Virus record (IMG/VR): IMGVR_UViG_3300042467_002659
Location: 1 to 37,872 of that record
Source: a virus
Strand: one strand, 5' to 3'
DNA: 37,872 nt
The translations under genes were made by a program, and so were the position numbers. Below the pieces are notes generated by a model. The model was given only the letters and a program-made list of their open reading frames with translations, was not told the DNA's origin and did not search any database. Shown in pieces: positions 1 through 37,872 of the stretch; positions within the stretch are counted from its first letter, which is position 1, and each line of letters starts with the position of its first letter.

Positions 1-271
1 GAGTGTCAAATAGTACTGCCCAGTCAATGTTAGACTTCTCTCGATCAGCTTTTCGATTGCCTTTATATGGAGCAAAGTAATCACGACGCCAGTACTTCTT
101 ATCATCGCAAGCAATAACAAGCTCACCATAGTCTGAAAACTTTACTTTAAGAGAACGAATGGTATTGATTACCATATGTCGAACAAGATCAGGTTGAATA
201 GCATCAGTGTGCTGTCCAACCTGCATCATAATGTTCGAAATCATTACTTGTGATAAGTCAAGGAGAATCAT
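1..271 (-). CDS. rnh: RNase H, T4 Rnh-like 5'-3' exonuclease (N-terminal part, cut by window edge)
   Basis: The first 90 codons of a gene that runs off the left edge. The product opens MILLDLSQVMIS, which matches the metal-binding start of T4 RNase H (LIDFSQ; the Asp is a metal ligand). It continues with the diagnostic YWRRDYFAPYKGNR stretch around residues 60-73. T4 Rnh is a FEN-1-type flap and 5'-3' exonuclease that removes RNA primers during lagging-strand synthesis. This fits a window holding the polymerase, helicase and primase. The ATG at 271 is the only in-frame start, and GAAA/TTAAC-rich sequence precedes it without a strong Shine-Dalgarno. A sigma70-like promoter lies just upstream at 302-330. 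The C-terminal half cannot be seen. Confidence 0.88.
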   Translation of the reverse strand, partial: MILLDLSQVMISNIMMQVGQHTDAIQPDLVRHMVINTIRSLKVKFSDYGELVIACDDKKYWRRDYFAPYKGNRKADREKSNIDWAVLFDT

Positions 272-301
272 AATTGTAGGTTAAAGAGTTAATGATATGT
301 T

Positions 302-330
302 ATGTTAACCTATACGCGTTCTAATGTCAA
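302..330 (-). promoter_or_regulatory. Putative sigma70-type promoter for rnh
   Basis: On the minus strand TTGACA (330-325) is followed by a 17-nt spacer and TAACAT (307-302). The -35 is a perfect match and the -10 matches at 4 of 6 positions. The -35 overlaps the TGA stop of the glycosyltransferase gene (329-327). The predicted transcript would start near 295 and give rnh a leader of about 25 nt. This is sequence-pattern evidence only. Confidence 0.4.
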
Positions 331-1322
331 CCTACTCTATAGTGAAATACTTCGCCGCTCGACAGCTTTCTGCTTTCTACATCGGGGAAAGCTCTCTTGA
401 GACTGTTAAGCAGATCGGTCCACATGGAAACGATCCGCGGCCACGAGTAACGTAGATTAGCATAACTGCTCTGTATTCCGGTAACGTTTGTTATTGTAGG
501 ATCATTACGATTCTCAATAATATTTTCAAGGTGTGTGTAGAGGATTTGAGCGTGTGCGTTTGCATCCTCATGCCACTGGTACATCATTGTTGTTCCACCT
601 GCAGTCTCAAACAGAGCTGCGTAGTTGGGATGCAAGCAGATACATTTAGCACTCATAGCTTCCATCAGACTCAAACAAGATGTCTCAGCCCAAATAGAAG
701 GGTATGCAAACACATGAGCCTGTGCAACAGCCTTACGGACCTCATCATTTGAGACCGTACCATGGTAATTGATCTGATTATGATTACGACAAACTTCGAA
801 CAGTTGTTCGTATTGTGTATCACGTTGTTCCCAACCATAGATCTTGAAGCTGGAATACACATCAAGCTCAATGAAGTCATACTTCTCAGCTAGCTTGGTA
901 AACACTGGAACAAGTAGTTCTAGACCACGATGAGGTGTGGTGTGGTAAATGATTTTAAACTTGTCTGTTGGTTTAACGATCTCGCTTTCTGCAATAGGTT
1001 CAATAGCGTTTTCAATGACAAGGAACTTACTAAAAGGGATTCTATAGTAAGCTGAAAACTGCTGCATTTGCCAGTTAGATACACATACAAGTTGATGGAA
1101 CTTATCATGTCCACCATTCTTAAGATGATCACATTCAGGGTCACCGGGCAAATCATGGAGCCATAAGACACGAATCTTTGATTCGTCTAGCTCTCTCACT
1201 CGAGAAGGTATAATTTGAAAGTCTTCAACAAGAGCAGGATCAAGACGGCTCTCAAGTCCAACCCTCATTAGCTCTGTTCCACCTTTAGAGTTCTTTGAAA
1301 CTTCATTAACATCAAATCCCAT
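327..1322 (-). CDS. Glycosyltransferase, GT4-like (GT-B fold)
   Basis: A 331-residue protein that looks like a retaining GT-B glycosyltransferase. The middle holds an acceptor-to-donor linker of the type VSNWQMQQF...FLVIENAIEP (residues about 81-108). The C-terminal half has the donor-binding pattern FAYPSIWAETSCLSLMEAMSAKC (around 206-228), which corresponds to the family's E-x7-E region. An N-terminal NSKGGTEL segment resembles the GGxE acceptor loop. The donor is probably a nucleotide sugar; substrate and acceptor are unknown. AAGGA lies 7 nt before the ATG. The gene overlaps the epimerase gene by 11 nt and, with the cytidylyltransferase, forms a sugar-nucleotide trio. It could act on phage DNA, virion proteins or a host surface glycan. 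Confidence 0.82.
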   Translation of the reverse strand: MGFDVNEVSKNSKGGTELMRVGLESRLDPALVEDFQIIPSRVRELDESKIRVLWLHDLPGDPECDHLKNGGHDKFHQLVCVSNWQMQQFSAYYRIPFSKFLVIENAIEPIAESEIVKPTDKFKIIYHTTPHRGLELLVPVFTKLAEKYDFIELDVYSSFKIYGWEQRDTQYEQLFEVCRNHNQINYHGTVSNDEVRKAVAQAHVFAYPSIWAETSCLSLMEAMSAKCICLHPNYAALFETAGGTTMMYQWHEDANAHAQILYTHLENIIENRNDPTITNVTGIQSSYANLRYSWPRIVSMWTDLLNSLKRAFPDVESRKLSSGEVFHYRVG

Positions 1323-2265
1323 AATGTATCCTTTTAAAATGCTTCCATGACGAACTAATAATGTCTTCTATGTTATACTTATACGTGAATCCATGCAGTG
1401 TAAACTTGGTTGGCTCTGCCACCAGATATGGAACATCACCAGGTCGTCGTTGACCCGTTTCGTATGTAACACTACACCCTGTCTGTTTATTGAACATATC
1501 AATCATTTCAAAAACGGACGTTCCTTGCTTTGATCCAAGGTTGTATGTGCCATAGATTTTGTTCTGAGCGGCAAAGCATTGCGCACGACAGATGTCCAAT
1601 ACATGAACATAGTCCCTAATGCAAGTACCATCAGGAGTGGGATAGTCATCACCATAAACAGTAACGGGACTATTATTAATCGCAGAAACACATATCCGTG
1701 AAATAAGGTGGGTGTCTTGATGTTCTTCGCCAAACTCATCGTACGCTCCCGCAACATTAAAGAAACGAAATGATGTAACATTTATGCCGTAGAGAGAACA
1801 GTAATCAAGCATTCTCTCGCATTGTAGTTTGCTCCTACCATAATTACTTGCCGGATCAGCAAAGTATGTTTCTTTCTTAGGTTCTAAGAAACCATTGAGT
1901 CTATAAACAGCTGCTGTACTAGCAAAGATAATGTGTCCTTTCCATTTACGATCAATCAGCTTTTTGAGGAAATTGATGGTCCGAGCAGTATTGTTCCAAT
2001 AGTATGTCGTTGGATCTTCAGCGTCCGGGCCAACAGTACTTGTTGCTGCTAGGTGGAGGATTGTAGACACGTTTGATCTTACGATCTGATCAACATATGC
2101 ATCATCATCAAATGAACCGTGGTACACCGATTTTGCGTACTTTGTCCATAACGAATGATCGAGGTTGATATCACAGGCAAGGACCTCAAGTCCTTGCTCT
2201 GTTAGCATTTTACGAAGAATGGATCCAATAAAGCCATGGGATCCGGTTACAGCTACTGTATTCAT
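1312..2265 (-). CDS. NAD-dependent nucleotide-sugar epimerase (GalE-like, extended SDR)
   Basis: A 317-residue extended short-chain dehydrogenase/reductase. It has the Rossmann glycine motif TGSHGFIGS (residues 7-15), the catalytic Ser in FASTAAVY (114-121), and the Tyr/Lys pair in NYGRSKLQCE (Y142, K146). C-terminal blocks such as CIRDYVHVLDICRA and YNLGSKQGTSVFE are typical of UDP-glucose 4-epimerase. The length is slightly shorter than bacterial GalE (about 338). It would interconvert UDP-hexoses to feed the adjacent glycosyltransferase. The sugar specificity cannot be read from sequence, and a dehydratase-type relative is possible. The start lies 2 nt after the stop of the cytidylyltransferase gene, so translation is probably coupled. 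Confidence 0.87.
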   Translation of the reverse strand: MNTVAVTGSHGFIGSILRKMLTEQGLEVLACDINLDHSLWTKYAKSVYHGSFDDDAYVDQIVRSNVSTILHLAATSTVGPDAEDPTTYYWNNTARTINFLKKLIDRKWKGHIIFASTAAVYRLNGFLEPKKETYFADPASNYGRSKLQCERMLDYCSLYGINVTSFRFFNVAGAYDEFGEEHQDTHLISRICVSAINNSPVTVYGDDYPTPDGTCIRDYVHVLDICRAQCFAAQNKIYGTYNLGSKQGTSVFEMIDMFNKQTGCSVTYETGQRRPGDVPYLVAEPTKFTLHGFTYKYNIEDIISSSWKHFKRIHYGI

Positions 2266-2267
2266 AA

Positions 2268-2732
2268 TTAAACGTTGCGATAGTTGTCTTCAGATTGCTT
2301 GGCTACATTGGCTTCTGTTACGCGTTTACGTAGTCCTGAACTACTAAATCGATGAGTCCGTTTATTGAAGTAGAATTCAATACCTCGTTCAATACAATAA
2401 TCACGGCCAGTAAAGTTTTTATCGATATATTCTTCACCAAGGATTCGTATATCAATAGGAAGCATTTGAATAAGGTCAACGAGATCTTGTTCTGTTTCAT
2501 AAACAATAATCTCGTCAACATACTTAACAGCTTTGAGCTGAACATATCGTTCAACAATTGTTTGAACAGGTTTGTTCTTCTCTGTTCTATCAATGCTTGG
2601 ATCAATTTGTAGTCCGCAAATAAGGTACTCGCAGACGCTCTTTGCTTCTTCAAGCATAAGAATATGACCAGCATGTAGTAGGTCAAATGTAGAGCATGTG
2701 AACCCTACCTTACGATTGTAAACATTTGTCAT
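2268..2732 (-). CDS. Cytidylyltransferase-like nucleotidyltransferase (TagD/RfaE-C type)
   Basis: A 154-residue protein of the HxGH nucleotidylyltransferase superfamily. The motif is seen in FDLLHAGHILMLEEAKS (H20, H23), and SSSGLRKRV near the C terminus matches the family's ISSTxIR motif. Glycerol-3-phosphate cytidylyltransferase and heptose-1-phosphate adenylyltransferase domains have this size. It would activate a phosphorylated small sugar or polyol with CTP or ATP. The ATG overlaps the stop of the preceding gene as ATGA (2732-2729). It sits just upstream of the epimerase and glycosyltransferase genes, consistent with a glycosylation pathway; the nucleotide and substrate are open. Confidence 0.82.
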   Translation of the reverse strand: MTNVYNRKVGFTCSTFDLLHAGHILMLEEAKSVCEYLICGLQIDPSIDRTEKNKPVQTIVERYVQLKAVKYVDEIIVYETEQDLVDLIQMLPIDIRILGEEYIDKNFTGRDYCIERGIEFYFNKRTHRFSSSGLRKRVTEANVAKQSEDNYRNV

Positions 2733-3052
2733 TCATCACCCACTTCAACACGAATTTGCTTAATTGAATCATAACGAAACGAGCGCCACGCTGATTTATC
2801 TAGATCCCACACAGCGCAAACGTCATCGTTCTTTTCTTTAACAAGATCTGTTTTCTTCTCATAAACAACAAGATCTTCTTCTCGAAGACTACAACGCATC
2901 TCACGTTTCGACCCATCGCTCTTAATGAACGTAACGTATATAGGCTGTACTTTCATCATCCCAGTTAGCCACTCACGGAACCTACGACGTTCTTTCTCAC
3001 CAGAGAGAGTGTAGTAATTTTCGTTGATCATTTCAGGTTTGATTTCGGTCAT
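2729..3052 (-). CDS. DUF2693-like small phage protein
   Basis: A 107-residue acidic protein. The central block IYVTFIKSDGSKREMRCSL and the ending AWRSFRYDSIKQIRV resemble the small DUF2693 family of T4-like phages (a transcription/translation-type beta barrel of unknown role). I chose the ATG at 3052 because GGAG lies 7 nt upstream; the longer reading frame would need a TTG at 3064. It ends in an ATGA overlap with the cytidylyltransferase gene and is the first gene after the terminator at 3067-3090. Function unknown. Confidence 0.65.
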   Translation of the reverse strand: MTEIKPEMINENYYTLSGEKERRRFREWLTGMMKVQPIYVTFIKSDGSKREMRCSLREEDLVVYEKKTDLVKEKNDDVCAVWDLDKSAWRSFRYDSIKQIRVEVGDE

Positions 3053-3066
3053 AATAATCTCCAAAC

Positions 3067-3090
3067 AAAAAAAGGGCCCTAAGGCCCTTA
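3067..3090 (-). terminator. Rho-independent terminator after the HTH gene
   Basis: On the minus strand a perfect 7-bp stem (AAGGGCC / GGCCCTT, 3089-3083 with 3078-3072) closes a 4-nt loop and runs into seven Ts. It lies about 20 nt after the stop of the HTH gene. A second perfect inverted repeat abuts it on the upstream side (3088-3106). Confidence 0.85.
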
Positions 3091-3106
3091 GTTTACACTA
3101 AACTAA
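3088..3106. repeat. Perfect inverted repeat next to the terminator
   Basis: Arms TTAGTTTA and TAAACTAA of 8 bp with a 3-bp spacer, immediately after the HTH stop codon (3112-3110). It shares two bases with the terminator stem. It could be a second hairpin that stabilises the mRNA 3' end, or a protein-binding operator. Confidence 0.6.
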
Positions 3107-3109
3107 CAT

Positions 3110-3367
3110 TTAGGCAAGGCCCAAACTAATAGCGCGATAACCTGCTGCAACAACACGAGGACCAGGACGGCCAGTACGGTACTTAACTACCGTTTCACCA
3201 CGGCTGGTAACCGTTTGAACAGAATGCACAGGAAAACCATCTTCAAGGCGAAGTTGGCTAATAACTTTCGTAGGGGAAGCAATACGATAAAGGTTACGAA
3301 TTTGCTTCGTGGTCAAAACAGCACCATTGTTAAAAGCACGACGAAGTTTTTGCTTTTGAGTCATCAT
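3110..3367 (-). CDS. Small helix-turn-helix protein, probable DNA-binding regulator
   Basis: An 85-residue basic protein starting MMTQKQKLRRAFNNGAVL. The segment LTTKQIRNLYRIASPTKVISQLRLEDGFPVHSV reads as a winged helix: a recognition-helix region followed by a short wing with basic residues. Similar small proteins in T4-like phages are annotated as HTH or winged-helix proteins without known targets. The ATG at 3367 has AGGAGA 8 nt upstream; an upstream extension to 3436 has no Shine-Dalgarno and would overlap the promoter. The gene has its own promoter (3415-3443) and terminator, so it is a monocistronic unit inside a long co-directional operon. A candidate operator palindrome lies in its leader. 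Confidence 0.7.
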   Translation of the reverse strand: MMTQKQKLRRAFNNGAVLTTKQIRNLYRIASPTKVISQLRLEDGFPVHSVQTVTSRGETVVKYRTGRPGPRVVAAGYRAISLGLA

Positions 3368-3393
3368 ATAAAGTTCTCCTTTGGTTAAGAAAC

Positions 3394-3408
3394 GCTTGTT
3401 AAGCAAGC
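3394..3408. promoter_or_regulatory. Palindrome in the HTH leader, possible operator
   Basis: GCTTG-TTAAG-CAAGC, an inverted repeat with 5-bp arms. It lies at the predicted transcription start, between the -10 box (3415-3420) and the Shine-Dalgarno of the HTH gene. The position would suit autorepression by the encoded HTH protein. This is inference from position only. Confidence 0.35.
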
Positions 3409-3414
3409 CACGAC

Positions 3415-3443
3415 ATATTAAAGAATAAAAAAACAAAAGTCAA
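3415..3443 (-). promoter_or_regulatory. Sigma70-type promoter for the HTH gene
   Basis: TTGACT (3443-3438), a 17-nt T-rich spacer, then TAATAT (3420-3415). It lies in the 89-nt gap between two genes, where such gaps are rare in this window. It is the clearest host-type promoter seen here and suggests early expression of the HTH gene. Confidence 0.6.
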
Positions 3444-3456
3444 CATACCAACAAAA

Positions 3457-3645
3457 TTATTTTTTTAAGGTATATGCATCCTTAGCAAGTTTAAGAACCC
3501 GTGAAGGTTGTCCTGTCCTTACAACGAAGAACTTCTTACCTTCAATTTCATCCTCTGAAAGAACATCACCAGTAATGAGTTCATTATTAAATCGATTCTG
3601 AAGAGTAATGTTTTCTTTGATCTGTTGTTTCTTCAATGCTTTCAT
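3457..3645 (-). CDS. Small basic protein of unknown function
   Basis: A 62-residue lysine-rich protein starting MKALKKQQIKENITLQNRF. The second half, EGKKFFVVRTGQPSRVLKLAKDAYTLKK, looks like a short beta hairpin followed by a helix. I do not recognise a family. The start at 3645 overlaps the stop of the radical SAM gene as ATGA and has GGAAG 5 nt upstream; a start four codons earlier lacks a Shine-Dalgarno. It is the last gene of the radical SAM transcription unit before the promoter at 3443. Confidence 0.6.
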   Translation of the reverse strand: MKALKKQQIKENITLQNRFNNELITGDVLSEDEIEGKKFFVVRTGQPSRVLKLAKDAYTLKK

Positions 3646-5180
3646 GTGTACTTCCATTTAATAAAGTTAAAGTATTGACTGTTATGGTCAATGATCTTTC
3701 TTGTCTCTTGCAAATACAATTTCTCCCAGTTCTGATATCTGGCTCTTGCTTCTTTCGGCGTAATGCCTAGTATACTCAAATAATGCATGTTTAGCCAAGG
3801 CTCACCGGCTTCAATATTGTGATTTTTCATTTTACGAGTTATACGATTACGTATAGTCACAGCCATATCCCAATTCATTGTTGGGCTTTCCCAATAGTTT
3901 ATCGGCTTGTCTTCAAAAAACACATATCCATACTTAGATGCCTCTTTCTCAAAAATACTCTTCTCTTGTTCTTTTTTTGAACGAGTGGGGTCATATAGAG
4001 TTAAAGCAGACCAATTCATGTGTATATGTCTTCGTTTTGAATACCAATCTAACGTTTTTTCTAGGTCTTTAATCCCTTCACCAGGTAACCCAATAATGTT
4101 GCAACAATTAATCATCACGTTCTCTTTGGCCATATCAAAGTAGAAGTGATCGAGAAATTCCTTGGCATACTTTGCACTAAACGCTTTACCAACAGCATTA
4201 GCTGCTTGGGGGTGAAAGGATTCGATTCCAAATGAGCACCCAACAAGTCCAGCATTCAGAAGACGTTGTGTGGTTTTTTGATACCTATGAGCAAGATCAA
4301 GACGAATGTAACCCATCAGATTAATTCTGAAGGGAAGTGACTCTAACATCTCGCAAAATTGATTAACGCGTTCGTCATTATCATTAAAAGTATCGTCAGC
4401 TAACCAGTAGTGGGTAGTTTGATACTTTTCATAATTATTACATATCTCTTCTTTAATATTTTCAAGAGGTCGTTCGAATGTACCTATCTTCTTACCAATG
4501 TTTGCAAATTGACAGAACCGACATCTGAAGATGCATCCTCTTGAGGTCTCTAATGGAACTGGCTCTCTAGGAACAATACAATCAGTGTCGTGCCATTTAA
4601 AATCACAAGTTGTTATCTGCCAGTCGTATGGTTGTTTTTGGATACCACTTCTTTTTATCTTATCAAGCAACTGTGGTAACGTATTCTCCGCTTCGCCCTG
4701 AAGCATATAATCAGCTTCAAAAATATCTTGGAATGCAACAGCTTGTGATCCACCAACTATAATCTTTGTTTTGTACTTTTCTCTAAAGTGATCAATGGTA
4801 TGAATAAGTTTATGTATTGCACTCTCATCCTGTAAATTACTGTCGTGAAATGATTGCGTCGAGAAGTCACCATGTGGATACCCCAGTAAGCTAGTTGAGA
4901 TACCAATGATTGTTTTCTCATTAACGAACCCTTCACAGAGAGACAAAATTTCCTGAGCGGTGAGCATTTGGAGCTTTGACAGCACTTGTGATGTGTACCC
5001 ATGTTTGCGTGCTATCCACGCAATCTTTGAAGGGCCCAGGACACGCATTCCCAAGTGGATGTGAAGTTCGTACAAATGAGCATTGATAGCTCTCACGTCT
5101 TCTTTAACTTTTTTATAAGAAGCGTGGTAATCCCCACCCATCGAGGAGTCGGCAGCTAGTATTAAAAAATCAACAGCCAT
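3642..5180 (-). CDS. B12-binding-type radical SAM enzyme (paralogue 1)
   Basis: A 512-residue protein with a Rossmann-like N-terminal domain. It includes LGPSKIAWIARKHGYTSQV (48-66), IIGISTS and IIVGGSQA, as in cobalamin-binding radical SAM proteins. A classic radical SAM core follows, with the 4Fe-4S motif CxxxCxxC at C216, C220 and C223 (RGCIFRCRFC). Further core blocks are HYWLADDTFND, GCSFGIESFHP and NIIGLPGEGIKDL. A typical DxHxxG cobalamin motif is not evident, so B12 use is an inference. It is adjacent to and clearly paralogous with the next gene. Family members methylate or rearrange unreactive carbons; the substrate here is unknown. The start overlaps the preceding stop as TAATG. Confidence 0.86.
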   Translation of the reverse strand: MAVDFLILAADSSMGGDYHASYKKVKEDVRAINAHLYELHIHLGMRVLGPSKIAWIARKHGYTSQVLSKLQMLTAQEILSLCEGFVNEKTIIGISTSLLGYPHGDFSTQSFHDSNLQDESAIHKLIHTIDHFREKYKTKIIVGGSQAVAFQDIFEADYMLQGEAENTLPQLLDKIKRSGIQKQPYDWQITTCDFKWHDTDCIVPREPVPLETSRGCIFRCRFCQFANIGKKIGTFERPLENIKEEICNNYEKYQTTHYWLADDTFNDNDERVNQFCEMLESLPFRINLMGYIRLDLAHRYQKTTQRLLNAGLVGCSFGIESFHPQAANAVGKAFSAKYAKEFLDHFYFDMAKENVMINCCNIIGLPGEGIKDLEKTLDWYSKRRHIHMNWSALTLYDPTRSKKEQEKSIFEKEASKYGYVFFEDKPINYWESPTMNWDMAVTIRNRITRKMKNHNIEAGEPWLNMHYLSILGITPKEARARYQNWEKLYLQETRKIIDHNSQYFNFIKWKYT

Positions 5181-6691
5181 TATAATTCCATCAGTCCGTG
5201 GAAGTAATTTGTTACGAAATCATCACGGAGAGTATTGAAGGTTGTATTGCCATATACAACATTACGAGGGTTGTTTAATATATAATTTTGATTAATACCT
5301 AGTGATAACATCTCCATTGTGCCCCAAGCAGTGACCCGACAATGCTTGTCGAAGTAATCATTCAACGGCGCAACACGTCTTGCTACATCGTGTTCGGTCA
5401 TTCCATCAAGGATCCACATTGATCGACCTTTATGTGTAACGAATTGATATCCATACTCTTCAGCATGAATATCGAAGTAGCTTATACCTTCACGTTCATC
5501 TTCATTCCAGATACCTTTGTAGTTATTTCTGAACTTTTCTATGCCTAACGTCGCATAATAGGCACTAAGATTGTTTTCAACAGCCCATTCTCCTGCTCTT
5601 TGCCAATCGTCTGGTGTTTCATGAGGTAGTCCTGCTATCAAAGATATGAACACATTTATTTTGTCACCCCATACATTTTTAGTAAGCTCAGGAACATACT
5701 CACGTGCATGTTTACCTGACCATGCTTTGCCGATGAGGGTTGACGCTTTCGGCGTTAGGGACTCTATACCAAAATGCGTGGCTAGCAGACCCGAGTCTTG
5801 CAGGAGTTTGGCTGTATGTGGAAAGCGATGTATCAAGTCCACGCGCAAGTATGTCACATACTGGATTTTGAAAGGTAGGCTACTTACCATATCCGCCCAG
5901 GCCTCAACCTTCTCTGGTGTGTCATTGAAGGTATCATCAGTCAACATATAGTTTGTTGTACCAAAATGATCATAGTTATACAACATTTCGTCTTTTATTA
6001 AATTGATGTCCCGTACATATGTGCCTTTCTTTTTACCTAGCATAGTAAAACGACAGAACTTACACTCAAAGATACATCCTCTTGCACACTCTAGCGGAAG
6101 TGACTCATTACGTTGAATAATAGATGAAGAATGCCACCTATGCTGGCAGGTTTGAATGTCCCAAGGTGCAGTGATCTTTCTAAAGAGACCCGAATTCTTA
6201 ATGTTATTAATGATTTGAAGGATTTTGTTCTCAGCAAAACTTACTATAACGTGGTCAAACTGATAGCCGTTTTTTTCAATAATCTTTGACCAAATGTGAG
6301 CCGAAGGTCCACCGATAATTGTTTTGTTTGTGTTAGTGATCTTTGGGCCAATGATATTGCGCATAAAATGAGCAATGGCTTTACATCCTCTACCATTGGC
6401 AAAAGTTGAACTAATACCAATAATAGTTCTAGGCCCAACGAACTTGTTAATAATACTTACAAGTTGATCTTGATTGAGGAAGTGAACAAAAGATATGACT
6501 TGGCAAGTATATCCACCTTCGCGAATTCGTTGTGCTATTTTGGAGGGTCCAAGGAAACGAGATGGATATGATGTACGGTCACCATTAAATGAAATGCCAC
6601 CGTGCTTTTCATTAAGGTGAACATCGGTAGTAGTCTGTGTGATGTAGGACCACGCAGCCTCAAATATTACAACATCAACATAATTATTCAT
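5180..6691 (-). CDS. B12-binding-type radical SAM enzyme (paralogue 2)
   Basis: A 503-residue paralogue of the downstream gene with the same plan: N-terminal LGPSKIAQRIREGGYTCQV (48-66) and IIGGPSAHIW, then CxxxCxxC at C206, C210 and C213 (RGCIFECKFC). It also has NYMLTDDTFND, ATHFGIESLTP and SLIAGLPHETPDDW. The two proteins keep the same motif order and spacing but differ over most of their length, so the duplication is old or the genes were acquired separately. The start at 6691 forms an ATGA overlap with the GIY-YIG gene and has no strong Shine-Dalgarno, so coupling is likely. The substrate is unknown; the neighbourhood of sugar-nucleotide and PP-loop enzymes suggests a small-molecule or nucleobase modification. 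Confidence 0.86.
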   Translation of the reverse strand: MNNYVDVVIFEAAWSYITQTTTDVHLNEKHGGISFNGDRTSYPSRFLGPSKIAQRIREGGYTCQVISFVHFLNQDQLVSIINKFVGPRTIIGISSTFANGRGCKAIAHFMRNIIGPKITNTNKTIIGGPSAHIWSKIIEKNGYQFDHVIVSFAENKILQIINNIKNSGLFRKITAPWDIQTCQHRWHSSSIIQRNESLPLECARGCIFECKFCRFTMLGKKKGTYVRDINLIKDEMLYNYDHFGTTNYMLTDDTFNDTPEKVEAWADMVSSLPFKIQYVTYLRVDLIHRFPHTAKLLQDSGLLATHFGIESLTPKASTLIGKAWSGKHAREYVPELTKNVWGDKINVFISLIAGLPHETPDDWQRAGEWAVENNLSAYYATLGIEKFRNNYKGIWNEDEREGISYFDIHAEEYGYQFVTHKGRSMWILDGMTEHDVARRVAPLNDYFDKHCRVTAWGTMEMLSLGINQNYILNNPRNVVYGNTTFNTLRDDFVTNYFHGLMEL

Positions 6692-7083
6692 AATATGTGT
6701 TTTCTATGCACACGACATATAATCCAGTCGTTGTAATACCTTTGTGGTTCGTATAGAACATTATGTTCGAATTGAAATTTGGCTTCATAATATGAACATT
6801 CACCTTTATTCTTACATAGACGGATTATTTCACGAGTAAACATATCTTCACCAAGACGTTTAACGTCTTCTTGAACTGCTTTAGAACTACCGAAATATGT
6901 TTTCCAATCAGAAGGAGCCAAATATCTTTTTTTCTTGCCTTTTAATGTCTTTGTCTTCTTAAACCAAAATAACTTTTTACCAATGTAAACTTTACTATCA
7001 ATATTGTTTGTTATTTTGTATACAAATCCATAATCATTTTCAGAAGGTTCTTCAAAAACGGCTCCGTTAAGGAGCCAAGTCAT
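6688..7083 (-). CDS. GIY-YIG family endonuclease
   Basis: A 131-residue protein with the GIY-YIG nuclease motif near the N terminus: GFVYKITNNIDSKVYIGKK (about 19-37). SDWKTYFGSS follows, then the FTREIIRLCKNKGECSYYEAKFQFEH block with a conserved Glu (EAK). It resembles the stand-alone GIY-YIG proteins of T4-like phages (Seg-like). No additional DNA-binding domain is visible, so it may be a degenerate homing endonuclease or a dedicated nuclease. Both ends are in ATGA overlaps, so it is built into the operon rather than freely inserted. Confidence 0.78.
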   Translation of the reverse strand: MTWLLNGAVFEEPSENDYGFVYKITNNIDSKVYIGKKLFWFKKTKTLKGKKKRYLAPSDWKTYFGSSKAVQEDVKRLGEDMFTREIIRLCKNKGECSYYEAKFQFEHNVLYEPQRYYNDWIICRVHRKHIL

Positions 7084-7259
7084 CTCGGATCAAGTTCGTC
7101 AAAAAGATCGTCATCCATTTCTTCATCGTCTCCTTCGACCTCACTACCACAGTATGGACAAAAGCATACTGATTCCTCTGTTTTGTATGGGGTGTGGACG
7201 ATAAATTCAGCGTCACAGTTGTAACAGATAATTGGTCCATCTTGTTCGTCGTCAAGCAT
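7080..7259 (-). CDS. Small zinc-ribbon protein
   Basis: A 59-residue acidic protein. It opens MLDDEQDGPIICYNCDAEF, has a second knuckle VCFCPYCGSEVEG, and ends in an acidic tail DDEEMDDDLFDELDPR. The two CxxC pairs (C12/C15 and C34/C37) would bind one zinc ion. AGGAG lies 8 nt before the ATG, and the stop overlaps the GIY-YIG start as ATGA. Such acidic zinc ribbons are common in T4-like phages and may bind host or phage protein partners; no function is assigned. A longer open frame on the same strand (7067-7255) is a shadow. Confidence 0.8.
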   Translation of the reverse strand: MLDDEQDGPIICYNCDAEFIVHTPYKTEESVCFCPYCGSEVEGDDEEMDDDLFDELDPR

Positions 7260-7268
7260 AAGCTACTC

Positions 7269-7961
7269 CTACCAGTTTTTAACTATATGTTTGTCGCTGT
7301 AGAAACACTCTTGAAGCATGTTATTCCACTCGACGTTATATGTAGCTTTGTCTCGCTCGCCCAAAACAGCAAACCCTCTCACTCGTTCATGACAACAGTA
7401 ACACGTACCACAATGATTGTTATTGAAATGGTTTATCGTACAGGAGTGAGTGTTAAACAAGACATCTTGTCGACTAAGAAGGTAAAAGATTTCGATCGTG
7501 TTTTGTTTTAAGAGGTCAATAAAAGGCAGGTAAACGTTTTCTGATCTAACAAAATTTTTTTGTGTTTGTGATAGTATTTTTGTCGGAGCGAACATGAGTT
7601 TATTGGCCCCATTGAACCATCCATCAAAATTACATTGCTGCTTAGCAAGTAGCCTCATGCGTTTGTTCTCAGGAGGACTCATATCATTAAACGCAGGAGT
7701 ATCTGATATAACCTTTCTTTGTGTAACGCCAAGATAATCACAGAGCTCAAGTGCTTTCACGGCTTCCCAATAACGTCGTGGTACATGAGCTGTAAACACA
7801 TACACGTTTTCTTTACCATAGAAACGTTCGAGGAGAAGGTAGAGTGCTGCTGACTCCACCCCTCCTGACATTGACATGGCTACTTTCTTGAGATGGCTTG
7901 GGAAGGCATAATCAAGATCAAGTTCTGTTCCATCACGAAAATTTAAGTATCCCTTAGCCAT
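7269..7961 (-). CDS. PP-loop ATPase related to QueC (7-cyano-7-deazaguanine synthase-like)
   Basis: A 230-residue protein with an N-terminal PP-loop SMSGGVESAAL (residues 30-40) and a C-terminal cysteine cluster HSCTINHF...HCGTCYCCHERVRGF. That spacing and the closing R-x-x-GF are characteristic of the QueC zinc site. QueC converts carboxy-deazaguanine to preQ0 with ATP and ammonia. The usual SGGxDS is SGGVES here, so the Asp is replaced by Glu. No QueD, QueE or FolE is in the window, so the substrate may differ. The start at 7961 has AAGGA 6 nt upstream; an extension to 8036 would overlap pstS. Confidence 0.75.
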   Translation of the reverse strand: MAKGYLNFRDGTELDLDYAFPSHLKKVAMSMSGGVESAALYLLLERFYGKENVYVFTAHVPRRYWEAVKALELCDYLGVTQRKVISDTPAFNDMSPPENKRMRLLAKQQCNFDGWFNGANKLMFAPTKILSQTQKNFVRSENVYLPFIDLLKQNTIEIFYLLSRQDVLFNTHSCTINHFNNNHCGTCYCCHERVRGFAVLGERDKATYNVEWNNMLQECFYSDKHIVKNW

Positions 7962-7971
7962 GTCGCATCCT

Positions 7972-8979
7972 TCACTTAATTTGAGACCAAACACGTTTCC
8001 TAATTTCGTTTTGAAGAGATACAGGCAAGTGCACATAGTCTAGTTCTTCACTCATTTTGGCACCATTTTTAAACGCCCAGTCAAAAAACTTCAACACATC
8101 ATCACTTGCTTTTTTATCCTTTGGCTCTTTGTACATGATAATGAAGCTAGCAGTACTGATAGGCCAAGTAATCTTACCAGGCTGTTCAACAATACTGAGA
8201 CCCATTCCCGGTATGCTAAACCAGTCCGCCCCCTCTGCTGCAGCAGCAAATGATGTATCATCTGGATCGACAAATGCTCCATCTTTATTTTGTAATTTGA
8301 GATATGTCATGTTATTCTTTTTAACATAAGCATATTCAACATAACCGATTGATCCTTTAATTCTACCAACATTAGCAGCTACACCTTCATTGCCTTTACC
8401 GCCGACTGAACTAGCAGCTGGCCACTTTACTGCTGCACCTCTTCCAACTTTTTCTTCCCACTCCTTACTAACAACTGTCAAATAATCAGTGAAGTTGAAT
8501 GTTGTACCAGATCCATCTGCTCGGTGAACTACTGTAATAGCAGAGTTAGGAAGATTTTTTCCAGGATTTAACTCACGGAGTTGAGGGTCGTTCCAACGAG
8601 TGATCGTACCCATAAAAACCCGTGCAAGAACAGGACCTGTAATCCGTAGTTCACCAGGTGCAAACCCATCTAAGTTTACAATTGGTACAGTCCCTCCAAT
8701 AATTGCAGGGAACTGCACCTGTCCTCTTTTTTCTAACTCATCCCCTTTTACAGGAGCGTCTGAGGCACCAAACGTAACCGTACCCGAGTTAATTTGTCGG
8801 ATACCGCCCGAACTACCAATACTTTGATAGTTCAATCCGACACCAGATTCTTTCTTGTACGCTTCCGCCCATTTTGCATAGATTGGATATGGGAACGTTG
8901 CTCCTGCTCCTGTAATAATGTTTTGAGCACTAACATAACCAGATAAAAGCATTAAAAATACACCAATAAAATTTCTCAT
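7972..8979 (-). CDS. pstS: Phosphate ABC transporter substrate-binding protein PstS (auxiliary metabolic gene)
   Basis: A 335-residue periplasmic phosphate-binding protein. It has a Sec signal peptide (MRNFIGVFLMLLSGYVSA, likely cleaved before QN). PstS hallmarks are ITGAGATFPYPIYAKW, IGSSGGIRQI, GASDAPVKGDEL, RADGSGTTFNFTDYL and GSIGYVEYAY; the GSGTT loop and the early TFPYP contribute phosphate ligands. Marine phages carry pstS to sustain phosphate uptake through the host PstCAB transporter. The ATG at 8979 follows GAGGA by a few bases; ATG 8982 is an alternative. It lies between nrdB and the PP-loop gene, and no Pho-box-containing gap precedes it. Confidence 0.95.
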   Translation of the reverse strand: MRNFIGVFLMLLSGYVSAQNIITGAGATFPYPIYAKWAEAYKKESGVGLNYQSIGSSGGIRQINSGTVTFGASDAPVKGDELEKRGQVQFPAIIGGTVPIVNLDGFAPGELRITGPVLARVFMGTITRWNDPQLRELNPGKNLPNSAITVVHRADGSGTTFNFTDYLTVVSKEWEEKVGRGAAVKWPAASSVGGKGNEGVAANVGRIKGSIGYVEYAYVKKNNMTYLKLQNKDGAFVDPDDTSFAAAAEGADWFSIPGMGLSIVEQPGKITWPISTASFIIMYKEPKDKKASDDVLKFFDWAFKNGAKMSEELDYVHLPVSLQNEIRKRVWSQIK

Positions 8980-9004
8980 CATTTCCTCACAAATTAAATT
9001 AAAA

Positions 9005-9994
9005 TTAGGCCGCTTTGGCCCAAACCTCATCCCACGAACCAGTTACCGCGCCCTTCGCATAGTCGGTAGCACGGTTTTCAAAAAAGTTTGTATGTGTTGG
9101 AGCATTAATCATTTCTTCGACCCAAGGCAAAGGGTTCTTCTTTACCTTCATAATACCTTTGAGACCAAGACTGATAAGGCGACGATCAGTAATATAGCGG
9201 ATATAACGTTTAACGTCGTCAGCGTCCAGATTATCCATACTACCCATACTAAATGATAAATCGATAAACCGATCTTCGAGCTCAACCATTTTTCCAGCAA
9301 TTGTATAGATTTGTCCTTTAAGCTCATCATTCCAAATGTCCCTGTTTTCTTCGATGAATGTACGGAACAACTTTATCATAGACTCTGCATGCATTGTTTC
9401 ATCTACAATACTCCATGTCACAATTTGACCCATCCCTTTCATCTTCCCATGACGTGGAAAGTTTAGGAGCATGATGAAGCTCGAAAAAAGCTGCATTCCC
9501 TCTGTAAACGCGCTGAATGCCGCAATCTGCTGTGCAATTGTCTGCTGATCCTGGCCTGCAATCGATAAGAAGTAGTCGTGCTTCGCTCTCATCTCTTCGT
9601 ACTCTAGGAACTCGTTGTACGTTGACTCCGGCATTCCTAAGGTCTCGATCAAGTGACTGTAAGCAGCTACATGAAGTGCTTCCCTTGCAGCAAAACCACT
9701 CAACATCATTCGCACCTCCGGCTGCGGAAAGTACGGTAAGTAGTTCTTGACGTATCCGCCCGCAACGTCCACATCTCCCTGCGTAAAGAACCGGAAGATA
9801 TTTGTTAAGAACTTCTTTTCGGATACTGTTAGTTTGTTCTTCCAATCTTTCACATCCTCAATCATTGGAACTTCGGTGTGTAGCCAGTGACTCTGTTCAT
9901 GTTTCAACCATGCATCATATGCCCAAGGGTAGTTAAATGGTTTGAATGAACTTCTTTCATCTGTTAGTTTTAATTTTCTTTTAGTAGCGTTCAT
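9005..9994 (-). CDS. nrdB: Ribonucleotide reductase class Ia, beta subunit
   Basis: A 329-residue ferritin-like NrdB. The di-iron ligands and radical tyrosine can be seen: TQGDVDVAGGY (first Asp), REALHVAAYSHLIE (Glu, His and the Tyr equivalent to E. coli Y122), FTEGMQLFSSF (Glu) and VDETMHAES (Glu, His). It supplies the tyrosyl radical to NrdA, so deoxynucleotides are made from host ribonucleotides. GAGGAAGT precedes the ATG and the start overlaps the preceding stop as ATGA. nrdA lies three genes upstream in the same operon, separated by a thioredoxin-like protein, an exported nuclease and a 2OG oxygenase. Confidence 0.96.
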   Translation of the reverse strand: MNATKRKLKLTDERSSFKPFNYPWAYDAWLKHEQSHWLHTEVPMIEDVKDWKNKLTVSEKKFLTNIFRFFTQGDVDVAGGYVKNYLPYFPQPEVRMMLSGFAAREALHVAAYSHLIETLGMPESTYNEFLEYEEMRAKHDYFLSIAGQDQQTIAQQIAAFSAFTEGMQLFSSFIMLLNFPRHGKMKGMGQIVTWSIVDETMHAESMIKLFRTFIEENRDIWNDELKGQIYTIAGKMVELEDRFIDLSFSMGSMDNLDADDVKRYIRYITDRRLISLGLKGIMKVKKNPLPWVEEMINAPTHTNFFENRATDYAKGAVTGSWDEVWAKAA

Positions 9995-10638
9995 ACTTCC
10001 TCGACTGAATATCTTAATGTTAGACCTAGCTTGAGGCCTTTGAATTTACCTGTACAATGTATATGCTTTGTCTCAAACATTATAAGACTTCCCGGCACAT
10101 AAGGGAACGCTTTACCCGATAAACCATAGTAATAAGCGTGTGCATGATCAAGGTGTCGCTCCCAAAATGCGCGGTCAATATCTTTTCCTGTGTGTCCTTC
10201 GATCTCCTGTGTCCCAGGTATACCCTGCTCAGGCATGGTAACAGAGAATCCATTACGAAAAAATTCGTTCACTTTTTGAACCATAGACCATGTTATAGGT
10301 TTCATATGCCATCGTTGATCAAATACAATCATATCAACACCAGTACCTTCAATATAAATGGGAATAACAAAATTAACAGCAAGAGGCCATTCAGGTAAAT
10401 GATCAACGTGTGGGTGGTATGGAACTTCATGCTTATAGAAATTCCCACCAAGAAACTTTTTGATTGGATAATATTTCCGCAGAATAGGCTCGACCCATTG
10501 AAGAGCCTTGCCTGGATCTGCTTTCTTCATAACCGGTGTTCTATAAACACCTATAGAGTCATAGTATTGCTGGAGTCTTTCGATAAGATCCGGATCAAAT
10601 ACGTCAAACTTCTGCCATGAATCAATAGGACCAATCAT
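9991..10638 (-). CDS. 2-oxoglutarate/Fe(II)-dependent oxygenase-like protein
   Basis: A 215-residue protein with a cupin-like 2OG-Fe(II) oxygenase signature: HVDH at residues 77-80 (HxD iron ligands). The distal KHIHCTGKFKGLKLGLTLRYS (about 191-211) provides the second His and the Arg for 2-oxoglutarate. Family members hydroxylate peptides, nucleobases or small molecules; many T4-like marine phages carry several with unknown targets. It sits between nrdB and the secreted nuclease gene, with an ATGA overlap to nrdB. A second, unrelated-looking 2OG enzyme occurs at 31952-32608. Confidence 0.72.
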   Translation of the reverse strand: MIGPIDSWQKFDVFDPDLIERLQQYYDSIGVYRTPVMKKADPGKALQWVEPILRKYYPIKKFLGGNFYKHEVPYHPHVDHLPEWPLAVNFVIPIYIEGTGVDMIVFDQRWHMKPITWSMVQKVNEFFRNGFSVTMPEQGIPGTQEIEGHTGKDIDRAFWERHLDHAHAYYYGLSGKAFPYVPGSLIMFETKHIHCTGKFKGLKLGLTLRYSVEEV

Positions 10639-11067
10639 TTAACACCAGCTTATCTTTGCTTCACCAAAATACTCTCTTGCAAAACCATTTGCAATCAGTT
10701 GCTGACGAAGACTCCTACCATCTAAAACGATATCACCAAGTACACGACCGCCGTATTTGTCCCAATCCATAAGGATAATTTGACGTTTTGTACTTTTATT
10801 GATAAGGTCCTTGGTGAATTGTGTTGCTGCTTCTCCACGTTTAGCTTCTGATTCACATTTTGCACGAAAAGACTTCTCTGGTGTATCAACACCATACACA
10901 CGAATAGACAACTCTTTCTTCAATGGATCGGGAAGCCAATTTGCTTGAAAAGCAACAGTATCTCCATCAATGACGCGTGTCAACACAACATCATATGTAA
11001 CACCTGTTTTGTTTTGAGCGAAAGCTAAACAAGGAACAAGTAAAATAAGGGCTAGTAATTTCTTCAT
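10639..11067 (-). CDS. Exported staphylococcal-nuclease-like thermonuclease
   Basis: A 142-residue SNase (TNase) domain protein with a clear signal peptide (MKKLLALILLVPCLAFA, then QN). Domain motifs are VLTRVIDGDTVAF (28-40), IRVYGVDTPEK (55-65, catalytic Arg and Glu), KYGGRVLGDIV (105-114, second catalytic Arg) and LIANGFA. It would cut DNA or RNA in the periplasm or outside. Cysteines at 71 and 142 could form a disulphide after export. It overlaps the thioredoxin-like gene as ATGA. Why a phage exports a nuclease from its nucleotide-supply operon is not obvious. Confidence 0.88.
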   Translation of the reverse strand: MKKLLALILLVPCLAFAQNKTGVTYDVVLTRVIDGDTVAFQANWLPDPLKKELSIRVYGVDTPEKSFRAKCESEAKRGEAATQFTKDLINKSTKRQIILMDWDKYGGRVLGDIVLDGRSLRQQLIANGFAREYFGEAKISWC

Positions 11068-11312
11068 TGTTGTAATGCCTCTTCTAATTGTTGTTGAGTA
11101 AATGTACCGCTAATTCTTTGAAGGATGTTATTGTTTTCATCAAGAATAATCATATGTGGAATACCTTTGATACCATAAAATATGGTTGATTCAATGTTAT
11201 CTTCTACATCGATTTTTTCGACATGGAAAGGTATGTGCATACCCTCCATGACTTTATCCATCTGCTTACATTTGGTGCACCAAGGTGCTTCAAACTTTAG
11301 AATTCTTTTCAT
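11064..11312 (-). CDS. Thioredoxin/glutaredoxin-like protein
   Basis: An 82-residue single thioredoxin-fold domain with the active site APWCTKCKQM (C12 and C15), the cis-proline segment KGIPHMIIL and a C-terminal helix EEALQQ. Its size is nearer glutaredoxin/NrdH than thioredoxin. It lies directly after nrdA, with GAGGG before the ATG. The obvious role is to reduce the C-terminal cysteine pair of the phage ribonucleotide reductase, as T4 NrdC does. The motif WCTKC differs from classical WCGPC and CPYC. Confidence 0.88.
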   Translation of the reverse strand: MKRILKFEAPWCTKCKQMDKVMEGMHIPFHVEKIDVEDNIESTIFYGIKGIPHMIILDENNNILQRISGTFTQQQLEEALQQ

Positions 11313-13127
11313 TTATCCCTCACATGCAAGGCATACGTCGCCATCAGCAACAGCTTTGAGATCGATTTCTTGGATTACTTGACGTTCGATCCTCTTTGAT
11401 ACTTTATCTGCCTTGGCTAGTTTCTCACTACGGCAGTAATACAGTGTTTTAAGGCCCAACTTCCATGCAAGGAAGTGAACCGCATGAATGTACTTAATGT
11501 CACTGTCTGGACGGAAAAATACGTTCAGCGACTGCGCCTGATCGATATACTTTTGACGATCAGCAGCATGTTCAATAATCCAACGTTGATCAATTTCCAT
11601 CGACGTCTTAAATACATCTTTCGTCTGCTCATCAAGAAAATCAAGGTGCTGAACAGATCCATCGTTAGCGATAATACTTGACCAGATTTCATCATATTCA
11701 TCGGTACTGATTGATGCGTTTTCGTCTCCATACTGAAGGTGTTTCTGAATAACACGATCCAACCATTTGTTTTTATTTAAATGAGCACCGGAAAGGGTGT
11801 CTTGACGATAAGCATTAGCACGATACGGTTCAATGGAAGGACTTGTGTTGCCCATAATAATGCTGGAGCTAGCATTAGGAGCAATAGCCATGGTATGTGA
11901 GAACCTGCGGCCAGTTCCTTTTGTATCAGGGGCTTCCCCTCGTTCTTTACCTAATTCAAGGTTGGCTGTATCAAGCCCACTGCTGATGTGTTTAAAGATC
12001 TTGTTATTGATAATCTTTGCTACGACACCTTCGAACGCAACGCCCTCTTTTTGTAGATATGCATGAAAACCGAGGGCACCAACACCAATAGACCGTTCCA
12101 TGCTAGCAGAATATTTTGCTCGTGATATGCTATCAGGAGCATTATCAATGAAATGCTGTAGAACGTTATCAAGCATCTCGGCCACGTCCCGAAGAAAATG
12201 TCTGTCATTTTTCCAATCATCGTAATACTCCAAGTTAACAGACGACAGACAGCACACAGCGGTCCGGTTTCGATCTGTAGGTAGAACAATTTCACTACAA
12301 AGGTTCGATTGCCTGATAGAAAGGCCTTTCTCCTTTTGAAAGCTAGGCATAGCATTATTACTGGTGTCAATAAAGTGCAAGTAAGGCTCACCTGTGTGCA
12401 TCCTCAAATCAAGGATCTTTTGCCACAATTCCTTCGCTGATACAACTTCTCGCACCTCTTTGTTATGAGGATCGCGAAGCTCCCAACTGTCATCTGCGTT
12501 AGGGTCTTTCATAGACTTTTCAATAATCTGCATAAAATCATTTGTAATATTAATTCCATGATGCAGATTCAGGGCACGCATATTAGGATCGCCTGTGGGT
12601 TTACGCATCTCAAGGAAGAGATGAACATCAGGGTGGGAAATGTCAAGATATGCAGCATAACTGCCACGACGAGTACGACCCTGACGATATGCAAGCGAGG
12701 ATGCGTCATAAGTGCGTAGGTGAGGCATAATACCAGTAGACTTATCATCAGCAGAACGTATTCCAACTCCAATTCCAATACCTCCTCCAAGCATTGATAA
12801 CCAGTTCACTTCCGACAGACAATCCACCAAACCCTCTGCACTATCGTGTAGGTATGGTAGAAAACATGAAATAGGCAATCCCCTAGCACTACGCCCAAAA
12901 GACAGAATGGGAGTAGAGTAGGAAAGCCAATGTTTACTAGAATATTCGTAAAGACGCTGCGCATGCTCTGGGTTACTGCCGAATTGTTTTGACACGAATG
13001 CAAATCTATGCTGAGGACTTGTTTCATCATCTTTCATATACGATTCACGAAGACGTTTGATGCCAAGTTCATCAAAAAGACCATCACGCGAATAATCTAC
13101 CTCAATACCAAGAAAGGTATCCTTCAT
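11313..13127 (-). CDS. nrdA: Ribonucleotide reductase class Ia, alpha subunit (compact form)
   Basis: A 604-residue NrdA. The catalytic parts are present: ISCFLPY (C88, equivalent to E. coli C225), SNLCSEIVLPT (the N-C-E triad around the thiyl radical), AVCCLSSVN (C462 equivalent), and TLYYCR (the Tyr pair of the radical path). The C-terminal redox pair is CLACEG. It is about 150 residues shorter than E. coli or T4 NrdA, and the N terminus enters the catalytic domain almost at once (SYMKDDETSPQHRFAFVS), so no ATP cone is visible. The ATG at 13127 has GGAG 6 nt upstream; the longer frame needs a TTG. It works with NrdB and the thioredoxin-like protein. Confidence 0.96.
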   Translation of the reverse strand: MKDTFLGIEVDYSRDGLFDELGIKRLRESYMKDDETSPQHRFAFVSKQFGSNPEHAQRLYEYSSKHWLSYSTPILSFGRSARGLPISCFLPYLHDSAEGLVDCLSEVNWLSMLGGGIGIGVGIRSADDKSTGIMPHLRTYDASSLAYRQGRTRRGSYAAYLDISHPDVHLFLEMRKPTGDPNMRALNLHHGINITNDFMQIIEKSMKDPNADDSWELRDPHNKEVREVVSAKELWQKILDLRMHTGEPYLHFIDTSNNAMPSFQKEKGLSIRQSNLCSEIVLPTDRNRTAVCCLSSVNLEYYDDWKNDRHFLRDVAEMLDNVLQHFIDNAPDSISRAKYSASMERSIGVGALGFHAYLQKEGVAFEGVVAKIINNKIFKHISSGLDTANLELGKERGEAPDTKGTGRRFSHTMAIAPNASSSIIMGNTSPSIEPYRANAYRQDTLSGAHLNKNKWLDRVIQKHLQYGDENASISTDEYDEIWSSIIANDGSVQHLDFLDEQTKDVFKTSMEIDQRWIIEHAADRQKYIDQAQSLNVFFRPDSDIKYIHAVHFLAWKLGLKTLYYCRSEKLAKADKVSKRIERQVIQEIDLKAVADGDVCLACEG

Positions 13128-13146
13128 ACAAAGCTCCAATTTATTA

Positions 13147-13833
13147 TTATTCAGAAACGACTTGTGATGTCAGAGGAAATACTTCAGCAATAACTACAGC
13201 ACATGCTTTTGCTATTTCCATATGCTCTTTTTGAGTTCCGTTGGCAGATCGGAGCTGTATATAGTGTATCCATGAACGCAGGGTTCCGTTCATATAAAGA
13301 CGCGAGAGAGTGAGTCCTTCCGGCAATACAGCGCGTGCAACTTCCTTTGCAATACCCTTGCTTACAGCCCATTCATAGGCCATTTTTGCTTCGGTTAAAA
13401 CGCGTTGTTGCATTTGCTGCCATTGATAGAGCAGCTGTCGATGCTGATCGTTTTCGCGTGGATTAATATCTACACTATTTTGTCGATTGTTGTTGTCCTG
13501 AAGACGGCAGTCTCGTAGTACGAAATCCATTTCGCGTGTGGGGTCTGCGTAACGCTGGGAGAACTCCTGGAAACTGAAACTTCTGTGACGGAGGATTTGG
13601 CGGGCAATGTCTCGGGTGGTTGTGATTTCAAGACAGGCTGAGACCATTTCAAGTGGTGACCAGTGTTGGTGTTTAATGAGGTATTTGATGAGCTTTGCGG
13701 AAGTTTCCGTGTTATGCTGGTTTGACGGATTGCTGACACGTGCGCAATAGGCAACGAGCTCTTGTACGTCATACAAACCCTCCGAAACAAGTTCTTTACT
13801 AGGCTTTTGATAACTAATTAACTTAACGTTCAT
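13147..13833 (-). CDS. thyX: Flavin-dependent thymidylate synthase
   Basis: A 228-residue ThyX with the signature RHRSFSFQEFSQRYA (R82, R84, S92), which fits the RHR-x7-S motif. It also has HWSPLEM and GLTLSRLYMNGTLRSWIHY for FAD and dUMP binding. It makes dTMP from dUMP using methylene-tetrahydrofolate and NAD(P)H. It belongs to the same operon as nrdA/nrdB, so the phage carries a dedicated dTTP supply. AAGG precedes the ATG, which overlaps the previous stop as ATGA. Confidence 0.96.
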   Translation of the reverse strand: MNVKLISYQKPSKELVSEGLYDVQELVAYCARVSNPSNQHNTETSAKLIKYLIKHQHWSPLEMVSACLEITTTRDIARQILRHRSFSFQEFSQRYADPTREMDFVLRDCRLQDNNNRQNSVDINPRENDQHRQLLYQWQQMQQRVLTEAKMAYEWAVSKGIAKEVARAVLPEGLTLSRLYMNGTLRSWIHYIQLRSANGTQKEHMEIAKACAVVIAEVFPLTSQVVSE

Positions 13834-14027
13834 TTAATGATACCTTCCACCCAATTTTCACATGCATCTTCAGCAAACCTTTCACTATATGGGATGGGTA
13901 CTGAACTAACAATTTTATCGTTTTCCATAAACTCGATCTCAAACGTCTCATTCATCTGTCTTACAGCATACAAACGCGCTGCCCTGCCATTTCCGTCACC
14001 ATAGTAAGTACTCAGTAACGTCTTCAT
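13830..14027 (-). CDS. Small protein of unknown function between primase and thyX
   Basis: A 65-residue protein starting MKTLLSTYYGDGNGRAARLYAV, with a beta-rich middle (ETFEIEFMENDKIVSSVPIPY) and a C-terminal helix (AEDACENWVEGI). I do not recognise it. The start at 14027 overlaps the primase stop as ATGA and has GGAAAA upstream; a start four codons earlier (14039) has no Shine-Dalgarno. The overlap at both ends points to a true operon member. Confidence 0.6.
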   Translation of the reverse strand: MKTLLSTYYGDGNGRAARLYAVRQMNETFEIEFMENDKIVSSVPIPYSERFAEDACENWVEGIIK

Positions 14028-15052
14028 ATTTTTTTCCATTGCGATAACCTCAATCTTGCTGTTAAATCTTTAAATGTATTGTTTTCTATAATATTGTGAA
14101 TATCTGACGACGATAACCCACCACAAATCATTTCGTTGATGTCTTTATGCGTGACGGTGTCTGGCCATATACACACATTATAACCTGCATTGATACACTT
14201 TTCAATAGCGCTAACAATATTTTTATTACGTGGTTCATTATCATAAACAACAACCGTATTACTAGGTGTGATTCCTAGCCGCTGAGACGCTCTATCCAAG
14301 TGAGAGCTACCCATGGCAATACAATTAGAAAGGAACATAGAATCAATCGGCCCTTCAACAACAAATACTTTCTTTCGTACATCAAGTCTCTCCAATCCAT
14401 ATACTTTTGGTTTCTCTTCATCAAGCATTATTGTTATGTATCTAAGCTCTACATCAAAGAATGCCCGTCCTTGATAGCCGAACAGATTTCCATTCTGATC
14501 CACAAAAGGAATAATTAAACGTGGCTCATCTTTATTTGAAAGATCGAATTTGTTAGGAATAATAGTATTTGTCCATGCTTTAAACTTAGGAGCATAGAAC
14601 AACTTCGAGTGCATGTGGGGAGGGATCTTCCTACCTACAACATAACGCTTTGCTGGATGTTCAACAGGCAACTGCGAGATCTTCTTTAATCCCGACAGCG
14701 CTGTAAATTTAATGAATTTCGGCGTAATAAACCTGGATATATCGGGCTCTGGCTCAACTATCCTTTCTGTACTTCCTTTTCGTTCTAGGAAGGTTTCACG
14801 CCGGTAGTCATTATAAGCATTTGGGTCTACTTGTTCCAAAAACTTTGAGAAAGGCATAGTAACATTACAATTATGGCACGTGTAGATAAATTTGCCATCA
14901 CGGCCTAAAATATATCCACGCGCCTTTGTTTTACTCTTGCGTGAGTCACCACATATTGGACATCTCATATTCCACAGTGTCTCGTGCTTCCGTGTAAACA
15001 TTGAGAGCCTTGGTGCTAGCGCACCAATATATTTCACATCAATCCATTGCAT
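14024..15052 (-). CDS. DNA primase, T4 gp61-like
   Basis: A 342-residue DnaG-type primase. The N-terminal zinc ribbon is CPICGDS ... YTCHNC, with the KARGYILGRDGKF loop between. The Toprim catalytic Glu is in VFVVEGPIDSMFL and the acidic pair in VVVYDNEPR. It synthesises RNA primers with the gp41-type helicase encoded at 30581-31951. The ATG at 15052 has AGGAGG only 4 nt upstream, and that Shine-Dalgarno is wholly inside a strong hairpin (15054-15090). A sigma70-like promoter in the leader could produce a transcript lacking half of the hairpin. Confidence 0.9.
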   Translation of the reverse strand: MQWIDVKYIGALAPRLSMFTRKHETLWNMRCPICGDSRKSKTKARGYILGRDGKFIYTCHNCNVTMPFSKFLEQVDPNAYNDYRRETFLERKGSTERIVEPEPDISRFITPKFIKFTALSGLKKISQLPVEHPAKRYVVGRKIPPHMHSKLFYAPKFKAWTNTIIPNKFDLSNKDEPRLIIPFVDQNGNLFGYQGRAFFDVELRYITIMLDEEKPKVYGLERLDVRKKVFVVEGPIDSMFLSNCIAMGSSHLDRASQRLGITPSNTVVVYDNEPRNKNIVSAIEKCINAGYNVCIWPDTVTHKDINEMICGGLSSSDIHNIIENNTFKDLTARLRLSQWKKI

Positions 15053-15053
15053 A

Positions 15054-15090
15054 AAACCTCCTAAGTCAGCAAATCGACTGTAGGAGGTTT
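15054..15090 (-). promoter_or_regulatory. Hairpin that sequesters the primase Shine-Dalgarno
   Basis: Arms 15054-15063 and 15081-15090 are perfectly complementary over 10 bp. After a one-base bulge (15080), four more pairs form (15064-15067 with 15076-15079), closing an 8-nt loop. The whole AGGAGG of the primase gene (15062-15057) is base-paired. The arrangement resembles T4 genes such as e and soc, where hairpins silence the gene on read-through transcripts. Confidence 0.7.
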
Positions 15091-15105
15091 ATTCTAAGAA
15101 GTCAA
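15077..15105 (-). promoter_or_regulatory. Sigma70-like promoter embedded in the primase leader
   Basis: TTGACT (15105-15100), a 17-nt spacer and TACAGT (15082-15077). Transcription would start near 15070, in the loop of the hairpin. The resulting mRNA would lack the 5' arm and expose the Shine-Dalgarno. The -10 matches consensus at 4 of 6 positions. Confidence 0.5.
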
Positions 15106-15108
15106 CGG

Positions 15109-15354
15109 TTATGTTTTGAGGAAATGAGATACCAAATATCCGAGGACAATAGCTCCACCAACGACCATCCATCTCCATCTTTCAATGGCTGTAAGCCGTT
15201 TATCGATATCGTCGATCTTGTCCATCATATTTTTATGCTGTTCTTTTGAATCCATTCTAAACTCTTTTATCTCAGAACTAATATTTTTAATTTCATTTTC
15301 CAAAACAGCGATCCTTGAGGTGGTATCAAATAGTTCCATGGCCGCAAGATCCAT
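15109..15354 (-). CDS. Coiled-coil membrane protein, XhlA/holin-accessory-like
   Basis: An 81-residue protein. A long heptad-rich helix (about 12-60, VLENEIKNISSEIKEF...DKIDDIDKRLTAIERWRW) is followed by one C-terminal transmembrane segment (MVVGGAIVLGYLVSHFL). This matches the plan of XhlA-type phage lysis accessory proteins. The ATG overlaps the preceding stop as TAATG. It closes the lysis and membrane gene group, before the primase leader. Function inferred from topology and position. Confidence 0.65.
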   Translation of the reverse strand: MDLAAMELFDTTSRIAVLENEIKNISSEIKEFRMDSKEQHKNMMDKIDDIDKRLTAIERWRWMVVGGAIVLGYLVSHFLKT

Positions 15355-15581
15355 TATTTCTTTGGAGGAACTTCCGTTCCTTCTAATTTTTTATGAACCT
15401 TCATCTCCTTACACTCTTGAACGGGCTTGCCATCAGCTTTTTTAATGACATCGCCCTTTGCATCTCTTTTATCAACACAAACTTTCTTTGTCTCGACTTT
15501 CTTGTCGTCGGCAAACGAAATGTTGTGATAGCTTAGAAGAGGAATTAATCCTATAATAGCAGCTGTTATAAAGATTTTCAT
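15354..15581 (-). CDS. Small exported lysine-rich protein
   Basis: A 75-residue protein with a Sec signal peptide (MKIFITAAIIGLIPLLSYHNISFA, cleaved before DDKK). The mature part is highly charged with two cysteines (VCVDKRDAKGDV and VQECKEMKV), which could form a disulphide in the periplasm. I recognise no family. AAGGA lies 8 nt before the ATG. Its position in the lysis region suggests an envelope role, unproven. Confidence 0.6.
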   Translation of the reverse strand: MKIFITAAIIGLIPLLSYHNISFADDKKVETKKVCVDKRDAKGDVIKKADGKPVQECKEMKVHKKLEGTEVPPKK

Positions 15582-15590
15582 GTTAGATCC

Positions 15591-16064
15591 TTATAGAAGA
15601 GGTTGTGGAGCAGCAGGAGGTGCTGGCTTTCCATTGAATCCGGTTGTAACAGGTCCTGGTTGGCTAAGCTCTAAAACAGGCTCTAATCGTGAAGGAGCGA
15701 CCGGCATTGACATCATACTGGACATCGAAGGAACAGAGGGTACTGCAGGTGGAGGTGCTGAGGGAGGTGGTGGTTTATTTGCTGCTTCCAATGCTTTTGC
15801 TTGGAGATCTTTGTCATTACCAGCAAGCATGATCCCTGAAAGTGTTCCAGTCAGAAATGTTGCAACGGGTATAATGAGTTCAAAAAACTTGTTATCAACA
15901 GGGCTCATACCATTCATAGGTTGCGTCACAAAAATAAGGCTGTACAACACAACGAAAACAATACCAAACAACGTTAAACCCAAAATTATACCAATAAAGA
16001 ATTTTAAGCGTGCATTCAGTTCACTTTCTGAATACTTTGGACCTGACCATATATCTTTAATCAT
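15591..16064 (-). CDS. Two-helix membrane protein with proline-rich tail, possible holin
   Basis: A 157-residue protein. The first transmembrane helix is FFIGIILGLTLFGIVFVVLY (22-41) and a second spans FFELIIPVATFLTGTLSGIML (60-80). A Pro/Ala/Ser/Met-rich tail of about 65 residues (KPPPPSAPPPAVPSVPS...) follows. Two helices next to lysin and spanin genes make a holin role plausible, but the long tail is unusual for holins. GGGAG precedes the ATG, which overlaps the lipoprotein stop as ATGA. An antisense open frame of similar length over the same region is a shadow of its codon bias. Confidence 0.6.
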   Translation of the reverse strand: MIKDIWSGPKYSESELNARLKFFIGIILGLTLFGIVFVVLYSLIFVTQPMNGMSPVDNKFFELIIPVATFLTGTLSGIMLAGNDKDLQAKALEAANKPPPPSAPPPAVPSVPSMSSMMSMPVAPSRLEPVLELSQPGPVTTGFNGKPAPPAAPQPLL

Positions 16065-16294
16065 TTACAACTCCCTGGGCATATATTGTTTGTTGTATTG
16101 CTGTTACCATTGCCGTTCTGTTTAGATTTGTCTTTTTCATAATGCCTCAAATCTTCAGGACACGTGCCATTAGCACTGCAATATGGTTTTTGACATAATT
16201 TGTTTTCCCAATTGCTTGGGTCCTGGCATGGATAACGATACCTTTCCTGGCATGCAACCATGAAAGGTATTATTAAAAGAAGTATATATTTCAT
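16061..16294 (-). CDS. Small cysteine-rich lipoprotein
   Basis: A 77-residue protein with a lipoprotein signal, MKYILLLIIPFMVAC, with the lipobox Cys at 15. The mature part is Cys-rich (CQDPSNWENKLCQKPYCSANGTCPEDL and a final CPGSCK), so several disulphides are likely in the periplasm. AAAGG precedes the ATG at 16294; an upstream TTG extension is not needed. It could be an envelope or superinfection-exclusion protein, or part of the lysis set. No family recognised. Confidence 0.62.
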   Translation of the reverse strand: MKYILLLIIPFMVACQERYRYPCQDPSNWENKLCQKPYCSANGTCPEDLRHYEKDKSKQNGNGNSNTTNNICPGSCK

Positions 16295-16295
16295 A

Positions 16296-16454
16296 TTAAC
16301 CTTTGATAATGTAAACAATTGACCCTAGTACCATGCCTACAATAACAATAGTTTTCCAGCTAATATCATCTATCTTCATCTTAAACCACGGACTTGATAC
16401 TTCTACCTGCTCCTTTATATCGTCATGAACAGGTGCTTCTTTTTCCTGCTTCAT
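16296..16454 (-). CDS. 52-residue single-pass membrane protein
   Basis: A short gene below common length cut-offs. The product starts MKQEKEAPVHDDIKEQVEV, has a charged amphipathic N-terminal half, then one membrane segment (TIVIVGMVLGSIVYII, about 35-50). GGAGG lies 7 nt before the ATG, one of the best ribosome sites in the window, but it comes from codons of the duplicated endolysin tail (16454-16507), whose TAA overlaps this ATG as TAATG. This shows the gene once followed the endolysin directly. Confidence 0.7.
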   Translation of the reverse strand: MKQEKEAPVHDDIKEQVEVSSPWFKMKIDDISWKTIVIVGMVLGSIVYIIKG

Positions 16455-16507
16455 TAATGTCCTCCAAGAACACGAAGAGCGTGTTCGTAATGTTTAAGGT
16501 GATCATA
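16454..16507 (-). pseudogene. Remnant duplicate of the endolysin C-terminal codons
   Basis: Reading on in frame after the fibre gene's TAA gives TAT and then DHLKHYEHALRVLGGH and a stop. The endolysin at 17653-18279 ends DRIKHYEHALHVLGTH: 12 of 16 residues agree, and 38 of 53 bases including TAATG, with most changes silent. The remnant has no start of its own. It is a diverged second copy of the lysin 3' end, left when the fibre gene came to lie between lysin and the 52-residue gene. Confidence 0.85.
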
Positions 16508-17653
16508 TTATACTGCGGTAAACGCGGTGTCTAATGGTATCAATGTTATTGCTGTTGATATCTTACTGCAAGTTAGATATCGGAATATTGGATTAGCATA
16601 TAATACCACATTTCCTGCTACACCGTTGATAGCACGATTGGTTGCCTGTGCATTTGGTACATTAAATGTAACCACGCCAAATTGCATACTGGCAGTTCCA
16701 CTCATTGTAACTCCATAAGTGTTAGCAGCAGCGCCAGTATTATTAAGGATACAAGTAGCCATACCAAATTGTGCTGTTCCACTTAATGTTATAACAGCGC
16801 CCGTACCAGCATCAATGGAACTATTCAACATAGTTCCAGTTGAATCGTTTGCTAGGTTCAATACTTGTCCAATTCCATTAGTTTCAAGATTGTCAATTTG
16901 ACAATATCCACGCTGAATATCAATAAGATGAGTTGAACCATTTGCTCTAGACATAGAGCAATTAAGCAATGATACACGTGTATCATTGCCAGTATTATTT
17001 GCATATACACAAGACTTACTACTGTTTCCTTGATACACATAAGCATCTTCCAGATAAATTCTACAAGCATTGGAACCATCTATTTCAATGCCGTGATAAG
17101 CACCTGTTGGAAGAACAGCAACGTGAAACAAACCAAAGTGATTAACATTTACAGCAGTTGCTCCAGAAACAGATGGTGTAATAATAACGTGTCCGTGAAT
17201 CCATATCGGTATGTGTCCTGCGTCTGGTGTATCACCAACAATAAAAATATGACCACGAGTTAATATAACATCTTCTGTAGTTGAACTTTTTAGAATAATA
17301 AACTGTGGGTTATCAACAACTGTTCCCGATACAACAATCGTCAAACTACCATCAGCAATTCTTGCTTCAATATATGCCAAAGCAGCAGTGATTGATAAGA
17401 AAGGATTGTTTTCACTTCCAGTTGAAGTACCAGCTACAATATCTGTTCTACTTGGATCAACATACCATTGATTATCTGCTACGTTAACACTAACAGGTTC
17501 CGTGATGGTTATACCACCTGAGGTTGTACCGTTAGAAAGTTTGATAGATCCAATTTCTGGATCATAGAATAATTCACCAGCTCTACCGATAAAAGAGGCG
17601 GAAGGTCTGCCACCCATTTTTTGAGCAAATAATTTGAATGTTTTATTTGACAT
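16508..17653 (-). CDS. Beta-helix tail-fibre or receptor-binding protein
   Basis: A 381-residue protein. The N terminus MSNKTFKLFAQKMGGRPSA...GRAGELFYDPEIGSIKLSNGTTSGG is the attachment-type segment common in marine phage fibres. Residues about 65-350 look like a right-handed parallel beta helix: repeated short strands rich in Asn, Thr, Gly and Val (for example GATAVNVNHFGLFHV, GIEIDGSNACRIYLEDAYVY, CSMSRANGSTHLIDI). A typical pectate-lyase catalytic triad cannot be assigned. The start overlaps the lysin stop as TAATG. It appears to be an insertion between lysin and the downstream membrane gene, flanked by the two lysin tails. Confidence 0.75.
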   Translation of the reverse strand: MSNKTFKLFAQKMGGRPSASFIGRAGELFYDPEIGSIKLSNGTTSGGITITEPVSVNVADNQWYVDPSRTDIVAGTSTGSENNPFLSITAALAYIEARIADGSLTIVVSGTVVDNPQFIILKSSTTEDVILTRGHIFIVGDTPDAGHIPIWIHGHVIITPSVSGATAVNVNHFGLFHVAVLPTGAYHGIEIDGSNACRIYLEDAYVYQGNSSKSCVYANNTGNDTRVSLLNCSMSRANGSTHLIDIQRGYCQIDNLETNGIGQVLNLANDSTGTMLNSSIDAGTGAVITLSGTAQFGMATCILNNTGAAANTYGVTMSGTASMQFGVVTFNVPNAQATNRAINGVAGNVVLYANPIFRYLTCSKISTAITLIPLDTAFTAV

Positions 17654-18279
17654 TAATGTGTTCCTAATACGTGTAAAGCATGTTCATAATGTTTGATTCG
17701 ATCATCTAATCCTATCGTTCCACCATTGATTCTTTTTGTTAGCGTCAGAATATCACCCTTATCTGCCCATTGATTGAGGTTGTTGGTTTCCCAAAACCAA
17801 CAAGCCGATTGTGCTGCGCCTTCGAACGTATTCAGATACTCTGTAGCTTCTTCAACTGTTATATCCAGGCTACCAGCAAAGAACGTGTAATTGTTTCGGC
17901 CTGTCAATTGAATCAAACCACGTCCACAGAAACGATACCCATCGCCTGATGCTTCATCCCCATTACCCATACGACTAGCATAGATACGGTTTGCAATTGC
18001 CTCTTGCTTGTTAGGTTTATTAGCGTATTCTTGAGCGATCGCATCGTCAGGAAAGTACTTTGGAAACAGTTTACGTAGTGTTTGCCAACGATAATTCAAA
18101 TTCTCTTTGAGGGCAGTGAACCCAGCTGACTCGTGCGAGCATTGAGCAATAAATGCAGCGATTCTTTGTGATGTGTTGATATCATAATCAGGTAGTAACT
18201 TTGTTAATGCAGCGTGCCAGTAATCAATATAAGGATTCTTTGGTAACAGCTGTTTGAGTTGTTCTTTTGTTAGTTCCAT
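17653..18279 (-). CDS. Endolysin, GH19 chitinase-class muramidase
   Basis: A 208-residue glycoside hydrolase family 19 domain without a signal peptide. The catalytic Glu is in FIAQCSHESAGF (E50), with a second acidic residue near LKENLNYRW. The conserved core RFCGRGLIQLTGRNNY and the C-terminal CWFWETNNLN...LTKRINGG complete the family pattern. Phage GH19 enzymes cleave peptidoglycan glycan strands at lysis. The spanin-like pair lies just upstream. Its last 16 codons are duplicated 1.2 kb downstream. Confidence 0.92.
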   Translation of the reverse strand: MELTKEQLKQLLPKNPYIDYWHAALTKLLPDYDINTSQRIAAFIAQCSHESAGFTALKENLNYRWQTLRKLFPKYFPDDAIAQEYANKPNKQEAIANRIYASRMGNGDEASGDGYRFCGRGLIQLTGRNNYTFFAGSLDITVEEATEYLNTFEGAAQSACWFWETNNLNQWADKGDILTLTKRINGGTIGLDDRIKHYEHALHVLGTH

Positions 18280-18285
18280 GGTAAC

Positions 18286-18561
18286 CTACTTTTTATCGTG
18301 AATAACGTCGTGAATTTGTTTTTGCTCTTTATACCACTTAATGATTAGGTCATGCTTTGTAGCACACTCATGGTACATCATATAGTTATGTGTAACAGTT
18401 TTTAAGAGTTCCGATAACTTTTCCTCTTTCTCATTCAACAACTTTAATTCGACACATCTCTCTATAAGCAGTGCAGGCATATCAGGAAGGGCATGTTTAA
18501 CGGGTGCTGATACCATACAACCTGTTAATAATAGAGGACTCAACCAGAGCATGACCTTCAT
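18286..18561 (-). CDS. Small lipoprotein, probable outer-membrane spanin subunit (Rz1-like)
   Basis: A 91-residue protein with a lipobox signal MKVMLWLSPLLLTGC (Cys 15). A proline-containing linker (APVKHALPDMPALL) and a helical C-terminal part (LLNEKEEKLSELLKTV...) follow. The start overlaps the upstream membrane coiled-coil gene as ATGA, with GAGGGG before it. The order inner-membrane coiled-coil protein, lipoprotein, endolysin supports an i-spanin/o-spanin assignment. It is longer than classical Rz1, so this is inference from architecture. Confidence 0.62.
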   Translation of the reverse strand: MKVMLWLSPLLLTGCMVSAPVKHALPDMPALLIERCVELKLLNEKEEKLSELLKTVTHNYMMYHECATKHDLIIKWYKEQKQIHDVIHDKK

Positions 18562-19007
18562 TTAGACCCCTCTTTCAGCTTAAAAGATGCGGCATCATTG
18601 TGTGCTTTGGATACTTCTGGGGGTAGCTTACATACGTTGTCATATTTAACGATTTCTCTGTCTACATATTGAACAACGGTCGCTCCCTTTTCTTTTATAA
18701 CTTTTGTCCTATCAACATATTTTGTTACTGTCTCGACGGTAACCTGTGCAGATTTTGCTTGAGCTTCAGCTACTTCCTTCTCGAGCTCGGCTATACGTGC
18801 CTTCCAGGCGTTTTCATTCCACACAGCTCCAATCATGAAAGTGCCAATCACAATAAGTGCGACAGCAGCTAGCTGTATAGGAGTTCTATACACATATAAA
18901 GGAGGAAACGGTATGAATTTTAGTAGGTATGTGACTGCAAGACCGACAATACCAACAAACAATACACCGTAAAAGAACCAATCAGGTAGGAACTTTACTA
19001 ACCACAT
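18558..19007 (-). CDS. Membrane coiled-coil protein, probable inner-membrane spanin (Rz-like)
   Basis: A 149-residue protein. Hydrophobic segments lie at about 10-33 and 45-65, then a coiled coil (WKARIAELEKEVAEAQAKSAQVTVETVTKYVDR). A periplasmic end VVQYVDREIVKYDNVCKLPPEVSKAHNDAAS follows. The closing C-x-LPP...HNDAA pattern is shared with many phage Rz-like proteins. Classical Rz has one N-terminal anchor; two or more segments here are unusual. It is followed by a lipoprotein gene in an ATGA overlap. It overlaps the upstream small protein's tail by 26 nt. Confidence 0.65.
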   Translation of the reverse strand: MWLVKFLPDWFFYGVLFVGIVGLAVTYLLKFIPFPPLYVYRTPIQLAAVALIVIGTFMIGAVWNENAWKARIAELEKEVAEAQAKSAQVTVETVTKYVDRTKVIKEKGATVVQYVDREIVKYDNVCKLPPEVSKAHNDAASFKLKEGSK

Positions 19008-19176
19008 TTGGGCGCTTCCTTCTTAATATCCTTTTAGTCATAATTGCTTTACGACCTCCAGGCTCACCATCAGGACCAAAACCAATTCCTGCAATGTTTC
19101 CTCCAGCAACTGCATTGATTGCAACGCTACCGGTTGAAAAACTCATCTCTGCGTAGAACTGTTTAAATGTTTTCAT
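18982..19176 (-). CDS. Small protein with capsid-targeting-like N terminus
   Basis: A 64-residue protein beginning MKTFKQFYAEM, close to the N-terminal capsid-targeting peptide of T4 internal head proteins (MKTYQEFIAEA). A Gly/Ala-rich central segment (VAINAVAGGNIAGIGFGPDGEPGG) and a basic C terminus (KRILRRKRPNVVSKV) follow, which would suit DNA contact in the head. The start overlaps the previous stop as ATGA. It may be a head-packaged internal protein; no direct evidence. Confidence 0.6.
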   Translation of the reverse strand: MKTFKQFYAEMSFSTGSVAINAVAGGNIAGIGFGPDGEPGGRKAIMTKRILRRKRPNVVSKVPT

Positions 19177-19568
19177 ATCTGTTGTAATATGTTAACGATG
19201 TTTTCATCCGTTGGTATACTTGAACACTCAATATTCTTGCCCTCAATCCCAATGTTATATACAACGTCAGGCATATACCCCATCAACATAAGAAAGGGTT
19301 TGAGAAAGTTATAATGTCCGCGTAATTTTAAGAATAGCAGTCTTGTTGCTGCCTCAACCCCAAAAATATTATAGAGAACGGTTAAATGGTTGATGATTAA
19401 CCGTTCTTTCAACTCACCAGTTTCTTCATAACGATTGAATAATCTCTTTATATATTTGAATCTGTTCAAATCATCGTAAAACTCAAGCGTATCATAACAG
19501 TGTGGGTTATCATAATGTTTTGCTGCGTATAATAAAAAATTTGTTTCGTCAAGTTTTTCAATTTGCAT
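19173..19568 (-). CDS. Conserved T4-like phage protein of unknown function (DUF7207-like)
   Basis: A 131-residue protein. The pattern NFLLYAAKHYDNPHCYDTLEFYDDLNRFKYIKRLFNRY, then LIINHLTVLYNIFGVEAATRLLFLKL, matches a family conserved beside structural genes in marine T4-like phages (I recall it as DUF7207; not verified). I chose the ATG at 19568 because it overlaps the preceding stop as TGATG. Longer starts (ATG 19598, GTG 19616) have no Shine-Dalgarno but cannot be excluded. It is all-helical by composition. Confidence 0.65.
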   Translation of the reverse strand: MQIEKLDETNFLLYAAKHYDNPHCYDTLEFYDDLNRFKYIKRLFNRYEETGELKERLIINHLTVLYNIFGVEAATRLLFLKLRGHYNFLKPFLMLMGYMPDVVYNIGIEGKNIECSSIPTDENIVNILQQI

Positions 19569-20137
19569 CAATAAGTACCTAGTGATAACCTCTTCCATGT
19601 GTTTGTTGTAACACACACGTACACATAATCTGAATCAAATGCAACCTGACCTGTCGTTCCATTTGCTGTTGAATTAGCTGGAACACTACTCCATTTAAAC
19701 GTTGTATTCTGTGACGTGCCATCAGCAAACTTTACAGTTTTGATATGAATAGCACCCCAATAATGTGAGGTATTGCCTATTTCGTAATTGTTTGGTGTAT
19801 GGGGCTCTATGTTTGAGTGAATAGTGCCATGAATGTGTATCAATTGGGCTGCATTTGATTGAACAACGCCCAAATACACATTACCTGTACACGTTACATC
19901 ATCGGCCGATATCGTTGTTGCTACAAGGTTGTTAGCAGTTGTATTGGATGTTGTTAGCGTTGTAATGGTTACGGTATTCGATGTGAACGACGTAAGTAAG
20001 CTGTTACGGAAGTTATTGGCAGTGATGCGCTTTGTGTTCGCCGTACCAGAGGTGTTAGCAACGACGATAACAAAATCTGTATTTGCTACCGTCGTTGCTG
20101 CTGGAAGTTCACTAATTTTTTTAGCGCGATCGACCAT
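19568..20137 (-). CDS. Virion structural protein, fibre/baseplate-attached type
   Basis: A 189-residue protein. The N terminus MVDRAKKISELPAATTVANTDFVIVV is the attachment segment often seen in marine phage tail-fibre proteins. It continues with a Thr/Asn-rich repetitive stretch (TSNTVTITTLTTSNTTANNL) and ends with a fibre-tip-like block (NNYEIGNTSHYWGAIHIKTVKFADGTSQ) related to intramolecular-chaperone-adjacent fibre segments. It lies between the MPLWG protein and the small helical protein in the late region. Confidence 0.68.
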   Translation of the reverse strand: MVDRAKKISELPAATTVANTDFVIVVANTSGTANTKRITANNFRNSLLTSFTSNTVTITTLTTSNTTANNLVATTISADDVTCTGNVYLGVVQSNAAQLIHIHGTIHSNIEPHTPNNYEIGNTSHYWGAIHIKTVKFADGTSQNTTFKWSSVPANSTANGTTGQVAFDSDYVYVCVTTNTWKRLSLGTY

Positions 20138-20141
20138 TTAA

Positions 20142-21014
20142 TTATGCTTCAGAATCAGGGAGCTGTCTATCGTCAGAGCCATCGCCAGAAATGTTACGCG
20201 TTGCAACAAGACATTCATATGTAACACGACCAGCACGGCCACCTGTACCAACTGTACGAATATTCCAGCCAGCTGTAATACCTTTGTTCTTACCGCCAGA
20301 TAACGAAGCAACGGCAACGGCTGTTTGACCTGTCAGACTATGGCCTGCCTGTGCACCTGTACCGACAGACGCTAAGTTAATAAACACACCGCCGTTATAG
20401 TCTTCTTGGTCAGCAGATAGCTGAATGGCCGTGGAATTGGCAACAGTCACAAAATACGTGGTGTTGTTTGCAAGTCCACCAATCGCTGTGTTACTAGTAC
20501 CAACAAGATATGTAACTGTATCGCCGTTTGCAAGCAATGCAACGTTTGCTGTACCGAGAAGGATAAAGCCCTTGACCGTGCTATTACCGACAACAACGCC
20601 TGTTGAATTGCCCGAGAAAGTAAGCGCTGCAGGTGCTGCAACAGTTACGGTTGGTGTCTGTGTGTAGCCATAACCAACTTCAGTAATGTTAATGGTAGCA
20701 ATACGGCCTGTTGCGTTTGCTTGAGCGTTGGCTGTTGCGCTAACACCAGCACTCGATGTAATGGTAACAACTGCATTAGCCGTATAACCCGAACCTGCTG
20801 ACGTAATAACAATCTCTGCAACACCACTACCTGTTGCTGCAGTTTCTGCTGTGTCAGAAGCGAACATACCAACAGTCACACCATTGAAGTATGCGTTTGG
20901 TGTTGTATTTCCATACAAAAGATTAGCTTGTGCACGCGTAGGAGCGTTACCAACTTGCGATGGTGCCCAAATTACGCTGTTAGAAGCAGTATCGTTTAAT
21001 CCCCATAATGGCAT
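20142..21014 (-). CDS. Major MPLWG-type virion structural protein
   Basis: A 290-residue protein beginning MPLWGLNDTASNSVIWAP. That start is characteristic of an abundant virion protein family of T4-like cyanophages and other marine myoviruses. The body is Gly/Ala/Thr/Val-rich with repeated beta motifs: two copies of a GSGYT / GYGYT block (SAGSGYTANAVVTITSSAG and EVGYGYTQTPTVTVAAPAA), then domains ending GRAGRVTYECLVATRNI. A late-promoter-like CATAAATA lies 27 nt upstream and AAGGAG precedes the ATG, consistent with strong late expression. The exact place in the virion is unknown to me. Confidence 0.75.
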   Translation of the reverse strand: MPLWGLNDTASNSVIWAPSQVGNAPTRAQANLLYGNTTPNAYFNGVTVGMFASDTAETAATGSGVAEIVITSAGSGYTANAVVTITSSAGVSATANAQANATGRIATINITEVGYGYTQTPTVTVAAPAALTFSGNSTGVVVGNSTVKGFILLGTANVALLANGDTVTYLVGTSNTAIGGLANNTTYFVTVANSTAIQLSADQEDYNGGVFINLASVGTGAQAGHSLTGQTAVAVASLSGGKNKGITAGWNIRTVGTGGRAGRVTYECLVATRNISGDGSDDRQLPDSEA

Positions 21015-21040
21015 TTTTATCTCCTTGAGATGTTTAGTGA

Positions 21041-21048
21041 TATTTATG
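21041..21048 (-). promoter_or_regulatory. T4-type late promoter variant CATAAATA
   Basis: CATAAATA on the minus strand, 27 nt before the ATG of the MPLWG virion protein. It differs from the T4 late consensus TATAAATA at the first position. It lies partly over the end of the preceding gene. Confidence 0.5.
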
Positions 21049-21334
21049 ACTCTTTAGAAGTCAACAAGTCTCTTTTATATTGAGAGGTTTTTTGTGGTCT
21101 CTTGTTATTTGTTGACGTCGTGTTTTTGGCTTGAACAACCTCACCTCGAGGAGCGCGTTGATATTTAAAGACGTGTTCATGCAATGTTTTTGGAACCTGC
21201 TCACCAATAACAACAACAGTCGTTGGAGAACGTTGCTCAGTTCTTTGCTGAGCAACCTTCTCTGGTACAGGTTCATACTTCTGATCCTCACCTCCAACAA
21301 CAAGCCTCGATCCAAGAGCAGGTAGGAATGGCAT
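21044..21334 (-). CDS. Small protein of unknown function in the late region
   Basis: A 96-residue basic protein starting MPFLPALGSRLVVGGEDQKYEP, with a central strand-rich part (PTTVVVIGEQVPKTLHEHVFKYQRAPRGEV) and a Lys/Asn/Thr-rich tail. AAGGA lies 8 nt before the ATG, which supports this frame over an overlapping frame at 21061-21315. I do not recognise a family. It sits between the mosaic head-type protein and the MPLWG protein. Confidence 0.6.
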   Translation of the reverse strand: MPFLPALGSRLVVGGEDQKYEPVPEKVAQQRTEQRSPTTVVVIGEQVPKTLHEHVFKYQRAPRGEVVQAKNTTSTNNKRPQKTSQYKRDLLTSKES

Positions 21335-21335
21335 T

Positions 21336-21995
21336 TTAATCCTTAGCTTTCACATTCTTAATTTTGCCACCCATTTCCGAAAAATCATCCAGCTCCGTGT
21401 CGGTGAGGTGTTCACCAACTTTGATACGGTCTGCATGCTCACTACCTACGGCATGAACCTTATACTTACCAGCACCAGCATCCGATACGTGGATAGCATT
21501 AGGATGTACTTTAGTGGCTGCTTCTGCAATAAACTGATTGAATGATTTCATACTAACATCCCCATATTCTTCTTTATTCATTTGTTTATACATTTGTTGA
21601 ACTTGTTTATGAGTAGCTAAACTACGTCCTGCAATTCTTTTAGCAACAACTTTTTCTTTACCTGGCTTTGCTACACGATCATGAGTAGCTGTGGCATCAG
21701 TGTTTTGTTTCATTTGTTCGCCAGCTTTGCGTTTATATCTTTCAAGAGCATCAACACTAAGTTCATCAATTTGTTCAGCCTCTTCTTTTTTCATACTTGT
21801 CCCCACAACTTTAGCAGGCTTACCAGGCATATCCTCAATACCACCCCATTTCTTTTTACGAGCGAGGTCAATACCACGCTCTCTTTTCAAAGCTGTACGT
21901 GTTGACGTTCCAGGACTATTTGCCTGAGTGCGAGCTTTGCTGATATAACGAGAAAGAATACCTGTCCGCGACAGCTCGTTAAGATCCTTTTTCAT
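21336..21995 (-). CDS. Mosaic lysine-rich protein with internal capsid-targeting-like segment
   Basis: A 219-residue basic protein. The N-terminal part (MKKDLNELSRTGILSRYISKA) is followed by the module EEAEQIDELSVDALERYKRKA (71-91), shared with its neighbours. Residue 149 starts a second block, MKSFNQFIAEAATK, almost identical in pattern to the T4 capsid-targeting peptide (cleavage after FIAE). A small beta domain (PNAIHVSDAGAGKYKVHAVG) follows. The internal ATG at 21551 has GGGGA upstream and could be a separate start. The gene start overlaps the preceding stop as TAATG. Confidence 0.65.
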   Translation of the reverse strand: MKKDLNELSRTGILSRYISKARTQANSPGTSTRTALKRERGIDLARKKKWGGIEDMPGKPAKVVGTSMKKEEAEQIDELSVDALERYKRKAGEQMKQNTDATATHDRVAKPGKEKVVAKRIAGRSLATHKQVQQMYKQMNKEEYGDVSMKSFNQFIAEAATKVHPNAIHVSDAGAGKYKVHAVGSEHADRIKVGEHLTDTELDDFSEMGGKIKNVKAKD

Positions 21996-22912
21996 TACAT
22001 TTTTCCTTTTTTCTTGTGGTTCATGTGGCCTTCGGACACAAGCACCTCGATATCCGAGGTCATAACGCGCTTGATACCCTCAGCAAACATTACATCATAC
22101 CACTCAATATGTCCATTCTGATCTGGTTCTGCGTGCTGGCTTGTAAGAGTTTTACCTTCGCCATACTGTTCAGACTTAACATGGATAGCGCACTGGTGTG
22201 TGCTGTTTCCTGGTGTATCTTTGTTCTCTTTCATATCTTCTTGTTTATGCCATGCCTTTCTATAACCAGCCACTCGCTTGGCATGTTTTTCTTTATTCTT
22301 CTCTGAAGGTTTACCATCAGGTCCTTGCATTTTATACATATCTTTTCTAGCAGCACGTTTGTATCTATCAAGAGTTTCATAGCTAAGCTCGTCAACTTGC
22401 TGTACTTCTTCGTTTGAACGGATATACATCTTACGTTTATCGTTAGCTAGTTTCATATCCTTGTCCTGGCCACCATCATCATAGGTTGAGGATTTGCGGG
22501 TATAACGAGTTACACCAGGCTTCGTCTCTTTCTTGTCAAATTTGCCTGTACCTTTTTCCTTCACAGCTTTCAGCATGTCTTCCCATGCTTCTTTACGAAC
22601 TACTCCACGGCCCTTCAGAACATCGCCATGAGTAATTTTGTTTGGGTTACCATGTAGCTTAGCAAGCTCTTTTTCTTTAGCATTACGTGGAGTCGAGCCT
22701 TCTGCAGCTTCGCCCATGTTTTTCTTTGCCATACCAGCAGCACCCGTATGAGCGGCAGGGTCAGCTTTAGGCTCAGGTTGCTTGGGCATCTTCATGGCTT
22801 TCGCAGCCATTTTTTCATTCAAAGCATTACGTTCTGTAATATACTGCTCACGAGATTTTTTGTTGATCTCGTTTACAGCAGCCACAAGGCTCTGGGATAA
22901 ATCTTTAATCAT
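21995..22912 (-). CDS. Mosaic lysine-rich late protein, probable head-associated
   Basis: A 305-residue protein. It has a helical N terminus (SQSLVAAVNEINKKSREQY) and a charged linker with GKGRGVVRKEAWEDMLKAVKEK-like blocks. The shared module EEVQQVDELSYETLDRYKRAA is at 168-188. A C-terminal compact domain of about 60 residues runs HQCAIHVKSEQYGEGKTLTSQHAEP...IEWYDVMFAEGIKRV, a block I associate with other T4-like phage proteins of unknown role. AAGGAG precedes the ATG. High Lys/Glu content suggests prohead core or internal protein; inference. Confidence 0.62.
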   Translation of the reverse strand: MIKDLSQSLVAAVNEINKKSREQYITERNALNEKMAAKAMKMPKQPEPKADPAAHTGAAGMAKKNMGEAAEGSTPRNAKEKELAKLHGNPNKITHGDVLKGRGVVRKEAWEDMLKAVKEKGTGKFDKKETKPGVTRYTRKSSTYDDGGQDKDMKLANDKRKMYIRSNEEVQQVDELSYETLDRYKRAARKDMYKMQGPDGKPSEKNKEKHAKRVAGYRKAWHKQEDMKENKDTPGNSTHQCAIHVKSEQYGEGKTLTSQHAEPDQNGHIEWYDVMFAEGIKRVMTSDIEVLVSEGHMNHKKKGKM

Positions 22913-22922
22913 TTGTTTCTCC

Positions 22923-23129
22923 TTAGGGATTGTCGATTATTTTAAGTTTCACTTGTTGTTTAATATTTTGAATATGTGCAAGCTCTTGTTCTGTTGGTTC
23001 AGAAGATGCGGGCGTAATCTGTCTGTTATAGATCGATCTAGCAGCATGAGTTAGAGATCTGTACTGCGATTGATTTTCTCGTTTCTCACGCAATTCTCGT
23101 ATGATGGTAGAAAGACTTCTGTAGGTCAT
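22923..23129 (-). CDS. Small helical basic protein of unknown function
   Basis: A 68-residue protein starting MTYRSLSTIIRELREKRENQSQYRS, mostly helical and rich in Arg and Gln, with a second helix EQELAHIQNIKQQVKLKI. The ATG at 23129 overlaps the Dps stop as ATGA; the upstream extension to 23165 would lie inside dps and lacks a Shine-Dalgarno. Its relation to Dps is only positional. Confidence 0.55.
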   Translation of the reverse strand: MTYRSLSTIIRELREKRENQSQYRSLTHAARSIYNRQITPASSEPTEQELAHIQNIKQQVKLKIIDNP

Positions 23130-23572
23130 TGTTGTTCTTCTTTCAGAATAGAGCGTAGCATCCACTGATGTTTTTTATGTGCTGTTATTCGATCTTGTAG
23201 AAAATTAGACAATCCCAATTCATTGTATCTTTCTGCAAGCCTATATGCCTCCATAATCGAAGACAGAACTTTGTTATTGTCACTGTACAGGTTACGTATC
23301 ATAACCATTCTTCCAGGAGCTACATCTGTCTCTTCAATACTTGTTAGTTCAAGTAGTCTTCTGAAAGAAAGAGGAGCGTATGCATCCAGCGTACGAATAT
23401 GCTCACCAATCTGATCTGTTACACTATTGACTTCTTCGTATAGATTACCTAAGAATGTGTGGTACTGAGGAAAATCATCTCCTTCAACATTCCAGTGGTA
23501 TTGTTGTGCCTTCATACCAAATGCAACGTTGTCTGCAAGATATACTTTCATCTGTTGAATGAGTTCTTCCAT
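23126..23572 (-). CDS. dps: Dps-family ferritin-like protein
   Basis: A 148-residue four-helix-bundle protein with the Dps ferroxidase pattern: FGMKAQQYHWNVEGDDFPQYH (H26, H38) and VTDQIGEHIRTL (D53, E57), on adjacent helices as in Dps dodecamers. Host Dps binds DNA and oxidises iron with peroxide. Here there is no long basic N-terminal tail, so DNA binding is uncertain. It is in the late region between a DUF6321-like protein with a capsid-targeting-like N terminus and a small basic protein. That suggests late expression, perhaps protecting packaged or replicating DNA, or storing iron. Confidence 0.85.
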   Translation of the reverse strand: MEELIQQMKVYLADNVAFGMKAQQYHWNVEGDDFPQYHTFLGNLYEEVNSVTDQIGEHIRTLDAYAPLSFRRLLELTSIEETDVAPGRMVMIRNLYSDNNKVLSSIMEAYRLAERYNELGLSNFLQDRITAHKKHQWMLRSILKEEQQ

Positions 23573-23573
23573 A

Positions 23574-23876
23574 TTAGCAATTCCATTTTCTTAGTGCGAG
23601 AGCCTTACGAGTAGGCTCACCGTTTGGTTTCTTCATTGGTCCATCAACGCCACTCATCCGTGCACAGAATGATTTGCGACGATTGGCAGCCTTACTTCCA
23701 GGTTTTAACTTGGAAGGTTTTGTCGTAACAGCCATCGATAATTTTGAACCAGGATTTGCAGCACGATAAGAAGCAATACCTTTACGATTCAAACCACCCT
23801 CAGGGTTCTTGCCTTCACGGCGTGACCATGCAGGTGTTTTGTACTCAACAAGCAAAAAATTTTTAAATGACTGCAT
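23574..23876 (-). CDS. DUF6321-like small basic protein with capsid-targeting-like N terminus
   Basis: A 100-residue very basic protein. The N terminus MQSFKNFLLVEYK has the pattern of a T4 capsid-targeting peptide. The rest (SRREGKNPEGGLNRKG..., AVTTKPSKLKPGSKAANRRK, SFCARMSGVDGPMKKPNG and the ending RKALALRKWNC) is a highly conserved family in T4-like marine phages, which I recall as DUF6321. It is probably a DNA-contacting internal head protein; role not proven. The stop is separated by one base from the dps start. Confidence 0.75.
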   Translation of the reverse strand: MQSFKNFLLVEYKTPAWSRREGKNPEGGLNRKGIASYRAANPGSKLSMAVTTKPSKLKPGSKAANRRKSFCARMSGVDGPMKKPNGEPTRKALALRKWNC

Positions 23877-23885
23877 GTTGTTTTC

Positions 23886-25232
23886 TTACTTTTGGTGTTT
23901 AGCTTTGAGTCGCTGCTTGAGAGCATCAAGCTTCGATACCATCTTGAATCTTCCATCTGGTTGACGCTCAAATGTACCAGATTTGTTTGGATCACCAGAA
24001 CGAACATGCTTTTTTGTGTTCATTTGTTCCATTGCTAACTCTTCTGAAACATGCACGGTAGCACCTTTAATTTTTTTGGCTACGTTATGTGCATGACTGA
24101 ATGATCCAAATGTCTTCCATTTTTTACCGTTGATGTGAACATCATGTGGTTTTTCGTTATACGATTTTATTACAGCGTCGCGGCGCGGGTCACTTGATTT
24201 TTTTCCTCTATCTTCGTGACCTAGTTCATGTGCAAGTTCTGCACTTCGAAATGCTCTCTTAGCATTAGCACCTAGAAAGCCTTGGTTTCTGAAATGAGCT
24301 TCATCAACCTGCTCAACTTCTTCTTTCTTCATTCCTTCGCGCTTTTTAGCTGCGGTTTCCTTTCCGGATTTGGTGAAGCCATACTTTGCATACTCACCAC
24401 TTTTAAGAGCATGAGCGTATGTTCCTGGAGCAGGAGGTAAAAAAGACGCTCTTGTTTTTCTTGGAGTTACAATACCTTCACCCTCATTGATAACTTCTTC
24501 ATTCTTTGGAACGCAGTTAGGTACTTTGCGGCCTGCCTTGAGTTTCTGGCCAACCATTTCATATCCTTTCCAGCAGGGATCTTTACCTTTCATCTTCTCT
24601 TCCTTTTGTTCGCCAGGTGTATCGTCTTTGTACGTTTTAACAAGGCTCTTTGTACCTTCAAATCTCTTAGCAGGATTCTCGGTCATTTCCATATACGATT
24701 GATATTTCGATGCTAAGTGACGCTTTGCTGCCATTTCATCAGTTGTAGTATGTTTCACACGACCTTTTGCATCAACAACATGAAACACAATTTTACGGTT
24801 GTATGGATTGACTTCGCGTTTGATATGAGGACGACCAGCACCACCAGTTCCTTTCATACCAATGCGTTCAAAAATAGGTAGTAAATCAGAATCTTCTTTC
24901 AAAGCTGCGCCTCCAGCAATGAATGAATTAACACGATTCATTGCGTATTGTTCACGTGTAAGATTACAGTTATCAGGCAATGATTTGGCGCCACGGAGGT
25001 ATACTTGTTCTAAAACAAAAGCAGGAACACCCATCTGTACAGACTTGGCAGTGAGAACTATCTTTGTTCTTTCCTCGAGCGAGACACGATGTTTATTCAA
25101 AGCGTTGAGAAATTGCTCTTTATAAGGAGCAGGATTCTCTTTTTCTGGAGGATTGAGAATGATCTGTGATTTTGAATTACTTTTATCAACGACAACTTTT
25201 TTGCCGTTGTTTTTCTTTTTATTTTTTTCCAT
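23886..25232 (-). CDS. Large mosaic lysine-rich late protein, probable head/core protein
   Basis: A 448-residue protein built of short modules. A Lys-rich N terminus is followed by a helical domain with VYLRGAKSLPDNCNLTREQYAMNRVNSFIAGG (77-108), resembling the DUF5824-like ARVNSF block of phage proteins. DPCWKGYEMVGQKLKAGRKVPNCVP (218-242), a recurring phage module, comes next. The shared EEVEQVDEA module starts at 304 and contains LAHELGHED (333-341), an HExxH-like string. The C-terminal block is RSGDPNKSGTFERQPDGRFK. GAGG precedes the ATG and a perfect T4 late element (TATAAATA) lies 39 nt upstream, the best late promoter in the window. Confidence 0.65.
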   Translation of the reverse strand: MEKNKKKNNGKKVVVDKSNSKSQIILNPPEKENPAPYKEQFLNALNKHRVSLEERTKIVLTAKSVQMGVPAFVLEQVYLRGAKSLPDNCNLTREQYAMNRVNSFIAGGAALKEDSDLLPIFERIGMKGTGGAGRPHIKREVNPYNRKIVFHVVDAKGRVKHTTTDEMAAKRHLASKYQSYMEMTENPAKRFEGTKSLVKTYKDDTPGEQKEEKMKGKDPCWKGYEMVGQKLKAGRKVPNCVPKNEEVINEGEGIVTPRKTRASFLPPAPGTYAHALKSGEYAKYGFTKSGKETAAKKREGMKKEEVEQVDEAHFRNQGFLGANAKRAFRSAELAHELGHEDRGKKSSDPRRDAVIKSYNEKPHDVHINGKKWKTFGSFSHAHNVAKKIKGATVHVSEELAMEQMNTKKHVRSGDPNKSGTFERQPDGRFKMVSKLDALKQRLKAKHQK

Positions 25233-25270
25233 GTATACCTCAGAGGTTTACCTTAGCCTAACTCTGGATG

Positions 25271-25278
25271 TATTTATA
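25271..25278 (-). promoter_or_regulatory. T4-type late promoter TATAAATA
   Basis: A perfect TATAAATA on the minus strand, 39 nt upstream of the 448-residue late protein and in a gap between genes. T4 late transcription needs only this -10-type element with gp55, gp33 and gp45. It probably drives the head, fibre and lysis genes downstream. Confidence 0.72.
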
Positions 25279-25290
25279 AACCTACAATTA

Positions 25291-25482
25291 CTACGTATTT
25301 GAATTTTTTAGTGACTCTAATAGCAGGTCAGAAGTGACACTTATAGTCATCTGAAGCGTTGCTAGATTTAAGATAAGAGGGGCTGAGTGTGGTATTGTTT
25401 CTAGTGAGAAACTGATTAACTTCTGAGTAGCGTCCAAATACGATAGGAGGAACACAGTCGTACTTTTTTCAAAAAGAAACAT
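25291..25482 (-). CDS. Possible small hydrophobic protein (doubtful)
   Basis: A 63-codon frame starting MFLFEKSTTVFLLSYLD, Leu/Ser/Thr-rich, with an amphipathic helix-like second half. It fills most of the 269-nt gap between the nuclease-like gene and the late promoter. The ribosome site is weak (AAGAAAG about 6 nt upstream), and I recognise no family. It may be real since long gaps are rare here, but a non-coding gap is nearly as likely. Confidence 0.4.
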   Translation of the reverse strand: MFLFEKSTTVFLLSYLDATQKLISFSLETIPHSAPLILNLATLQMTISVTSDLLLESLKNSNT

Positions 25483-25501
25483 TATGGTCTTTCTTGTGGT
25501 T

Positions 25502-26668
25502 TTACTCTAATTCCGCTAACCATTTTCGCAACACGATCCCCGAAGTAATATAGTTCCTTGCTATCGTTCCAATCGTCCGCGATGACAACTTTACAACGTA
25601 TTGAGAACCTTGATTATTATCAACATATACATTCAAGTTCCAGTTACCTGTTCCTGTTTCGGTGGATACAGCTCGCAACCTTCTTTGATACCCTACGGAA
25701 GCGTCCTTAATATATGATAGCTTTTGTGTAACGTATCTTTTATACCCGGAGCCAATATCAATAATGCTAACGGATGGGTCGCGAAGAGCTATAAAGTTAA
25801 AGATACCATCTATGAATGTATCAAACCCTACCCGACCTTGATTTATCTGTTCAGCAATGAAAGGATACACTATTGCCATAGCTTGTCTATGTGCTTTCTC
25901 AACAGCATCGCGAGTAATATCACTTTTTGGGACTGTTTTGGCTATTTCGTTAATCTGATTGATTACGCCTGGACTTAACTTTACACCTACAGAAGAAGCA
26001 AATATGTTCATTCTACTACCATCAAAACCACTCACCTGACCAAATTGTTTTTCACCACGTATTTTTACAGATAAATTTAAGTTAAAATCTTTAAGGGTAC
26101 CACTATTACGTTTACCTGGTACATACCCTTCACGATACGACGTCTTAATATCAGCTTTTGTTAATATGTCACCGCTAACATCTTTTTGTTGTCCTATCAC
26201 GCCCAAAGACACGATTTCAAGTAGATCTATGAAACCGTTTGTATAGAAATATTCAGCATGCTCTTTTGGTTCACGGCTGTTTACATACCTAACAGAATCG
26301 TCTATCAGACGACGTGTATCTTTGCGTTTCGTGAGAGTTAGTCTATTTGACTGAAGAAAGTCATATGCTGTTTTGTTTAGCGACAAGTAGTTAACGACTT
26401 GGTCTTTTCCTGCTATATTCATGTTGACAGCATAGTAGCTGAGTTCACGTGTTATCATTTTTGTTTTACGACTACCCAGCGGAGGATTCCAATTTTTACC
26501 TTTCCGCTCCTCAACAAAATCACGAATTTTTTCTACAACATCGCTGGCTGTGATTGACCTGTTTCTAATTTGTAAACGTGCTGCAATCGCACACTGTAGT
26601 ATTGTTTCACCAATATACCCTAACCCTATTGTTGCGTCTTGAACCTCGGTTTTAATTGGTGGAGCCAT
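25502..26668 (-). CDS. Uncharacterised protein, possible PD-(D/E)XK-type nuclease
   Basis: A 388-residue protein that I do not firmly recognise. The region GDILTKADIKTSY ... DFNLNLSVKIRGEKQFGQVSG (about 165-212) has an Asp followed about 24 residues later by an S-V-K strand and a QFGQVSG loop. It resembles restriction-endonuclease-like cores in which D...(D/S)xK is catalytic. The N-terminal half is helical (ETILQCAIAARLQIRNRSITASDVVEKIRDF), the C-terminal end beta-rich (WNLNVYVDNNQGSQYVVKLSSRTI). It is between the glycan cassette and the late promoter. Function not assigned. Confidence 0.6.
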   Translation of the reverse strand: MAPPIKTEVQDATIGLGYIGETILQCAIAARLQIRNRSITASDVVEKIRDFVEERKGKNWNPPLGSRKTKMITRELSYYAVNMNIAGKDQVVNYLSLNKTAYDFLQSNRLTLTKRKDTRRLIDDSVRYVNSREPKEHAEYFYTNGFIDLLEIVSLGVIGQQKDVSGDILTKADIKTSYREGYVPGKRNSGTLKDFNLNLSVKIRGEKQFGQVSGFDGSRMNIFASSVGVKLSPGVINQINEIAKTVPKSDITRDAVEKAHRQAMAIVYPFIAEQINQGRVGFDTFIDGIFNFIALRDPSVSIIDIGSGYKRYVTQKLSYIKDASVGYQRRLRAVSTETGTGNWNLNVYVDNNQGSQYVVKLSSRTIGTIARNYITSGIVLRKWLAELE

Positions 26669-26671
26669 GTG

Positions 26672-27424
26672 CTAGAAAATCCGTTCCCATTCGAAGTTGA
26701 TAACTTTCTTAGACATACGACCTTCGTGCGTCTTGTTTCTATCTTGGACGAATTTCTTTAATGCAAAACGAAACTCTTCATTAGCCCATCTATCATTAGG
26801 ATGTATAAGCGTCTTATCATCGGGGTATATAGTAAATGGCACATCTGTCCATGTAACGTCACGAGCACCGCGTACATATTTAACGTGCCAAAAATCGATC
26901 TTTTTTCTCTTAGCGACCCTTCTTAATGCATCAAGAAAATAGCGATCACCAAAATGAATATTTACAAATTCTTCATCGTAGCCACCTGTCTTCCAAAAAG
27001 TTTCTTTATGAACAAGATATTCATTCACAGAAAATCTATCATGAGAAGATTGTATTTTTTCCCAAAAGGAATAATATAAACTCGGTTTCAGATTCTTTTC
27101 GTTCTTATGAATTGAACGAAGGGTAGTGTCGGGATAGCGTCTATCGATGTCAGAATTTAAATTCCAATCTGTTGTGGTTTCTCGCATTAACAAGTTACGT
27201 GTACCGTGGGAATTGAAACCAATATCCTCTTTCACACGAAACAAACGCATGTTTTTTGTTGGTGGATTCTTTTCAAAGAAATTTATTGCCGGATCACGCA
27301 TTGATCCATCGTCACCAATATTAAGAATGTAAGGACATTGTTGATCTTCCATACGTAACATGGCCTCGTACCACCACTTGAGGAAATGTGGTTCATTATA
27401 ATACGTGACATTTATCGATATCAT
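26672..27424 (-). CDS. Glycosyltransferase, GT2-like (GT-A fold)
   Basis: A 250-residue protein starting MISINVTYYNEPHFLKWWYE. Nucleotide-binding blocks are ILNIGDDGSMRDPA (DDGS) and WNLNSDIDRRYP (DxD, metal binding), then a GGYDEEFVNIHFGDRYFLDAL acceptor-side block with an acidic residue as in GT2 enzymes. The start at 27424 overlaps the methyltransferase stop as ATGA; an upstream extension to 27481 lies inside that gene. It is the last member of a five-gene glycosyl/methyl cassette. Donor and acceptor unknown. Confidence 0.78.
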   Translation of the reverse strand: MISINVTYYNEPHFLKWWYEAMLRMEDQQCPYILNIGDDGSMRDPAINFFEKNPPTKNMRLFRVKEDIGFNSHGTRNLLMRETTTDWNLNSDIDRRYPDTTLRSIHKNEKNLKPSLYYSFWEKIQSSHDRFSVNEYLVHKETFWKTGGYDEEFVNIHFGDRYFLDALRRVAKRKKIDFWHVKYVRGARDVTWTDVPFTIYPDDKTLIHPNDRWANEEFRFALKKFVQDRNKTHEGRMSKKVINFEWERIF

Positions 27425-27933
27425 GAGGAATAATACGTGATAACAAGTTTGTTCATCGTGTTGATCTTTTCCTGCCACCACTCACGGGGTCGTACTGTTT
27501 GATGCGCGTTTGATCCGTTTGGTAATACTTTCGCTGCGGGTCTAGTTGAAATATTGAAAAATATGGCTTTTTTAGCAAAGAAAGCTACATCATCCAAAAC
27601 TTCCTCAACACAATGCTCTGGTACGTGTTCCATCACATCAATACATATGACAAGATCAACTTGATTATTGGGACGATTCTGAAATTCTGCTATGGTCGGA
27701 TCATAGAGATAAAGATCTTTCAAATCAAAAAGTTTTTTTAAGTTATGTAGCTCCCATGCCTCACCACGACCACACCCATAATCTAAACAGGAAGATATGT
27801 TTGAGTTGCGAATGAGGCTCATTAGTTCAGGTACATATGGGAGTATTGAATATCCTCTGAACATACTGGAACGTTCTTCAACAAACTGCTTATGTATATC
27901 AATACTTGCTTGTAGTTCTTTGGAAGGTGTCAT
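27421..27933 (-). CDS. Class I SAM-dependent methyltransferase
   Basis: A 170-residue protein with motif I in CLDYGCGRGEAWEL (49-62), an acidic post-I residue in LYLYDPTI, and motif IV-like DLVICIDVMEHVPEHCVEEVL. The DVMEHV segment is typical of small-molecule or sugar O-methyltransferases. It overlaps the GT8-like gene by 35 nt and the GT2-like gene by an ATGA. It is likely to methylate a glycan or its precursor made by the neighbours; the substrate is inferred from context only. Confidence 0.82.
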   Translation of the reverse strand: MTPSKELQASIDIHKQFVEERSSMFRGYSILPYVPELMSLIRNSNISSCLDYGCGRGEAWELHNLKKLFDLKDLYLYDPTIAEFQNRPNNQVDLVICIDVMEHVPEHCVEEVLDDVAFFAKKAIFFNISTRPAAKVLPNGSNAHQTVRPREWWQEKINTMNKLVITYYSS

Positions 27934-28585
27934 ACTCTTTCATCCAATAATGTGAATACATCGTGTTTCGATAATTATCAAACCAAGGCCCACCATCGGT
28001 ATAATGGATTGCCTTCAGATCAGTGAGATGGTAGTAATCATCCAACACATTCCAGTTCAATGGAATACTTCCTATCTCATCATCTTTCAACCAATCAAGC
28101 AGATGAAGTTTACGTCCCGGTGTGACTGTGTTTATATATCCTGGGGTAAGTAATTGATTCGATGGATGCGCATTGTTAAACACAATTAAACTGGCCCAAT
28201 TTTTTCGTAGCATAGTATGCTGGACAACACCGTCCATTTTGATTGCTGAACGTGGAATATATGCTGGATGTTTACATACACTGATAGCCATATTCGGGTC
28301 AATATTTTGTATCAGGTCTTCTATGTCTACTAGGAAAAGAAAGTCACAATCGCAGAAGATAGAAAACCCAGGTAGATAATCTTGTAAATACGGAATTAAA
28401 AACCGGGTATAGGTAAAATCCGTTGACTGTTGAGGTTCTCGCGGTCTTGTGAATTCAGGTATATCTTTGCTTTTTAGAAAATTAACATCGACTGGTTGAG
28501 AACAGCGCGATGTAATAGAGAACTTGCACACCTGTGCCGCTATATCCTCACGTTCATCGTAACCTATGTAGACATTAAAACCCAT
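27899..28585 (-). CDS. Glycosyltransferase, GT8-like
   Basis: A 228-residue protein starting MGFNVYIGYDEREDIAAQVCKFSI. It has the DxD motif in FSIFCDCDFLFLVDIEDL (metal and sugar-nucleotide binding), followed by WASLIVFNNAHPSNQ and DWLKDDEIGSIPLNWNVL, and a closing IHYTDGGPWFDNY, the HxxGxxP-like motif of GT8. AGGA lies upstream of ATG 28585, 11 nt away. Retaining transfer from a UDP-sugar is expected of the family. It lies in the middle of the five-gene cassette. Confidence 0.75.
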   Translation of the reverse strand: MGFNVYIGYDEREDIAAQVCKFSITSRCSQPVDVNFLKSKDIPEFTRPREPQQSTDFTYTRFLIPYLQDYLPGFSIFCDCDFLFLVDIEDLIQNIDPNMAISVCKHPAYIPRSAIKMDGVVQHTMLRKNWASLIVFNNAHPSNQLLTPGYINTVTPGRKLHLLDWLKDDEIGSIPLNWNVLDDYYHLTDLKAIHYTDGGPWFDNYRNTMYSHYWMKEYDTFQRTTSKY

Positions 28586-29375
28586 AAACAAGATGTCCTA
28601 AAAATTTTTTACTAGGCATATATGTTTTATATGCTTTTTTTGTTTCTTCAATCTTCTGCTGGGAATATGACAAGTAAGAATCGAGATTGTCTACTACTTC
28701 TTTCCAGCGCGACGCATGTCTCTCTACAAAAGCGTAGCAAAAAGATCTTGACGTCAAAGAACCACCGTCAGCAAAAAGAACACTCGGCACATGCATAAAC
28801 TTCGCGGGCCAAGCAGCGGTACCATGATATCCAACAAACCCTTTTGCTTGTCTTAAAATATTTATTAGGTGATGAACCGATGTTCTATAATCCACCACCT
28901 CTACTTCAAATCCTCTTTGTTGTATTCGTTCAATAATTTTGGGCCAAAAGGGTGCAGCAGGATCTTTCCATTCTTTGCCATATTCTTTTAAAGACTGTGA
29001 ATTGCCCTGTGTTGAATTCACAACAATAAGATTGCTTTGTGTTCTGTTTGGTTTTGTCGGAAACCAATAGTTATGCAAAGGATCTTTACCAACAACCTCC
29101 CAATCATAGTTAGTATGATTTATATCGAGAGGATTTTTAAATTTATGAAAAACACTTACCTGTGTGCTTCCTTTGTAACAAGCACGCTCAATATATGATG
29201 CACGTTCCCATAAGGTTTCAGGATCATGAGGGTGGATCTTATGGTCAGATCCATGTGCCCAACGAAATGTTAAATTGACTGGTACTTGAAGTTTGTTTGA
29301 AATATTGTGTGCATAACAAATGGGGGATACGATATCGCCATACCCCACTTTCCCTTTCCACTGTATATCTATCAA
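28575..29375 (-). CDS. Glycosyltransferase-like protein (GT-B, GT9-like), TTG start
   Basis: A 266-residue protein. The C-terminal half has RQAKGFVGYHGTAAWPAKFMHVPSVLF (about 194-220), the nucleotide-sugar site pattern of heptosyltransferase-like GT-B enzymes. Earlier blocks are NLIVVNSTQGNSQS and IERIQQRGFEVEVVDYR. The N terminus GYGDIVSPICYAHNIS resembles the GD-acceptor loop of GT9. The gene starts with TTG directly after the preceding TGA, with GAGGG 6 nt upstream; no in-frame ATG exists near. The assignment to GT9 is moderate; the substrate is unknown. Confidence 0.6.
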   Translation of the reverse strand: MIDIQWKGKVGYGDIVSPICYAHNISNKLQVPVNLTFRWAHGSDHKIHPHDPETLWERASYIERACYKGSTQVSVFHKFKNPLDINHTNYDWEVVGKDPLHNYWFPTKPNRTQSNLIVVNSTQGNSQSLKEYGKEWKDPAAPFWPKIIERIQQRGFEVEVVDYRTSVHHLINILRQAKGFVGYHGTAAWPAKFMHVPSVLFADGGSLTSRSFCYAFVERHASRWKEVVDNLDSYLSYSQQKIEETKKAYKTYMPSKKFLGHLVYGF

Positions 29376-29957
29376 TCATTCCCTCGACACAATCGTAATA
29401 TAAAACGGCGGATATACCTTCTCACCTTGAACCTGCACCCATCCACGAAGATTTGTCTTTGGATCATTAAATGAGGAGGTGAATGTATTAATGTTGCGAT
29501 ATCCTCTACTAAGCAGTCGTCTGCGTAGAAGTTTTTCATTTTCTTCCAAACACACGTCTTCAAATATGTAATATTTTTTCCATTTATCCTCAAGATTGAG
29601 GAATGTTTTCCACATAACATCAGGACGATGATCGCCATCATCAATAATGACATCATATTGTGTTGTGACAACCGAATCAATAAATTCTTTACTCGTCGAG
29701 TTACCATGGAACATAGGTATATTTGCGGCAGCCTCCATAGTTTCATACCGTCTCAATTCAATACCAGCAAGTGTGGCCTCGGGGAACAAGTCTTTCCAAG
29801 CAGCTAATGAAGCTCCTTCCCATACACCTATCTCAAGTAATGATTCTGGTGTCCAATCACTGAAAATACTTGCATATGCAGTCTGATAATTGTGTCGTCT
29901 TGGACCCTTATCAGTTCCATACCGTGTAAATGCTGAGGCTATTGTTGCTTTATCCAT
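29376..29957 (-). CDS. SAM-dependent methyltransferase-like protein (sugar-modification type)
   Basis: A 193-residue protein. The opening AFTRYGTDKGPRRHNYQTAYASIF is found in methyltransferase-24-like and cephalosporin-hydroxylase-like proteins of glycan clusters. LLEIGVWEGASLAAWKDLFPEATLAGIEL is motif I, and DVIIDDGDHRPDVMW has the metal-type DDG. AGGAG lies 7 nt before the ATG at 29957, which decides the start over an upstream extension. It is the first gene of the cassette with three glycosyltransferases and a second methyltransferase. Confidence 0.8.
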   Translation of the reverse strand: MDKATIASAFTRYGTDKGPRRHNYQTAYASIFSDWTPESLLEIGVWEGASLAAWKDLFPEATLAGIELRRYETMEAAANIPMFHGNSTSKEFIDSVVTTQYDVIIDDGDHRPDVMWKTFLNLEDKWKKYYIFEDVCLEENEKLLRRRLLSRGYRNINTFTSSFNDPKTNLRGWVQVQGEKVYPPFYITIVSRE

Positions 29958-29958
29958 G

Positions 29959-30405
29959 TTAACTCCTAAGTAAATGCTGTTTGTATTCTTGGTACATAGA
30001 GAATAGTATATATTCAAGCGAAGAAGCCTCTACTTCCCAAGGTAAATCGTGGTATTCCAATTTGTTAGAATCTATTGGCACGCTTTTCCACTTTGTATGT
30101 TCATCGTTAAGCTCACCCATTGCAAATTGTTTGAGATGTACCATTTCATGAGCGAGGGTTTGTATCATACTGTCAGTAGATTTCTTTCGTTTAAGTTGGA
30201 TCTCAAATTCACGTGCTTTGTACCAATCATTATAATACGTAATGCAACAGTTACCGAGATCAGGACTGGTCGATACAACTATGATTTCAAGATGTATATG
30301 TTTTATTAATTGTTTTGATAGAAGCTCTTTTCCAAAGAATCTTGACGCTGCAAGTATTTCCTGTTCAAGATAGGGGTCTTTGGAGCCGGTTACTAATACT
30401 TTCAT
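29959..30405 (-). CDS. Small zinc metallopeptidase (SprT-like, HExxH)
   Basis: A 148-residue protein with the zincin motif TLAHEMVHLKQFAMG (H86, E87, H90). The following LPWEVEASSLEYIL supplies a Glu-containing third-ligand region, the WExxA pattern seen in small phage metalloproteases. No signal peptide. The start overlaps the preceding stop as ATGA. It may process phage or host proteins. It lies between the membrane peptide and the glycan cassette. Confidence 0.75.
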   Translation of the reverse strand: MKVLVTGSKDPYLEQEILAASRFFGKELLSKQLIKHIHLEIIVVSTSPDLGNCCITYYNDWYKAREFEIQLKRKKSTDSMIQTLAHEMVHLKQFAMGELNDEHTKWKSVPIDSNKLEYHDLPWEVEASSLEYILFSMYQEYKQHLLRS

Positions 30406-30581
30406 TCTCTTCTATTTTTTTCTTCTAGCTGTATTTCATCTAAACTCTTTCCTATGTACCGCCATGTATCAAACGGACAGTTAAATAAAAATATGAATGC
30501 CCTTACTGAAGTGTTTATTAAAAAGCCACAAACAACAAGTGGAAATATAATCAACCACAAGATGAATTGTGTGGGGAGCAT
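30402..30581 (-). CDS. Small membrane protein
   Basis: A 59-residue protein starting MLPTQFILWLIIFPLVVCGFLINTSVRAF, with one or two hydrophobic helices (5-22 and 25-37) and a charged C-terminal tail (LDEIQLEEKNRRE). The ATG at 30581 overlaps the helicase stop as TGATG. No family recognised. It may be an early membrane-targeted phage protein. Confidence 0.6.
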   Translation of the reverse strand: MLPTQFILWLIIFPLVVCGFLINTSVRAFIFLFNCPFDTWRYIGKSLDEIQLEEKNRRE

Positions 30582-31951
30582 CAACTAAATCCTTTAAATA
30601 TATCTTTAGTAAATTTTCGATTGGTGTCTTTATCGAACAACGCAGTATCTGGCATAAGATCATCTTGTGCTGATTGTTCGACGTCGTAGAGCTTCATCTT
30701 CGCTCTGTCTACGCCTACGACAAACTTACGAAACTTGGAAGGATCCGCATATCTGTTTTTCAATTGTTTAAACATAAGTTGGTTCAAGTCTTCCAGTTCC
30801 TCGGATGAAATTATAGCAAACATCATATCTACTGTTGCTGGTAAGCCAAACGATTCGGATGTATTTTCAAGACCTACATCAGAGCTTGAATATCCAGCTC
30901 TATTTGTCTGCGTTGCGGACACAATAGGCACATTAAACTCAACAGCTAGTCCTCTAATCTCTTCAGCGATAGCTTTTACATATGTATATGAATTGACGTT
31001 AGCGGATTGTTTAAGACGACTTGATGCACATATGTTAAGATAGTCAATGTAAATTATGTCGGGCTTGAATTTCTTCTTTAAACTAAGTTCATTGAGTAGA
31101 TGTCGAAAGTTTGCAGCACCTGCTGATGATGTTGGGTATTCCTTGATTATCAGCTTTCCTACAGTCTTTTCTTTCACCCTCTCTATCTTCTTTTCAAAAG
31201 CGTCTCTGGGTAATAACGCAAGATCATCAACTGTCACGTTCATGAGATTTGCATCACTACGTTCGGCAATTCTTTCTTCAGCCATTTCCATCGTAATGTA
31301 AAGAACATTCTTGCCCTGAACAATATTGGCAGCAGCACAATGACACATAAAAAGTGATTTACCAACGCCAGTGCCTGCAAGCGCTACATTTAATGTTTTG
31401 CGGGGCAATCCGCCCTTGGATATCTTATTGAGAAAATCAATATCGAAAGGAATACGCTCTTCTTTTTTGTGATAGAACTCATACCGTTGATCAACGTCAT
31501 CAAAGAAGTCATGACCGATCTGAGTATCAAATGAAACAGACAGAGCTTGTTCAAGCAGCGAAGGAATGGAATTTGGATTCGTTTTACCCGACTTATCGTC
31601 AAGAATCTTTATTGATTCAGAAATAGCATTATAGATCGCTCGATCCTTGCAAAACTTTTCTGTCTGGTCAACTAACCAATCAACATCGTTCTGCTGATCA
31701 CAATATGTGTCGATTTTTTGTTTAGCTTGAACAAACTCGTCTTGACTGAGAGTGCGAGCGTTCTCAAGTTCAATCGATAGAGCTACCTGATTCGGAAAGC
31801 TATTAAAACGATCAACATAACCAGTGATCGCTTTGAAGATTTCTTTATCAATTCTACTGCTAAAGTAATCGTGAACTAAAAAGGGTATGACCTTTCGACC
31901 ATACCCTTCATTGAAGATCAGATTACTAAAGATCAAATCTTCAACAACCAT
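30581..31951 (-). CDS. Replicative DNA helicase, T4 gp41-like (DnaB superfamily)
   Basis: A 456-residue hexameric helicase. Walker A is LNVALAGTGVGKSLFM (G193-S199), Walker B in DIIYIDYLNIC, and the arginine-finger-side motif VSATQTNRAGYSSSDV follows. The N-terminal helical domain (1-150) is short, as in T4 gp41. It unwinds DNA at the fork and works with the primase encoded at 14024-15052. GGAG precedes the ATG. Confidence 0.92.
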   Translation of the reverse strand: MVVEDLIFSNLIFNEGYGRKVIPFLVHDYFSSRIDKEIFKAITGYVDRFNSFPNQVALSIELENARTLSQDEFVQAKQKIDTYCDQQNDVDWLVDQTEKFCKDRAIYNAISESIKILDDKSGKTNPNSIPSLLEQALSVSFDTQIGHDFFDDVDQRYEFYHKKEERIPFDIDFLNKISKGGLPRKTLNVALAGTGVGKSLFMCHCAAANIVQGKNVLYITMEMAEERIAERSDANLMNVTVDDLALLPRDAFEKKIERVKEKTVGKLIIKEYPTSSAGAANFRHLLNELSLKKKFKPDIIYIDYLNICASSRLKQSANVNSYTYVKAIAEEIRGLAVEFNVPIVSATQTNRAGYSSSDVGLENTSESFGLPATVDMMFAIISSEELEDLNQLMFKQLKNRYADPSKFRKFVVGVDRAKMKLYDVEQSAQDDLMPDTALFDKDTNRKFTKDIFKGFS

Positions 31952-32608
31952 TTATGCTCCTGGCGGAAGAAAATCTACATTGAAGGAAAGTGAAACACGT
32001 GGACCATCTACATTCATTTGTGGTACGTGATGATACAACCACGACGGCCACATGGAAAGAGATCCGGTTTCTGGTTTGATGATCATCTGCTCGGAAGTAA
32101 ACGGACCAGCATCTTCTGGCCGTACAACTGGATCATGCATACGTAGGTCTTTCGTTGGGTTAAAAAACACGAAAGGACTCATGTTATCATTCACCTCTGC
32201 ATAATACGTCCCAGAGAAGGTGGAACGTGCATGGTTATGAGGTGGGTGATAGCCACCTTTCCTCATAACATTAACCCAGAGTTGGATAGAACATTTATCG
32301 TAATTGCATTCGTATTTCAATTCTCGCCCAAATGCACAGGCAATGCCATAGATGGCTTCTTTAAGCTGCTTGATTCCCGAAACATGATCTAGCTCTTGAC
32401 GATTAAAGAACGTAGTAAACCCACCTTCGTAGTTTTGTGATTCACCTGCAAGCTGAAGGAGACCGGCCTTCATTTCAGCAACAGGAAGATCCAATTTGAC
32501 CGTTGTAATAAGAGTCGGAAAAATAGGCTGATAATTCAGCTTATTAAACTCCGTGGTAGCTGCTGTGTAAGAAGCAGATTCTGCTGGGACAAGGGCATTT
32601 TCACTCAT
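31952..32608 (-). CDS. 2OG-Fe(II) oxygenase-like protein (PF13759 type)
   Basis: A 218-residue protein with IQLWVNVMRKGGYHPPHNHARSTFSGTYYAEV (iron ligands around H124/H126) and GSLSMWPSWLYHHVPQ (distal His). RVSLSFN follows, with the 2-oxoglutarate Arg. This is the pattern of the putative 2OG-Fe(II) oxygenase family frequent in T4-like marine phages. Targets are unknown. It lies between uvsX and the helicase gene, overlapping uvsX by 8 nt, with GGAG 9 nt before the ATG. Confidence 0.82.
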   Translation of the reverse strand: MSENALVPAESASYTAATTEFNKLNYQPIFPTLITTVKLDLPVAEMKAGLLQLAGESQNYEGGFTTFFNRQELDHVSGIKQLKEAIYGIACAFGRELKYECNYDKCSIQLWVNVMRKGGYHPPHNHARSTFSGTYYAEVNDNMSPFVFFNPTKDLRMHDPVVRPEDAGPFTSEQMIIKPETGSLSMWPSWLYHHVPQMNVDGPRVSLSFNVDFLPPGA

Positions 32609-33629
32609 TTGTATTCACTCCATATTTAAATTCTTGTTGTGCTGCTGCTTCCAGCAGCTTCATCACTTCATCAGTATAATATTTTTCTGGGTCTTCATTA
32701 ATATTTTTACCAAAGGCACTCGTACCGTCTGGTAGTTGATATCGTGTAGACACCTTTTTAAATACTCCGTACTTCTCTGCTAGCTCAAGGAGACCGTAGT
32801 ACCTGTCAAGTCCTTTGGCGTAAGTAAGTAACACTTCTGCTTGACTGTTTTCTTTTGAAAGTCGGGATTTGTACATTTTGATCTTGACAATGTTTCCGAC
32901 GACGTCAGTGCCATCTTTTTCCTTACGTTTGGAGAGCATAGCAATAGTGCTAGCCGCATATTTAAGTCCTGTTCCACCACCGAGCTCCTTTGTTGGCACG
33001 TATGAACCGACGAGTTCATAGACGTGATTAGTTACAAGCAGAGGGATTCTCACCTTCGCTAGTTTAAGAGTCAACACTCTAAAAGCTGCTTTAATAATCT
33101 GTGCTTTAGTCATGTCTCTGGTATCTTTACCTTCGAGACTATCTTCCATCTCTTTGGAAGTAGAAAGCATTCCCAAGCTATCCAACACAAACATCATCGG
33201 TGGACGTGATGCTTCTTCTTTTTGTTCGTATGCATCGAGCAATTTCAATGCATGGGTTTTAAACTTCTGAATGGTATCAGGCTCAGCAATGATAACACGA
33301 GACGTGTCAATACCACGCTCCTCCATCATATGCTTTGTTACGGCTGCTTCTGTGTCGTAGTAGACGACTGCTCCTTTGGGATGTTTGTCGAGGAAACTCC
33401 TGACGACCCCAAGAACGAAGTAAGTCTTACCAGTAGCGGACTCGCCTGCAAATGCAGTAACTTTATTATCAGGTACGCCACCATAGAGGCTACCCGAGAG
33501 AACAGCGTTGAGAATGTAGCTACCAGTATCAATAAAACCCCCAAACTCAGCACTACCAGAGCCGTCAGAGGCCAAAGAAGTGTCTTCATCTTTAAGTTCC
33601 TTAATCAGATCACGTAAAAATTCACTCAT
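32601..33629 (-). CDS. uvsX: UvsX recombinase (RecA-like)
   Basis: A 342-residue RecA-family strand-exchange protein. Walker A is AGESATGKTYF (G62-T69), Walker B is PPMMFVLDSLGML, and the ELGGGTGLKYAAS loop corresponds to loop L2. T4 UvsX drives recombination-dependent replication and repair. The ATG at 33629 follows GAGGAG and overlaps the preceding stop as TAATG. Helicase and polymerase are close by, as in other T4-like genomes. Confidence 0.94.
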   Translation of the reverse strand: MSEFLRDLIKELKDEDTSLASDGSGSAEFGGFIDTGSYILNAVLSGSLYGGVPDNKVTAFAGESATGKTYFVLGVVRSFLDKHPKGAVVYYDTEAAVTKHMMEERGIDTSRVIIAEPDTIQKFKTHALKLLDAYEQKEEASRPPMMFVLDSLGMLSTSKEMEDSLEGKDTRDMTKAQIIKAAFRVLTLKLAKVRIPLLVTNHVYELVGSYVPTKELGGGTGLKYAASTIAMLSKRKEKDGTDVVGNIVKIKMYKSRLSKENSQAEVLLTYAKGLDRYYGLLELAEKYGVFKKVSTRYQLPDGTSAFGKNINEDPEKYYTDEVMKLLEAAAQQEFKYGVNTNE

Positions 33630-33814
33630 TAACACTCCTCGCTTGCGATATGTCTTGCATATATTTGTCTAAGCTCTTTATATTTTTGAAGGATAGTATG
33701 TGGAACAATACCTTCCCCATATTGAACAATGAGCTGCTCGATAGTATTAGCTAGGTCACGTGAACGACGTAGCTCCTCAGCCGTTCCTCGTTGATGCACT
33801 TCAAAATCATTCAT
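33629..33814 (-). CDS. Small conserved T4-like protein of unknown function
   Basis: A 61-residue helical protein starting MNDFEVHQRGTAEELRRSRDLANTIEQ, ending LQKYKELRQIYARHIASEEC. The HQRGTAEELRRSR block recalls small proteins beside uvsX in marine T4-like phages. It overlaps the preceding stop (33813-33811) and the uvsX start. No function known. Confidence 0.65.
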   Translation of the reverse strand: MNDFEVHQRGTAEELRRSRDLANTIEQLIVQYGEGIVPHTILQKYKELRQIYARHIASEEC

Positions 33815-34101
33815 AGTTTTTTCACCTTAATATAATCTCCACCTATTTGATCTAGTTTCATTTTAAACTGAGCAATCTTTTCTTGCCTGTTAGGCCACTT
33901 AATAATATCTTGTTCAGGATTCTTATTTAAGTTTTTTAACAGAGGGATTATCGCATCATACATCTGTTGTATTTTGTCAGTCAACTCATTGTTAAGATCA
34001 GCAGCAGCTTCGATTAAGTGATCTTGTCTAATTGTACTTTCATCAGCAAAGGTAAAACCAAAATCATCATCAAAAGAACTGATCGAGGCTTTGTTGTTCA
34101 T
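33811..34101 (-). CDS. Small acidic-headed protein between DNA polymerase and uvsX
   Basis: A 96-residue protein starting MNNKASISSFDDDFGFTFADEST. An acidic aromatic N terminus is followed by a predicted helical body (LTDKIQQMYDAIIPLLKNL...KIAQFKMKLDQIG). The FDDDFGFTF head might be a clamp- or SSB-binding peptide; that is a guess. AGGAAG lies 6 nt before the ATG at 34101. It overlaps the polymerase end by 32 nt. Similar proteins occur at this place in marine T4-like phages. Confidence 0.65.
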   Translation of the reverse strand: MNNKASISSFDDDFGFTFADESTIRQDHLIEAAADLNNELTDKIQQMYDAIIPLLKNLNKNPEQDIIKWPNRQEKIAQFKMKLDQIGGDYIKVKKL

Positions 34102-36766
34102 TTTCTTCCTTCCATCCAATTGCTTCCATGATTGTACGCAATGGTTCCATAAATGATTTGTCGAACTGCGTATCGTAATCGAGGAATTTGTTTAGTCCAA
34201 GCTCTTTAGGTAGCTTTCCTGGTGCAGCGATAACATTTGTCGGTAGGGGTGAGGAGTCAAGCAGATAACAGAACTTAATCTTCTCACCTTCACCAATAGG
34301 CATATACTTAGTTTCAAGATTCTTGAGATGGATAAGATGGTTATACATCAACGATCCTTTGACGTGGATCGGTGTGCCCAGTAAGAAATTCATCGTTCCT
34401 GTGTTATAGGATTTCTGTATGAGCTTTTTTGTCTTCTTATCAAACTGATCACTTTTCAACATCCCTCTTACGCTACGAGGAAAAGCGATATCTTCAAAAG
34501 GCAACGTCTTGAAAACTCTACGATAGTCTTTGATAAACTTTTGTAGAGAGGACTCGTTTTCGTTCATGATAACAGAGAATGCTGCTTTGAGATGCTCACG
34601 ACAGGTTGCAGGTGTCGATGAACGAACAGACTCGATACCTTGAATTTTCAGTTTAGGTTCTGCAAACCTAACACCCTCGAGATCATAAACATTCAGTATG
34701 TAGTGTTTCTTTCCCGTCCAAAGACCTTTATCAGCAATGGCCTCTCGTTTCATTTTCATTTTCTGCTCATATGCAGAAACATAATCAGCAAGCTCTTGGT
34801 AGCTTTTATCAATGAAAGGCTCAAAGTATTCCGCACACACTTTGTCGATATATGTAACGGTTATTGGTTTATTGCGATCGGGATATGTTTTCTCAACAAA
34901 CTTACCAAGTTTGATATACATCGAGTCCGTATCAATAGCAATCACAAAGTCCTCGTTATCTGTCCTGAGGATCTTGTTTAACTGTGCATTGATCTTCTTC
35001 TCCATCCATCGAATAGAGAGCTGACCAGACTTTGTAATTGATTCCGCAAGCCTGTTATCAAACCAACGAAAGAACTGATTCGACAAGGCGCCATAAGCAC
35101 TATTCAGCTGAATCTTTTTAGCGAGCTGCATGTTATGACATCTTGCAATCTCGTTTGAAAGTTCTCGTGTAGGAGTCTGTTCATACGCCTTCTTTGCCTC
35201 AAGCATTCGCTTCTTCCACAAAGACCGATCATTGTACATGGTCTCCATGAGAGTAGGCAGAAATCCTCGTGTTGTTTTGTCGAACACACAACCAGTCGGT
35301 GCGATAGTTAGGTTATGCTTCTCTAGTGGTTCGCGAATGGTCTCAAAGTTCAAAAAGTAGTCAGTCAGTTTTGATGATGACGAATTAGGAGCAAACCCAT
35401 TGACTGCGTTTTTGATATCTTCGCGAAGCTGATTACGTTGTTGCTCATCCCGCACAACATCTAGCTCACCATCAAGAAACATATCAACACTCTTCGATGT
35501 GACGCTGAGATCGTATTGCATTAACTGCCCACGCATCGTTTCAGGTGAGATGTTGTACTGCATGATCAGGTGTGGATACAGACTGTTCAAGTCAAATGAT
35601 ACGACCCAATCGTGTATTCCACACTGAGGGTCTTTCACATATGCACCTTCGATCTGACGAGGTTTGTTCCCAATGCTCTTTATCGGGATCACAATCTTAC
35701 GCTCCATCAGATAGTTGTGGATGATAACATCCCACATACTCACTGTGGTCAAGCTGTCGATGAAGTTAACCTTACCGTCGTATGCAATAGCATATACCTG
35801 CTCTAAGAACTTCATCTTCTGATCTAGCTTGTATACAAGATCAACGTCACGAATGTTGTAATTAATATAGTTACGAAAATCACCTTTGTAGAACTCATCG
35901 AGAGTCTCAAAACCAAGTTCGTTGAAATCCAACTTACGCTCACCAAGCTCTACAAAAGCAATATGGTCAAGTTTAAAGGACTCTTGATTCGTGAACGAGA
36001 ACTTCTTGTACAACTGCATGTAGTCCAGGACGGATATACCAGCCGGAATATTCATGTACTCAGCCATGTCTTCCGAGCTCGGATCACGGCGTTGTTCCCA
36101 GAGATTCCAAGGCGACAATCTTTTTGCAACCTTTTCATCAAATAGCCGCGTGATACGGTTGATCAGGTAGGGAATATCGAAGAACTCAACGTTCCAGCCT
36201 GTAACAACATCAGGCATCCATTCCTCTGTCCTCCACAGTGCGAGAAATCTTTCGATCATGTCTCGTTCACTACGGCACTCGACGTATGTGACATAATCAA
36301 GTTCTGGTGTGTACGGAAAGAGTCCAAACGTAACAGCTTGTTGATTCTTACGAATCGTAATAGCTGTTAGTGCTTTATCTGCTTCTTTGATGTTCGGAAA
36401 TCCACCTTCAGAATCTGTTTCAATGTCTAACGTGACAACAGATATCAACGAGGGATCATAGTTAACCTCCCCTGGGAAAGCGTCGTTGATGTACTGGTAG
36501 TGATATGATTCGGGACCATAACCATACATCTCATGACCAGCCACGTCTTTGTTGTTCTTGATGTAGCTAGCCGCATCGCGCATCGACCCAAGGTGGAGCT
36601 TAGCTACGGGCCTGCCTGCTAGGGTCTTATACTCTGAACGACCGGTCAAAGAAGCGGTAAAAATATATGGGTCATATTCAACAACGTCCTGAAAACGAAC
36701 GCCATCTTCATATCCACGAACATAAATCTTATCAAACGCTTTGAAAACGTGTGTGTAGAACTTCAT
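34070..36766 (-). CDS. DNA polymerase, family B, T4 gp43-like
   Basis: An 898-residue replicative polymerase with 3'-5' exonuclease. Exo I is VTLDIETDSEGG (D114, E116, positions nearly the same as in T4 gp43), and Exo II is GWNVEFFDIPYL. The polymerase motifs are DLNSLYPHLIMQYNISP (A), KIQLNSAYGALSNQ (B) and FVIAIDTDSMYIKLG (C). The C terminus ends QQSLDQFF, a clamp-binding peptide as in other B-family phage polymerases. No split or intein is seen. The weak ribosome site (GAGG at distance 11) suggests modest translation. Confidence 0.97.
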   Translation of the reverse strand: MKFYTHVFKAFDKIYVRGYEDGVRFQDVVEYDPYIFTASLTGRSEYKTLAGRPVAKLHLGSMRDAASYIKNNKDVAGHEMYGYGPESYHYQYINDAFPGEVNYDPSLISVVTLDIETDSEGGFPNIKEADKALTAITIRKNQQAVTFGLFPYTPELDYVTYVECRSERDMIERFLALWRTEEWMPDVVTGWNVEFFDIPYLINRITRLFDEKVAKRLSPWNLWEQRRDPSSEDMAEYMNIPAGISVLDYMQLYKKFSFTNQESFKLDHIAFVELGERKLDFNELGFETLDEFYKGDFRNYINYNIRDVDLVYKLDQKMKFLEQVYAIAYDGKVNFIDSLTTVSMWDVIIHNYLMERKIVIPIKSIGNKPRQIEGAYVKDPQCGIHDWVVSFDLNSLYPHLIMQYNISPETMRGQLMQYDLSVTSKSVDMFLDGELDVVRDEQQRNQLREDIKNAVNGFAPNSSSSKLTDYFLNFETIREPLEKHNLTIAPTGCVFDKTTRGFLPTLMETMYNDRSLWKKRMLEAKKAYEQTPTRELSNEIARCHNMQLAKKIQLNSAYGALSNQFFRWFDNRLAESITKSGQLSIRWMEKKINAQLNKILRTDNEDFVIAIDTDSMYIKLGKFVEKTYPDRNKPITVTYIDKVCAEYFEPFIDKSYQELADYVSAYEQKMKMKREAIADKGLWTGKKHYILNVYDLEGVRFAEPKLKIQGIESVRSSTPATCREHLKAAFSVIMNENESSLQKFIKDYRRVFKTLPFEDIAFPRSVRGMLKSDQFDKKTKKLIQKSYNTGTMNFLLGTPIHVKGSLMYNHLIHLKNLETKYMPIGEGEKIKFCYLLDSSPLPTNVIAAPGKLPKELGLNKFLDYDTQFDKSFMEPLRTIMEAIGWKEENEQQSLDQFF

Positions 36767-36793
36767 AATTAAGGATACCTCGCTGGTACCAAG

Positions 36794-37528
36794 TCACTTT
36801 TTAAACAAAGACAGCTCGCGCTCTTGATTTTTCTTCAAGTAATTAGACAGTTTATCCAAATAACCACGATTGCGCAACTCTTTAAATACTAAATTCTCAA
36901 ACGAGAATTCACCACCTGCCTGGATTGAAGCACCACGCATGGATCTGATCTTATCTTTTAGTTCATTGGCTGCTTCAACACTATTCTTACTCTTAACCAT
37001 AGTGTCTATTTGTTTCATATAAAATTCAACTTTTTGCAGTAACAACGTATTCTTTGAAAAGTTCATTTTGGTAAACTTAGGCTCTTGAATCCATTTGTTC
37101 TTTAGCAAAGAGAATACACCTTGGCCTTGAGGATGTTTCGCACGCTTATCCTCTGCAAACAGCTCGACAGGGTAGCCAAGCACCTTTATATTGGAGTGAT
37201 TGGCCGCCCATAGAGCTTTTTTTGCCATGAAATAGTCCATTACAAGCTCACCTTCGCAGCTCACTTTCTCATAATCAATAACCAAATGAACATCAAGATC
37301 AGATTGACGAGTGTAGTTGTAATTTGCATTACCACCAGTAAGAATAATATCAACGATATTATTGTTATCAATATTTGCAAACTTGGCCCAAACACGAGCT
37401 ATCTGAAGCAATTTAGTGCGCACTTGAGAATCTAGTTCTTTACCGTCCCAAAACTTTGGATTCAGTACACGATGATACTCAAGTGTTGCTTTTGTAAGAC
37501 TTTCGTTATATTGCTGGAATGTTTGCAT
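36794..37528 (-). CDS. Nucleotidyltransferase-fold protein (Pol beta-like)
   Basis: A 244-residue protein with a nucleotidyltransferase core: DIILTGGNANYNYTRQSDLDVHLVID (60-85; the GG at 65-66 and the D77/D79 pair are the metal-binding motif). A helical C-terminal half follows. The N terminus MQTFQQYNES has the cadence of a capsid-targeting peptide, but the gene lies in the replication region. It could add nucleotides to RNA or proteins, or be an antitoxin-like enzyme; no substrate is implied. There is no strong Shine-Dalgarno, and a hairpin with a T tract lies just upstream. Confidence 0.72.
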   Translation of the reverse strand: MQTFQQYNESLTKATLEYHRVLNPKFWDGKELDSQVRTKLLQIARVWAKFANIDNNNIVDIILTGGNANYNYTRQSDLDVHLVIDYEKVSCEGELVMDYFMAKKALWAANHSNIKVLGYPVELFAEDKRAKHPQGQGVFSLLKNKWIQEPKFTKMNFSKNTLLLQKVEFYMKQIDTMVKSKNSVEAANELKDKIRSMRGASIQAGGEFSFENLVFKELRNRGYLDKLSNYLKKNQERELSLFKK

Positions 37529-37535
37529 GGCACTT

Positions 37536-37554
37536 AAAAAAGGGTTGATACCCT
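37536..37554 (-). terminator. Weak terminator or attenuator hairpin
   Basis: On the minus strand a 5-bp stem AGGGT / ACCCT with a 4-nt loop is followed by a run of Ts. It lies between the 32-residue gene and the nucleotidyltransferase gene. It is short, so partial termination at most is expected. Confidence 0.4.
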
Positions 37555-37560
37555 ATTTAG

Positions 37561-37659
37561 TCAATGCATATTATAGCGAGCCTTTGTTTTAGCACGTAGT
37601 TTACCTACTTCATGAAAGAAGTCGAGTATAAATGAGAGGAATGTTTTGATTTTACTCAT
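37561..37659 (-). CDS. 32-residue basic peptide
   Basis: A very short frame, MSKIKTFLSFILDFFHEVGK then LRAKTKARYNMH. It has a hydrophobic amphipathic start and a basic tail. The ATG overlaps the preceding stop as ATGA and follows a GGGGG run. Small basic peptides of this sort occur in early phage regions and in DUF1127-like families, but I cannot assign one. Confidence 0.5.
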   Translation of the reverse strand: MSKIKTFLSFILDFFHEVGKLRAKTKARYNMH

Positions 37660-37799
37660 GCTGGGATCCCCCTGTCACGTAAGTGTTGTATACGAACCTT
37701 TAAATCCGCAGCGTCGACGGCGTGCGACAAATAACGCTCAGCTTCTGATTGTTGGAGAGAGGTCCACCATGTTTTTAGTTTTTGTATAACGGTCTGCAT
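37656..37799 (-). CDS. 47-residue DUF3563-like protein
   Basis: A small protein starting MQTVIQKLKTWWTSLQQ, then SEAERYLSHAVDAADLKVRIQHLRDRG. The ERYLSxAVDxADLxxRIxxL string is the core of DUF3563-type small proteins found in proteobacteria. AAAGGA lies 6 nt before the ATG. It is the first gene after the strong terminator at 37825-37847. Function unknown; the resemblance to a host family suggests acquisition or mimicry. Confidence 0.6.
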   Translation of the reverse strand: MQTVIQKLKTWWTSLQQSEAERYLSHAVDAADLKVRIQHLRDRGIPA

Positions 37800-37824
37800 T
37801 TTTATCCTTTGTCTTGTGAACAAA

Positions 37825-37847
37825 GATAGCCGGCAGGGCCGGCTATC
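37825..37847 (-). terminator. Strong hairpin terminator
   Basis: A perfect 10-bp stem GATAGCCGGC / GCCGGCTATC with a 3-nt loop, followed on the minus strand by TTTGTT. It ends transcription from a gene to the right of the window. It is GC-rich against an AT-rich background. The opposite direction lacks a T tract. Confidence 0.7.
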
Positions 37848-37872
37848 CTTACAGCTAATCTTTTGGACTATT

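Follow-up and report, generated by a model that had tools for sequence, protein, structure and literature searches.

A host-type promoter nested in a hairpin over the ribosome site of a T4-like phage primase gene: a possible insulator against read-through RNA

In the window, a stretch of viral DNA of 37,872 nucleotides (IMG/VR record IMGVR_UViG_3300042467_002659) analyzed here at its full length, a gene for a gp61-type DNA primase lies behind virion and lysis genes, and all genes around its leader are located on the minus strand (Table 1). The leader consists of the 56 bases between the upstream stop codon (15109) and the primase start, and in these a promoter, a hairpin and a ribosome site overlap. 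The question raised by this locus is whether such a leader can distinguish RNA that reads through from the upstream genes from RNA that is started locally.

The primase gene showed full-length homology to T4-like phage primases, with which it is classed, and was found at the head of a downstream nucleotide gene set (thymidylate synthase, nrdA, and nrdB). RNA from the upstream genes is probably late, judging from their predicted lysis and virion functions; the literature searched contained no expression timing for a phage of this group. A small coiled-coil gene (XhlA/DUF7201-like, in many cases with a membrane segment at the C-terminus) was present directly upstream of the primase in most relatives examined, which belong to diverse T4-like phages.

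Table 1. Features of the primase leader, its surroundings and the second leader in the window
Feature	Position	Strand	Basis or remark
Hairpin, 15 pairs including one closing G-U, one bulged C	15054-15090	-	Fold; compensatory changes in the clade
Hairpin 5′ arm, AAACCUCCUA, bulged C at 15080, AGUCG	15090-15075	-	
Hairpin loop	15074-15069	-	
Hairpin 3′ arm, UGACU UAGGAGGUUU, contains the whole AGGAGG	15068-15054	-	
Shine-Dalgarno AGGAGG of the primase gene	15062-15057	-	6/6 bases paired in predicted fold of read-through RNA
Sigma70-like promoter, TTGACT-17-TACAGT	15105-15077	-	9/12 match
Promoter elements	TTGACT 15105-15100; 17-nt spacer; TACAGT 15082-15077	-	
Predicted transcription start, in or at the hairpin loop	about 15070 (15068-15072)	-	Inferred from -10 position
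U run at the stem foot (GGUUUU-AUG)	15053-15056	-	Sequence; terminator-like in clade members
gp61-type DNA primase, 342 aa	14024-15052	-	PHROG 451/47; 46% identity to Sinorhizobium phage phiM12 primase
XhlA/DUF7201-like coiled-coil and membrane protein (holin-like), gene upstream of primase	15109-15354	-	Pfam PF23831 above cutoff, XhlA weak; PHROG holin/hemolysin
GH19 endolysin	17653-18279	-	Upstream of primase
Rz-like gene	18558-19007	-	Upstream of primase
Head closure/tail-like gene	20142-21014	-	Upstream of primase
Second promoter-in-hairpin leader, TTGACA-17-TAACAT (330-302), UAGGUUAA pairs with UUAACCUA	271-330	-	p 0.033; weak alone, z -1.0
RNase H/5′-3′ exonuclease-like gene, 5′ part, cut by window end	5-271	-	PHROG 107; 82% identity over 90 aa to L358:2429

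Structure of the primase leader in the window

The leader begins with TTGACT, 3 nt past the upstream stop codon, followed by the spacer, TACAGT, the loop, which contains the predicted start, and AGGAGG-UUUU-AUG. The last eight spacer bases and the entire -10 element form the 5′ arm of the hairpin. A first-pass annotation of this DNA had described a 14-bp hairpin with one bulge that pairs the whole AGGAGG; the bulge and the full pairing were confirmed, and the length was corrected to 15 pairs, the closing G-U included. Its sigma70-like promoter overlapping the 5′ arm, with a predicted start in the loop, was borne out by the positions of the elements.

Folding of 15044-15090 gave -18.4 kcal/mol (z -4.8), which was reached by none of 200 shuffles, and the 101-nt primase leader gave z -3.5; the RNA predicted to start at 15070 was nearly without structure (-0.9 kcal/mol). 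Opening the ribosome site would take 13.5 kcal/mol on read-through RNA, compared to 1.5 on local RNA and 5.0 ± 2.2 when the spacer was shuffled. When 47 minus-strand gene starts were folded from -70 to +10, only the primase leader fell below z -2; at z -4.3 it was the one strong outlier in structure, and the next leader had z -1.97.

The promoter match alone was not significant, with five TTGACW-16..18-TANNNT sites in the window compared to 4.7 expected. Thus, the window promoter (9/12) is by itself at chance level, and its support comes from relatives. A T4 late promoter was rejected as the inner promoter, as TATAAATA was absent from the leader (one in the whole window, at 25271, compared to 2.3 expected); the inner promoter is TTGACT-17-TACAGT. 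A known RNA family was also rejected, since no Rfam match up to E 1 was found across 14900-15300.

Relatives of the leader and a second replication gene

The clade primases L002-L006 showed 62-67% identity to the window primase. The letters of the clade leaders are very different but the fold is alike, with a common layout of TTGACT, a spacer with a CC-rich end, the -10 element, a loop, complementary GG-rich letters, a U run and ATG; the promoters are TTGACT-17-TATAAT or similar. In the six leaders whose arms could be aligned (the window, L222, L227, L229, L005, and L006), all 54 stem pairs were standard, and two-sided changes were found in six of nine stem columns. The arms were paired by hand and by eye, which favors pairing, and the fair comparison is therefore the exchange of 3′ arms between the six phages, which gave a mean of 43.4 pairs (maximum 47) compared to 54 in the native combinations. 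The compensatory stem changes that the first-pass annotation had proposed to look for are thus present, and the computation shows covariation at the RNA level. A broken stem with the Shine-Dalgarno kept, which it had named as speaking against its proposal, was not found within the clade. Four leaders of the same clade (L002, L003, L004, and L228) have other hairpins in the same place, without the U run. The fact that many relatives hold the layout with completely different letters suggests, as far as sequence comparison goes, that the layout is selected.

Scans for primase relatives yielded 319 leaders, reduced to 174 by dereplication (75%). Of 80 related loci, 45 had a promoter matching at least 10 of 12 positions upstream of the primase, compared to 29 of 845 other genes, and a promoter before the primase is therefore a conserved property of the gene. 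Among 113 dereplicated promoter-bearing primase leaders, the mean opening energy of the ribosome region, computed for positions -16 to -4, was 7.4 kcal/mol in read-through RNA and 2.2 in RNA that begins at the predicted start; the controls gave 5.3 with a shuffled spacer and 4.3 with the upstream part taken from another locus (Wilcoxon p 1e-9), and 40 of the 113 were in the top 5% of swaps. The complementarity score between spacer and leader was 15.6 compared to 12.1 ± 0.3 in swapped pairs, with 28 strong cases compared to 2.0 expected; these statistics overstate independence because the leaders share ancestry, and the 75% dereplication and the swaps reduce the effect of kinship rather than remove it.

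Strong pairing is found in part of the wider set only: about 70% of the promoter-bearing leaders were without a strong hairpin, the phiM12 primase leader showed weaker structure only, and the Kyanoviridae isolates S-RSM4, S-CAM9, S-8S53, and S-RIM8 had no such leader, as their primase gene overlaps or abuts the upstream gene. A column count in one automatic alignment of a marine group, in which the arms were partly misaligned, showed no excess covariation. Six leaders of a marine group (L297, L300, L302, L304, L310, and L313) have a -10 element that ends 5-7 bases before the primase ATG, within a short palindrome immediately preceding the start codon; their primase mRNA would consequently be leaderless. 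In L378, L379, and L381 (S-8S53, S-CAM9, and S-PRM1), the annotated primase starts 45-82 codons downstream of the start of homology, and these starts are therefore probably misplaced.

The arrangement is not confined to the primase. The leader of an RNase H-like gene was the top match in a scan of long relatives, through which this gene was noticed; strong versions of its hairpin were present in L387, L403, and L395, and the copy in the window is weaker with the same layout. Complementarity was 15.7 compared to 12.0 swapped in primase leaders (n = 95 promoter-bearing) and 15.9 compared to 11.8 swapped in RNase H-like leaders (n = 17 promoter-bearing), and 57 other promoter-gene pairs gave barely any signal (13.0 compared to 12.0 swapped). 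The signal is thus concentrated on two replication genes.

A third gene with the layout was observed in Synechococcus phage MA10 (L368:14518; 34318 of PP110483), where TTAACT-17-TATAAT lies inside a terminator-like hairpin (GAGGTCC...GGACCTTTTTTATT) preceding a small PHROG 431 gene beside Hsp20 and DNA polymerase genes.

A proposed insulator and its rivals

We consider it probable that the primase leader is a promoter-embedded insulator which silences read-through RNA and spares local RNA, so that the primase operon owes its expression to the local promoter rather than to late transcripts. A transcript coming in from the lysis and virion genes upstream would have both arms, fold the hairpin and hide the ribosome site. 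RNA from the local host-type promoter would start in the loop and lack the 5′ arm; the hairpin could then not form, and this RNA would be translated. In the window's clade, read-through RNA may also terminate at the U run, as a second, compatible barrier. The first-pass annotation had proposed this switch, with read-through RNA locked and local RNA open. The proposal is supported by the geometry and by comparison with relatives, namely the compensatory changes in the clade, a match between spacer and ribosome site above swaps in more than 100 divergent leaders, and a bias toward G-U; the terminator-like U run and the RNase H-like gene are additions to it.

The hairpin might instead serve mainly to end transcription of the upstream lysis operon, as an intrinsic terminator in which the promoter of the next operon is nested, the pairing of the Shine-Dalgarno being a by-product of packing into 56 bases; RNA from the local promoter would escape termination because it lacks the 5′ arm. 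This agrees with the U run after the stem in the window (four U), L222, L227, L229, L005, L006, and Makaravirus phages S-H34, MA10, and MA01, and with the terminator patterns called in L229 and L005. The three Makaravirus phages are isolates from Synechococcus, and their primase is preceded by a long terminator-like hairpin with UUUUU-AUG at its end. In the window, the four U are followed by AUG and a terminator was not called on the minus strand. However, at least five T within the eight bases after the stem were found in only 5 of 41 strong hairpins, all groups included, whereas pairing of the ribosome region is general, and L002, L003, L004, and L228 keep the hairpin without a U run. Termination alone thus fails for the general pattern, and as the main role of the hairpin we regard it as unlikely. 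A DNA operator bound by a repressor protein would likewise account for an inverted repeat around the -10 element and the start, since operators are often found there. The imperfect stem positions argue against a dyad of this kind: G-U was found 87 times and A-C 44 times, compared to 54 and 44 in swapped controls, and the excess was present both in hairpins covering the ribosome site and in those not covering it. A DNA palindrome would treat both mismatches alike, so the preference points to RNA of the coding strand. Moreover, the sequence is not conserved even among close relatives, and an operator is considered improbable.

That the hairpin arose by chance, or as a by-product of A+T-rich leaders and the -10 element, would fit the chance-level promoter match in the window and the many relatives without a strong hairpin, but swapped and shuffled controls, which keep composition and the -10 element, gave values far below the native ones, and the clade stems carry compensatory changes. 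Chance is rejected on these grounds and given very little probability. It is equally doubtful that the hairpin has another role in RNA, as a processing site or a stabilizer of read-through RNA. This would suit cases such as DLP_6 and a marine group, in which 13-28 bases lie between the end of the 3′ arm and the start codon; however, this distance is most often about 6 bases, and the Shine-Dalgarno is covered by the 3′ arm. In 10 of 34 strong cases it ends upstream of the ribosome site, and since it stops short in about a third, sequestration does not account for all strong cases.

In Stenotrophomonas phage DLP_6 (L336, about 3930-4000), the hairpin surrounds the -10 element and stops about 28 bases short of the start codon, and similar hairpins were observed in marine leaders L309-L328; they are poorly explained by sequestration of the ribosome site, yet the G-U bias is present in them. 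Phage promoters far upstream have been predicted in DLP_6 for one 32-gene cluster including tail fibre and primase (PMC5349666), in agreement with read-through RNA reaching the primase.

The insulator reading could also be general. In many T4-like phages, replication genes (primase and RNase H-like) may have host-type promoters whose spacers co-evolve with the ribosome site of the driven gene. The result would be a general cis-acting insulator against translation of read-through RNA, and in some lineages against its transcription too, and the 17-bp spacer would carry a second, RNA-level code; we give this extension about even chances. If the insulator reading is true, phages need no protein regulator to prevent expression of replication genes from late transcripts, one 56-base element nests a promoter, an RNA lock (and perhaps a terminator) and a ribosome site, and promoter spacers can be under selection at the RNA level. 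This would be a compact design for insulated expression, and a mechanism reviewed for late T4 genes would extend to host-type promoters and replication genes.

Comparison with known systems

The leaders of T4 genes e (lysozyme), soc, and 49 contain a hairpin that sequesters the ribosome site on read-through RNA, and for gene e an inner promoter has been described which lies within the region of the hairpin and whose transcripts lack the 5′ arm (PMC3014915). The endonuclease leaders of I-TevI, I-TevII, I-TevIII, segB, and Aeh1 mobE follow the same logic, and every T4 gene or endonuclease for which such control is known is a late gene (PMC2988022). A literature search on phages for promoters inside terminators, or for hairpins at early promoters, yielded T4 reviews only.

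As in gene e, computed folds place the ribosome site of the window leader in a stable hairpin on the longer RNA, and the promoter is placed so that RNA from its predicted start would lack the 5′ arm, as judged from position only. In gene e, transcription inside the hairpin starts from a T4 late promoter and the RNA that is silenced is early read-through, whereas the window has a sigma70-like promoter, a replication gene and read-through from lysis and virion genes; the combination of late promoter and late gene is not found in the window primase leader. The stem in the window's clade is also terminator-like, unlike that of gene e. Transposase leaders of IS10 and IS50 are a further parallel: RNA that enters from external promoters folds and is translated poorly, and their own promoter starts inside the repeat. 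These are mobile elements, in which the arrangement protects against insertion beside a promoter and is not a step of an infection programme. The I-Tev, segB, and mobE leaders share the logic of hairpin and inner promoter with the window, but the genes in the window (primase and RNase H-like) are replication genes. The logic is thus that of T4 gene e and I-Tev, and the host-type inner promoter and the replication genes set the window apart from them.
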